Origin: Burkholderiales bacterium
GTDB lineage: Bacteria; Pseudomonadota; Gammaproteobacteria; Burkholderiales; Burkholderiaceae_C
NCBI GenBank assembly: GCA_013044035.1
Contig: JABEVE010000027.1
Coordinates: forward strand, 1-50,239
Direction of reading: 5' to 3'
DNA: 50,239 nucleotides
In this document: positions 1 to 50,239 of the stretch, piece by piece
Layout: every line of letters begins with the position of its first letter
Numbering within the stretch: position 1 is the stretch's first letter
Notes under the pieces: model-generated
Seen by the model: the letters and a program-made list of their open reading frames with translations, nothing else
What the model was told of the DNA's origin: nothing
The model's database searches: none
Position numbers and translations under genes: made by a program

Positions 1-42
1 GATGCGGCGTTGCAGTTTGTCCAGGGTTTCTACAGATGTCAT
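1..42 (-). CDS. tig: Trigger factor, N-terminal start only (partial)
   Basis: Only 14 codons are inside the window; they read MTSVETLDKLQRRI from an ATG on the minus strand and run off the left edge. The pattern V-E-T-L-x-K-L-x-R-(R/K)-I matches the start of betaproteobacterial trigger factor, the ribosome-bound peptidyl-prolyl isomerase chaperone. A GGAA sequence lies just upstream of the ATG. A tRNA-Leu about 35 bases upstream on the same strand is a common arrangement in Burkholderiales and supports the call. The visible part is too short for certainty. Confidence 0.6.
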   Translation of the reverse strand, partial: MTSVETLDKLQRRI

Positions 43-76
43 GGGAATTCCGATCGTGGAAAGAATGGGGATGCCG

Positions 77-163
77 TGGTGCGAGGGGGGGGACTCGAAC
101 CCCCACGCCGGTGAAGGCGTCAGGACCTAAACCTGGTGCGTCTACCAATTTCGCCACCCTCGC
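77..163 (-). tRNA. tRNA-Leu (anticodon UAG)
   Basis: On the minus strand the 5' arm GCGAGGG (163-157) pairs with CCCTCGC (87-81), followed by ACCA, so the CCA end is encoded. The D-arm carries the GGTAGACGC stretch typical of tRNA-Leu, the anticodon loop reads TTTAGGT giving UAG, and the T-arm reads GGTTCGAGTCC. The length of 87 nt with a long variable arm fits a class II tRNA. It reads CUN leucine codons. Confidence 0.96.
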
Positions 164-323
164 AGGGACCAGGCGCAACATGTCAGCATGCCTGCGAACT
201 GCGGTCACCGCCATCGCAAGCCGGGAGCAAGACTGCGTTATGCCATCGGCAAACGCATTATTTTATCCTCCAGCCTGCGTGGGCTTTCGTGCAAAGCAGC
301 CCATCCCACAGCCATGAAGCCCC

Positions 324-1160
324 ATGCCGTCTGAAAATTTGTCCACAACGGGCTTCGCCCCTCGCGGTACATCCTGGTACTACGCCACGCTGCAGTTGCC
401 CCCAGCGCAACGTCAAGCTCTGCTCGCACTGCAAGCCTGGTGGCGTGCGGTGCGCAGCATTCCCCACAGTGTGACGGACGCTGGCGTGGCGGCTGCCAAG
501 CTGGCCTGGTGGGACGTGCAGATCGGTCAATCCCGGGATGGGCGACCTGATCATCCCCTGCTGCTGACCTTGCAACCGGCCCTGAATGCGGCTGATGTGC
601 CACTCGAACTCCTGCTGCAGGCGCTGGCGCAGGTCGACGAGGGATTACGGCAAAACCGCTGGCTGGACTGGCAGGGGCTGCAACGTCACCTCGGCGATGG
701 GCCCGGCCATGTGGCCCGTGTCGCCTGCTTGCTCGCTGGGCAGAAGAACATCGCGGCACTCGATTACGCGCAAGCGCTCGGCGCCGCCCTGGCCCAGGTC
801 AGCCTGGTGCGTGACGTCGGGCGCGACCTGCGCCGAGGCTTGATCTTTCTGCCTGTGGAGGCCCTGGCTGAGCACGAGGTGAAAGCGCGCCAGTTGCTGG
901 ACGGCACGGATTCGCCGCAAGTGCGCGCGCTGCTGCGCGACGCCGCCACGCGTGCCTTGGCCACGCTCGTGGCGGCCGATGCGCGCCGCCCGATCGGGAT
1001 GGGCCTGGCTGCTCGGCCGGCCGTGGCACTGTCCAAGATGGCGCACGCCTTGCTGCGTGAAATGGAGCGCGAAAACTATGACCTGTTGGGACAACGCATC
1101 GATCTGCCGCCCACGCGCAAGCTGTGGCTGGCATGGCGGGCGCAGCGGGCGGCGCGCTGA
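324..1160 (+). CDS. Squalene/phytoene synthase family protein
   Basis: The 278-residue protein belongs to the trans-isoprenyl diphosphate synthase (head-to-head) family, close in length to bacterial squalene/phytoene synthases and HpnD. The second aspartate-rich motif is clear at about residues 162-178 (LVRDVGRDLRRGLIFLP), matching the family's DxxxD...RGxxxLP signature. The first aspartate motif, expected about residues 35-60, is not recognisable: that stretch reads AWWRAVRSIPHSV. The protein may therefore be a non-catalytic or divergent paralogue, perhaps closer to the NDUFAF6-like branch than to a true squalene synthase. It stands alone, with its 3' end facing the acetoacetyl-CoA synthetase gene. 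The family call is good; the enzymatic role is uncertain. Confidence 0.75.
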   Translation: MPSENLSTTGFAPRGTSWYYATLQLPPAQRQALLALQAWWRAVRSIPHSVTDAGVAAAKLAWWDVQIGQSRDGRPDHPLLLTLQPALNAADVPLELLLQALAQVDEGLRQNRWLDWQGLQRHLGDGPGHVARVACLLAGQKNIAALDYAQALGAALAQVSLVRDVGRDLRRGLIFLPVEALAEHEVKARQLLDGTDSPQVRALLRDAATRALATLVAADARRPIGMGLAARPAVALSKMAHALLREMERENYDLLGQRIDLPPTRKLWLAWRAQRAAR

Positions 1161-1203
1161 AATCAGCCGGGCTGGCACCGGCCCCCTCCGGACTGAACCC
1201 AGG

Positions 1204-3225
<2,022 letters not shown>

Positions 3226-3271
3226 GCTGATTCCTCCAACAAGGGTTTCACAGGCTGGGGTCCGCTGTTCA

Positions 3272-3694
3272 TCAGCTCGCCATCAGCCGCCGCAGTTCTT
3301 CGGGCAATGGCGCGCTTTTGCGCAAGGCGTGGTCAATCCACACCGTCTTGGCGCCGCCAGTGGCATGAAGCGTCATGATGTCGTCGGTGCGGCGCAGTTC
3401 ATAAAAAGTGTCGAAGCTGCTGCGACCGGGGTTGGCGATGAACAAGCTGACCCGCACGTTGCCAGGATGGCGCAGTTCCTGGTGAAAATTGCAAAAGGCG
3501 TTGACGATGACCGGCCCTTGCCCTTGCGGCGCCGCACCCATGTCGAGACTGCTCAGCCAGTCGAGTCGGGCAACTTCCATGTAGCGGAAGTACACCGTGT
3601 TGTTGACATGGCCCATCGCATCCATATCGCCCCAGCGTATGGGAACGACGATGTCGAAAACAGGCCGCTTGCGGGCGGGCAGTTCGAGGTGCAT
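3272..3694 (-). CDS. Acyl-CoA thioesterase, hotdog fold (4HBT type)
   Basis: The 140-residue single hotdog domain contains the block RWGDMDAMGHVNNTVYFRY (residues 20-38), in which Asp25 is the expected catalytic residue of 4-hydroxybenzoyl-CoA thioesterase-like enzymes. I place the start at 3694 (MHLELP), because a GGAG sequence precedes it by about ten bases; the longer reading starting at 3742 would overlap the stop of the upstream SDR gene. The substrate cannot be read from sequence. Its position between a short-chain dehydrogenase and an acetoacetyl-CoA synthetase suggests hydrolysis of a short or 3-oxoacyl-CoA. Confidence 0.85.
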   Translation of the reverse strand: MHLELPARKRPVFDIVVPIRWGDMDAMGHVNNTVYFRYMEVARLDWLSSLDMGAAPQGQGPVIVNAFCNFHQELRHPGNVRVSLFIANPGRSSFDTFYELRRTDDIMTLHATGGAKTVWIDHALRKSAPLPEELRRLMAS

Positions 3695-3713
3695 CGTCCG
3701 GTCGTCTCCGTTG

Positions 3714-4496
3714 TCAGACGCCGAAGCCGTCGTCGGCCGCAATCACCGCGCCGTTGACGAAGTGGCTCTGGCCGCTGGCCAGCATCAACAGCACGCCGTC
3801 CAGGTCTTCGGGTTTGCCCACACGCTTGCGCGGCAGCATGTCGATGAGTTTCTGGCCGGCTTCGGTGGCCCAATGGCCATGGTTGATCTCGGTGTCGATG
3901 TAGCCGGGGCAGATGGCGTTGGTGTTGATGCCATAGCGCCCCCACTCCAGTGCCATGGCGCGCGTCATGTGCACCACGGCAGCCTTGCTCATGGCGTATA
4001 CGCCAATCTGGGGCAGCACGCGCAAACCGGCCATGGAAGCAATGTTGATGATGCGCCCCCCCGCCCAGGTCCCCGGCGCCGCGCCCTTCGAGCGGGCGAT
4101 CATGCGCTTGGCCACTTCCTGCGCGACGAAGAAGGCGCCGCGCGTGTTGGTGTCGAACATGCGGTCGTAATCGTCGGGTGAAATCTCGCTGAGCTTGCGC
4201 GCCACCGACATGCCTGAGTTGTTGACCAGGATGTCGATGTTGCCCATCTCGGTCTCGGCATGGGCGACTGCCGCACCGATACTCTCGGTGTCGGTCACGT
4301 CCAGTTTCACCACGTGGGCGTCGCCGCCCTCGGCCTCGATGTGGGCACGCAGCTCTTTCAACCGCTCGGTGCGCCGCCCCGCCAAGACCACGCCGGCGCC
4401 AGCTTGCGCCAGCACGCGGGCAAACTGCCAGCCAAGGCCGCTGGAGGCGCCGGTCACCAGCACCACACGACCGGATAAGTCAATGGAATAGGCCAT
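3714..4496 (-). CDS. Short-chain dehydrogenase/reductase (FabG-like)
   Basis: The 260-residue classical SDR has the Rossmann motif TGASSGLG (residues 15-22), the NNSG variant of the NNAG motif, an active-site serine in INIASMAG, and the catalytic YAMSK pair. I chose the ATG at 4496 (MAYSIDLSG) because it puts the cofactor motif at the usual distance; in-frame sequence further upstream has no SDR character. It is the first gene of the SDR - thioesterase - acetoacetyl-CoA ligase group, 19 bases before the thioesterase start. By context it may act on a 3-hydroxyacyl or 3-oxoacyl substrate, but this is inference. It is divergent from moaA across about 200 bases. Confidence 0.85.
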   Translation of the reverse strand: MAYSIDLSGRVVLVTGASSGLGWQFARVLAQAGAGVVLAGRRTERLKELRAHIEAEGGDAHVVKLDVTDTESIGAAVAHAETEMGNIDILVNNSGMSVARKLSEISPDDYDRMFDTNTRGAFFVAQEVAKRMIARSKGAAPGTWAGGRIINIASMAGLRVLPQIGVYAMSKAAVVHMTRAMALEWGRYGINTNAICPGYIDTEINHGHWATEAGQKLIDMLPRKRVGKPEDLDGVLLMLASGQSHFVNGAVIAADDGFGV

Positions 4497-4699
4497 GTCT
4501 GTCTTCTGTGAATGTTGTGTGAATAGGGTCGTGCCAACGGACCAGCCTGGATTCCACTCGCAGCGCCAGCCTCGGCATGAGGCCATGGTACGAGCGATGC
4601 CGCGTTGCAACAACGCCGCGATACGCCCGGCGCCGAGCGCAGGGTGCGGAGATGGCGCTCGCGGCCCCCAGGCAGGCGCTCTTTGCCGATAATGTCGAT

Positions 4700-5836
4700 A
4701 TGTCCGAGCGAACCATTCCCATCGTCGATCACCGCTACGCCTCGAGTGTGCCGACTGTCCCCGTGCATGCTCTCGCGCCCGGTGCGCTGCTGGCCGACAA
4801 GCTGGGCAGGCCATTGCACGATCTGCGCATCTCCATCACCGACCGCTGCAATTTCCGCTGCACCTATTGCATGCCCAAGGAAGTGTTCGACACGCGCTAT
4901 GAATTCCTGCGTCATGCCGATCTGCTGCGGTTCGAGGAAATCGAGCGCCTGGCGCGTGTGTTTGTCGGCCTCGGCGTGCGCAAGCTGCGCATCACCGGAG
5001 GCGAGCCGCTGCTGCGCAAGGGTGTGGAAGACCTGGTCGCCATGCTCGCCGCCATCCGCACGCCAGACGGCGAGCCGGTGGAGCTGACCATGACCACCAA
5101 CGCCTCCATCCTCGCGCGCAAGGCCGCATCGCTGGCGCAGGCCGGCTTGCACCGCGTGACCGTGAGCCTGGACGCGATTGACGACGCCGTGTTTCGCCGC
5201 ATGAACGATATGGACTTCCCGCTGCAAACCGTGCTGGAGGGCATTGCCGCGGCGCAGGCCGCCGGACTGCATCCGGTGAAAGTGAACATGGTGGTGCAGC
5301 GGGGCGTGAACGACAACCAGATCCTGCCCATGATCGAGCATTTCCGCGGCAGCGGCGTCGTGCTGCGCTTCATCGAATTCATGGATGTGGGCAACACCAA
5401 CGGCTGGCGCATGGATCAGGTCCTGCCCTCGGCCGAGTTGCTGGCGCGCATTGCCCAGCGCCATCCGCTGCACGCGCTCGACCCCACCGTGCTGGGTGAA
5501 ACTGCCGAGCGCTGGCTGCTGGACGACGGTAGCCTCGAAATTGGCGCCATCTCCAGCGTCACACAGGCCTTTTGCCAAGACTGCAACCGCGCCCGCCTGT
5601 CGATGGAGGGCAAGCTCTACCTTTGCCTCTTCGCCAACCACGGCCACGACTTGCGCGCCCTGCTGCGCGGCGACGCGCAGCAAGGTATCCAGCAGGCGAG
5701 CGACGCCGACCTGCAGGCCGCTCTCGCCCAAGTCTGGAGCCGGCGTGACGACCGCTATTCCGAGTTGCGCGGCAGCGCCGCAGCCCAGGCCCAGCGTACC
5801 GAGCGACGGGTGGAGATGTCGTATATCGGCGGTTGA
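4700..5836 (+). CDS. moaA: GTP 3',8-cyclase MoaA
   Basis: MoaA is the radical-SAM enzyme that starts molybdenum cofactor synthesis by converting GTP to 3',8-cyclo-GTP. The radical-SAM cluster cysteines lie in CNFRCTYC (Cys50, Cys54, Cys57 from the start used here). The second cluster appears as [18 protein letters not shown] near the C-terminus, and the protein ends in the characteristic Gly-Gly (SYIGG). The product is 378 residues from the ATG at 4700 (MSERTIPIV). No strong ribosome site is visible and an ATG at 4652 is an in-frame alternative. mobA and moeA follow at short spacing, forming a Mo-cofactor gene group. Confidence 0.95.
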
Positions 5837-5930
5837 ATGCAGTTGACGCCAGCCACCGCCTCGTGACATTCGTGGCACCCCGCCCGCGCGACGCAAACCC
5901 CCATACACCCACCCGCTCACCGAGCCCAAC

Positions 5931-6566
5931 ATGCCCGAAACCCTCGCCCCGGATGCCATCACCGGCCTCGTTCTTGCCGGCGGGCGTGGCTCGCGCATGG
6001 GCGGCAGCGACAAGGGCCTGCAACCCTTTCGCGGCCTGCCGCTGGCCATGCACGCGCTGCTGCGCCTGCAGGCTCAGGTGGGGATGGTGATGATCAACGC
6101 CAACCGCAATCTTGCCGCCTACGAGGCCTTCGGCGTGCCGGTCTGGCCCGACGCCGACCCCCTGGCCTATGCCGGACCGCTGGCCGGCTTCGCCACCGGG
6201 CTGACGCATTGCGACACCCCCTGGCTGCTCACCGTGCCCTGCGACTGCCCGCTATTCCCGCCCAACCTGGCCCAGCGCCTGGGACAAGGACTGGCTGATG
6301 CATCGGCGGAGGTGGCGATGGTGCGCGTGGGCGGGCGCACCCAGCCGGTGTTCTGCCTGCTGCGCGCCGATCTGCTGGAAAGCCTGTCGCGTTTTATCGA
6401 TGGCGGCGGCAGCAAGATCGACGCCTGGACCGCCACACTCAACACCGTGGAAGTCGATTTCGATCATCCCGGCGAATTCGAGAACGTCAATTCCTTGCCC
6501 GAGCTGCGCGCGCTGGAAAAGGCCCCCCTCACGTCTTCCTCATCCCCGGCTCCAACCGCTCGCTGA
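5931..6566 (+). CDS. mobA: Molybdenum cofactor guanylyltransferase MobA
   Basis: MobA transfers GMP from GTP to Mo-molybdopterin to form the guanine dinucleotide cofactor used by DMSO-reductase-family enzymes. The 211-residue protein has the nucleotidyltransferase signature LAGGRGSRMGGSDKGL (residues 15-30) and the metal-binding region LLTVPCDCPLFPPNL. It also has the C-terminal DFDHPGEFENVNS stretch typical of MobA. It lies between moaA and moeA with gaps of 94 and 9 bases, so it is probably co-transcribed with both. Confidence 0.94.
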   Translation: MPETLAPDAITGLVLAGGRGSRMGGSDKGLQPFRGLPLAMHALLRLQAQVGMVMINANRNLAAYEAFGVPVWPDADPLAYAGPLAGFATGLTHCDTPWLLTVPCDCPLFPPNLAQRLGQGLADASAEVAMVRVGGRTQPVFCLLRADLLESLSRFIDGGGSKIDAWTATLNTVEVDFDHPGEFENVNSLPELRALEKAPLTSSSSPAPTAR

Positions 6567-6575
6567 AGTCTCGCC

Positions 6576-7883
6576 ATGTCCGCATCCCCCAGCACCCTGC
6601 CCCCCGACCTCGCCCAGGTCGTCAGTTGCGTCAGCGGCTACGACCCCAAGGCTTTGCCGGTGGACAAAGTGCAGGACGTCATCCGCCGTTTCGTGCGGCC
6701 CGTGCGCGTCGCCGAGCGCGTGGACCTGCGCGCCGCTCTCGGCCGGGTGCTGGCCGAAGACGTCATCGCACCAATGGACGTGCCCGCCCACGACAACTCC
6801 GGCATGGACGGCTACGCCCTGCGTTCCGACGATCTCGGCACCGATGGCGCCGCAACCCTGCGCATTGCCGGCACCGGTCTGGCCGGACACGAGTTCAGCG
6901 GTGACGTTCCCGCAGGAAGCTGCCTGCGCATCATGACCGGCGCCGTCTTGCCTGCGGGCTGCGACACCGTCGTGCCGCAGGAATTCTGCCGCGTCGACGG
7001 CGAACTGGTCCACGTCCCCCCAGGTGTGCTCAAACGCGGCGACAACGCCCGCATGCGCGGCGAAGACCTGCGTGCGGGCCAGCCCGCGCTGCCGGCCGGC
7101 AAGCTCCTGCGCCCGGCCGACATCGGGCTCATCGCCTCGCTCGGCCAGGCCGAGGTCATGGCGTGGCGCCGCCTGCGCGTGGCCTTTCTGTCCAGCGGCG
7201 ATGAACTCCGCTCCATCGGCCAGCCGCTGGGCGAGGGTTGCGTCTACGACAGCAACCGCTACACCCTCTGGGCCATGCTGCAGCGCCTGGGCTGCGACGT
7301 GCTCGATCTCGGCGTGGTGCGCGATGACCCCGCACTGCTCGAAGCCGCGCTGCGTCATGCCTGCGAAAACGCCGATGCCGTCATCACCTCGGGCGGCGTG
7401 AGTGTCGGCGAGGCCGATCATCTGCGCAGTGTCATGGCCGCGCTCGGTGATGTGGCGTTCTGGCGCATCGCCATGCGCCCAGGCCGCCCCATGGCCTTCG
7501 GCAGCATCGCCAGCCACGACCAGCGTGCCGTGCTGTTCGGCCTGCCCGGCAACCCCGTGGCGGTGATGGTCACCTTCTACGCCTTCGTTCGCGACGCCCT
7601 GTTGCACATGATGGGCGCCGCCGCCAAGCCCCTGCTCCTGCTGCCGGTCGCGGCACAGACAGCCCTGCGCAAACGCCCCGGCCGCACCGAATACCAGCGC
7701 GCCGTGCTCACCCCATTGCCGGATCAACCCGGCCGCTACTGCGCCCGCACCACCGGCGACCAGGGCTCCGGCATCCTGCGCTCGATGAGCGAGGCCGACG
7801 GCTTCATCTTCCTACGCCACGAGCAAGGCAGCGTGCAAGCCGGCGAGACGGTGGAATTTTTGCCGTTCGAGGGGTTGGTCTAG
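6576..7883 (+). CDS. moeA: Molybdopterin molybdotransferase MoeA
   Basis: MoeA inserts molybdate into adenylylated molybdopterin. The 435-residue length is normal. The N-terminal domain carries the conserved PAHDNSGMDGYALRSDD stretch near residues 68-85. The MoCF domain is seen in FLSSGDELRSIG and in SGGVSVGEADH with its Asp/His metal-site neighbourhood, followed by MRPGRPMAFG and LFGLPGNPVAVMVTF. The C-terminal beta domain follows (KRPGRTEYQRAV). It starts 9 bases after mobA and ends the moaA-mobA-moeA group. Confidence 0.95.
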   Translation: MSASPSTLPPDLAQVVSCVSGYDPKALPVDKVQDVIRRFVRPVRVAERVDLRAALGRVLAEDVIAPMDVPAHDNSGMDGYALRSDDLGTDGAATLRIAGTGLAGHEFSGDVPAGSCLRIMTGAVLPAGCDTVVPQEFCRVDGELVHVPPGVLKRGDNARMRGEDLRAGQPALPAGKLLRPADIGLIASLGQAEVMAWRRLRVAFLSSGDELRSIGQPLGEGCVYDSNRYTLWAMLQRLGCDVLDLGVVRDDPALLEAALRHACENADAVITSGGVSVGEADHLRSVMAALGDVAFWRIAMRPGRPMAFGSIASHDQRAVLFGLPGNPVAVMVTFYAFVRDALLHMMGAAAKPLLLLPVAAQTALRKRPGRTEYQRAVLTPLPDQPGRYCARTTGDQGSGILRSMSEADGFIFLRHEQGSVQAGETVEFLPFEGLV

Positions 7884-7966
7884 GTCCGGAAACATGCTGG
7901 GCCGCCCTTGGGCTTTCTCACCCCCCCCGGGACGGCTCATGCGCCGCGGCAGGTCTGGAGATACCC

Positions 7967-8410
7967 TCAAAAAATCTTGTTGATCAAGTCCTCACCCAGG
8001 CCGATGCCTGCACCCATTTCCATGGCCTGGCCGAAGCCCGAGCCGAGAAAACCGCTGAGGGCTCCCATCAACCCCCCACCGGCGGGACGGCCGTAGGCGG
8101 AGGCCATGGCACTCTGGTTCATACCTTGGGGCATGTAGCCGGGCTGGGACGCGACGGACATGGGCTGCAGTTGGTTTTGCTGGTTCTGCCACATGGCATG
8201 GATGGCCTGCAGCAACTGGTTCATCTGCTGCTGCTGGGTCTGCACGGCCAGTGCGACTTCGCGCAGGTCGAGCAGCCATTCGCGGGCATCGGTGTTGCCG
8301 CCTTGCGCGGCGGTTTGCAGCTTGCCGGCCAGAGCCTGCAGTTCCTGTGCGATGGCCTGATCCTGGGTTTGGAGTTGCTGGTAGTTCTGGTCGATGGTCT
8401 GGAGATCCAT
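7967..8410 (-). CDS. Hypothetical Gln-rich protein with glycine-rich C-terminus
   Basis: I do not recognise this 147-residue protein. From the ATG at 8410 it begins MDLQTIDQNYQQLQTQD. The first two thirds are predicted helical and glutamine-rich (QTQQQQMNQLLQAIHAMWQN), consistent with a coiled coil. The last third is glycine- and methionine-rich (GGGLMGALSGFLGSGFG) and ends EDLINKIF, with an amphipathic or weakly hydrophobic character. There is no signal peptide. It sits convergent to moeA and divergent from the amidotransferase operon. Codon use looks normal for the window and the frame is clean, so I take it as a real gene of unknown function. Confidence 0.65.
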   Translation of the reverse strand: MDLQTIDQNYQQLQTQDQAIAQELQALAGKLQTAAQGGNTDAREWLLDLREVALAVQTQQQQMNQLLQAIHAMWQNQQNQLQPMSVASQPGYMPQGMNQSAMASAYGRPAGGGLMGALSGFLGSGFGQAMEMGAGIGLGEDLINKIF

Positions 8411-8752
8411 GGTGCTTGCGTGTCGATGATGGAAGGATGCAGGGATTGTGGTGCCGGACGATGGCACGACAAGGCATCGCCTGGGTAAGGAAAAGTAAAA
8501 CAGGCGGCGAGAGTTTGCCGCGATGCCACCGTGGCGGATGACACGAAAGCCGCGAATAAGGGATGCCGGGGCAAGCGGCCGCCACCTAAGATGATCTTCG
8601 ATCTGAAGAACTCGTGCCAGGCGCGCTCTTCGTCCTTTCCACGCGCAAGGAACACACATGGCAGTCCCATGTTTGCCTGGTCGCGGGGCAGGTGTCGACC
8701 CCGCCCTGGGGCGCCTCTGAGCATCCGCCGAAAGTGAAAGGCCCGGGCTGGC
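8411..8752. other. Divergent intergenic region
   Basis: About 340 bases without a convincing gene, between the Gln-rich hypothetical (minus) and the amidotransferase operon (plus). On the minus strand a TTGTCG (8472-8467) and CACAAT (8450-8445) pair with 16-base spacing could be the hypothetical gene's promoter. A purine-rich GTGAAAGG stretch about 8735-8742 is a plausible ribosome site for the plus-strand operon. I see no riboswitch or terminator. Confidence 0.4.
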
Positions 8753-10738
8753 ATGTGTGGCATTACTGGCATTCTGGATTGGCAGCAAGCGCCGGACCCC
8801 GCCGCGGTGCGGGCCATGACGCAACTTCTGCATCACCGTGGCCCGGACGCGAGCGGCTTCCACCACGAAGGACCGATTGCGCTCGGCCATGCGCGCCTGA
8901 GCATCATCGACCTCGAAGGCGGCGTGCAGCCCATGGCGCATGCCGAACGCCAGCTATGGCTCACGTTCAACGGCGAAATCTTCAACCATGTGGAACTGCG
9001 ACGCAGCCTGCAAGCACGTGGTTGCCGTTTCGCCACGCGCTCGGACACCGAAGTCATTCTTCACGCCTATGCGGAATACGGCGACGCCTGCGTCGAGCAC
9101 CTGAACGGCCAGTTCGCCTTCGCGCTGTGGGATGCCCGCCGCCAACGTCTGCTGCTGGCGCGTGACCGCGTTGGCATACGCCCGCTGTTCTACACCCGGC
9201 TTGACGGGCCGGGGGGCGGTCGCTTCGCCTTCGCCTCGGAGGTCAAGGCGCTGTTCGCGCTGCCCGCAGTTCCACGCAGGCTCGACATCCAGGCGCTGGG
9301 CGAAATTTTCACCACCTGGGCGCCGCTGTCGCCGCATGCGGTCTTCGCCGGCGTGCACAGTTTGGGGCCAGGCGAGTGCATGGTGGTCGACGCGCAGGGC
9401 TCACGGTCCTGGCGTTACTGGGACTGGAACTTTCCGGCGCAGGGCGCTGAATCTGCCGAGCTCTACGCCAGCGCCGACGAAGCCGCTGAAGCGCTGCGCG
9501 CGTTGCTGATCGGCTGCGTGCGTCTGCAACTGCGCGCCGACGTGCCCGTGGGTGCCTATCTCAGCGGCGGGCTGGATTCGTCGGTCATCACCACCCTCAT
9601 CCACCACCACACCAGCTCGCCGTTACGCACCTTTTCGCTCACTTTCGACGACGCCGAGTTCGACGAAAGCGCCGAGCAGCGCCTGCTGGTCGACCACCTC
9701 GGTTGCGAGCACACGACCCTGCACTGCACCCGGGCCGATATTGCCGCAGCTTTTCCACTGGCCGTCTTCCATGCCGAATCTCCGATCCTGCGCACCGCTC
9801 CGGCACCGCTGATGCTGCTGGCCGGGCACGTGCGCGACAGCGGCTACAAAGTCGTGCTCACCGGCGAAGGCGCGGACGAAGTGTTCGGCGGCTACGACCT
9901 GTTCAAAGAGGCGCGCGTGCGGCGCTTCATGGCCCGGCAGCCGCAATCCGCCTGGCGCGGCGCGCTGCTGGAGCGGCTTTATCCCTACTTGCGGCATTCC
10001 CCCGCAGCCGGACGGGCGCTGGCGCAGCGTTTTTTTGCCGATGGTGCCGAGCATCTGGGCCAGCCCGGCTTCGGCCATCTGCCCCGCTGGACCACGACGC
10101 AGCGCACCTGGCAGTTTTTCTCGCCCGCCGTACGCACCGAACTGGGCGACTGGAACGCGCTGCAAGCCATCGCCAGCCAGGTGCCGCCCGAGTTCGCGCA
10201 CTGGCAGGCGCTGCTGCAAGACCAGTACATCGAGGCCCACACCTTGATGAGCGGCTACCTGCTGTGCTCGCAGGGCGACCGCATGGCCATGGCGCATTCC
10301 ATCGAGGGCCGTTTCCCGTTTCTGGACCACCGCCTCATCGCCTTCGCCAACCGGCTGCCGTCGCGCTACAAGCTGATGGGTCTGACCGAGAAATGGCTGC
10401 TCAAACGCGCCATGCGCGGACTGCTGCCCGAGAACATCCGCACCCGCACCAAGCAACCCTACCGCGCCCCCGACAGCCAGAGTTTTTTCGAGCAAGGCAA
10501 ACCGGTGGATTACGCCGCTGAGCTGATGAGCCCGGGCGCAATTGCCGACGCCGGCTATTTCGACCCCGCCGCGGTGAGCAAACTGTTCGCCAAATGCCGG
10601 GCCGGGCGGGCCATCGGCTTCGCCGACAACATGGCGTTCGTCGGCGTGCTGTCGACCATGCTGCTGCATCGGCAGTTTGTCACCATGCCGCCAGCCACCC
10701 CGCAAGCGCGGGAGTACCGGACGACGGCCTTCCCGTAA
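8753..10738 (+). CDS. Asparagine synthetase-like glutamine amidotransferase
   Basis: The 661-residue protein has both asparagine synthetase B modules. The N-terminal class-II glutaminase begins MCGITG with the catalytic Cys2 and keeps RGPDASG, FNGEIFNH and RSDTEV. The synthetase domain has the PPi-loop SGGLDSS at residues 271-277 and GEGADEVFGGYD further on. All catalytic motifs look intact, so it should release ammonia from glutamine and transfer it to an adenylated carboxylate. Downstream genes encode an AMP-forming ligase, an acyl carrier protein, an NAD-synthetase-like enzyme, a methyltransferase and a GNAT-like protein, all on the same strand. This makes a tailoring amidotransferase more likely than housekeeping asparagine synthesis. 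Similar enzymes occur in exosortase and polysaccharide loci, but no exosortase is visible here. Confidence 0.85.
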   Translation: MCGITGILDWQQAPDPAAVRAMTQLLHHRGPDASGFHHEGPIALGHARLSIIDLEGGVQPMAHAERQLWLTFNGEIFNHVELRRSLQARGCRFATRSDTEVILHAYAEYGDACVEHLNGQFAFALWDARRQRLLLARDRVGIRPLFYTRLDGPGGGRFAFASEVKALFALPAVPRRLDIQALGEIFTTWAPLSPHAVFAGVHSLGPGECMVVDAQGSRSWRYWDWNFPAQGAESAELYASADEAAEALRALLIGCVRLQLRADVPVGAYLSGGLDSSVITTLIHHHTSSPLRTFSLTFDDAEFDESAEQRLLVDHLGCEHTTLHCTRADIAAAFPLAVFHAESPILRTAPAPLMLLAGHVRDSGYKVVLTGEGADEVFGGYDLFKEARVRRFMARQPQSAWRGALLERLYPYLRHSPAAGRALAQRFFADGAEHLGQPGFGHLPRWTTTQRTWQFFSPAVRTELGDWNALQAIASQVPPEFAHWQALLQDQYIEAHTLMSGYLLCSQGDRMAMAHSIEGRFPFLDHRLIAFANRLPSRYKLMGLTEKWLLKRAMRGLLPENIRTRTKQPYRAPDSQSFFEQGKPVDYAAELMSPGAIADAGYFDPAAVSKLFAKCRAGRAIGFADNMAFVGVLSTMLLHRQFVTMPPATPQAREYRTTAFP

Positions 10739-10832
10739 GCTCAATGGCGTTCCGACTTGCACCTCCTCGATCGCGCTCACGGCGCCACAAGGTGCACCGT
10801 TCCCGCATCCCTGATCCAGTCCTGCCCCTGCC

Positions 10833-12386
10833 GTGCGACTTCACGATTTTTTCGCCTCCGCCGCAGTTCGCCTTGCCACCAAGACCGCGCTCGTGTGTGA
10901 CGGGCGACGCAGCAGCTACGCCGACATCGCTGCGCAGGCCCAGGCGCTGGCACTCAGCCTGCACCAGCATGGCATTCGCCGCGGCGACCGCGTGGCACTG
11001 TTTCTCGACAACTCCGAAGCGATGGTCGCAGCCGTGTTCGCGGTGCTGCAAGTGGGTGCTGTGTTCATGCCGGTCAACACCCTGACCAAGGCTGACAAGC
11101 TGGCCTATATGCTCAATGACGCGCAAGCCAGCGCGCTCGTGACGCAAACCGCGCTCACCAGCGTCGCGAGCGGAGCCCTGACGCTTGCGCCCAGCGTGCA
11201 TGCCTGCTGGATGTTGGGTGACGCAACTCCTGCCGACGCCACACAGGCCACCATCGGCCACGCCACATGCCTGCCCTATCCCGCAGGACGGCCAGCGGAT
11301 ACCCCATTGCACCCGCTGGACGCTGCGGTGATCGACCAGGACCTGGCGGCCATCATCTACACCTCCGGTTCCACCGGCCACCCCAAGGGCGTGATGCTCA
11401 CGCACCTGAACATGATCACCGCGCAACAGTCCGTGAGCCAGTACCTCGGCCTGCACGAAGATGACATCATCGCCTGTGCCCTGCCGCTGGCGTTCGACTA
11501 CGGGCTGTATCAGGTGTTGATGGCGTTCAAGCTTGGTGCCACCGTGGTGCTGGAACGCTCGTTCACCTATCCGGTCAAGGTGCTGCAGACCATGGCGCGC
11601 GAAGGCGTGACCGTGTTCCCCGGCGTGCCCACCATGTTCGCGCTGCTGACCGCGCTGAACAACCTGGCCGACTTCGATCTCTCCCGTCTGCGCCTGATCA
11701 CCAACACCGCCGCAGCCTTGCCCGAGTCGCATATCCGTCGCATGCGCGAACTCTTTCCCCGGGCCAAGCTGTACTCCATGTACGGCCTCACCGAATGCAA
11801 ACGCGTCACCTATCTGCCCCCCGAGCAACTCGACATCCGCCCCACCAGTGTGGGCCGCGGCATGCCCAATGAAGAGGTCTGGCTGGTGGACGACGCCGGT
11901 CGCCGTCTGCCCAACGGCAGCACCGGCGAATTGGTGATTCGTGGCAGCCATGTCATGCGCGGCTACTGGAACAAACCGGCAGAAACCGCCGAGCGCCTGC
12001 GCCCCGGCCCGCTGTCGGGGGAACTGGTGCTGTACTCGGGCGACGTGTTCCGCACCGACGCCGAGGGCTGGCTCTACTTTGTCGGCCGCAAGGACGACAT
12101 CATCAAAAGCCGTGGCGAGAAGGTCAGCCCGCGCGAGGTGGAAAACGTGCTGTATGAGTTGCCTGGCGTGCTTGAAGTGGCCGTGGTCGGCGTGAACGAT
12201 GCCTTGCTCGGCCAGGCGGTGAAGGCTTTCGTCGTGCTGGCGCCAGGGCGTGCCTACACCGAACGCGACGTCATCAAGCATTGCCACGCGCGGCTGGAAA
12301 ACTTCATGGTGCCCAAGAGCGTGGAATTTGCCACCAGCCTGCCTCGCACCGACACCGGCAAAATCCGGAAAACCGGATTGTGCTGA
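10833..12386 (+). CDS. AMP-forming acyl-CoA/acyl-ACP ligase
   Basis: The 517-residue ANL-superfamily enzyme should adenylate a carboxylic acid and pass it to a thiol. It has the P-loop IIYTSGSTGHPKGVMLTH near residues 172-190 and the A5-type motif YSMYGLTECKRVTYL. The hinge motif reads YSGDVFRTDAEGWLYFVGRKDD, and the C-terminal catalytic lysine lies in PRTDTGKIRKTGL. It resembles the AMP-ligases of exosortase-associated loci. The start is GTG at 10833, with no obvious Shine-Dalgarno sequence. An ACP gene begins 78 bases downstream, so the likely acceptor is the ACP phosphopantetheine rather than free CoA. The acid substrate is unknown. Confidence 0.88.
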   Translation: MRLHDFFASAAVRLATKTALVCDGRRSSYADIAAQAQALALSLHQHGIRRGDRVALFLDNSEAMVAAVFAVLQVGAVFMPVNTLTKADKLAYMLNDAQASALVTQTALTSVASGALTLAPSVHACWMLGDATPADATQATIGHATCLPYPAGRPADTPLHPLDAAVIDQDLAAIIYTSGSTGHPKGVMLTHLNMITAQQSVSQYLGLHEDDIIACALPLAFDYGLYQVLMAFKLGATVVLERSFTYPVKVLQTMAREGVTVFPGVPTMFALLTALNNLADFDLSRLRLITNTAAALPESHIRRMRELFPRAKLYSMYGLTECKRVTYLPPEQLDIRPTSVGRGMPNEEVWLVDDAGRRLPNGSTGELVIRGSHVMRGYWNKPAETAERLRPGPLSGELVLYSGDVFRTDAEGWLYFVGRKDDIIKSRGEKVSPREVENVLYELPGVLEVAVVGVNDALLGQAVKAFVVLAPGRAYTERDVIKHCHARLENFMVPKSVEFATSLPRTDTGKIRKTGLC

Positions 12387-12464
12387 AGTCCGAACCGGCT
12401 CCAACATCGCCTAACTTCACGCCACCATCGCAACAGCGACCACGACACCGTCAAGGGAAACACC

Positions 12465-12728
12465 ATGGCCGACATCAAAACCGAGGTTCGACGCTACATC
12501 GACGACAACTTCATCATGGGCTCCAGCGGCGCCCCATTTGCCGACGCCGACTCGCTGCTCGACCTGCATATCGTCGACTCCACCGGCATTCTCGAACTCA
12601 TCCTCTTCCTGGAAGAGACCTTCGGCATCCAGGTGCATGACGCCGACATGGTGCCGGAAAACCTCGACAGCCTGAACGCCATCGAGGCCTATGTCCAGCG
12701 CAAGCACCTGGCGCGGGTCGCGGCGTGA
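12465..12728 (+). CDS. Acyl carrier protein
   Basis: This 87-residue acidic carrier protein has the phosphopantetheine attachment site at Ser39 in the motif DST, where housekeeping AcpP has DSL. The following helix ILELILFLEETFGI is typical of carrier proteins. The sequence is far from fatty-acid AcpP and resembles stand-alone carriers encoded beside AMP-ligases. Its stop overlaps the GTG start of the next gene (12725-12728), implying translational coupling to the NAD-synthetase-like enzyme. It probably carries the acyl group activated by the upstream ligase. Confidence 0.9.
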   Translation: MADIKTEVRRYIDDNFIMGSSGAPFADADSLLDLHIVDSTGILELILFLEETFGIQVHDADMVPENLDSLNAIEAYVQRKHLARVAA

Positions 12729-13756
12729 GCGTGCCTGCGCCAGCTCTTGCAACCATGCACTGTTCGGCAGCGCTCACGGCGGACGTGTTCACGCTCGACT
12801 GCGCCGCCGAGGTCGAGCGCATCGGCCGGCACTTGCGCGCCAGCCTGGCGTCCATGCACAAGCGTGGCGTGGTGCTGGGCCTGTCGGGCGGTGTCGACAG
12901 TTCGGTCTGCGCGGCCCTGGCGGTGCACGCCCTGGGGCCCGCCAAGGTACAGGGCCTGCTCATGCCCGAGCAAGACTCCAGCGCCGACAGCGCCGACCTG
13001 GGCACGGCCGTCGCCGCCCGGCTCGGCCTGCGTTGCATCACCGAAAACATCGCCCCAACACTGACAGCCATCGGTTGCTACCGCTGGCGCGACGACGCCA
13101 TCCGCATGCTGTTCCCGGATTACGACGAAACCTGCAAATGCAAGATCGTGATCGCCAGCGGCTCAGCCGGCAAGGTGCATTTCTTCGACCTCGTTGTGCA
13201 GACGCCAGGCGGCGCAGAACGGCGCGCGCGCCTGCCGTTACGCGAATACCTGCAGATCGTCGCCGCCACCAACTACAAGCAGCGCATCCGCAAGACCGTG
13301 GAATATTTTCATGCCGACCGACTGAACTACGCCGTGCTGGGCACACCCAACCGGCTGGAATACGACCAGGGCTTTTTCGTCAAGAACGGCGACGGCGCCG
13401 CCGACATCAAGCCCATTGCCCATCTCTACAAAACCCAGGTCTACGCCCTGGCGCGCCACCTCGGCCTTCCCGAGGCCGTGTGCTCTGCCGCGCCCACGAC
13501 CGACACCTATAGCCTGCCCCAGGGCCAAGACGAGTTTTATTTCGCCCTGCCCTACGCGCAAATGGACCTGGCGCTGTGGGCGCACAACCACCTCCGCCCA
13601 GCAGCCGAACTGGCCACCGCCCTTGGTCTGAGCGAGGAAATTGCTGCGGGCATCTACACCGAAATCGAAGCCAAGCGCCGTGGCACACGCTACTTGCACC
13701 TGCGCCCGCAACTGGTGGAACCGCTGGCCGAGGTCTGCCCCAAGGAAGCCCCTTGA
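12725..13756 (+). CDS. NAD synthetase-like ATP pyrophosphatase
   Basis: The 343-residue protein is related to ammonia-dependent NAD+ synthetase. The PP-loop is LGLSGGVDSS (residues 51-60), and the C-terminal ammonia/NaAD-site region is well kept: LGTPNRLEYDQGFFVKNGD followed by DIKPIAHLYKTQV. It is about 70 residues longer than typical NadE. The extra length lies between the PP-loop and the GTPN motif, in a stretch with CKCKIVIASG. Its GTG start overlaps the ACP stop. True NAD synthesis is possible, but the operon (amidotransferase, ligase, ACP) suggests amidation of a carrier-bound or related carboxylate. The family call is firm and the substrate is inference. Confidence 0.8.
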   Translation: MSVPAPALATMHCSAALTADVFTLDCAAEVERIGRHLRASLASMHKRGVVLGLSGGVDSSVCAALAVHALGPAKVQGLLMPEQDSSADSADLGTAVAARLGLRCITENIAPTLTAIGCYRWRDDAIRMLFPDYDETCKCKIVIASGSAGKVHFFDLVVQTPGGAERRARLPLREYLQIVAATNYKQRIRKTVEYFHADRLNYAVLGTPNRLEYDQGFFVKNGDGAADIKPIAHLYKTQVYALARHLGLPEAVCSAAPTTDTYSLPQGQDEFYFALPYAQMDLALWAHNHLRPAAELATALGLSEEIAAGIYTEIEAKRRGTRYLHLRPQLVEPLAEVCPKEAP

Positions 13757-13761
13757 ACACG

Positions 13762-14739
13762 ATGCCGCTCCCCGCCACCCATTCGACGGACCAAAGCCAT
13801 GATGCTGTCGTGCTCGGCCCGGATTACGCCGCTCGGCTGCACCGGCTCGAGCAAACCCTGTCCACCCTGCCCGACAAGCCCGAGGAAACACCCGACTCCT
13901 GCCTGCGAGCGCTGTGGCACATGGCCAGCGGCATGGCCTTGTCGGTTGCCGCGGCACACGACCAGACTCTGCCCACGCTGGACACCGCGCGATTGGCCGC
14001 ACTTGATGTGCTGATCGCACGCCGTCTGCAAGGCGTGCCCGTGGCTTACATCACCGGCCGCCAGCGCTTCATGGGGCTGGATCTGCTCGCCGGGCCCGAG
14101 GCACTGATTCCACGCCGCGAGACCGAAATGCTCGGCGTTGCGGCGCTTGCCAAGCTGCGCGAACGGGTGGCTGCGCACGGCGCGGCGCAAGTCATCGATG
14201 TGTGTTGCGGTTCGGGCAACCTGGCCCTGGCGCTGGCTGCAGCCGAACCCAAGTCACAAGTCCATGGCGCCGACCTCTCCGCCAAGGCCATCACGCTGGC
14301 TGGCAGGAATGTCGCATTGCTGGGCCTGGAGGAACGCGTCACGCTGCATACCGGCGACCTGCTGTCGCCGTTCCATGCTCCGGAGTTTCAAGGTCACATC
14401 GATTTGATCGTGTCCGCCCCGCCCTATATCTCCTCCGCCAAGCTGGACATCATGCCAGCGGAAATCATCCGCCACGAGCCAGCACTGGCGTTCGACGGTG
14501 GCCCGTTCGGCGTGGGTATCCTGATGCGCCTCATCCGCGAATCTCCTGCATTGCTGCGCGCCGGAGGTTGGCTGGGCCTGGAAGTCGGCCTGGGGCAAGG
14601 ACCGGCCATGCAGCAGATGCTGCGCAAAAGTGCCAGCTTCGACACGATCGACGCCGTGTGCGACGCCGGCGGCCAGATCCGCGTGCTGCTCGCCAAGAAG
14701 CGCGAGATGACGGCGACCAACGCCGACGATCGTGGCTAG
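13762..14739 (+). CDS. PrmC/HemK-like methyltransferase with altered NPPY motif
   Basis: The 325-residue class I SAM-dependent methyltransferase has the PrmC layout: an N-terminal helical domain, then GVPVAYITGRQRFMGLDL and LIPRRETE (residues 91-122), then the SAM motif VIDVCCGSGNLALALA (residues 144-159). The catalytic motif reads APPYIS (Ala219 first) instead of NPPY; in PrmC that Asn contacts the glutamine amide being methylated. The methyl acceptor is therefore probably not release-factor glutamine. I place the start at the ATG at 13762, 5 bases after the preceding stop. The stop overlaps the next start by 8 bases. Confidence 0.82.
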   Translation: MPLPATHSTDQSHDAVVLGPDYAARLHRLEQTLSTLPDKPEETPDSCLRALWHMASGMALSVAAAHDQTLPTLDTARLAALDVLIARRLQGVPVAYITGRQRFMGLDLLAGPEALIPRRETEMLGVAALAKLRERVAAHGAAQVIDVCCGSGNLALALAAAEPKSQVHGADLSAKAITLAGRNVALLGLEERVTLHTGDLLSPFHAPEFQGHIDLIVSAPPYISSAKLDIMPAEIIRHEPALAFDGGPFGVGILMRLIRESPALLRAGGWLGLEVGLGQGPAMQQMLRKSASFDTIDAVCDAGGQIRVLLAKKREMTATNADDRG

Positions 14740-15883
14740 CGCGCCCGAGCAAGCCAGCTACCGGGTCGAGCCTGCCGATCTCGACAAAGACGCAGCGCAG
14801 ATCGTCGCGCTCTGGTCGCTCAACCTCGGCCACGCCGAACGCAGGCAAGCCAAGTTCGACTGGTTCTATCGCAACAATCCGACGGGCATCCCGCAGGTCT
14901 TGTTGCTCAAGCAAGGACAGAGCGTGGAGCCTATCGGCACCGTCGGCCTGGGCGGCCGCATCATGCGTTGCGGGCCGCATTCGGTGCGAGCCGGATTGAT
15001 GGCCGACTTCGCCGTGAACATCCAGCATCGCACCTTGTTCCCGGCACTGACGCTCCAGCGTGCGGTGCTGGAGCAGGGTCTGGCACGGCATGAACTGCTG
15101 TACGGCTTCCCTAACGCCAAATCCCTGCCCGTGGTCCAGCGTGCCGGCTTCGATGTTGCCGGTGGCCTGAGCCGCTATGTGCGCGTGCTGCGCACCCAGG
15201 ACTATTTGCCGAATTGGCTCCCAAGACAGCTGCGTCGCGGCCTCGGTGGCGGACTCGATATCGCCTTGCGACTGCGCCACGGGCTGCTGTCCAGGCTGCT
15301 GCTGCGGGAGCATGCCCAGACGGCGTGGCTGGATCGGGCCGACGCGCGTTTCGACAGCTTGTGGGCCGAACACCAGGTGGGCAACGCTGGCGTCATCGGC
15401 GTGCGCGACAGCGCCTTTCTCAACTGGCGCTTCCGCTCCACAGCGGCGCATCGCTACCGCATTTTCACCCTCGTCAGCGCAGCATCTGACCCCTCCCGCG
15501 AGCCCGCAAGCAGGCCTGCACCGGCAACTCGCCAGAGCGTTGGCATCGCGTCGATGCCAACCGCCGAGAAGTTGCTCGGCTATGCCGTGTGCGAAACCGA
15601 CGGGACATCGCTGCAAGTGCACGACTTGCTCGCAGCAAACCCTGCGTCGCGACATCTGCCGATTCTGCTGCGCCTGCTTACGCGTGACGCGCGCCGGCAG
15701 GGTTGTCGCAGCGTCTCGCTGGAATTCATGGGGGAGTCCGACTTGGTCACGCTCTTGCTGCATGCCGGGTTTCGCGTGCGTGAGTCTCGCTCCCAGCCTG
15801 TCATTCTCGCCATGTCGGCGCCGATGCGGGCCGTCATGCAGAACCGCTCCTGGTACCTCACCCGGGCCGACGTCGACACCTGA
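14732..15883 (+). CDS. GNAT-like N-acyltransferase, possible surface-glycan tailoring enzyme
   Basis: The 383-residue protein starts with GTG at 14732, overlapping the methyltransferase stop by 8 bases, and ends the operon. The N-terminal half resembles GNAT acyltransferases found in exopolysaccharide loci: RRQAKFDWFYRNNPTG, then VRAGLMADFAVNIQHR, then YGFPNAKSLPVVQRAGF, the acyl-CoA-binding region. The C-terminal half repeats a GNAT-like strand pattern (LQVHDLLAANP, SVSLEFMGESD). Residues about 252-277 form a Pro/Ser/Arg-rich insert between two strands that contains a perfect inverted repeat in DNA. Donor and acceptor are unknown. By operon context it may transfer the carrier-bound acyl group. 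Confidence 0.65.
   Translation: MASAPEQASYRVEPADLDKDAAQIVALWSLNLGHAERRQAKFDWFYRNNPTGIPQVLLLKQGQSVEPIGTVGLGGRIMRCGPHSVRAGLMADFAVNIQHRTLFPALTLQRAVLEQGLARHELLYGFPNAKSLPVVQRAGFDVAGGLSRYVRVLRTQDYLPNWLPRQLRRGLGGGLDIALRLRHGLLSRLLLREHAQTAWLDRADARFDSLWAEHQVGNAGVIGVRDSAFLNWRFRSTAAHRYRIFTLVSAASDPSREPASRPAPATRQSVGIASMPTAEKLLGYAVCETDGTSLQVHDLLAANPASRHLPILLRLLTRDARRQGCRSVSLEFMGESDLVTLLLHAGFRVRESRSQPVILAMSAPMRAVMQNRSWYLTRADVDT
15539..15561. repeat. Inverted repeat inside the GNAT-like gene
   Basis: A perfect 10-bp inverted repeat (GTTGGCATCG / CGATGCCAAC) with a 3-base loop lies in the region coding a low-complexity, Pro/Ser-rich segment that interrupts the expected strand order of the protein. It may be part of an in-frame repeat insertion, but it shares no clear core with the elements in the polysaccharide locus. 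Confidence 0.5.
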
Positions 15884-15914
15884 CATCGACGCCCGGGCCG
15901 AAGTTGGCGTCCGG

Positions 15915-16247
15915 CTATTCCTTGGCGTGGTTGATGGAGTATCTGGGAATCTCGATGGTCACGTCCTGGTCGCTCAGGATGGCCTGGCAAGACAGGCGCG
16001 AGGTGGGCTCCAGGCCCCAGGCGCGGTCCAGCAGATCGTCCTCGCTCTCGTCGGCCTCACCCAGCGAGCCATAGCCCTGGCGCACGATGACGTGGCAGGT
16101 GGTGCAGGCACAGGACATTTCGCACGCATGCTCGATGGGAATGCCATGCTCCAGCAAGGCCTCGCACACGGATGTGCCGCGCCCGGCCTCGACCTTGGCG
16201 CCTTGAGGGCAGTATTCGTGATGCGGCAGGATGGTGATGACTGGCAT
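15915..16247 (-). CDS. fdx: Isc-type [2Fe-2S] ferredoxin
   Basis: The 110-residue adrenodoxin-type ferredoxin supplies electrons for Fe-S cluster assembly. Cluster ligands are Cys42, Cys48, Cys51 and Cys87 (CEMSCACTTC ... LSC), with an additional Cys46. It is the last gene of iscR-iscS-iscU-iscA-hscB-hscA-fdx, starting 4 bases after the hscA stop. No iscX follows; the next gene is convergent. Confidence 0.95.
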   Translation of the reverse strand: MPVITILPHHEYCPQGAKVEAGRGTSVCEALLEHGIPIEHACEMSCACTTCHVIVRQGYGSLGEADESEDDLLDRAWGLEPTSRLSCQAILSDQDVTIEIPRYSINHAKE

Positions 16248-16251
16248 GGGC

Positions 16252-18162
16252 TCAACGCTCGGATGGGTTTGTTGCCGTCTCGAATGGCGTGGTGTCCGCC
16301 AGGCTGGAGACGTTGCGTCCTGTCAGAGCCGCGCGAATGCTGCGATTCATGCGCAGGGCGGCAAAGGGCTCGGTGGTGCGCGCCAGATGCGCGATGGCGT
16401 CGCGGATGGCAAGATGGTCGTCGCCGCCGGCGGCGGCCTTCGCCAGCATGGCCATGGCGGCATGAATGCGGTCGCGCTCATCGGCACCCAGCAAATCGGC
16501 GTCGGCCTGCATGGCGCTGCGCGTGGCGTCCAGCATGCGTTCGGCGTCCACCTGTTCTTCGTGCAAGGCACGCTGCGCGGCGTCCTGGTCGGCAGTGGCG
16601 AAGCCGGCTTGCAGCATGTCGGCAATCTGCGTGTCGCTCAAGCCGTAGCTGGGTTTGACTTCAACCTGCGCCTGCACACCGGTGCTCTGCTCCCGCGCAC
16701 TGACCTCCAGAAGACCGTCGGCGTCCACTTGAAACGTGACGAGAATGCGTGCGGCGCCGGCCGTCATCTGAGGAATGCCGCGGAGCTCGAAACGCGCCAG
16801 TGAACGGCAATCGGCGACCAGTTCGCGCTCCCCCTGCACCACATGGATGGACATCGCCGTCTGACCATCCTTGAAGGTGGTGAACTCCTGCGCCCGCGCG
16901 GTGGGGATGGTGGTGTTGCGCGGAATGATGCGCTCCACCAACCCGCCCATGGTTTCCAACCCCAGCGACAGCGGAATGACGTCGAGTAGCAGAGGATCAT
17001 CGTCCCGGTGATTGCCGGCCAGCGCGTGCGCCTGGCGGGCAGCGCCAATGGCCACGATCTCGTCGGGATTCAGGTTGACCAAGGGCTCGCGGCCGAAGTA
17101 ACGCCGCACAGCTTCGCGCACCACGGGCATGCGGGTCGAACCGCCCACGAGGACAATGCCTGCAATGTCTTCCGGGGTCACCTGCGCGTCGGCCAGCACC
17201 TGCGCCAGCAAAGTGACTGTACGTTGCGTGAGCGCCTGCGTGCAGCCTGCGAATGTCTCCCGGCTAACGGTCTGGTCGATGCTCCGGCCAGGCCCGAGTT
17301 CGGCCTGCACCCGCACCGTGGGCCGGTCGCTCAAGAATTCCTTGGCGCTGCGCGCGGCTTGCAGCAAGCGGCTGTGCGCCGGGGCATCGAGCTCCTCGCC
17401 CAGGCCGGCATGCTGCGCCAGAACGCTGGCGAGCGCACGGTCGTAATCGTCGCCGCCCAGCGCCGTATCACCGCCGGTGGCCATGACCTCGAACACGCCC
17501 TGTGTCAGGCGCAACACCGACACATCGAAAGTCCCGCCGCCGAGGTCGTACACGGCGTACACGCCTTCAGCCGCCTGGTCGAGACCATAGGCCACGGCGG
17601 CGGCGGTGGGCTCGTTGATCAAGCGCAGCACGCTCAGCCCGGCGACGCGTGCGGCATCCTTCGTCGCCTGGCGCTGAGCGTCGTCGAAATAAGCCGGAAC
17701 GGTGATGACGGCACCTACCAACTCGGTGCCCAATGCGCTCTCGGCCCGCTGCTTGAGCACGCGCAGAATGTCGGCTGAGACATCGATCGGGGTCTTCAGT
17801 CCTTGCGCCGTGCGCATGGCCACGACCCCTGGTTGATCGGCGAATCGGTAGGGCAGGTGCAGTTCCGTACCCAGATCGGCCAGGCTGCGCCCCATCAAGC
17901 GCTTGGCCGAAACAATGGTGTTGTGCGGATCGTCCACCTTCGCCGCCAGCGCGTCCCAGCCCACGACGGGCTCGCCCTGCGGCAGGTAGCGCACCGCCGA
18001 AGGCAACAACACCCTGCCCTGCGCGTCGGGCACGCATTCCGCCACGCCGCTGCGCACCACGGCGACGAGCGAATGTGTGGTGCCGAGGTCGATACCGGCC
18101 GCCACGCGGAGCTGGTGCGGATCGGGTGACTGACCGGGTTCGGAAATCTGGAGCAGAGCCAT
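16252..18162 (-). CDS. hscA: Fe-S assembly chaperone HscA (Hsp70 family)
   Basis: HscA is the specialised Hsp70 ATPase that, with HscB, helps release clusters from IscU. The 636-residue protein has the Hsp70 phosphate-binding motif [12 protein letters not shown] near residue 24, [34 protein letters not shown] and [14 protein letters not shown] substrate-binding domain with the [17 protein letters not shown] linker follows. The C-terminal lid is alanine-rich, as in HscA rather than DnaK. It lies between hscB (42-base gap) and fdx in the isc operon. Confidence 0.95.
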
Positions 18163-18203
18163 GCGGCGAAAAGCACGTTGGGGCGCGCGGTTGATGACAG
18201 CAC

Positions 18204-18824
18204 TCAGGCTGCCGGGTGGGTGGGTTTGGCAGGATGCGAAGCCTGGCCGGCTCCGCGCATGGCGAGCGGGCCAAGATCTTGCCGGAATCGGTCGATGAAC
18301 ATGAGGACGCGCACCTGATCGGCCGCCTCCAGTGCACGGCGCTCCTGCTCGTCCTGCGGGACGTCGTCGAGCAGCGTGGCGAGTCGCTCCAGAACCTCAC
18401 AGCGCGCCTGCTCGACGGTTTGCAGTAGATCGCGGATACTCGCTGCATCCGCCACCTCGCGCGCTTCGTCCAGGGTGTCGCGCCACTGCATCTGTTGCAT
18501 CAGGAATGCCGCGGGCATCGCCGTGTTGCGCTCCGCATGGATCGGGGCACCACGCAGCTCACACAGATAAGCAGCGCGCAACTGCGGATCTTTCAGCGTG
18601 CGGTATGCCGTGTTCACCTGGGTGGACCATTGCATGGCCAGTCGTTTGTCCGTCGCAGTCGCGCCGGCAAAACGATCGGGATGCACGGCGGCCTGGAGCT
18701 GGCGCCAGACCTGGGTCAAGACCGTGCCGTCGAGCGCGAAGCGCTGCGGCAGGCCGAAGAGGGTGAAGTGGTCTTGGGTGAAATCGGCGTGGCTTTGCGC
18801 CTGGGGCATTGCGGCAGTGGGCAT
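18204..18824 (-). CDS. hscB: Fe-S assembly co-chaperone HscB (J-domain)
   Basis: The J-domain co-chaperone brings IscU to HscA. The 206-residue protein has an N-terminal J-domain ([13 protein letters not shown]) with the HPD motif at residues 48-50. A C-terminal three-helix HscB domain follows, with [14 protein letters not shown] as the expected IscU-binding face. An alternative start six residues downstream is possible. A short Pro/His-rich tail ends the protein. Confidence 0.94.
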
Positions 18825-18863
18825 GCGTGAGTCTGGATGCGTGGCCGTCGATGCAAGGACGGT

Positions 18864-19187
18864 TCAAACCCGGAAGGATTCGCCACAACCGCAACGATCG
18901 CGCTCGTTGGGGTTGTTGAACTTGAAGCCTTGCTGCAGGCCTTCGCGCACGAAGTCGAGCTCAGTCCCGTCGAGATAACTCAGGCTCTTGGGGTCGATCA
19001 ACACCTTGACGCCATGGCTCTCGAACACCCGATCGTCCGCGGTGACAGCATCGGCATATTCCAGCTTGTAAGCCAAGCCGGAGCAGCCGGTGGTCTTGAC
19101 CCCCAGGCGCACACCCACACCCTTGCCGCGCTGCGCCAGGTAATTCTGCACATGCTTGGCGGCTTTTTCGCTCAGCGTGATGGACAT
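18864..19187 (-). CDS. iscA: Iron-sulfur assembly protein IscA
   Basis: This 107-residue A-type carrier has the three conserved cysteines at positions 35, 99 and 101 (TTGCSG and CGCGESF), matching the canonical IscA numbering. I chose the ATG at 19187 ([10 protein letters not shown]) because a GGAG ribosome site precedes it; the upstream in-frame ATG would add 11 unconserved residues. It lies 25 bases after iscU in the isc operon. Confidence 0.95.
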
Positions 19188-19212
19188 TGTTGTGTCTCCG
19201 TCCCCATCGTGC

Positions 19213-19641
19213 TCAGGCAAGCTCGACTCGCGCAGGCTCCGCGGAATGATCCGCGGACGCGTGACCCAGCCGCGATTGATAATCTTTCACTGCCGCCTTG
19301 ATGGCGTCTTCGGCCAGAATGGAGCAGTGAATCTTCACTGGCGGCAGGGCCAGTTCCTCAGCGATTTGCGTATTGCGAATTTGCATGGCGTCATCCAGCG
19401 TCTTGCCCTTGACCCATTCGGTGACCAGCGAAGACGAAGCAATGGCCGAACCGCAGCCGTACGTCTTAAAGCGTGCATCTTCGATGATGCCCTTGGCGTT
19501 GACCTTGATTTGCAATTTCATCACATCGCCGCATGCCGGCGCGCCCACCATGCCTGTGCCAACTGTGGGATCGTCCTTGGCAAAAGAGCCGACGTTGCGC
19601 GGATTCTCGTAGTGCTCGATGACTTTGTCGCTGTAGGCCAT
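19213..19641 (-). CDS. iscU: Fe-S cluster scaffold IscU
   Basis: The scaffold on which [2Fe-2S] clusters are built. The 142-residue protein has the three ligand cysteines Cys37 (PACGDV), Cys63 (YGCGSA) and Cys106 (IHCSIL), and the HscA recognition motif LPPVK at residues 99-103. The C-terminal tail after residue 125 is a little longer than in E. coli. It follows iscS by 27 bases. Confidence 0.97.
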
Positions 19642-19668
19642 GATGATCTCCTGGTGAAGGGTTGCGCT

Positions 19669-20889
19669 TCAGTGCGCCGCCCATTGAATGGTGCTGATGT
19701 CGATGCCGTCCTGGTGCATTTCCCAGAGGGGGGAAAGCTCGCGCAGCTTGGCCACCTTCTCGTGCAGAATGTTCACGGCGTAGTCGATGTCGTCTTGCGT
19801 GGTGAAGCGGCCGATGGTCATGCGCAGCGAAGAGTGAGCCAGTTCGTCACTGCGGCCCAGCGCCCGCAGCACATAGGAGGGCTCCAGGCTGGCCGAAGTG
19901 CAGGCCGAGCCGCTGGACACCGCGATGCCCTTGATCGCCATGATGAGCGATTCGCCTTCGACGAAGTTGAAACTGGCGTTGACGTTGTGCGGCACACGGT
20001 GCTCGAGGTTGCCGTTGAAGTAAACCTCTTCGATGTCATTCAGTCCGTTCAACAGACGGTTTTGCAGCATGCGGATGCGCTCGATTTCGGTGCCCATTTC
20101 CAGCTTGGCGATGCGATAAGCCTCGCCCATGCCGACGATCTGGTGCGTGGGCAGCGTGCCGGAGCGCATGCCACGCTCATGTCCGCCGCCGTGCATTTGC
20201 GCCTCGATGCGCACCCGCGGCTTGCGCCGCACGAACAGCGCGCCGATGCCCTTGGGACCGTAAGTCTTGTGCGAGGCCAGGCTCATCAGATCAATGGGCC
20301 AGTTCCTCAGATCGATGGTCACCTTGCCCGTGGCTTGCGCTGCATCCACATGGAAGATGATGCCGCGCTCGCGACACATGGCGCCGATCGCCTGCACATC
20401 CTGAATGACGCCGATCTCGTTATTCACCAACAGCACCGAGGCGAGAATGGTGTCCGATCGCAGCGCTGCCTTGAAACGATCCAGATCGAGCATGCCGTCG
20501 GGCTGCACATCGAGGTAGGTGACCTCGAAGCCTTGGCGTTCGAGTTCACGGCAGGTGTCGAGCGTCGCCTTGTGCTCGGTCTTCAGGGTGACGATGTGCT
20601 TGCCTCGTCCCTGGTAAAAATGCGCCGCACCCTTGAGCGCCAGGTTGATCGACTCGGTTGCGCCCGAGGTCCAGACCAGTTCCTTGGCATCGCAGTTGAC
20701 AAGGTCAGCCACCTGGGTGCGTGCTTTCTCCACCGCGGCTTCAGCTTCCCAGCCCCAGGCGTGACTGCGCGACGCCGGATTGCCGAAGTGCTCGCGCAAC
20801 CAGGGAATCATGGCATCGACAACACGCGGATCAACCGGCGTGGTGGCGCCGTAATCCATGTAGATGGGGAAGTGAGGAGTGGTGGACAT
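19669..20889 (-). CDS. iscS: Cysteine desulfurase IscS
   Basis: The PLP enzyme that delivers sulfur from cysteine to IscU and to tRNA thiolation. The 406-residue length is typical. The start is [17 protein letters not shown]-like, the PLP lysine lies in [12 protein letters not shown], and the mobile catalytic cysteine lies in [14 protein letters not shown] near residue 329. The C-terminus holds the IscU-interaction region ([13 protein letters not shown]). It is the second gene of the isc operon, 51 bases after iscR. Confidence 0.97.
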
Positions 20890-20940
20890 GGGTTGGCTCG
20901 TGAAAAAGTGAACGACCGAGGCGCTTGACCTGGCTCCGTC

Positions 20941-21477
20941 TCAGGTCATGGTCTGGGCAAGATTGAACACTGAATTCGCGGCCCGCACCTTCACCGGTTT
21001 GTTCGTCGGCATGGGCGACACGGGTTTGCGCACCACCGCCACTTCCTCGATGGTCACACCTTGCGCCAGGTTTTGATCAACCATGGTTTTCAGGTTCACC
21101 GAATCGAGAAACTCGACCATGCGGGTGTTCAGCGCCGCCCACAGATCGTGGGTCATGCAACGGCCTTCGCCATCGTCGCCTTGACAATTTTCCTTGCCGC
21201 CGCACTGCGTCGCATCCAGAGGCTCATCGACGGCGATGATCACGTCGGCAATGCTGATTTCTTCAGGTTTGCGCGCCAGGCTGTAGCCGCCGCCGGGGCC
21301 GCGAACCGACTCGACCAGTTCGTGCCGGCGCAGCTTGCCGAACAATTGTTCGAGATAAGACAGGGAGATGTGTTGACGCTGGCTGATGCTCGCCAAGGTC
21401 ACCGGGCCGAGATGCTGACGCATGGCCACGTCGATCATGGCCGTCACCGCAAATCGCCCTTTTGTCGTCAGTCGCAT
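20941..21477 (-). CDS. iscR: Fe-S cluster-sensing repressor IscR (Rrf2 family)
   Basis: The 178-residue Rrf2-type winged-helix regulator opens with MRLTTKGRFAVTAMIDVA. It carries the cluster ligands in CGGKENCQGDDGEGRCMTH: three cysteines plus the histidine two residues after the last one. The spacing between the second and third Cys is eight residues, longer than the five I recall for E. coli. It is first in the isc operon and very probably represses it when holo; a matching operator lies upstream. Confidence 0.96.
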   Translation of the reverse strand: MRLTTKGRFAVTAMIDVAMRQHLGPVTLASISQRQHISLSYLEQLFGKLRRHELVESVRGPGGGYSLARKPEEISIADVIIAVDEPLDATQCGGKENCQGDDGEGRCMTHDLWAALNTRMVEFLDSVNLKTMVDQNLAQGVTIEEVAVVRKPVSPMPTNKPVKVRAANSVFNLAQTMT

Positions 21478-21620
21478 GGTGAATCTCCAAGTGTGTAAGC
21501 CGATGGCCGCTCAGTCGCCAAGCCGACTGTCACGCATCGCCTCTCAAGTCTGCCGCCGGTCGATTCTCGGGGAGACCCCAATCGGTCTGGACCACTGCAG
21601 GCGGTGATCCAGGGGCGCTC

Positions 21621-21673
21621 AATACCTGACGAATTCAGTAGGATTCTAGCAGAACCCCGAGTGAATCCGTCAA
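21621..21673 (-). promoter_or_regulatory. isc operon promoter with overlapping IscR type-1 site
   Basis: On the minus strand a TTGACG (21673-21668) and TAGAAT (21648-21643) pair with a 19-base spacer form a sigma70-like promoter. Overlapping and downstream of the -10 is a 25-base imperfect palindrome at 21645-21621, with halves ATCCTACTG and GTCAGGTAT around a GAATTC-like centre. This matches the known IscR type-1 motif ATA(C/G)YYGACT...AGTCRRSTAT closely. The position implies autorepression of iscR and of the whole isc operon by [2Fe-2S]-IscR. Confidence 0.75.
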
Positions 21674-21767
21674 CTACTAGGACTTTTTGTCTAGGACAAA
21701 GTTCCACAAGCGGCCTTATACGCCAAGCATCCGCATCCAGTCAGAGTCGCCCCAAAACCCCAAGTTC

Positions 21768-21824
21768 CGATAGGGAATAGAGGTTTTCACAAGCCGCTGT
21801 TTTCGAACGGTATTTTCCCTATCG
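21768..21824. repeat. Spaced inverted repeat upstream of yeiE
   Basis: A perfect 10-bp inverted repeat, CGATAGGGAA (21768-21777) and TTCCCTATCG (21815-21824), is separated by 37 bases and ends about 115 bases before the yeiE start. Two distant operator half-sites for an autoregulating LysR-type protein are possible, since LysR tetramers bend DNA between separated sites. This is inference from position only. Confidence 0.4.
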
Positions 21825-21939
21825 TGGGCGCGAGCGACTGTGGCAACCCGAGGGCGACGCATTCCTGATCCGGGTCCGATCCATCCACCTCTGAAAGCAA
21901 TTTTCGACGAGAATCTGAAGAAATTAACCTGAAATTTCG

Positions 21940-22824
21940 ATGAGACTGACACTTCGACAACTCGATGTGATGGTGGCCATTGCCCGCAGCGGCAGCACCA
22001 CCGAGGCTGGCAAACAACTGGCGCTGTCGCAATCGGCAGTGAGCGCAGCGCTGGCTGAGTTGGAATCTCAACTCGGCACCCGTGTGTTCGACCGCGTCGG
22101 CAAACGCGTGGTGCTGAACGATTGCGGCCGTCTGCTGCTGCCGCGAGCGCTGGCACTGCTGGACCAGGTACGCGAAGTGGAAACCCTGTTTGCCGATGGT
22201 GCTGCTGCGCTGCGCGTGAGCGCCAGCACCACCATCGGCAACTACCTGATGCCAGTTGTGCTGGGCGCTTATCAGCGGCGTTGGCCCCTTGCCCAGATTC
22301 AGCTTGAAGTTTGCAACACACAAGACGTGATTCAGGCAGTCGCCGATTATGCGGTGGACGTTGGCTTCATCGAGGGCGCCTGCCACCACGACGAGCTTGA
22401 AATTCATCCCTGGGTCAGCGATGAACTGGCAGTCGTCGCAGCACCGGGGCATCCCCTCGCGCAGGGACCGGTCAGGCTGGACCAGTTGGCCACTGCGCGC
22501 TGGATATTGCGCGAGCCGGGCTCAGGCACGCGCGAGACGGTGGAGGCACTGCTACTGCCACACCTGCAGCGTTTCGGCTCGACCATGCACCTGGGCAACT
22601 CAGAAGCCATCAAACATGCCGTGGCGGAGGAACTCGGTGTGAGTTGCCTGCCGCTGCGGGTGGTCCATGATCTGCTGATCGCAGAGCGGCTGGTGCGTGT
22701 GGCCACGCCCCTGCCCAAGCTCATACGCACGCTCTACCGCATTCAACCCAAGCGCAAGGTCTTTTCACCACCCTTGCAGCGTTTCATCGACCATTGCAGC
22801 GCCTGGCACGAAACTGCAACCTGA
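21940..22824 (+). CDS. yeiE: LysR-family transcriptional regulator, YeiE type
   Basis: The 294-residue LysR regulator has an N-terminal winged HTH: LRQLDVMVAIARSGSTTEAG, then LSQSAVSAALAELESQLG, then FDRVGKRVVLN. The effector domain has VSASTTIGNYLMP, VGFIEGACHH, WILREPGSGTRETVE and LGNSEAIKHAVAEELGVSCL. These blocks match E. coli YeiE, reported as a sulfite-responsive regulator, much better than CysB or CbbR. It is divergent from the isc operon and upstream of a TRAP permease pair on the same strand. Whether it controls that transporter is unknown. Confidence 0.85.
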   Translation: MRLTLRQLDVMVAIARSGSTTEAGKQLALSQSAVSAALAELESQLGTRVFDRVGKRVVLNDCGRLLLPRALALLDQVREVETLFADGAAALRVSASTTIGNYLMPVVLGAYQRRWPLAQIQLEVCNTQDVIQAVADYAVDVGFIEGACHHDELEIHPWVSDELAVVAAPGHPLAQGPVRLDQLATARWILREPGSGTRETVEALLLPHLQRFGSTMHLGNSEAIKHAVAEELGVSCLPLRVVHDLLIAERLVRVATPLPKLIRTLYRIQPKRKVFSPPLQRFIDHCSAWHETAT

Positions 22825-23064
22825 ACTCCCGCAGCACATGCCCCCATCCGCCATCTAACCAGAAAGGGTGGATGGGCCCTGGCCACTGGGATTGATGTAC
22901 CCGGCCATGCATCGAGCATGTCCCGATTCAACCTGAATCACGGGAGTAACCCTCTGCGGATTGCGCTTGTTACATCCATATACTTTGAGATACAAGTTCA
23001 ACGCCGCGCGCCTCACCCTCCGATTGCCACAATCGATCGGCGCGTTTCGAGACAAGGAGACACC

Positions 23065-23676
23065 GTGGATCGACTGCTTGGCCTCTCACGAGGGATCGAC
23101 TGGATCAACGATCAATTCGGCAAACTCACCTGGGGCCTGGTCTTCGCTTCGGTGTTCATCAGCGCTGGCAACGCTGTCGTGCGCAAGCTCTTCGACTACA
23201 GCTCCAACGCCTGGCTCGAAATCCAGTGGTACCTGTTCGCCGGAGTCTTCCTCCTCGGTGCCGCGTATACATTCCTGCACAACGAGCATGTCCGTATCGA
23301 CGTGCTCTCCAGCCGTCTCTCCAAGCGCGGGCAGACCTGGATCGACATCCTCGGCATCCTCCTCTTCCTCTTCCCGTTTTGCTTCGAGGTGGTCAGGCTG
23401 TCGCTGCCAGTGGTGGGCAACGCCATGGCTTCGGGAGAAATGTCGTCCAACGCCGGCGGCTTGATGCGCTGGCCGGTATTTGTGCTGCTGCCCATTGGCT
23501 TCACCCTGCTGGCGCTGCAAGGCCTGTCGGAGTTGATCAAGCGTGTCGCCTTCCTCATGGGTCTTGCCCCCGACCCCACCTTGCGCAAAGGCGAGAAGAC
23601 GGCAGAAGAAGAACTTGCCGCATTCATGCTCGAGCAAACCGCACGTGAAGAAGCGGCAGCTGGCAAAAAGGCCTGA
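23065..23676 (+). CDS. TRAP transporter small permease (DctQ type)
   Basis: The 203-residue membrane protein has four hydrophobic segments: LTWGLVFASVFISAG, IQWYLFAGVFLLGAAY with HNEHVRIDV after it, ILGILLFLFPFCFEVV and WPVFVLLPIGFTLLAL. HNEHVRIDVL is a DctQ hallmark. I chose the GTG at 23065 because AAGGAG precedes it at good spacing and the preceding in-frame sequence is hydrophilic and unconserved. A TATACT at 22979-22984 could be a -10 element. The large permease starts 9 bases after the stop. No binding protein gene is adjacent. Confidence 0.88.
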   Translation: MDRLLGLSRGIDWINDQFGKLTWGLVFASVFISAGNAVVRKLFDYSSNAWLEIQWYLFAGVFLLGAAYTFLHNEHVRIDVLSSRLSKRGQTWIDILGILLFLFPFCFEVVRLSLPVVGNAMASGEMSSNAGGLMRWPVFVLLPIGFTLLALQGLSELIKRVAFLMGLAPDPTLRKGEKTAEEELAAFMLEQTAREEAAAGKKA

Positions 23677-23685
23677 GGGGACGAC

Positions 23686-25506
23686 ATGGACTTCATCATC
23701 GCCAATATCGCGCCCATCATGTTCGGCGCCCTCGTCGTCTTCCTGCTCATCGGCTTTCCGGTGGCCTTCAGCCTGGCAGCCTGCGGCCTGCTGTTCGGCT
23801 TCATCGGCGTCGAACTCGGCCTCATGCCGCAGGCGCTGCTGGAAGCCATTCCGCTGCGCATCATCGGCATCATGCAGAACGACACGCTGCTGGCCATTCC
23901 CTTCTTCACGCTCATGGGGCTGATTCTGGAACGCAGCGGCATGGCCGAGGACTTGCTCGACACCATCGGCCAACTGTTCGGACCCATTCGCGGCGGTCTG
24001 GCTTACGCGGTCATTCTCGTGGGCGCCATGTTGGCCGCCACCACCGGCGTGGTCGCGGCATCGGTCATTTCCATGGGACTCATTTCCCTGCCCATCATGC
24101 TGCGCTACGGCTACGATCGGCGCGTGGCCAGCGGCGTCATCGCCGCTTCGGGCACGCTGGCGCAGATCATTCCGCCCTCGCTGGTGCTCATCGTCATGGC
24201 TGACCAGCTCGGCAAATCAGTGGGCGATATGTACAAGGGCGCTTTCGTCCCAGGCTTCATCCTCACCGGCCTCTACATCGTCTATATCTTCGCCGTGACC
24301 ATGGCGAAACCACATCTGGCGCCAGCCCTGCCAACCGAGGCCCGCACCATCCGAGAGCCCGACGGCACATCCGGCCTGCGTTCGCTGTCGCTGCTGTTCA
24401 TCACCTGCCTGAGCCTCGGCGTCGGCTGGGCGCACTACTACGACACCTTCCTCACCTGGCGCGACAAGACGCCGACCACCGCGCCGCTGGACGAGACCAT
24501 CGTCGTCTCCTTGTCGGTGGCCGTGCTGTTCGCCCTGGTTCTGGCCCTGTTCAACAAGGGCCTGCGCCTGGGCCTGCTGTCGCGCATGGCGGAGAAGGTC
24601 ACCTTCGTCCTGATACCGCCGCTGCTGCTGATTTTCCTGGTGCTGGGCACCATTTTTCTCGGCATCGCCACGCCCACCGAGGGCGGCGCGATGGGGGCGA
24701 TGGGCGCGCTCATCATGGCGCTGGTGCGACGCAGGCTGGACTTCAAACTGTTCGGCCAGGCGCTCAACACCACGGCCAAGCTGTCCACCTTCGTGATGTT
24801 CATCCTGATTGGCTCCACCGTGTTCAACCTCGTGTTCCAGGGCCTGGACGGGCGGGTCTGGGTCGAACACCTGCTGACCAATCTTCCTGGCGGTCAGCTC
24901 GGCTTCCTCATCGTGGTGAACATCCTGATATTCGTGCTGGCGTTCTTCCTCGACTTTTTCGAGTTGTCCTTCATCATCATCCCGCTCATCGGGCCGGTGG
25001 CCGACAAGCTGGGCATCGACCTCATCTGGTTCGGCGTGCTGCTGGCGGTGAATATGCAGACCTCCTTCATGCACCCGCCGTTCGGCTTCGCGCTGTTTTA
25101 CCTGCGCAGCGTCGCACCCAAGGACGATTACACCGACAAGGAGACGAAAAAACGCATCGCCCGAGTCACCACGGGGCAAATCTACTGGGGCGCCGTGCCC
25201 TTCGTGCTGATCCAGATTGTGATGGTCGCGCTGGTCATCGGCTTCCCCGGCCTCGTCACGGGGTCGCTGGGTCGTCACGACAAAATTGACCTGGACAAGG
25301 TCAACATCGTGGTTCCGGCGAACGACCAGAGCTACACCACCGAGGCGCCGCCGAATTTCGGCACCTCGAATGCGGCACCGGGTCACGAGGGAGCATCCCA
25401 GCCAGCGGCATCGGGTGCCACTGGGGACGCCGGCAACGCCGAAGCCGACGACATCATGAAGGCTTTGCAAGCGCCCGCCGAAGGCGCTTCCGCTGCCAAG
25501 CCTTGA
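23686..25506 (+). CDS. TRAP transporter large permease (DctM type, long form)
   Basis: The 606-residue multi-spanning permease belongs to the long DctM subfamily; ordinary DctM is about 425 residues. Family stretches include LLAIPFFTLMGLILERSGMAEDLL, GGLAYAVILVGAMLAATTGVVAASV and IPPSLVLIVMADQLG. They continue in IATPTEGGAMGAMGALIM and MQTSFMHPPFGFALFYLR. The extra length is a central loop with further helices (about residues 205-300) and a soluble Ala/Gly-rich tail of about 70 residues. It would use a sodium or proton gradient to import an organic acid delivered by a periplasmic DctP, which is not encoded nearby. The substrate is unknown. Confidence 0.9.
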   Translation: MDFIIANIAPIMFGALVVFLLIGFPVAFSLAACGLLFGFIGVELGLMPQALLEAIPLRIIGIMQNDTLLAIPFFTLMGLILERSGMAEDLLDTIGQLFGPIRGGLAYAVILVGAMLAATTGVVAASVISMGLISLPIMLRYGYDRRVASGVIAASGTLAQIIPPSLVLIVMADQLGKSVGDMYKGAFVPGFILTGLYIVYIFAVTMAKPHLAPALPTEARTIREPDGTSGLRSLSLLFITCLSLGVGWAHYYDTFLTWRDKTPTTAPLDETIVVSLSVAVLFALVLALFNKGLRLGLLSRMAEKVTFVLIPPLLLIFLVLGTIFLGIATPTEGGAMGAMGALIMALVRRRLDFKLFGQALNTTAKLSTFVMFILIGSTVFNLVFQGLDGRVWVEHLLTNLPGGQLGFLIVVNILIFVLAFFLDFFELSFIIIPLIGPVADKLGIDLIWFGVLLAVNMQTSFMHPPFGFALFYLRSVAPKDDYTDKETKKRIARVTTGQIYWGAVPFVLIQIVMVALVIGFPGLVTGSLGRHDKIDLDKVNIVVPANDQSYTTEAPPNFGTSNAAPGHEGASQPAASGATGDAGNAEADDIMKALQAPAEGASAAKP

Positions 25507-25513
25507 CCTGCAA

Positions 25514-25545
25514 GCGACGCTGACCGCGATGCGGTCCAGCGTCGC
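25514..25545. terminator. Hairpin between convergent TRAP permease and gcvP
   Basis: A GC-rich hairpin with arms GCGACGCTG-ACCGC and GCGGT-C-CAGCGTCGC (one bulged base) lies between the two convergent stop codons. It has no strong U-tract on either strand, so it may be a weak bidirectional terminator. Confidence 0.4.
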
Positions 25546-25547
25546 CC

Positions 25548-28463
<2,916 letters not shown>

Positions 28464-28538
28464 GGGAAACTCGTCTTGGTCGGCGCCAGCCTCAGGACCG
28501 CGACAGGCGGCAGACGGCGGGCGATGGCAGGAAGGTTT

Positions 28539-28913
28539 TCAGGCACCTTGCAGCAGTTTGTCGTAGGCGGCCTGGTCCATCAGCGCATCCAGCTCTGCGG
28601 GGTCGCTCGGGCGCATCTTGAAAAACCAGCCCGACCCTTGCGGATCGGAATTCACCATGGACGGGTCGGACACCAGGCCATCGTTGCTGCCGGTGATTTC
28701 GCCCGACAGCGGCATGTAGACGTCGGCCGCGGCCTTGACCGACTCGACCACACCGGCGGTGTCTTTCTGAGCAAAGGTCATGCCGACCGCAGGCAATTCG
28801 ACGAACACCACATCGCCCAGGGCGTCTTGCGCGTGCGCGGTGATGCCAACCGTCACAGTGCCGTCCGCTTCAAGGCGAACCCATTCGTGATCGGGGGTGT
28901 ATTTGATGGTCAT
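28539..28913 (-). CDS. gcvH: Glycine cleavage system H protein
   Basis: The lipoyl carrier of the glycine cleavage system. The 124-residue protein has the lipoylated lysine at position 60 in VESVKAAADVY. I chose the ATG at 28913 (MTIKYTPDHEWV), which is the normal GcvH start; an upstream in-frame extension is unconserved. It lies between gcvT (71-base gap) and gcvP. Confidence 0.96.
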   Translation of the reverse strand: MTIKYTPDHEWVRLEADGTVTVGITAHAQDALGDVVFVELPAVGMTFAQKDTAGVVESVKAAADVYMPLSGEITGSNDGLVSDPSMVNSDPQGSGWFFKMRPSDPAELDALMDQAAYDKLLQGA

Positions 28914-28984
28914 GCTGAACTCCGTGTCGGTCAATGTGAACAGGAACAATTTGAGAAAAACCTGGTGTGCTTCGGTACGCCAGT

Positions 28985-30148
28985 TCAATTGCGTACATAG
29001 CCGTGAGGCGTGAACGGCATGGGGGCGACATGCATGGGCACCTGTTTGCCTCGCACAAGTGCGAACAGGGCATGCCCCGGTACCGCCACGGCGCTCTCGA
29101 CGTAGCCCATGGCGACCGGCATGTTGGCCGTGGGGGTGAGGCTGCCACTGGTAACGCGCCCCAGCCCGCGACCCGCGGCGTCTACCAGCATGGTGCCTTC
29201 GCGAACAGGCACGCGTTCGTCGGCGACAAGCCCGACGCGTTTGCGCGCCACACGGGCAGGGTCGTCAAGCTGCGCGAGGATGACCTCGGCCCCTGGAAAG
29301 CCTCCGGCACGGGCCCCGCCGTTGCGGCGCACCTTCTGCATGGCCCATTGCAGGCTGGCCTCCACGGCGGTGGTGGTTTCGTCCATGTCATGCCCGTAGA
29401 GGCAGAGCCCGGCTTCCAGGCGCAGGCTGTCGCGTGCGCCCAGGCCCGCGGGCCGCACGCCAGCCAGATCGAGCAAGGCGCGAGCCAGCGGCTCGGCATC
29501 CCGCGGGCGAACCGAAATCTCGACGCCGTCTTCGCCGGTGTAGCCGCTGCGGCTGATGAAGACCGGGTCGTTGCAGACCGAAGCGGGCAATTCGAACCAG
29601 GCTGCATCCATGAAGCGCAGCTTGCCCACATCCGGCAGCAGTGTCTGCAGCGCCGCGAGCGCCTTGGGGCCTTGCAGCGCCATCAACCCCTGTCCCGGGA
29701 GTTCTTCAATGCGGCAGCGCGCGCCGATGCGTTCGCGCATCCAGGCGAGATCCTGGGTCTTGCATGCGGCATTGACGATGAGGAAATACTCGCTGCCCTG
29801 ACCACCCTCGAGCGGACGGTGGGTCAGCATCAAGTCGTCGAGAATCCCGCCAGCATGGTTGGTGAAATAGCCGTAGCGCTGACGCCCGAGCGGCAAGCCC
29901 ACAACGTCGACGGGAATGAGACTTTCGAGAGCTTCTGCCGCATCCGGCCCAGCGATGCGTACCTGGCCCATGTGCGAGACGTCGAACAGACCGGCTGCGG
30001 CACGCGTGTGGAGATGCTCGGCCGTGATGCCGCCTGGATACTGCACCGGCATGGCATAGCCGGCGAACGGCACCATCTTGGCGCCCAGCAACTGGTGCAG
30101 CAAAAACAGGGGGGTGTGCAGCAGGACTGGCTCGGCTTGGGCAGACAC
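28985..30148 (-). CDS. gcvT: Aminomethyltransferase, T protein
   Basis: The T protein releases ammonia and transfers the methylene group from GcvH to tetrahydrofolate. I place the start at a GTG (30148), preceded by CCGGAG at a six-base spacing, giving 387 residues; the longer open frame upstream overlaps the riboswitch. Family motifs are MVPFAGYAMPVQYPGGI, FDVSHMGQ, SRSGYTGEDGVEI and LGARDSLRLEAGLCLYGHD. It is the first gene of gcvTHP. Confidence 0.95.
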   Translation of the reverse strand: MSAQAEPVLLHTPLFLLHQLLGAKMVPFAGYAMPVQYPGGITAEHLHTRAAAGLFDVSHMGQVRIAGPDAAEALESLIPVDVVGLPLGRQRYGYFTNHAGGILDDLMLTHRPLEGGQGSEYFLIVNAACKTQDLAWMRERIGARCRIEELPGQGLMALQGPKALAALQTLLPDVGKLRFMDAAWFELPASVCNDPVFISRSGYTGEDGVEISVRPRDAEPLARALLDLAGVRPAGLGARDSLRLEAGLCLYGHDMDETTTAVEASLQWAMQKVRRNGGARAGGFPGAEVILAQLDDPARVARKRVGLVADERVPVREGTMLVDAAGRGLGRVTSGSLTPTANMPVAMGYVESAVAVPGHALFALVRGKQVPMHVAPMPFTPHGYVRN

Positions 30149-30175
30149 GCAAGGCTCCGGAGAAGGGCGGAAATC

Positions 30176-30195
30176 CACCAGAGCATGCTCTGGTG
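30176..30195 (-). promoter_or_regulatory. Perfect 20-bp palindrome in the riboswitch expression platform
   Basis: CACCAGAGCATGCTCTGGTG is a perfect palindrome directly after the second glycine aptamer and about 28 bases before the gcvT start. No U-tract follows, so it is not an obvious terminator. It may be the switching hairpin that controls access to the CTCCGGAG ribosome site, or a protein operator. Confidence 0.5.
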
Positions 30196-30199
30196 ACGA

Positions 30200-30420
30200 C
30201 GCCCCGCTGTCCTTGGTACCTGAGAGATTGACCGCGCGCTTTGCGCCCGGCTTGCCCCTTCGGTGGACGCCGCACATGATGCAGGCGCCGCTCTCCAGTG
30301 AGGTAACCCGTGAGGGTGTCGTCAGTCCTTTTGCCTGAGCGGTACATCCGGAGATCCCGGATTTACGCCTTCGGCGGCCAAGGCGCCGCGCAACGGCACT
30401 TCGGCACTCTCCTGACGACG
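30200..30420 (-). promoter_or_regulatory. Tandem glycine riboswitch upstream of gcvT
   Basis: On the minus strand two glycine aptamers lie in series. The first has GGAGAGTGCC, then CGCCGAAGGCGTAAA, then CTCAGGCAAAAGGAC. The second has CTGGAGAGCGG, then CACCGAAGGGGCAAG, then CTCTCAGGTACCAAGGACAG. These are the conserved blocks of the class, and the pair sits immediately before gcvTHP. As in characterised examples, glycine binding should switch on expression of the cleavage system. The 5' end is close to 30420, only about 26 bases after the stop of the small Trp-rich gene. Confidence 0.93.
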
Positions 30421-30445
30421 GCTCAGTTTAGCCCAAGCCAGCGGC

Positions 30446-30685
30446 TTATTTGCGTGAACGCATGCCCAGAGCTTTGCGCGCCTTGTCGTTGCGTTCCTTC
30501 TTGCGCTCGCCCATCTCGCGCATGGCGCGCTTTTGCGAGATGGCAAACATGGGATCGATGATTTCCCACCACACGAAGACAACGGCCAGGGGGATGGCAA
30601 TCCACCACCAGGACAGGGTCGCAAACGGGCCGATTGCGGCGAATTTCAATCCCAACAGCACGATTGCAACAACCAATACCCACAT
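30446..30685 (-). CDS. Small Trp-rich membrane protein
   Basis: The 79-residue protein has two hydrophobic helices (MWVLVVAIVLLGLKF and WWWIAIPLAVVFVWWEIID) followed by a strongly basic tail rich in Arg/Lys (KRAMREMGERKKERNDKARK). It matches the small Trp-rich family of Betaproteobacteria (TIGR04438, from memory), whose function is unknown. It lies directly upstream of the glycine riboswitch on the same strand, so read-through into gcvT is possible. Confidence 0.8.
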   Translation of the reverse strand: MWVLVVAIVLLGLKFAAIGPFATLSWWWIAIPLAVVFVWWEIIDPMFAISQKRAMREMGERKKERNDKARKALGMRSRK

Positions 30686-30879
30686 GACTGCCCTCCATTT
30701 ATCACGACGACCATCAAAATCAGATCAAAATGCAACCCAATGCAGCATCATGACACGCAACGCAGCCCATGTGTCGGTTAGCATTCTCGCTGCTGTCACG
30801 CCATGCATGCCAAGCACGTCAACCGCCCGCGTGGCGTCGCGTTATAGCGCGTAGCTTCGCTCAACCTTGGAGATCTGGA

Positions 30880-31194
30880 ATGAAGAAAATTTTGATTGCT
30901 GTCGGTCTGGTCGTCGCCGCCGTGTCCCAAGCCAACGCTGCCGACATGATGGCGCTGGCCAAGTCTAAGAACTGCCTGGCTTGCCACGCGCTCGACAAGA
31001 AGCTGGTTGGGCCCTCGTACCAAGACGTGGCTGCCAAGTACGCCGGCAAACCCGGAGCGGAAGCCACCTTGGTCAACGCTGTGTTGCACGGTGTGTCTGG
31101 CGTCTGGGGCCCGGTTCCCATGCCTGCCAACCCCCAGGTCACTCCGGCTGAAGCCAAGGAACTGGTCACCTGGATTCTGAGCATGAAAAAATAA
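30880..31194 (+). CDS. Periplasmic class I cytochrome c
   Basis: The 104-residue precursor has a Sec signal peptide (residues 1-20, cleavage after ANA). One haem site CLACH (Cys32, Cys35, His36) follows, with a probable Met ligand in GPVPMPANP near residue 84. The size and the terminal helix AEAKELVTWILSMK match small cytochromes c-551/c-552 that carry electrons to terminal oxidases or reductases. I chose the ATG at 30880 because of the signal peptide. A strong terminator follows directly. Confidence 0.92.
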   Translation: MKKILIAVGLVVAAVSQANAADMMALAKSKNCLACHALDKKLVGPSYQDVAAKYAGKPGAEATLVNAVLHGVSGVWGPVPMPANPQVTPAEAKELVTWILSMKK

Positions 31195-31246
31195 TCACGC
31201 TCCAAGCGTGATTCATCGAAACGGGAGTGCCATGCACTCCCGTTTT
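31193..31246 (+). terminator. Double hairpin terminator after cytochrome c
   Basis: Two hairpins lie in series: AATCACGCT / AGCGTGATT with a 3-base loop (31193-31213), and a 12-bp perfect stem AAACGGGAGTGC / GCACTCCCGTTT with a 3-base loop (31219-31245) ending in TTTT. The A-rich 5' side also suits the convergent binding-protein gene, so it may work in both directions. Confidence 0.85.
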
Positions 31247-31283
31247 GCATGGCGCTGGCTGCGCCAATCGGCAAGCGCCGTGG

Positions 31284-32468
31284 CTACCGGCTCAATGCTG
31301 TTTTCCGCCCCTCCGGAAAACTCGAAATCGTGATCGCAGGATCGACAAGTTCGCCATCCCGGTTGAAGCGAATGTCGTTCTTGGTCACGCCGTCATAGTC
31401 CAGGTGCCGGATGTCATGCCGATAGACCGCCGGATTGGTCGATCCGGCCTTCATCATCGCGTGGGCCAGCACCATGGTGGCATCGTAGGCATAGGGTGAA
31501 TACAGTTCGAACGCATTCGGGCCGAACTGGGCCGTGAAGCGTCGTTGCCAAGCCTCCCCGCCCGGCATGCGCGCCACGGGAACACCACCATCGGCACAGA
31601 TGACGTCCGAATTCGCCGCCGTGCCCGCAAGCCTGGCGAGTTCCGGAGTGCAGATCCCATCACCCCCCAGAAAACGCGCCTTGATGCCCATGCCACGCAT
31701 TTGCTGCAGCATGGGGCCGGCTTGCGCAGCCATGCCACCGAAAAAAACCACATCCGGATTGGCAGCCTTGATCTTGTCCAGCAGATTGCTGAAATCCATG
31801 ACGTCGGCCTCGATGGTCTCGTGCGCTTCGATCTGCAGGCCCACCCCTCGAGCCACGCGCGAAAAGGCATGACTCACGCTGGAGCCGTAGGTGCTGCGAT
31901 CATCCACGACGACCACAGTCTTGGCCTGCAGACCGTTCCTGGCATAGAGCGCCAGGCCAGCACCTATTGCGTTATCGTTGGCGATGATGCGGAAGAACGT
32001 ATCGAACCCTTGCTGCGCGAGCTTGGGATCGCTGGATGAGGGTGTGATTTCGGGTATGCCCGCCTTGAAGTAGATCGGCGACGCGGCCGCCGTGCAACTC
32101 GAATCGAGATGGCCAACCACGCCGTTCACATGTGCGGCGACAAACTTCCGCGCCACCTCGGCAGCACGCTTCGGGTCGCCACGATCATCCTGGGCGTCAA
32201 GCACCCACGTTACCCGCCGGCCGGCGATCGTGATGTGCTCGCGATTCAACGCGTCGATCGCCATGCGCACGCCATCGGTGTTGTCCACACCATACGCCGC
32301 CTGTGGTCCCGTCAAGGAGGCGGCGCTGCCGATCACCACCGTGACCGGCAATACACCACCACTTGACCCTGAGGGCTGACTGGATGAGACAACGGGCGCA
32401 GCCTGGACCCAGCCCAAAAGACAAACACTGACGGCGAGAACGATCGACGAGCGGGACGTGAATGACAT
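31284..32468 (-). CDS. ABC transporter periplasmic binding protein, LivK type (orphan)
   Basis: The 394-residue protein has a signal peptide (residues about 1-23, ending QAA) and a type I periplasmic fold. Family stretches are IGSAASLTGPQAAYGVDNTDGV, DDRGDPKRAAEVARKFV, TPSSSDPKLAQQGF and DDRSTYGSSVSHAF, plus VVFFGGMAAQAGPMLQQM. These match branched-chain amino acid binding proteins, which also include binders of aromatic acids, amides and urea. The start at 32468 gives a good signal peptide. No permease or ATPase genes lie near it, so its partner system must be elsewhere. Confidence 0.85.
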   Translation of the reverse strand: MSFTSRSSIVLAVSVCLLGWVQAAPVVSSSQPSGSSGGVLPVTVVIGSAASLTGPQAAYGVDNTDGVRMAIDALNREHITIAGRRVTWVLDAQDDRGDPKRAAEVARKFVAAHVNGVVGHLDSSCTAAASPIYFKAGIPEITPSSSDPKLAQQGFDTFFRIIANDNAIGAGLALYARNGLQAKTVVVVDDRSTYGSSVSHAFSRVARGVGLQIEAHETIEADVMDFSNLLDKIKAANPDVVFFGGMAAQAGPMLQQMRGMGIKARFLGGDGICTPELARLAGTAANSDVICADGGVPVARMPGGEAWQRRFTAQFGPNAFELYSPYAYDATMVLAHAMMKAGSTNPAVYRHDIRHLDYDGVTKNDIRFNRDGELVDPAITISSFPEGRKTALSR

Positions 32469-32690
32469 GGGGAATCCTGCGAGAGCGGGTGTGACGCGCA
32501 TTGTGCAATGCAAACATCCGCAACCAGCTGCAACAGACAAGCCGGGATTCGCGAAGACTCGGGCCCTGGACAGGCGCTCCCTGCGGCGTGGCAGGCCCGG
32601 GCGCCGCGCGTCGATCCGGCCGCCACGTCGCCTTGTCCAGGGCGACGCGGCGAGGCAGGCTTCACAGCGTTTGACTCGAAAGATCGCTGT

Positions 32691-33419
32691 TCAGAGGTCG
32701 AAATTCGTCGGCATCATGACCACATCACGGATGGTCATGCCGCGAGGGCGAGTCAGCATGAACATCACCACAGCGGCGACTTCGCTGGCCTCCAGCAGGC
32801 TCCCCGAATCCCGGGCTTCCTGCAGTTTCTCCGCCGGCCAATCGGCGAGCAAGGCGCTGATGACGGGGCCCGGCGAGACCGAACCGACACGAATGCCGTG
32901 CTTGAACACCTGTCGCCGTACCGTCTGGACAAAGCAATGGATCGCCCATTTGGACGACGCATAGACCGGCTCCCACGGCGTCGGGAAATGGGCCGCCAGG
33001 GAACTGGTGACGATGATGTCGCCGGTTTGACGCTCGATCATGTGCGGCAGCACGTCATGCACGTTTTTCATCACGACATTGACGTTCAGGTTCAGCATCC
33101 GGTCGATCGCGGCGGTATCGTTGTCGACCAGGTCACCGCCGACGTAGGACCCAGCGTTGGCGTGCAGAATGTCGAGCCGACCAGCCTGATCCAGCACCCT
33201 CGGCAGCAGCGTCGCGCAGTCTTCCGGGTCGAGCAGGTTGATGCGCAGCGGGATCACGGCGTTGCCATGCTTGCGGCTCACGGACTTCAGCCCGTCCTCG
33301 TCGCGGTCAACCATCACCACCCGCGCGCCTGCAGCCAGCATCGCCTCGGTGCTGGCCAAGCCGATACCCGACGCAGCCCCGGTCACGACGGCCACCTTGC
33401 CTTCCAACTCTTTTTCCAT
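32691..33419 (-). CDS. rbtD: SDR oxidoreductase, ribitol 2-dehydrogenase-like
   Basis: The 242-residue SDR has the cofactor motif TGAASGIG near residue 14 and the variant HANAGSYVGGD. The expected active-site serine lies in VTSSLAAHFP and the catalytic pair in YASSKWA. The sequence RRQVFKHGIRVGSVSPGPVIS, followed by LLADWP, and the C-terminal MTIRDVVMMPTNFDL closely follow Klebsiella ribitol 2-dehydrogenase. Oxidation of a pentitol is the best guess, though other polyols are possible. The start at 33419 gives the usual N-terminus (MEKELEGKVAVVTG). Remnants of an AraC-type regulator lie directly upstream. Confidence 0.8.
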   Translation of the reverse strand: MEKELEGKVAVVTGAASGIGLASTEAMLAAGARVVMVDRDEDGLKSVSRKHGNAVIPLRINLLDPEDCATLLPRVLDQAGRLDILHANAGSYVGGDLVDNDTAAIDRMLNLNVNVVMKNVHDVLPHMIERQTGDIIVTSSLAAHFPTPWEPVYASSKWAIHCFVQTVRRQVFKHGIRVGSVSPGPVISALLADWPAEKLQEARDSGSLLEASEVAAVVMFMLTRPRGMTIRDVVMMPTNFDL

Positions 33420-33445
33420 GGTCTCTATCCTCGTTTGGCGCTTGA

Positions 33446-33570
33446 AAATGACCGGCACCGAGAACATTGACCACGTTGTTGAACCCAACGCCGCAGTCGA
33501 TGCTCGAGATCCGGTTGTCGCTGTGCATCAAGCCTTCGCAGGCTTTGTACACCCGAACTCGGCTCATGTA
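33446..33570 (-). pseudogene. AraC-family regulator C-terminal HTH remnant
   Basis: One minus-strand frame here reads YMSRVRVYKACEGLMHSD followed by NRISSIDCGVGFNNVVNV. This matches the second helix-turn-helix of AraC-family regulators (R...AC.LL..SD..I..IA...GF.N...). The conserved start of the domain is missing and the flanking frame is not regulator-like. It lies just upstream of the ribitol-dehydrogenase-like gene, where pentitol operons often have a regulator, so it is probably a decayed local regulator. Confidence 0.5.
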
Positions 33571-33610
33571 GACGATGGGGGTGCAGTTGGTTGTTTTGAC
33601 GAGCCGACCA

Positions 33611-33781
33611 TCAACTCGAGTTCGCACGCATCGTGGAAACGCCGACGCCCCAGGGACGTCGGACTGCCGTGTTCGGCTCCATGCGCAGTTTCGGGGGAAT
33701 CGGGTGGCTCGCAGCCAAGCCGCGCATCTCGGAGCGGTCAGGCGCGAACTCCGGGGTGAGTTTGCGGCGAGTGCGTTCCAT
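33611..33781 (-). pseudogene. Possible IS3-type OrfA N-terminal remnant
   Basis: A 56-codon minus-strand frame starts MERTRRKLTPEF, as do many IS3-family OrfA transposases, then loses similarity within about 12 residues. No partner OrfB or terminal inverted repeats are visible. The match is short and the call tentative. Confidence 0.3.
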
Positions 33782-33835
33782 CGCAGAAGGCCAGCAGGAG
33801 CCAAGTTCAAGGAACAGGCAGCGTATGCGTCAACC

Positions 33836-33869
33836 AAAAAAACGCCCCGGCGAACGATTTCGCGAGGGC
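33836..33869 (-). terminator. Rho-independent terminator after tRNA-Arg
   Basis: On the minus strand, GCCCTCGCGAA and TTCGCCGGGGC form a stem with two mismatches around a 4-base loop, followed by GTTTTTTT. It lies about 17 bases after the tRNA-Arg CCA end. Confidence 0.8.
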
Positions 33870-33885
33870 TATTCGTGGCAATGAC

Positions 33886-33962
33886 TGGTGCGCCCGGCAG
33901 GATTCGAACCCACGACCCCTTGGTTCGTAGCCAAGTACTCTATCCAACTGAGCTACGGGCGC
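33886..33962 (-). tRNA. tRNA-Arg (anticodon ACG)
   Basis: On the minus strand the acceptor arm GCGCCCG pairs with CGGGCGC and is followed by an encoded ACCA. The D-arm reads AGCTCAGTTGGATAGAGT, the anticodon loop reads CTACGAA giving ACG (inosine-modified in the mature tRNA), and the T-arm reads GGTTCGAATCC. The length is 77 nt. The remnants just downstream suggest this site has seen insertions. Confidence 0.97.
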
Positions 33963-33975
33963 AAACAAAACCACA

Positions 33976-33981
33976 ATTATA
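33976..33981 (-). promoter_or_regulatory. -10 element of the tRNA-Arg promoter
   Basis: A perfect TATAAT lies 13 bases before the tRNA-Arg 5' end on the minus strand. No clear -35 consensus is visible at 16-18 bases upstream. Confidence 0.6.
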
Positions 33982-34102
33982 TACCGCTGTGGGAGCGAGC
34001 CATGGCCGAATGGCCCGGCTACTGGCGGCAGCCACGGATCCGCCCCGCGACTCGGCTGTTTCGGGGAGTCGTCGATTTGGGCCGAAGCGACAATAGACGG
34101 CC

Positions 34103-35599
34103 ATGTCCATCGCACGGGTCTTCTCGCTCAGCCTGCTCCTGCTCGCCACCAGCCGCCTGCTAGGCGTTCTGCGCGATGCCGTGATCGCCATCCAGTTCGG
34201 CCTGAGCGGCCATGCGGATGCGGCGCTCGTGGCCATGTCTTATCCGGACTTTACCGTCTCGCTGCTCTGGGGGGCGGCGGTACCGGCGGTGATGGTGCCG
34301 CGCATGGCCGGACGCACACCCGAGGTCATCGCCGCCGAGGCGGCACGATGGAGCCGATTGGCGTTGGTGACCTTCGCTGGCGCCGGGCTCGCGAGTTGGC
34401 TGTTGCAGGCTCCCATCACCCACTGGCTGGCTCCCGGGCTGGCGGGGATCGACGCCCGACTGGCCGCCCATACCCTGGGGCTGGCGGCACTGGTGGCGCT
34501 GCCGGCTGGTGCGGTCGCCATGGTCGGTGCCGCCGCATTGCAGGCGCAAGGGCGCCTGCAATGGCAATACGCCGGGAATGTGGTGTTCAACCTGGTGCTC
34601 ATTGCCGGGCTGTTGCTGGCCGCGCACCTGCACGAATTCAACTGGATTGCCGCCAGCATCGCCGCCGCCGCAGTCGCCAGGTGGGCGCTGATGCGGCGCG
34701 TTGCCCACTTGTCACGGGCTCTATCGGCAAACTCGCCTTGGTGGCCCGACGCGAGCGGACTGCATGCTGCCGCACTGGCGTTGGCAGCCTCCGGCCTGAC
34801 GGTGCTCTACACCCTGTCCGCGCGTGCCTTCGCATCGAGCGCCGGACCTGGACGCCTGGGAGTTTTCCATTACGCCCAGCGCATCGGCGAGTTGCCCCTG
34901 CACACCCTGTTCGCCGTGGCTGCAGCCCTCGCGTTGGCCCGCTTGTCGGCCGCAGAGGCTGCTGGAGATGCGGCGGGTGCGCGTCTGCGCGGGCGGCAGT
35001 GGATGCAGTCCATGCTGTTGCTGGCGGCGTTGCTGGGCGCCTGCGGCATGCTTGCCGCCCCGCTGGGCGTGCGCCTGGTGTTTGGCTGGGGGCAGATGCA
35101 TGCGTCCGATCAGGACGAAGTGGTGCAATCCATGCGCTGGATTCTGGCGTTGTTACCGCTGCAGGCGGCGCAACTGGTGCTGGCGGCGAGGCTCAACAGC
35201 CACCGCCGCATCGCCGATCAGGTACTGGGCTATGGTTGCGGCCTGCTGGCGCTGCTCGCCGTTGGATGGTGGCTGCCCGACGTCTGGTGGCGGGCATTGG
35301 CTGTCTATGGCGCGGCATACCTGGTGGCCACCACCGTGTTGTGGCAACGCCTGGGCTCCCGCACCGATGATTTCGAGTGGCGCAACGGCGGCCTGCTGCT
35401 GGCCTCCCTGGCACTGCTGGGCGCCCTGGGCGGAATGCTGGACGCCGCACCCGCATGGGCATCGGGTGTGCTGCCCCTGGCGCTACCCGCCTTGCTCGCA
35501 GGGCTGTTGTTTGCAGCAGGTTTGGCCGTGTTGCTGCGTTGGGACACTCTGGGTTCGGAGGTCGGCCGCAAGCTGTTGCGCCGTTACACTCGACGCTGA
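34103..35599 (+). CDS. MurJ/MviN-like flippase, probably for a polysaccharide precursor
   Basis: The 498-residue integral membrane protein of the MOP superfamily begins SIARVFSLSLLLLATSRLLGVLRDAVIA, like MurJ. It has about 12-14 hydrophobic segments and the MVF-type stretch FHYAQRIGELPLHTLFAVAAALAL. It is more divergent than housekeeping MurJ. As the first gene of a polysaccharide locus (aldolase, phosphoglycosyl transferase and glycosyltransferase follow), it more likely moves an undecaprenyl-linked glycan than lipid II. It is divergent from tRNA-Arg. Confidence 0.8.
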   Translation: MSIARVFSLSLLLLATSRLLGVLRDAVIAIQFGLSGHADAALVAMSYPDFTVSLLWGAAVPAVMVPRMAGRTPEVIAAEAARWSRLALVTFAGAGLASWLLQAPITHWLAPGLAGIDARLAAHTLGLAALVALPAGAVAMVGAAALQAQGRLQWQYAGNVVFNLVLIAGLLLAAHLHEFNWIAASIAAAAVARWALMRRVAHLSRALSANSPWWPDASGLHAAALALAASGLTVLYTLSARAFASSAGPGRLGVFHYAQRIGELPLHTLFAVAAALALARLSAAEAAGDAAGARLRGRQWMQSMLLLAALLGACGMLAAPLGVRLVFGWGQMHASDQDEVVQSMRWILALLPLQAAQLVLAARLNSHRRIADQVLGYGCGLLALLAVGWWLPDVWWRALAVYGAAYLVATTVLWQRLGSRTDDFEWRNGGLLLASLALLGALGGMLDAAPAWASGVLPLALPALLAGLLFAAGLAVLLRWDTLGSEVGRKLLRRYTRR

Positions 35600-35623
35600 C
35601 GCGAACAGCCGAATCTCCCCCAG

Positions 35624-36508
35624 ATGGACTGGATTCAGATCACCAACAACCCCGAATTCGCAGCCCTGGCCCAGGACTGCGGAGTGGGCCGCATCATGGT
35701 GGATCTGGAGCGACTGGGCAAGCAGGCGCGCCAAGGCGGACTCGGCACCTTCATCTCCGACCATCGCCCCGAAGACATCGCCCGCGTGCGCGCGGCGGTA
35801 CCGACAGCCGATCTGATCGTGCGCGTCAATCCGCTGCACGCCGGCAGCAGCGACGAAATCGAGCAGGCCATCGCAGCGGGTGCCGACACCCTGATGCTGC
35901 CGATGTTCGAGCAACGTACTGCTGTACAGACCTTCTTGCGCCACATCGCGGGCCGCGCTCGCGGCATGGCCCTGCTGGAAACCCGCGCGGCGCTGGAATC
36001 GCTGCCCGCCTGGGCGGCCTTGCCGGGGCTGGATGAAATCTACGTCGGATTGAATGATCTGCATCGCCAACTCGGCGCGCGCTTCATGTTCGAACCATTG
36101 GGCAATGGCATGGTCGAGCGCGTGGCGCGGACCGCCCATGCGGCGGGCAAGCGCTTTGGCTTCGGCGGCATCGCACGGCTGGACGAAGGCATGCTGCCGG
36201 GCCGCGTGGTGCTGGCCGAACACCTGCGCCTGGGTTCCAGCAGCGTGATTCTGTCGCGCACATTCAACCGCGAAATGTTTGAGGGCGTGCCGAAACACGG
36301 CCACGCCCAGGCAGGGCTGGGGTGGCAAGCCGTCTACCGCCGCGAAATTGCGCGACTGCGGCACGCGGCGGACGTGTTGGCCACACGCACGCCGGATGAA
36401 GTGGAGAACGATCGCCTGCTGGCCTGCGACCTGATCGGCAAGACTGCCGCCATCTTGAGCGAGCCGGTGCCGGCAGCCACGCAGCCGCAACAAGCGTCGA
36501 CCGCTTGA
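35624..36508 (+). CDS. HpcH/HpaI aldolase / citrate lyase family protein
   Basis: The 294-residue TIM-barrel protein has RIMVDLERLGKQARQGG near residues 23-40, then LIVRVNPLHAGSSDEI, IAAGADTLMLPMFEQ and a glutamate in ALLETRAALE, with IYVGLNDLHRQLG after it. These are the positions of the metal-binding Glu/Asp and substrate loop in this family, which makes or splits 2-oxo acid aldols. Its close relatives occur in polysaccharide gene clusters, where the substrate has not been established to my knowledge. It lies 24 bases after the flippase gene and 78 bases before the sugar transferase, so it belongs to this operon. Confidence 0.78.
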   Translation: MDWIQITNNPEFAALAQDCGVGRIMVDLERLGKQARQGGLGTFISDHRPEDIARVRAAVPTADLIVRVNPLHAGSSDEIEQAIAAGADTLMLPMFEQRTAVQTFLRHIAGRARGMALLETRAALESLPAWAALPGLDEIYVGLNDLHRQLGARFMFEPLGNGMVERVARTAHAAGKRFGFGGIARLDEGMLPGRVVLAEHLRLGSSSVILSRTFNREMFEGVPKHGHAQAGLGWQAVYRREIARLRHAADVLATRTPDEVENDRLLACDLIGKTAAILSEPVPAATQPQQASTA

Positions 36509-36586
36509 ACACTTGGCCTCGCTCGGTCGGGTTCCATCCGGCGCGGCTGCGCACGCAGTGCTGCCGCGACAGGGGGTGATTTCTCC

Positions 36587-37141
36587 ATGAAGCGCCTGTT
36601 CGACCTCGCCATCGCCGTACCTGCCTCCTTGCTGCTGGCGCTGCCCATGGCCGTGGTGGCCGCGGCGGTCTGGCTCGACAGCGGGCGCCCGGTGCTGTTC
36701 GGCCAGGAGCGCGCGGGACTTGGCGGCCGCCCTTTCAAGATTCTGAAATTCCGCAGCATGGTGGTGGATGCCGAGCGCCTGGGGCCACAGCGCACCGCCA
36801 GCGGCGACCCGCGCATCACCCGCGTCGGACGCGTCTTGCGGCGCACCAGCCTGGACGAGTTGCCCCAGCTCATCAACGTGCTGCGCGGTGACATGAGCCT
36901 GGTCGGCCCGCGCCCCGACTTGCCAACGCAGGCGACCGACTACACACCCGCCGAGTGGGCCGCGCGCTGCAGCGTGCGCCCCGGCATTACCGGCCTGGCC
37001 CAGGCGCTTTACCGTTCGCACGCCACAACGCAGCAGCGCCTGCAAGCCGATTTGGACTATGTGCGCCGTCACAGCGTGCGGCGTGATCTCTACATCATCG
37101 GGTTGACGGCAAGGCAACTCTTTCGCGCCAGCGGCAACTGA
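36587..37141 (+). CDS. Phosphoglycosyl transferase, PglC-like (initiating sugar transferase)
   Basis: The 184-residue monotopic phosphoglycosyl transferase has the short PglC architecture. A re-entrant hydrophobic helix at residues 5-28 is followed by GLGGRPFKILKFRSM, DPRITRVGRVLRRTSLDELPQ (with the Asp-Glu dyad) and GDMSLVGPRPD. It transfers a sugar-1-phosphate from a UDP-sugar to undecaprenyl phosphate, starting repeat-unit assembly. PglC itself uses UDP-diNAc-bacillosamine, and genes for that sugar's synthesis appear further along this locus. That substrate is inference. Confidence 0.9.
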   Translation: MKRLFDLAIAVPASLLLALPMAVVAAAVWLDSGRPVLFGQERAGLGGRPFKILKFRSMVVDAERLGPQRTASGDPRITRVGRVLRRTSLDELPQLINVLRGDMSLVGPRPDLPTQATDYTPAEWAARCSVRPGITGLAQALYRSHATTQQRLQADLDYVRRHSVRRDLYIIGLTARQLFRASGN

Positions 37142-37211
37142 GCGCGCCGGGGTGGGCCGTGCGGAGCAGGCCGTGTCACCGACAATCGCGTTTTTCACTT
37201 CGGCTTGAACC

Positions 37212-39077
37212 ATGTGCGGCATCTACGGCTATTTCGACCGTTCCGGCAGCAGCCTCGCGGCGCACACGCTGGCAGCGATGGACAGCAGCATCGTTCACCG
37301 CGGCCCTGACGACAGCGGGGTGTTCGCGGCCAATGCCGTTGCGATCGGCAACCGCCGCCTGTCCATCATCGACATCGCTGGCGGCCATCAGCCCTTCGTC
37401 AGCGACGACGGACGGATCGCGCTGGTGCAGAACGGCGAAATCTTCAACCACGTGGAGCTGCGCGCCGCACTGCAGCTCCAGGGCGTGCGCTTCGCCACCG
37501 ACCATAGCGACACCGAGGTGCTGCTGCGGTTGTATGAGCGCGAAGGGCTGGACTTCCTGCCCCGGCTCAACGGCATGTTCGCCATCGCCATCTGGGATGG
37601 GCGCGAGCCCGAGAACCCACGGCTTCATCTGGTGCGCGACCGCATCGGCGTCAAGCCGCTGTTCGTGCAGGACGACGGTCGGCAGGTGCTGTTCGGCTCC
37701 GAAATCAAGGCCATGCTCGCCGCGCAGAGGGCCAGGCCCATGCTCGATCTGCCTGCGCTGCAGCACTACCTCGCCTACAACTACGTCCCGCCGCCCTTCA
37801 CCCTCTTCGCGGGCATCCGCCATGTGATGCCGGGAACGGTGCTCAGCGTCAGCCGCGCCGGCAGCAGCGCACGCCGCTGGTGGAGCCTCGCCGAGCAGAC
37901 TCCCGCGCCGCAGGGCTTCGCGCAGTGGCAGGAGGAATTCCTCGCCCTGCTCGACGATGCGGTGCGGCTGCGGCTGCGCGCCGACGTGCCCTTCGGCGCG
38001 TTTCTCTCGGGCGGAGTCGATTCCAGCACCATCGTGGCGCTGATGGCCCGGCATGTGCGCGAGCCCACGCGCACCTTCTGCATCGGCTTTCCCGACGCCC
38101 GTTTCGACGAATCGCCCTACGCCCGCGAAGCCGCACAGCGCTTCGGCGCCACGCACTGCGAACGCATCGTTCAGCCCGACATGCTCGATGACTGGGCTCG
38201 CGTGCTGTGGCATTGCGACCAGCCGCATGGCGACGCCTCGTTCATGCCCACGCGCGAGGTCTCGCGCCTCGCCGCAGGGCTTGGCCCCCACGCTGCGCTG
38301 CCCACCGAGGAGGCTATCGCCATGGGGCGGCCCGGGGGCGCTGGCGTCAAGGTCGTCCTCACCGGCGACGGCGGCGATGAGCTGTTCGCGGGCTACGACA
38401 AATACGCCAGCTTCATGGCGGACCCCGCGCTGTGCGAGCTGCCGGCCGCCGACTTCGCCCGGCACTATGTCGAGCACACCGGCCTGTTCGGCGAGCAGGC
38501 GCGCGCCGCGCTGTTCCAGCCCTGGCTGCGTCAGAGGCTGGCGGGTGTGGACAGCGTGCGCGACGTGGCCGCGCCCTGGTTCGAGCAGGCCGCGCACTTC
38601 GATCGCGTCAACCAGATGCTCCATCTCGACATGATGCTGCTGCTGCCCGGCAACAACCTCGTCAAGCCCGACCGCATGGGCATGTCCGTGTCGCTCGAGG
38701 CGCGCACCCCCTTTCTCGACTGGCGCATGATGGAGTTCGCCTTCCGCGCCGAAGGTCGAACCAAGCTGCACGAGGGCGACAAGAAACACTGGTTCAAGCG
38801 CGCCGTCGAACCGCTGATCGGCGAGGATCTGGCCCATCGCAAGAAGCAGATGTTCACCGTCCCCATCGGCGAGTGGTTCCGCGGCCCGCGCAAGACCTGG
38901 CTGGCTGCGCTGCTGTTCGCGCCGCAGGCGCTGGGCGCCCGGTTGTTCGACATGGCGCGGGTGCGCACACTGTTCGACGACCATGTTTCGGGTGCCGCCA
39001 ACCACACCCGCGAACTGCGAGCGCTCGCCGCGCTGGAGTTGTGGGCGCAGCAGTTCGAACCCCGGCTTCCCGCATGA
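37212..39077 (+). CDS. asnB: Asparagine synthetase (glutamine-hydrolysing), polysaccharide-locus copy
   Basis: The 621-residue protein has an intact class-II glutaminase (MCGIYG with Cys2, RGPDDSG, QNGEIFNH, HSDTEV) and a synthetase domain with SGGVDSS at residues 266-272 and LTGDGGDELFAGYD. A run of about 22 residues (355-376) between VSRLA and VKVVLTG is extra compared with the family and corresponds to a GC-rich repeat in DNA. It might amidate a uronic acid or similar sugar in the glycan. Its stop overlaps the next start as ATGA. Confidence 0.88.
   Translation: MCGIYGYFDRSGSSLAAHTLAAMDSSIVHRGPDDSGVFAANAVAIGNRRLSIIDIAGGHQPFVSDDGRIALVQNGEIFNHVELRAALQLQGVRFATDHSDTEVLLRLYEREGLDFLPRLNGMFAIAIWDGREPENPRLHLVRDRIGVKPLFVQDDGRQVLFGSEIKAMLAAQRARPMLDLPALQHYLAYNYVPPPFTLFAGIRHVMPGTVLSVSRAGSSARRWWSLAEQTPAPQGFAQWQEEFLALLDDAVRLRLRADVPFGAFLSGGVDSSTIVALMARHVREPTRTFCIGFPDARFDESPYAREAAQRFGATHCERIVQPDMLDDWARVLWHCDQPHGDASFMPTREVSRLAAGLGPHAALPTEEAIAMGRPGGAGVKVVLTGDGGDELFAGYDKYASFMADPALCELPAADFARHYVEHTGLFGEQARAALFQPWLRQRLAGVDSVRDVAAPWFEQAAHFDRVNQMLHLDMMLLLPGNNLVKPDRMGMSVSLEARTPFLDWRMMEFAFRAEGRTKLHEGDKKHWFKRAVEPLIGEDLAHRKKQMFTVPIGEWFRGPRKTWLAALLFAPQALGARLFDMARVRTLFDDHVSGAANHTRELRALAALELWAQQFEPRLPA
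38277..38341 (-). repeat. In-frame GC-rich repeat element in asnB
   Basis: Read on the minus strand the element begins CCCCCGGGCCGCCCCA and ends near AGCGTGGGGGCCAAGCC. The first part matches the CGGGCCGCCCC of the elements in the glycosyltransferase and neuB genes, and the last part matches the GAGCGTGGGGGCA end of the neuB element. It codes about 22 extra residues and keeps the frame. Confidence 0.65.
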
Positions 39078-40612
39078 GCACTCCACCCCCTCGGCGCGCG
39101 CAAGACAACGCCGGGCCGCCGCAAGTTGTCTTGCTCCCCTCGGAGAGTGGGTTGGGTACAGCCCAACCCAGGGGGCCGTCCCGCATCCTCGCCGTGGCCT
39201 ACGGTGGCGGCCATATCGCCATGATGCTGCCCGTGCTGCGCGCCCTGCGCGCCCGGCGGCCCCACCTCTCCATCACCCTGCTGGCCTTGACCACCGCCGC
39301 CCGCGTGGCGCGCGATGCCGGCGAAACCCCGCTGGGCTATGTCGACCTGCTGCCGCTACTGTCGGCGCAAGAGCAGGCGCAGGCCTTGGCCCTGGGCCGC
39401 GCGCTCCAGCCGGGCAACACCCACCCCGACATTGCCGAGGCCGAGACCGTGGCCTACCTCGGCATCAACGCCTGGGATCTGCAGCAGCAGCATGGCCCGG
39501 AGGCCGCGCAGACGCTGCTCGACACCAAGGGGCGCCAGGGCTTTTATCCCCTGCACGCCTTCCGCCGCGTGCTCCAGCACCTGCAGCCCGATCTGGTGCT
39601 GGCCACCAACTCCCCGCGCAGCGAACAAGCCGTGGTCGATGCCGCGAGCGAAGCGGGCATTCCCAGCCTGGCCTTGCTCGACCTGTTCGCCTTGGGCGCG
39701 ACGCCCGCGGAATCCCGCAAGCGGGCTTCACCCCCCGAGGGGGCACAACAGTCTCGGGGCGACCCGTCGGCTTTTGTCGGCGACGCCTTCGCCGCCCGCA
39801 CCCGCTACCCCAGCCGGGTGTGCGTGTTGTCCGAATCGGCGCGCGACAACCTGATCGCCGCCGGATGGCCTGCGGAGCGCATCGCCGTCACCGGCAACCC
39901 GGCGTTCGACGCCCTCAACACCCCGCAAACACGCGCAGCCGGTCTCGCGCTACGCGAAGTTCTCGGCGGCGCGCAGCAGCATGAGAAAACGTCGGGCCGC
40001 CCCAAGTTGGCTCATCCCCCTCGGGGAGCGGCCATTGCCCAGCAGCAGTCTCGGGTCACTCTCATTGTGCTGGCCCTGCAGCCCGAGCCCCTGCACCACG
40101 CCGCGTCGCCCGGCCGCACGGGCGACCCCACGCTGCCCGAGCGCATTCTCCGCGCCAGCATCGCCTGCGTGCGCCAGCACCCCGATTGGCGGCTCATCGT
40201 GCGGCCGCACCCCTCGCAGCCCGCACCCCCGCTGCCCGACGATCCGCAGTTCCGCCTGTCCGCCTCCACCGAGGCGCTGCACCCCCTGCTGCACGCGGCG
40301 GACGTGGTGGTCACCGGCACCTCGACGGTCGCCCTCGAAGCCCATCTGGCGGGCACACGCGTGCTGCAACTGCTCGACTCCATCGCCGCGCCCGCCATGC
40401 CTTACCGCGCGCTGGGCGTGGCCGATGCGGCGTGTCACCTGATCGATCTGCCGTTGGCCCTCACCGCGCTGCTCGCCCAGGCCAAGCCCAGGCGCGCGGC
40501 GACAGCCGCTGGCACCGCGGCGGACCGGGTCTGCGACGAGGCGCTGGCCCTGCTTGCGGCCCACTCCGCGGCAGTACCCGCAACTGACACCCGAGCAGGT
40601 CCCCACCTATAA
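39074..40612 (+). CDS. GT-B-fold glycosyltransferase / CDP-glycerol-transferase-like protein
   Basis: The 512-residue protein has a GT-B pattern. The first strand is ILAVAYGGGHIAMMLPVLRAL, and the C-terminal nucleotide-binding half has DWRLIVRPHPSQP and HAADVVVTGTSTVALEAHLAGT, which resemble capsule glycosyl- or glycerophosphotransferases. The start ATG overlaps the asnB stop. Three segments are foreign to the fold: residues 4-35, before the first strand; about 213-232; and about 306-328. Each is Pro/Gly/Ser/Arg-rich and corresponds to a palindromic DNA element. The natural protein would thus be about 435 residues. Donor and acceptor are unknown. Confidence 0.75.
   Translation: MSTPPPRRAQDNAGPPQVVLLPSESGLGTAQPRGPSRILAVAYGGGHIAMMLPVLRALRARRPHLSITLLALTTAARVARDAGETPLGYVDLLPLLSAQEQAQALALGRALQPGNTHPDIAEAETVAYLGINAWDLQQQHGPEAAQTLLDTKGRQGFYPLHAFRRVLQHLQPDLVLATNSPRSEQAVVDAASEAGIPSLALLDLFALGATPAESRKRASPPEGAQQSRGDPSAFVGDAFAARTRYPSRVCVLSESARDNLIAAGWPAERIAVTGNPAFDALNTPQTRAAGLALREVLGGAQQHEKTSGRPKLAHPPRGAAIAQQQSRVTLIVLALQPEPLHHAASPGRTGDPTLPERILRASIACVRQHPDWRLIVRPHPSQPAPPLPDDPQFRLSASTEALHPLLHAADVVVTGTSTVALEAHLAGTRVLQLLDSIAAPAMPYRALGVADAACHLIDLPLALTALLAQAKPRRAATAAGTAADRVCDEALALLAAHSAAVPATDTRAGPHL
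39101..39170. repeat. In-frame palindromic element 1 in the glycosyltransferase gene
   Basis: Two perfect 9-bp inverted repeats lie in series: CAAGACAAC (39101-39109) with GTTGTCTTG (39125-39133), and TGGGTTGGG (39148-39156) with CCCAACCCA (39162-39170). The core CCGGGCCGCCGCAAG lies in the first loop and CTCCCCTCGGAG lies between the hairpins. It codes residues between the start codon and the first beta strand. Confidence 0.75.
39711..39770. repeat. In-frame palindromic element 2 in the glycosyltransferase gene
   Basis: Contains CCCGCAAGCGGG, the palindromic CCCCCCGAGGGGG and CAGTCTCGGGG. The last word recurs in element 3 of the same gene. It codes a hydrophilic SRKRASPPEGAQQSRGDP insertion. 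Confidence 0.65.
39991..40056. repeat. In-frame palindromic element 3 in the glycosyltransferase gene
   Basis: Reads CGGGCCGCCCCAAGTTGG, then CCCCCTCGGGGAG, then CAGTCTCGGG. The first two words recur in the neuB element and the last in element 2. It codes a TSGRPKLAHPPRGAAIAQQQ-like insertion between two helices and strands. Confidence 0.7.
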
Positions 40613-40633
40613 TCTGTACATCATTTCTGTACA
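40608..40633 (+). promoter_or_regulatory. Promoter and operator of the first toxin-antitoxin pair
   Basis: A perfect TATAAT (40608-40613) is followed by two TGTACA palindromes (40615-40620 and 40628-40633) separated by 7 bases. The antitoxin starts 15 bases further on. The arrangement fits autorepression by the antitoxin or by the toxin-antitoxin complex. The second module at 46 kb has the same TGTACA pair. Confidence 0.7.
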
Positions 40634-40647
40634 TTTTTAGGCTGGAC

Positions 40648-40893
40648 ATGATCACCATCTCGCTCAGTGCCCTGCGCAGCAACCTGCCGTCCCTGGTGCG
40701 CCGGGCGCAGCAGGGCGAGCGCATCGCCATCACCGTGCACGGAAAACCCGTGGCCGAGCTCGGCCCCAACCGCATCCCCGGCCAGCGTGAGGCCGCGCTG
40801 CAGCGTCTTGCCGCGCAGCGCGGAACCGTGATCACGGGCGATGTGCTGGCGCCGCTGGCCGATTCCTGGAGTGCCGATGCCGATCATTTGTGA
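40648..40893 (+). CDS. Phd/YefM-family antitoxin
   Basis: The 81-residue protein starts MITISLSALRSNLPSLVRRAQQ and has GERIAITVHGKPVAEL, the Phd/YefM DNA-binding fold. The variable C-terminal tail should bind the toxin. The stop overlaps the toxin start by 17 bases. It lies between the glycosyltransferase gene and neuA. Confidence 0.88.
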   Translation: MITISLSALRSNLPSLVRRAQQGERIAITVHGKPVAELGPNRIPGQREAALQRLAAQRGTVITGDVLAPLADSWSADADHL

Positions 40894-41275
40894 CACCCAC
40901 GCCCTGCTGTTCTGGGCCGATACGCCGCAACGCCTCGGCGCCGTGGGGCGCCAGACCATGGCCGATGCCGCCGAGCGCGGCGATCTGGCCTGCTGCACCA
41001 TCAGCCTGTGGGAAGTCGCCATGTTGCACGCCAAGGGCCGCATCACCCTCACTTCCAACAACGCCGCCGCTTATCTCGACGACATCGTCAGCGCGTTGAA
41101 CCTGCAGGTTTTGCCCATCACCCCCCGCATCGCGCAGCGCACCCAGAGCGCCGATTTCGTCCACAGCGATACGGCCGACCGCATCATCGCCGCCACGGCG
41201 CTGGAATGGCGCGCCCCGCTCATCACGGCCGACGAACAACTGCACCGCCTGCCGGGGCTGCACTGCATCTGGTGA
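40877..41275 (+). CDS. VapC-family PIN-domain toxin
   Basis: The 132-residue PIN-domain ribonuclease has acidic residues in CDTHALLFW (Asp6), ISLWEVAML and HSDTADRIIAATAL, then LITADEQL. I place the start at 40877, where it overlaps the antitoxin gene. It should cleave RNA, commonly tRNA in this family, unless neutralised. neuA starts 5 bases after its stop, so neuA may be partly expressed from the toxin-antitoxin promoter. Confidence 0.88.
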   Translation: MPIICDTHALLFWADTPQRLGAVGRQTMADAAERGDLACCTISLWEVAMLHAKGRITLTSNNAAAYLDDIVSALNLQVLPITPRIAQRTQSADFVHSDTADRIIAATALEWRAPLITADEQLHRLPGLHCIW

Positions 41276-41280
41276 ACACC

Positions 41281-41991
41281 ATGACCACCATCGCCACCAT
41301 CTGCGCCCGCGGCGGCAGCAAGGGCCTGCCGGGCAAGAACATCCTGCCTTTCGCGGGCCTGCCGCTCATCACGCACAGCATCCGCTTCGCGCTGCAGCAT
41401 CCGGCCATCAGCGCCGTGTATGTGTCCACCGACGATGAAGCCATCGCCGCCGTCTCCCGCGAGGCGGGGGCCGTGGTGCCCTACCTGCGCCCGACGGAAC
41501 TGGCGCGCGACGATGCACCGAAGCTGCCCGTCATCGAACATTTGGTGACGCACCTCGAAGCGCAGGGGCAGATCATCGGCCGCATCGTCGATCTGCAGCC
41601 CACATCACCGCTGCGCGCCCCAGTTGACCTCGACGGTTGCCTGGCCCGCGCCGACGCGCCCGACGCGCCGGGGCTGGTGCTCACCGTGTTCGACAGCGGC
41701 TTCAACCCCTATTTCAATCTGGTCGAGCAGTTGCCAGACGGATTGGTCTCCATCAGCAAGGGCGGTGGCCTCGCCGTGCGGCAGAGCGCGCCGGCGGTGT
41801 GGGCGCTGAATGGCTCGATCTACGTCTGGCGGCGCGCAGTCCTCGCCCATGCCGCCCGCCACGGCCTGTGGAGCGTGCCCGTGGCCGCCCATGCCATGCC
41901 CGCCGCGCGTTCGGTGGACATCGACACCGCCGACGACTTCGCCCTGGCCGAGTGGCATCACGCCCGGCAGCAGGCACACGCACAACCCTGA
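41281..41991 (+). CDS. legF: CMP-nonulosonate cytidylyltransferase (NeuA/LegF type)
   Basis: The 236-residue nucleotidyltransferase activates a sialic-acid-like sugar with CTP. The signature ICARGGSKGLPGKNI is at residues 7-21. VYVSTDDEAIAAVSREAGA, VDLQPTSPLRAP and LNGSIYVWRR are conserved in NeuA, PseF and LegF. The neighbouring NeuB, NeuC, PglD-like, PglE-like and PglF-like genes point to legionaminic acid as the substrate, which is inference. It starts 5 bases after the VapC stop. Confidence 0.88.
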   Translation: MTTIATICARGGSKGLPGKNILPFAGLPLITHSIRFALQHPAISAVYVSTDDEAIAAVSREAGAVVPYLRPTELARDDAPKLPVIEHLVTHLEAQGQIIGRIVDLQPTSPLRAPVDLDGCLARADAPDAPGLVLTVFDSGFNPYFNLVEQLPDGLVSISKGGGLAVRQSAPAVWALNGSIYVWRRAVLAHAARHGLWSVPVAAHAMPAARSVDIDTADDFALAEWHHARQQAHAQP

Positions 41992-42003
41992 ACAAAGCCC
42001 ACC

Positions 42004-43233
42004 ATGCCTAGCGATCGCGTCTTTCTCATTGCCGAAGCCGGCGTCAACCACAACGGCCAGCTCGACCTCGCGCTGCGACTCGTCGACGCCGCCCGTGCCG
42101 CCGGCGCCGACGCCGTGAAGTTCCAGACCTTCCGCGCCGCAGACCTCGCCCTGCCCGGCACCGCCACCGCCGCCTATCAGCAGGGCGCCACCGGCGAGAC
42201 CGATCAATTCACCATGCTGCGCAGGCTCGAACTCAACGCCGAGCAGCACCAGATCATTGCCGCACATTGCGAGCAGGTCGGCATCGAGTTCATGTCCACC
42301 CCGTTCTCGGAAGCCGCGGTGGATCTGCTCGTCAGCCTCGGGGTGCGGCGACTCAAGTTGTCGTCGGGCGAACTCGTCAACCGCCCGCTGCTGGACAAGG
42401 CCGCCACCACCGGGCTGCCGCTGATTCTCTCCACCGGCATGGCCACGCTGGACGAAGTGCAACGCGCCGTCGGCTGGGTGCAGGCGGCGTGGGCGCAGCG
42501 AGGCATGCACCGCACCGAAAACACATCTGACCCCGCCTCCGGGCCGCCCCTAGGCGGGTTCAGCCCCCTCGGGGCTGAGAGCCGCGGCTCCGGTCTGGCC
42601 TGCGCCAGACTGGACGGCATCAAGGGGCCTTGCTTGCAGCAAGGCCCCGCCCCGCAAGGGCAGCGAGGGCAAGGCCCGAGCGTGGGGGCACTGCCCCCTC
42701 CCCTAACCCTGCTGCAATGCACCTCGGCCTACCCTGCCCCCGATGACGCACTCAACCTGCGCGCCATCGCCACGCTACGCGCCGCCACCGGCCTGCCCAC
42801 CGGCTATTCCGACCACAGTCTGGGCAACACCGCCGCGCTCGCCGCCGTGGCGCTGGGCGCCTGCGTAGTGGAAAAGCACATCACCCTCGACCGCACCCTG
42901 CCCGGCCCCGACCACCGCGCCTCCAGCGAACCCGCCGAATTCGCCGCGCTGGCGCAGGACATCCGCCGCATCGAAGCCATGATGGGCGATGGGGTCAAGG
43001 CGCCGCGGCCCGACGAGATCGACGTGCGCGCCGTGGCCCGCCGCAGCGTGGTACTGGCCACCGCCCTGCCCGCAGGCACCGTGCTGCAGCGCGAACACCT
43101 GCAACTGCGCCGCCCCGCCAGCGGCATTCCCGCCGCCGAGTTCGACACCGTCATCGGCCAACGCCTGCGCACCGACGCCCCGGCGGGCGCGGTGCTGCAG
43201 TGGACGCACCTCAAAGGCGAAGCTGGAGCCTGA
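42004..43233 (+). CDS. legI: Nonulosonic acid synthase (NeuB/LegI type) with in-frame insertion
   Basis: NeuB-family enzymes condense phosphoenolpyruvate with a 6-carbon amino sugar to form the 9-carbon acid. The 409-residue protein has AEAGVNHNGQLDLALRLVD, AVKFQTF, FMSTPFSE, KLSSGELVN and LILSTGMATLDEV, and later LPTGYSDHSLGN, VEKHITLDR and GPDH. A C-terminal SAF antifreeze-like domain follows. Residues about 175-236 are an extra low-complexity run between the ATLDEV helix and the conserved LLQCTSAYPAP strand; they correspond to a repeat cluster in DNA. Without it the length would be about 348, normal for the family. Confidence 0.9.
   Translation: MPSDRVFLIAEAGVNHNGQLDLALRLVDAARAAGADAVKFQTFRAADLALPGTATAAYQQGATGETDQFTMLRRLELNAEQHQIIAAHCEQVGIEFMSTPFSEAAVDLLVSLGVRRLKLSSGELVNRPLLDKAATTGLPLILSTGMATLDEVQRAVGWVQAAWAQRGMHRTENTSDPASGPPLGGFSPLGAESRGSGLACARLDGIKGPCLQQGPAPQGQRGQGPSVGALPPPLTLLQCTSAYPAPDDALNLRAIATLRAATGLPTGYSDHSLGNTAALAAVALGACVVEKHITLDRTLPGPDHRASSEPAEFAALAQDIRRIEAMMGDGVKAPRPDEIDVRAVARRSVVLATALPAGTVLQREHLQLRRPASGIPAAEFDTVIGQRLRTDAPAGAVLQWTHLKGEAGA
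42527..42711. repeat. Composite palindromic repeat inserted in frame in the NeuB-type gene
   Basis: About 185 bases hold four palindromes or family words: GGGCCGCCCCTAGGCGGG; AGCCCC-CTC-GGGGCT (42562-42576); GTCTGGC / GCCAGAC (42593-42610); and a perfect 11-bp stem GGGGCCTTGCT / AGCAAGGCCCC (42624-42648). It ends GAGCGTGGGGGCACTGCCCCC. It codes about 60 residues. Confidence 0.75.
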
Positions 43234-43246
43234 ACCCGTTCAAATC

Positions 43247-43599
43247 TCAGTGACCCGGCTCATTCAGCATGATCTGCACGGCCGCGAGCAAACCAGGCAA
43301 AGCGTTCTGCACGATGTTCCAAACCGTGCCCGGATTGACCATGGCATAACCGTGGATCAACTGGTTGCGGAAAGCAACGATCTGCGGCACGTCCGGAATG
43401 CGGGAAGCCTTGGGGGCAGCCAGCTTGGCCAGTTGGTTGAGCGCTTCGCCGATCACTTCAAACTTACGCTCGACCGCGGCCTGCACCATCTCGTTGGCCA
43501 CATAGGCCTTGATGTCCAAGCCTGCGGTGAAAGACAGGACAGGATCGCCAGCACTGCCTCGCGCACATCCCAAAATAGGGCGCGCGGTTCACGCTGCAT
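43247..43599 (-). pseudogene. HepT-like (DUF86) toxin gene, frameshifted
   Basis: The downstream frame reads SFTAGLDIKAYVANEMVQ, then AVERKFEVIGEALNQLAK and FRNQLIHGYAMVNPGTVW, the HepT core including the R...H RNase-like motif. The N-terminus (MQREPRALFWDVREAVLAIL) is in another frame. The join contains a 5-base tandem duplication (GACAG twice, 43533-43542 on the plus strand); removing one copy restores the expected AILSFTAG. The start overlaps the end of the MntA remnant, as in intact modules. Confidence 0.82.
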
Positions 43600-43750
43600 A
43601 CACGGGTTCGCGATGGCGGTTGATGCTGGCGAGCACATAGGGGTTGCGCACCGCGCCCGGCTCCACCAGATCGACACCCCGCGACATGAAGACTCTGTTG
43701 ACTGCATTGAACGGCAAGTCCGCCAGCATCACCGATGCCGAACCCAGCGC
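43589..43750 (-). pseudogene. MntA-like nucleotidyltransferase antitoxin, C-terminal remnant
   Basis: A minus-strand frame ends RGVDLVEPGAVRNPYVLAS followed by INRHREPVYAA and a stop. This is the typical C-terminus of MntA (VDLVE..A.RNPY......VYAA). The nucleotidyltransferase GSxARG...D core is absent, and an in-frame stop limits the fragment upstream. Together with the broken HepT gene this is a dead type VII toxin-antitoxin module. Confidence 0.65.
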
Positions 43751-43818
43751 CGCGTAGCATCACGCATGAGGAGCCGTCACCCGGGCGCGTTCAACAGGCT
43801 TCGGGACATCGTCCCCCC

Positions 43819-43914
43819 TGCTACGTCTACGCTCTCAAAGACTCAAGGGCGTCACCTGCCATGCCGTTTTATATCGGTCAAGGAACAGGTACTCGTTCTT
43901 TTTCCAAGAAGACA
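43819..43914 (+). pseudogene. GIY-YIG domain fragment
   Basis: The frame reads CYVYALKDSRASPAMPFYIGQGTGTRSFS, matching the start of LEM-3-like GIY-YIG domains (YVYxL.DP....PFYIGKGxGxR). The rest of the domain is missing. The next bases are clearly AT-richer than the flanking polysaccharide genes. Confidence 0.45.
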
Positions 43915-43959
43915 CGCACATCGGTGATTGTTCCCTTTGGTGCAAAAGAAAAAGCTCAG

Positions 43960-44047
43960 ATGAGCCTGTCACTCTTGAAGGATGCAGTTCTTGAACTCGC
44001 AAAAGCCAATCCGCATAGCGCCTCAAATTCTGATCTAAGCCGCTTTC
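43960..44047 (+). pseudogene. Fragment of an accessory gene (N-terminal helical segment)
   Basis: A short frame reads MSLSLLKDAVLELAKANPHSA followed by SNSDLSRF and then enters the next gene out of frame. It resembles the first helices of a small winged-helix domain seen in accessory genes. I do not recognise it with confidence. It lies in the same AT-richer patch as the GIY-YIG fragment. Confidence 0.3.
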
Positions 44048-45343
44048 ATGCCCCGCCGCATCCTCTATCTCTCCGGCACCCGCGCCGACTTCGGGCTGAT
44101 GCGTCAGACCTTGCACGCGGCCGCTGCGCATCCGGAGCTGGAGGTGGCGGTGGCGGTCACGGGCATGCATCTGCACCCCGACTATGGCCACACGGTGGAC
44201 GACATCGTGGCCAGCGGGTTGCACATCGCGGCACGCATTCCCAGTGATGTGGGTGCGCGGGACGGTGCGGGCATGGCGCGGGCGATCAGCCAGACGCTGG
44301 CGGGACTGGTGCCGGTGCTGCAGGCCGAGCGGCCCGACGCGCTCCTGCTGCTGGGTGACCGGGGCGAGATGCTCGCGGGAGCGATTGCGGCGCTGCACCT
44401 GGGCGTGCCGTCCATCCACCTGCACGGCGGCGAGCGCTCGGGCACGGTGGACGAGCCGGTGCGCCACGCCATCAGCAAGCTCGCGGCGCTGCATTTCTGC
44501 GCCACCGTCGAATCGCGCGAGCGGCTCATCGCCCTGGGCGAAGAGCCGCAGCGCGTGCATGTGGTGGGCGCGCCGGGGCTGGACGATCTGGGCGATGCGC
44601 TGCACGCCCCGCGCTTTGCCGCGCTGCGGGCTTTGCAGACGGCGCTGGCACGGCATTCTCCCCACACCAACCCTCCCCACGCGTGGGGAGGGAGCGGTGA
44701 TGCTGCGGGGGCCGGGAGGGATGACGCTTCCGCAGGTGCAGCGCCGTTCCCGCCTCCCCCGCCCTTGGGGGAGGCGGGGAGGGGGAGCCTTGCCGAACGC
44801 CCCTACGCCCTCGTCCTGTTCCACCCCGTGGTGCAGCAGGCGGGCGACGCGGCCGCGCAGACCCAGGCCCTGCTCGACGGACTGCGTGCTGCCGGGGCGG
44901 GCTCGGCCTTCAGCGTGATCTGGCTGGCGCCCAATGCCGACGCGGGCTCGGGATATATCGAAACCTTGCTGCGCTCGCAGCAGTGGCCCGGGTTTCACCG
45001 CATCACCCACCTGCCGCGTGCCGACTATCTGGCCGCGCTGCGCCACGCCGCGGTGCTGGCCGGCAATTCGTCGTCGGGCATCATCGAGGCGGCCAGTCTG
45101 GGCACGCCGGTGGTCAACGTCGGCAGCCGCCAAAACTTTCGCGAGCGCAACGCCAACACCGTGGACGTGACGCCGCAGGCCGGGGCCATCGAGGCCGCCA
45201 TCCGGCAGGCTATGGCCCACGGGCCTTGGCCACACCATGCCGGTAACGTCTATGGTGACGGCCAGAGCGCCGCGCGCATCGCGCATCTACTGGCCACACT
45301 TCCCTTGTCGGCGGAGCTGCTGCACAAGGTCAACCGTTACTGA
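44048..45343 (+). CDS. legG: UDP-GlcNAc-type 2-epimerase, hydrolysing (NeuC/LegG)
   Basis: The 431-residue enzyme removes UDP while epimerising C2, giving ManNAc or its 2,4-diacetamido analogue for the NeuB-type synthase. It has the GT-B epimerase pattern: LYLSGTRADFGLMRQ, VTGMHLHPDYGHTV, LLLLGDRGEMLAGAIAA and IHLHGGERSGTVDEPVRHAISKLA (in part), then AGNSSSGIIEAASLGTPVVNVG. Residues about 203-249 are an insertion rich in Pro/Gly/Ala that replaces the expected short linker before YALVLFHPV and corresponds to a palindrome cluster. The gene stops 7 bases before neuD. Confidence 0.9.
   Translation: MPRRILYLSGTRADFGLMRQTLHAAAAHPELEVAVAVTGMHLHPDYGHTVDDIVASGLHIAARIPSDVGARDGAGMARAISQTLAGLVPVLQAERPDALLLLGDRGEMLAGAIAALHLGVPSIHLHGGERSGTVDEPVRHAISKLAALHFCATVESRERLIALGEEPQRVHVVGAPGLDDLGDALHAPRFAALRALQTALARHSPHTNPPHAWGGSGDAAGAGRDDASAGAAPFPPPPPLGEAGRGSLAERPYALVLFHPVVQQAGDAAAQTQALLDGLRAAGAGSAFSVIWLAPNADAGSGYIETLLRSQQWPGFHRITHLPRADYLAALRHAAVLAGNSSSGIIEAASLGTPVVNVGSRQNFRERNANTVDVTPQAGAIEAAIRQAMAHGPWPHHAGNVYGDGQSAARIAHLLATLPLSAELLHKVNRY
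44671..44778. repeat. Palindrome cluster inserted in frame in the NeuC-type gene
   Basis: Two strong palindromes: a perfect 22-bp CCCTCCCCACG/CGTGGGGAGGG (44671-44692), and a perfect 12-bp stem CCCGCCTCCCCC / GGGGGAGGCGGG with a 6-base loop (44749-44778). The family differs from the GGGCCGCCCC elements but the effect is the same: a low-complexity peptide in an otherwise normal enzyme. Confidence 0.75.
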
Positions 45344-45350
45344 ATCTCTC

Positions 45351-46001
45351 ATGTCTGCCTCCCCCAAAAAACCTTTGCTGATCGTCTTTGGCGCCGGTGG
45401 CCACGGCCGCGTGGCGGCCGATGCGGCCATGGCGAGCGGCGCCTTTTCGCGCGTGGTCGCCTCGGACCGCAACGCGGCCACCTGGGGCGGCGAACTGCTG
45501 CCCGGTGTCCCGGTGCTGTCGCCGCAAGTTGCCGCCGCGCTGCCCGGGCCACGTGCCGTCCACGTCGCCATCGGCGACAACCCGATGCGGCGCGACGAAG
45601 CGGCGCGACTGGCGTCCGTTGGCCCGCTGGCCACCATCGTCCACCCCAGCGCCAGCGTGGCGGCCTCGGCGCGCATCCAGCCCGGCTGCCTGATCACGGC
45701 ACAGTGCGTCGTCGGCCCCATGGCCGAGCTGGGCATCGGTGTCATCGTCAATCACGGCGCGGTGGTCGATCACGACTGCCGCATCGGCGCCTGGGCGCAT
45801 GTGGCCCCCGGCGCGCGCCTCGGCGGCGCGGTGCAGGTGGACGAAGCCGCCCTGGTGGGCGCCGGCAGCACGGTGCTGCGCAATCTGCGCGTGGGCGCCG
45901 GCAGCACACTGGGCGCGGGCGCGGTGCTGTTGCAAGACCTGCCCGACGGCGAGGCCTGGGCGGGTGTGCCTGCACGACCCTTGGAACGCGCATGCGCCTG
46001 A
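45351..46001 (+). CDS. legH: NeuD/PglD-family sugar O/N-acetyltransferase
   Basis: The 216-residue protein has an N-terminal Rossmann-like domain (LLIVFGAGGHGRVAADAAMASG). A left-handed beta-helix of hexapeptide repeats follows, with GVIVNHGAVVDHDCRIGAWAHVAPGA carrying the catalytic His of PglD. PglD acetylates the 4-amino group of UDP-4-amino-sugars; NeuD proteins were originally named as sialic acid O-acetyltransferases. With an aminotransferase and a dehydratase downstream, the PglD/LegH role is more likely. The start is ATG at 45351. Confidence 0.85.
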   Translation: MSASPKKPLLIVFGAGGHGRVAADAAMASGAFSRVVASDRNAATWGGELLPGVPVLSPQVAAALPGPRAVHVAIGDNPMRRDEAARLASVGPLATIVHPSASVAASARIQPGCLITAQCVVGPMAELGIGVIVNHGAVVDHDCRIGAWAHVAPGARLGGAVQVDEAALVGAGSTVLRNLRVGAGSTLGAGAVLLQDLPDGEAWAGVPARPLERACA

Positions 46002-46039
46002 TTCAGCGCCACAACCATCAGCCCGCCGCACCGCCCTGC

Positions 46040-46063
46040 GAATGTACACTTCCATGTACATTC
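46040..46063 (+). promoter_or_regulatory. Operator of the second toxin-antitoxin pair
   Basis: A perfect 9-bp inverted repeat GAATGTACA / TGTACATTC with a 6-base spacer lies 20 bases before the antitoxin start. It has the same TGTACA cores as the operator of the first module. Confidence 0.7.
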
Positions 46064-46082
46064 ACCACCCTGTAAGACTGCG

Positions 46083-46298
46083 ATGCGCGACACCACCTTC
46101 ACCGAACTGCGCAACCACGCGCGTGCGTTTTTCGACCTGGTCGAAGCCGGCGAAACCGTGCGTGTGCTGCGCAAAGGCAAGCCGATTGCGGAAATTCACC
46201 CGGTGGCAACGCAGACGCCCTCGTGGAAGCGGCGCCCGGCACGTCCATTGGCCATTCCGGGCGCACAGATCGGCCGCCTGATTCTCGAACAACGCTGA
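46083..46298 (+). CDS. Phd-family antitoxin
   Basis: The 71-residue protein starts MRDTTFTELRNHARAFFDLVEA and has GETVRVLRKGKPIAEIHPV, the Phd DNA-binding fold. Its C-terminal tail is basic (WKRRPARPL). The toxin gene starts 23 bases after its stop. The pair lies between neuD and the aminotransferase gene. Confidence 0.85.
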   Translation: MRDTTFTELRNHARAFFDLVEAGETVRVLRKGKPIAEIHPVATQTPSWKRRPARPLAIPGAQIGRLILEQR

Positions 46299-46321
46299 AG
46301 ACGCAGGGCACCGCATTGGCC

Positions 46322-46735
46322 ATGCGCGTCTATTTCGATTCCTCGGCGTTCGCCAAGCGCTATGTCGACGAACAGGGCTCTGCCGACGTGCTGCATTGGT
46401 GCGATCAGGCCAGCGAGCTGGCGCTGTCGGTCATCGCCGTGCCGGAGCTCGTCTCGGCATTCTGCAGACTTCAACGCGAAGGTCTGCTCAGCGCGGCTCA
46501 GTACCGCTCCATCAAGTCGGATCTGCTGGCCGACATTGCGGATGCGCTGATCTGCGACACCTCACCGCTGGTCGTCAGCCGCGCGGTGCATGCCCTGGAG
46601 AACCATCCGCTGCGCGGGATGGATGCCATCCACCTGGGCGCCGCCATCGCTTGTGAAGCGGAGGTCTTCATTTCCGCCGACCTTCGGCAATGCAGCGCCG
46701 CGCGCGCCCTCGGCTTGCGGGTCGTCACTGTTTGA
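46322..46735 (+). CDS. PIN-domain toxin (VapC type)
   Basis: The 137-residue PIN protein has FDSSAFAKRYVDE (Asp5), AVPELVSAFCRL, GMDAIHLGAAIA and FISADLRQ, the four acidic positions of a PIN ribonuclease. I chose the ATG at 46322 (MRVYFDSSA); the longer frame overlaps the antitoxin. It belongs to a different PIN subgroup from the first module's toxin. The aminotransferase gene starts 17 bases downstream. Confidence 0.87.
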   Translation: MRVYFDSSAFAKRYVDEQGSADVLHWCDQASELALSVIAVPELVSAFCRLQREGLLSAAQYRSIKSDLLADIADALICDTSPLVVSRAVHALENHPLRGMDAIHLGAAIACEAEVFISADLRQCSAARALGLRVVTV

Positions 46736-46752
46736 CCACGCACTTCATCCCC

Positions 46753-50239
<3,487 letters not shown>

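Follow-up and report, generated by a model that had tools for sequence, protein, structure and literature searches.

A carrier-protein gene module with a NAD-synthetase-like enzyme in a Burkholderiales bacterium, and a tentative pathway to amidated acyl groups

The six genes of the operon

The stretch of DNA analysed here (the window, 50,239 nucleotides of contig JABEVE010000027.1 from a Burkholderiales bacterium) contains six closely spaced open reading frames, all on the plus strand, inside positions 8753-15883, with moeA and isc genes on the flanks. A preliminary description had called them six packed same-strand genes, the last four overlapping or within 5 bases of each other, and the coordinates bear this out: the junctions along the run are +94, +78, -4, +5 and -8 bases, so that the last four genes overlap or lie no more than 5 bases apart. 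Scans for promoters (0 sites vs. 1.0 in shuffled sequence) and terminators (7 vs. 5.4) gave no excess.

The leading gene (8753..10738) encodes an AsnB-type glutamine amidotransferase of 661 aa with Asn_synthase (PF00733) and GATase domains in Pfam and a retained N-terminal Cys; it scores 502 bits against TIGR01536 (cut-off 267) and 443 bits against the XrtA-type model TIGR03108, below the cut-off of 817. It is followed by an AMP-forming ligase with a Pfam AMP-binding domain (10833..12386), which scores 477 bits against TIGR03098, below the cut-off of 592, and which is predicted from its VinN-like residues to be an aspartate-like amino-dicarboxylic acid:ACP ligase. The acyl carrier protein itself (12465..12728, 87 aa) falls below the profile cut-offs (45 bits of 130 for NCBIfam, 17 of 20.8 for PP-binding) but keeps Ser39 in a DSTG motif that is conserved across an alignment of 76 relatives. 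The calls of AsnB, ligase, NadE and PrmC families made in the preliminary description are likewise upheld by profile matches.

Next comes the NadE-like ATP pyrophosphatase (12725..13756, 343 aa), which has the NadE fold and P-loop, keeps the GT-N-E and GDG-AD motifs and scores 478 bits against NF002048 (NAD_synthase, cut-off 313). It shares fold and ATP-pyrophosphatase motifs with NAD(+) synthetases (NadE), the NMN synthetase variant 3fiu among them, and differs from these in its linkage to a ligase and ACP, in the presence of an extra housekeeping copy in the genome, and in an inserted region at about residues 130-172 (13112..13240). This insertion, absent from ordinary NadE, forms three strands in the predicted model; compared with 3fiu and 2e18 the unaligned stretch is 46-52 residues longer, and across the family it contains invariant residues. 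The module protein is not the sole NAD_synthase match of its genome, which has a separate full-length one elsewhere (C91, 225.9 bits), and a second match away from the module is found in 18/18 module genomes sampled. Sixteen of these 18 other matches are nearly full length and above 225 bits, while those in G510 and G449 are partial (82-83 bits, in long frames). The NadE-like enzyme probably amidates a carboxylate other than that of deamido-NAD.

The fifth gene (13762..14739) encodes a PrmC-like methyltransferase that barely exceeds the cut-off of the release-factor glutamine methyltransferase model TIGR03534 (200.5 vs. 199.1 bits). Unlike PrmC/HemK, it belongs to a clade of its own, is the third copy in its genome (the other two are a PrmC at 249 bits and a relative at 177 bits), and has APPY (14416..14427) in place of the amide-binding NPPY. 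It is thus not the only PrmC present, and an additional PrmC above cut-off occurs in 18/18 module genomes. The phylogeny proposed in the preliminary description places the module proteins in one clade (39 rows, support 100/99) apart from 23 housekeeping PrmC/PrmB rows; the housekeeping frames had been picked for containing NPPY, so that their motif is no test. Among the 39 module proteins with a readable motif the Asn is lost in 19, which, together with APPY in the window, makes simple N-methylation of an amide less likely for this lineage.

The last gene (14732..15883) encodes a protein with no Pfam, NCBIfam or PDB-sequence match, yet its AlphaFold model (pLDDT 89.9) resembles tandem-GNAT structures in Foldseek (E 3e-12, TM about 0.56-0.59), in agreement with the earlier GNAT-like call, and we regard it as a candidate acyltransferase.

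Recurrence of the module and its rhizobial relative

Module loci numbered 98, of which 82 form a first set (its list of relatives gives the best 80 of 569 and includes close pairs such as L036/L046) and 16 come from a whole-genome sample; Fisher values calculated on such loci ignore kinship. A ligase lies near the NadE-like gene in 91 of the 98, among the matches listed and the genome sample. Among the matches listed, ACP is present in 76 and ligase in 75 of the 82 loci, and 64 have AsnB in the -7.5/+5.5 kb interval around the NadE-like gene; the corresponding figures for the 16 further loci are 16, 16 and 14. AsnB is not near in ten loci close to Thiomonas, and at L103 the NadE-like gene stands alone. 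The NadE-like gene itself is found in 18/397 genomes. Core genes adjoin it in other families and classes, with their order shuffled (we take the genomes of the other class to be Alphaproteobacteria, from similar plasmid loci), while 0/36 control loci, taken around the housekeeping NadE and PrmC genes of the same genomes, have a module-type ligase, ACP or AsnB. The recurrence, taken with these controls, indicates that the grouping is not due to chance, and the six genes almost certainly form one functional module. The co-occurrence anticipated in the preliminary description thus holds for AsnB, ligase, ACP and NadE, and for PrmC in one flavour of the module; it is less constant for GNAT, which is missing from many loci and is of several sequence types.

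The same four genes, asnB, ACP, ligase and nadE, lie side by side on one strand in plasmid loci of Sinorhizobium meliloti and S. medicae, in both cases adjoining minCDE. On pSymB of S. meliloti, a nitrogen-fixing soil bacterium, they form a single asnB-ACP-AMP-binding-nadE run, and this four-gene core corresponds to that species' SMb20650/SMb20651 operon. The published operon of Ramos-Vega 2009 is said to include asnB and nadE. The S. meliloti locus shares with the window the four genes, the ligase D-code (DYTKR) and the DST motif; unlike in the window, the ACP precedes the ligase and PrmC is not adjacent. Instead, a PrmC-clade gene lies about 12 kb from the core, and the GNAT profile has no match in the S. 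meliloti stretch examined. The available portions of two papers describe SMb20651 as a DST-containing carrier "of unknown function" (PMC12391972), the motif seen in the window ACP as DSTG, and report that SMb20650 acylates holo-SMb20651 in E. coli (PMC7232532). The operon, which had been presented as possibly undescribed, is therefore already described in part, but unexplained: a search of open-licence papers found no account of the module's function. If the reading developed below is right, an orphan carrier protein of rhizobia, on record since 2009, would gain its first function open to testing, and S. meliloti is a genetic model.

The ligase code and the accompanying methyltransferase

The solved structure nearest to the window ligase in its core region is VinN (3wv4/3wvn). 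Residues D222, Y223, T292, K323 and R324 align with VinN D230, F231, S299, K330 and R331 (counted by hand on the alignment; PDB chain numbering is +16). The code residues of VinN, as given in the accessible part of PMC11253843, are Asp230, Ser299, Lys330 and Arg331, and all are matched if Thr for Ser is taken as conservative. Asp222 (codon 11496..11498), found in D-code ligases only, is the predicted anchor of an amino group, and Lys323-Arg324 (11799..11804) the predicted contacts of a free carboxylate; the Arg324 equivalent is present in 91/91 ligases among the matches listed and the genome sample. The retention of the VinN amino-dicarboxylate code (D, S/T, K, R) is new here. That every ligase carries an amino-acid code was considered and rejected, for Asp222 is present in only 44 of the 91 best-scoring ligases; at half of the module loci the ligase lacks this Asp anchor, and for one relative of that kind the closest matches are oxalyl-, malonyl- and feruloyl-CoA ligases. 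These counts cover 91/98 loci (the relatives' list being the best 80 of 569); the others (L074, L081, L084, L087, L103, L107 and L116, some at contig ends) show no ligase above threshold. The ligase probably loads a dicarboxylic acid, and in the D-code flavour we somewhat favour an aspartate-like one.

The presence of Asp222 is closely tied to that of the methyltransferase. When the ligase nearest to the NadE-like gene is considered at the 91 loci, a PrmC-like gene is near in 40/41 D-code loci (including L080, whose 195-aa fragment is counted here and left out of the PrmC tree) and in 0/50 others. At the whole-genome level the PrmC clade is found in 9/397 genomes, each of which belongs to the 18 that carry the NadE-like gene, and occurs in 9/9 D-code genomes vs. 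0/9 non-D. Second D-code ligases are present at L061, L073 and L089 with no PrmC in the stretch examined, so PrmC cannot be presumed from a D-code ligase by itself. Mapped on the NadE tree, where these three loci are labelled as D without PrmC and the 40-row group with both is unaffected, the D-code+PrmC state changes 8 times (8-9 in bootstraps), with at least 4 changes forced by well supported branches, which indicates that the pair has been exchanged jointly more than once. Among 15 plasmid loci, hand-picked from 116 records to cover genera, 9 are D-code, with PrmC near in 5 and 10-12 kb off on the same record in 3 of the remaining 4 (a check that covered all of these but L233), and 6 are non-D, none with a nearby PrmC. 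S. meliloti had seemed an exception, a D-code locus with no PrmC near it; this was not borne out, the gene lying at that distance of 10-12 kb on three of four such records. This joint gain and loss of the D-code and the PrmC-like gene is likewise new here, and one active-site residue of the ligase that comes and goes together with a whole methyltransferase gene offers a strong handle on the chemistry.

Possible product and acceptor

A carrier-protein pathway making an amidated acyl group is the best explanation we have for this gene set, held tentatively and at slightly under an even chance; the individual reactions and the sequence in which they occur, like the substrate and acceptor, are what we infer. 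The ligase would adenylate a dicarboxylic acid (L-aspartate or another amino-dicarboxylic acid in the case of the window) and attach it by one of its carboxyls to the ACP; the NadE-like enzyme would use ATP to activate the free carboxylate and convert it to a carboxamide; and AsnB might provide the amide from glutamine, supply ammonia or form a second amide. The PrmC-clade enzyme could then place a methyl on a nitrogen, either of the carrier-held amino acid or of its amide, although that it acts on a nitrogen of the same carrier-bound group is somewhat doubtful. Finally an amine would receive the completed group from the tandem-GNAT protein; for many relatives this acceptor is probably an amino sugar of a surface polysaccharide. 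The set of genes and the residues of the ligase both fit the earlier proposal that an acid is activated on a carrier, while amidation and methylation are steps that we infer. There is a partial precedent in vicenistatin biosynthesis, where, in the sections available, VinN and VinL are described as a stand-alone ligase with a 3-methylaspartate/aspartate code and a stand-alone carrier, as in the window, and the second carboxylate is also processed on the carrier. However, VinO releases it as CO2, whereas the window module has two amide synthetases and a methyltransferase, no polyketide synthase and, by Pfam and NCBIfam, no VinO-type decarboxylase among its six genes.

That the acceptor is a glycan, as the preliminary description had suggested, is not supported as written: the suggestion comes from the neighbourhoods of some relatives and from nothing around the window operon, beside which no polysaccharide marker profile has a match. 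Several relatives sit among XrtA-type polysaccharide genes, and XrtA/PEP-CTERM exopolysaccharide regions share broad enzyme kinds with the module (a TIGR03098 ligase and a TIGR03108 amidotransferase); the window differs from them in that both models stay below cut-off and in that a genome-level search found no exosortase. Dependence on XrtA/exosortase, hinted at by some gammaproteobacterial loci, was rejected, as exosortase occurs in 1/18 module genomes vs. 94/397. The marker profiles were built from gene groups around the listed loci, which leaves as out-of-sample material only 16 loci (L142-L157) together with the 36 controls; in these the markers are found at 7/16 loci (8/17 with L036) vs. 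0/36 controls. Glycans bearing aspart-4-yl and 4-malyl groups on amino sugars are on record in the available parts of the literature. A glycan may be the acceptor, a matter on which we stand a little short of evenly divided, and the module could then explain the route of aspartyl- and malyl-type groups to bacterial glycans. The broadest form of this reading, which we think rather unlikely as a whole, is a widespread proteobacterial pathway in which a NAD-synthetase fold has been turned to amidating carrier-held dicarboxylic acids in two interchangeable flavours, one for amino-dicarboxylates (VinN-type code with a PrmC-clade enzyme) and one for plain or hydroxy-dicarboxylates (no Asp anchor, no methyltransferase), both placing amide-capped groups of the aspart-4-yl or malyl kind on surface glycans.

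The module may instead yield a free, released small molecule, such as an amidated or methylated aspartate derivative or a small peptide. This is rather unlikely, though several observations favour it: 47 of 81 genome-contig loci among the matches listed, the window included, have no polysaccharide markers (34 have them), the Sinorhizobium modules lie beside minCDE, and some loci of the other class (L144, L148 and L152) carry next to the module a thioesterase or an adenylation-thioesterase protein of 911 aa, which could free a thioester-bound product. Against it stand the out-of-sample marker counts and the company, at many loci, of GNAT or FemAB-like proteins rather than thioesterases. An improbable arrangement is one in which AsnB and the NadE-like enzyme amidate uronic acids of sugar nucleotides, nucleotide-linked carboxylates like deamido-NAD, with ligase, ACP and GNAT performing a separate acylation of the same polysaccharide. 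The many invariant Lys and Arg residues of the NadE-like family would suit a nucleotide substrate, and the accessible parts of the literature record uronamides in polysaccharides and AsnB-type genes named wbpS in a polysaccharide cluster; but ligase and ACP still accompany the NadE-like gene at loci with no AsnB or polysaccharide genes nearby, and no sugar-nucleotide genes adjoin the window operon.

A fatty-acid or lipid pathway, built on a long-chain acyl-ACP ligase with its neighbours decorating the lipid, is quite improbable given the VinN-like core region, the acyl-CoA ligases closest to the non-D relative and the invariant Arg324; moreover, SMb20650 could not replace FadD for growth on oleate or in fatty-acid accumulation, according to the available portion of PMC7232532. 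That the NadE-like protein is a mere second NAD synthetase with unrelated neighbours would agree with its NF002048 name and its conserved motifs, and is nevertheless scarcely credible, in view of the other NAD synthetase in every module genome sampled, the constant company of ligase and ACP and the longer stretch with its invariant residues. In hundreds of records the NadE-like gene bears the name "NAD(+) synthase" or stands unlinked; should the carrier-bound amide pathway be real, these are the names that hide it.

A conserved gene module

Translation and inspection of the junctions bear out the run of six same-strand genes at 8753-15883 (+), which lies on contig C63 of the genome. As we read the translations, the operon is preceded by moeA-type genes (6576-7883) and followed, on the opposite strand, by ferredoxin and HscA-type genes from 15915 onwards; between moeA and the operon is a frame (7967-8941, -) whose downstream part encodes a Gln-rich, Gly/Met-rich protein. 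Among the matches listed, the closest relatives of the NadE-like protein are those of loci L038 and L039 (the latter from Thiomonas delicata), which makes a Thiomonas-like host probable. Of 300 genomes from the order, just 2 carry the gene when the NF002048 cut-off is applied.

The module is real, conserved and unexplained. The NadE-like protein was scanned against species genomes, and the best 80 of 569 relatives, together with the window and locus L036, gave 82 loci, in which the span from -7.5 to +5.5 kb around the NadE-like gene holds ACP in 76, the ligase in 75 and AsnB in 64 cases. In a sample of 397 genomes drawn evenly from the phylum, 18 carry the NadE-like family; in 16 loci from these, fetched separately and belonging to several orders, ACP and ligase are invariably present and AsnB is present in 14, vs. 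none of 36 control loci (surroundings of housekeeping NadE and PrmC in the same 18 genomes) with the trio. The grouping posited in the preliminary description thus recurs in its core. Eight Thiomonas-type loci (L043, L044, L045, L047, L048, L051, L053 and L058) lack AsnB nearby, the opposite strand having a glutamine synthetase and a MoCF-type gene instead, and at L103, on a contig labelled Planctomycetes, the NadE-like gene is the only module gene within reach.

That the NadE-like and PrmC-like proteins might simply be their genome's only NAD synthetase and release-factor methyltransferase, an alternative raised at the outset, is contradicted in all 18 module genomes. Outside the module, each carries another NAD_synthase match (almost full length and above 225 bits in 16; partial, at 82-83 bits in long frames, in genomes G510 and G449) and another PrmC above the TIGR03534 cut-off; in the window's own genome the PrmC-family matches score 249 bits (contig C57), 201 (the operon copy) and 177.5 (contig C36). 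The phylogeny proposed for the PrmC-like protein agrees, a branch with support 100/99 separating 39 module PrmC from 23 housekeeping proteins in a maximum-likelihood tree.

Ligase code and methyltransferase

Among solved structures, the window ligase is closest in its core region to 3wv4 and 3wvn, given in a review as VinN, which binds 3-methylaspartate, D230 holding the amino group and F231, S299, K330 and R331 lining the pocket (PMC11253843). At these positions the window ligase has D222, Y223, T292, K323 and R324, with the K-R loop ungapped. Arg324 is common to all 91 ligases; taking the nearest ligase at each locus, the code is DYTKR in 40, DYTQR in 1 and different in 50 (non-D), with the Asp replaced and Ala at Thr292. 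One non-D ligase, that of L050, most resembles feruloyl-, oxalyl- and malonyl-CoA ligases.

A module PrmC is present at 40 loci, every one of them D-code, and lies near none of the 50 non-D loci; the only D-code locus without it nearby is L148, from genome G602. Over the 18 whole genomes the tally is 9/9 for D-code vs. 0/9 for non-D. A profile of the module PrmC clade has hits in 9 of the 397 genomes, each of them one of the 18 with the NadE-like gene, at a distance from it of at most about 5 kb in eight and about 24 kb in G602 (G602:C11:82885-83676, where the profile match overruns a 232-aa open frame into upstream stops). The joint state of D-code and PrmC requires 8 changes on the NadE-like protein tree (8-9 in the bootstrap, with at least 4 of them forced), and therefore ligase flavour and methyltransferase have been swapped together while the NadE-like enzyme stayed. 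This split of the module into two flavours is well supported, although second D-code ligases in L061, L073 and L089, with no PrmC within the examined stretch, are a counter-case to the pairing. Two of these DYTKR ligases (L089:9509-11080, -; L061:6349-8046, +) are separated from the module ligase by 3-6 kb; the exosortase-A ligase model gives them 479-491 bits, under its cut-off.

Plasmids, where the NadE-like protein occurs in 116 records, supplied 15 previously unused loci as a further test. DYTKR is found in nine, and five of these have a module PrmC nearby; the six non-D loci have none nearby. The four remaining D-code loci, from S. meliloti and S. medicae, are apparent exceptions, but on the three of these records that were checked (all but L233) the module PrmC lies 10-12 kb off. 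By genus totals, PrmC vs. NadE records number 75 vs. 76 in Sinorhizobium, 9 vs. 9 in Ensifer and 6 vs. 7 in Mesorhizobium, and the plasmid search found no module PrmC in the NadE-bearing genera Azospirillum (12), Shinella (8), Rhizobium (2), Nitratireductor (1) and Roseateles (1).

The pSymB operon

S. meliloti pSymB has the run asnB-ACP-AMP-binding-nadE, which is very likely the published SMb20650/SMb20651 operon, since replicon, gene kinds and motif agree; the full gene list of that operon (Ramos-Vega 2009) reportedly also holds asnB and nadE. SMb20650 is reported to share a transcript with the ACP SMb20651, to acylate this ACP in E. coli and to be no substitute for FadD (PMC7232532). SMb20651 is described as having a DST motif and an 'unknown function' (PMC12391972), one said to need study (PMC5686131). 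A search of open-licence papers found no function for the module.

Predicted chemistry and acceptor

The chemistry proposed, in which a dicarboxylic acid would be loaded on the ACP, amidated, methylated and handed to an acceptor, is a reasoned prediction. The model of the NadE-like enzyme (pLDDT 88.9) finds its matches in NAD synthetases and in 3fiu, an NMN synthetase. The ATP-pyrophosphatase motifs are preserved; one stretch, with three strands in the model, exceeds 3fiu and 2e18 by 46-52 residues. This longer stretch and the many invariant residues across the family (59 rows) suit a different, conserved substrate. Because PrmC methylates a glutamine amide, the natural guess is that the PrmC-like enzyme would place a methyl on a nitrogen of the bound amino acid or of its amide. 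In the window's protein, however, APPY replaces NPPY. The latter survives in 20 of the 39 module PrmC whose motif could be read; the other 19, which are the 17 sequences in the window's clade plus L095 and L108, carry Ala or Leu, and this loss of Asn weakens the case for an amide target in the window's lineage.

Bacterial glycans are reported whose amino sugars bear aspart-4-yl and malyl substituents, so that a glycan acceptor would be chemically reasonable. Markers of polysaccharide genes occur in the vicinity of 34 of the 81 genome-contig loci and of 8 of the 17 sample loci (7 of the 16 out of sample, L142-L157, which were not used in building those profiles) vs. 0 of 36 controls; none lies near the window operon. 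Exosortase is present in 94 of the 397 genomes, yet in only one of the 18 with the module.

The last operon protein has a tandem GNAT fold; other loci have FemAB-like, different GNAT-like or thioesterase proteins, and in Azospirillum an annotated GNAT is immediately 3' of nadE. At L146, L147, L149 and L152 a 911-930-aa frame adjoins D-code modules of another class. That of L152 (6181-8916) reads as a two-domain protein, adenylation first and thioesterase second, and could serve a VinM-like action or product release.
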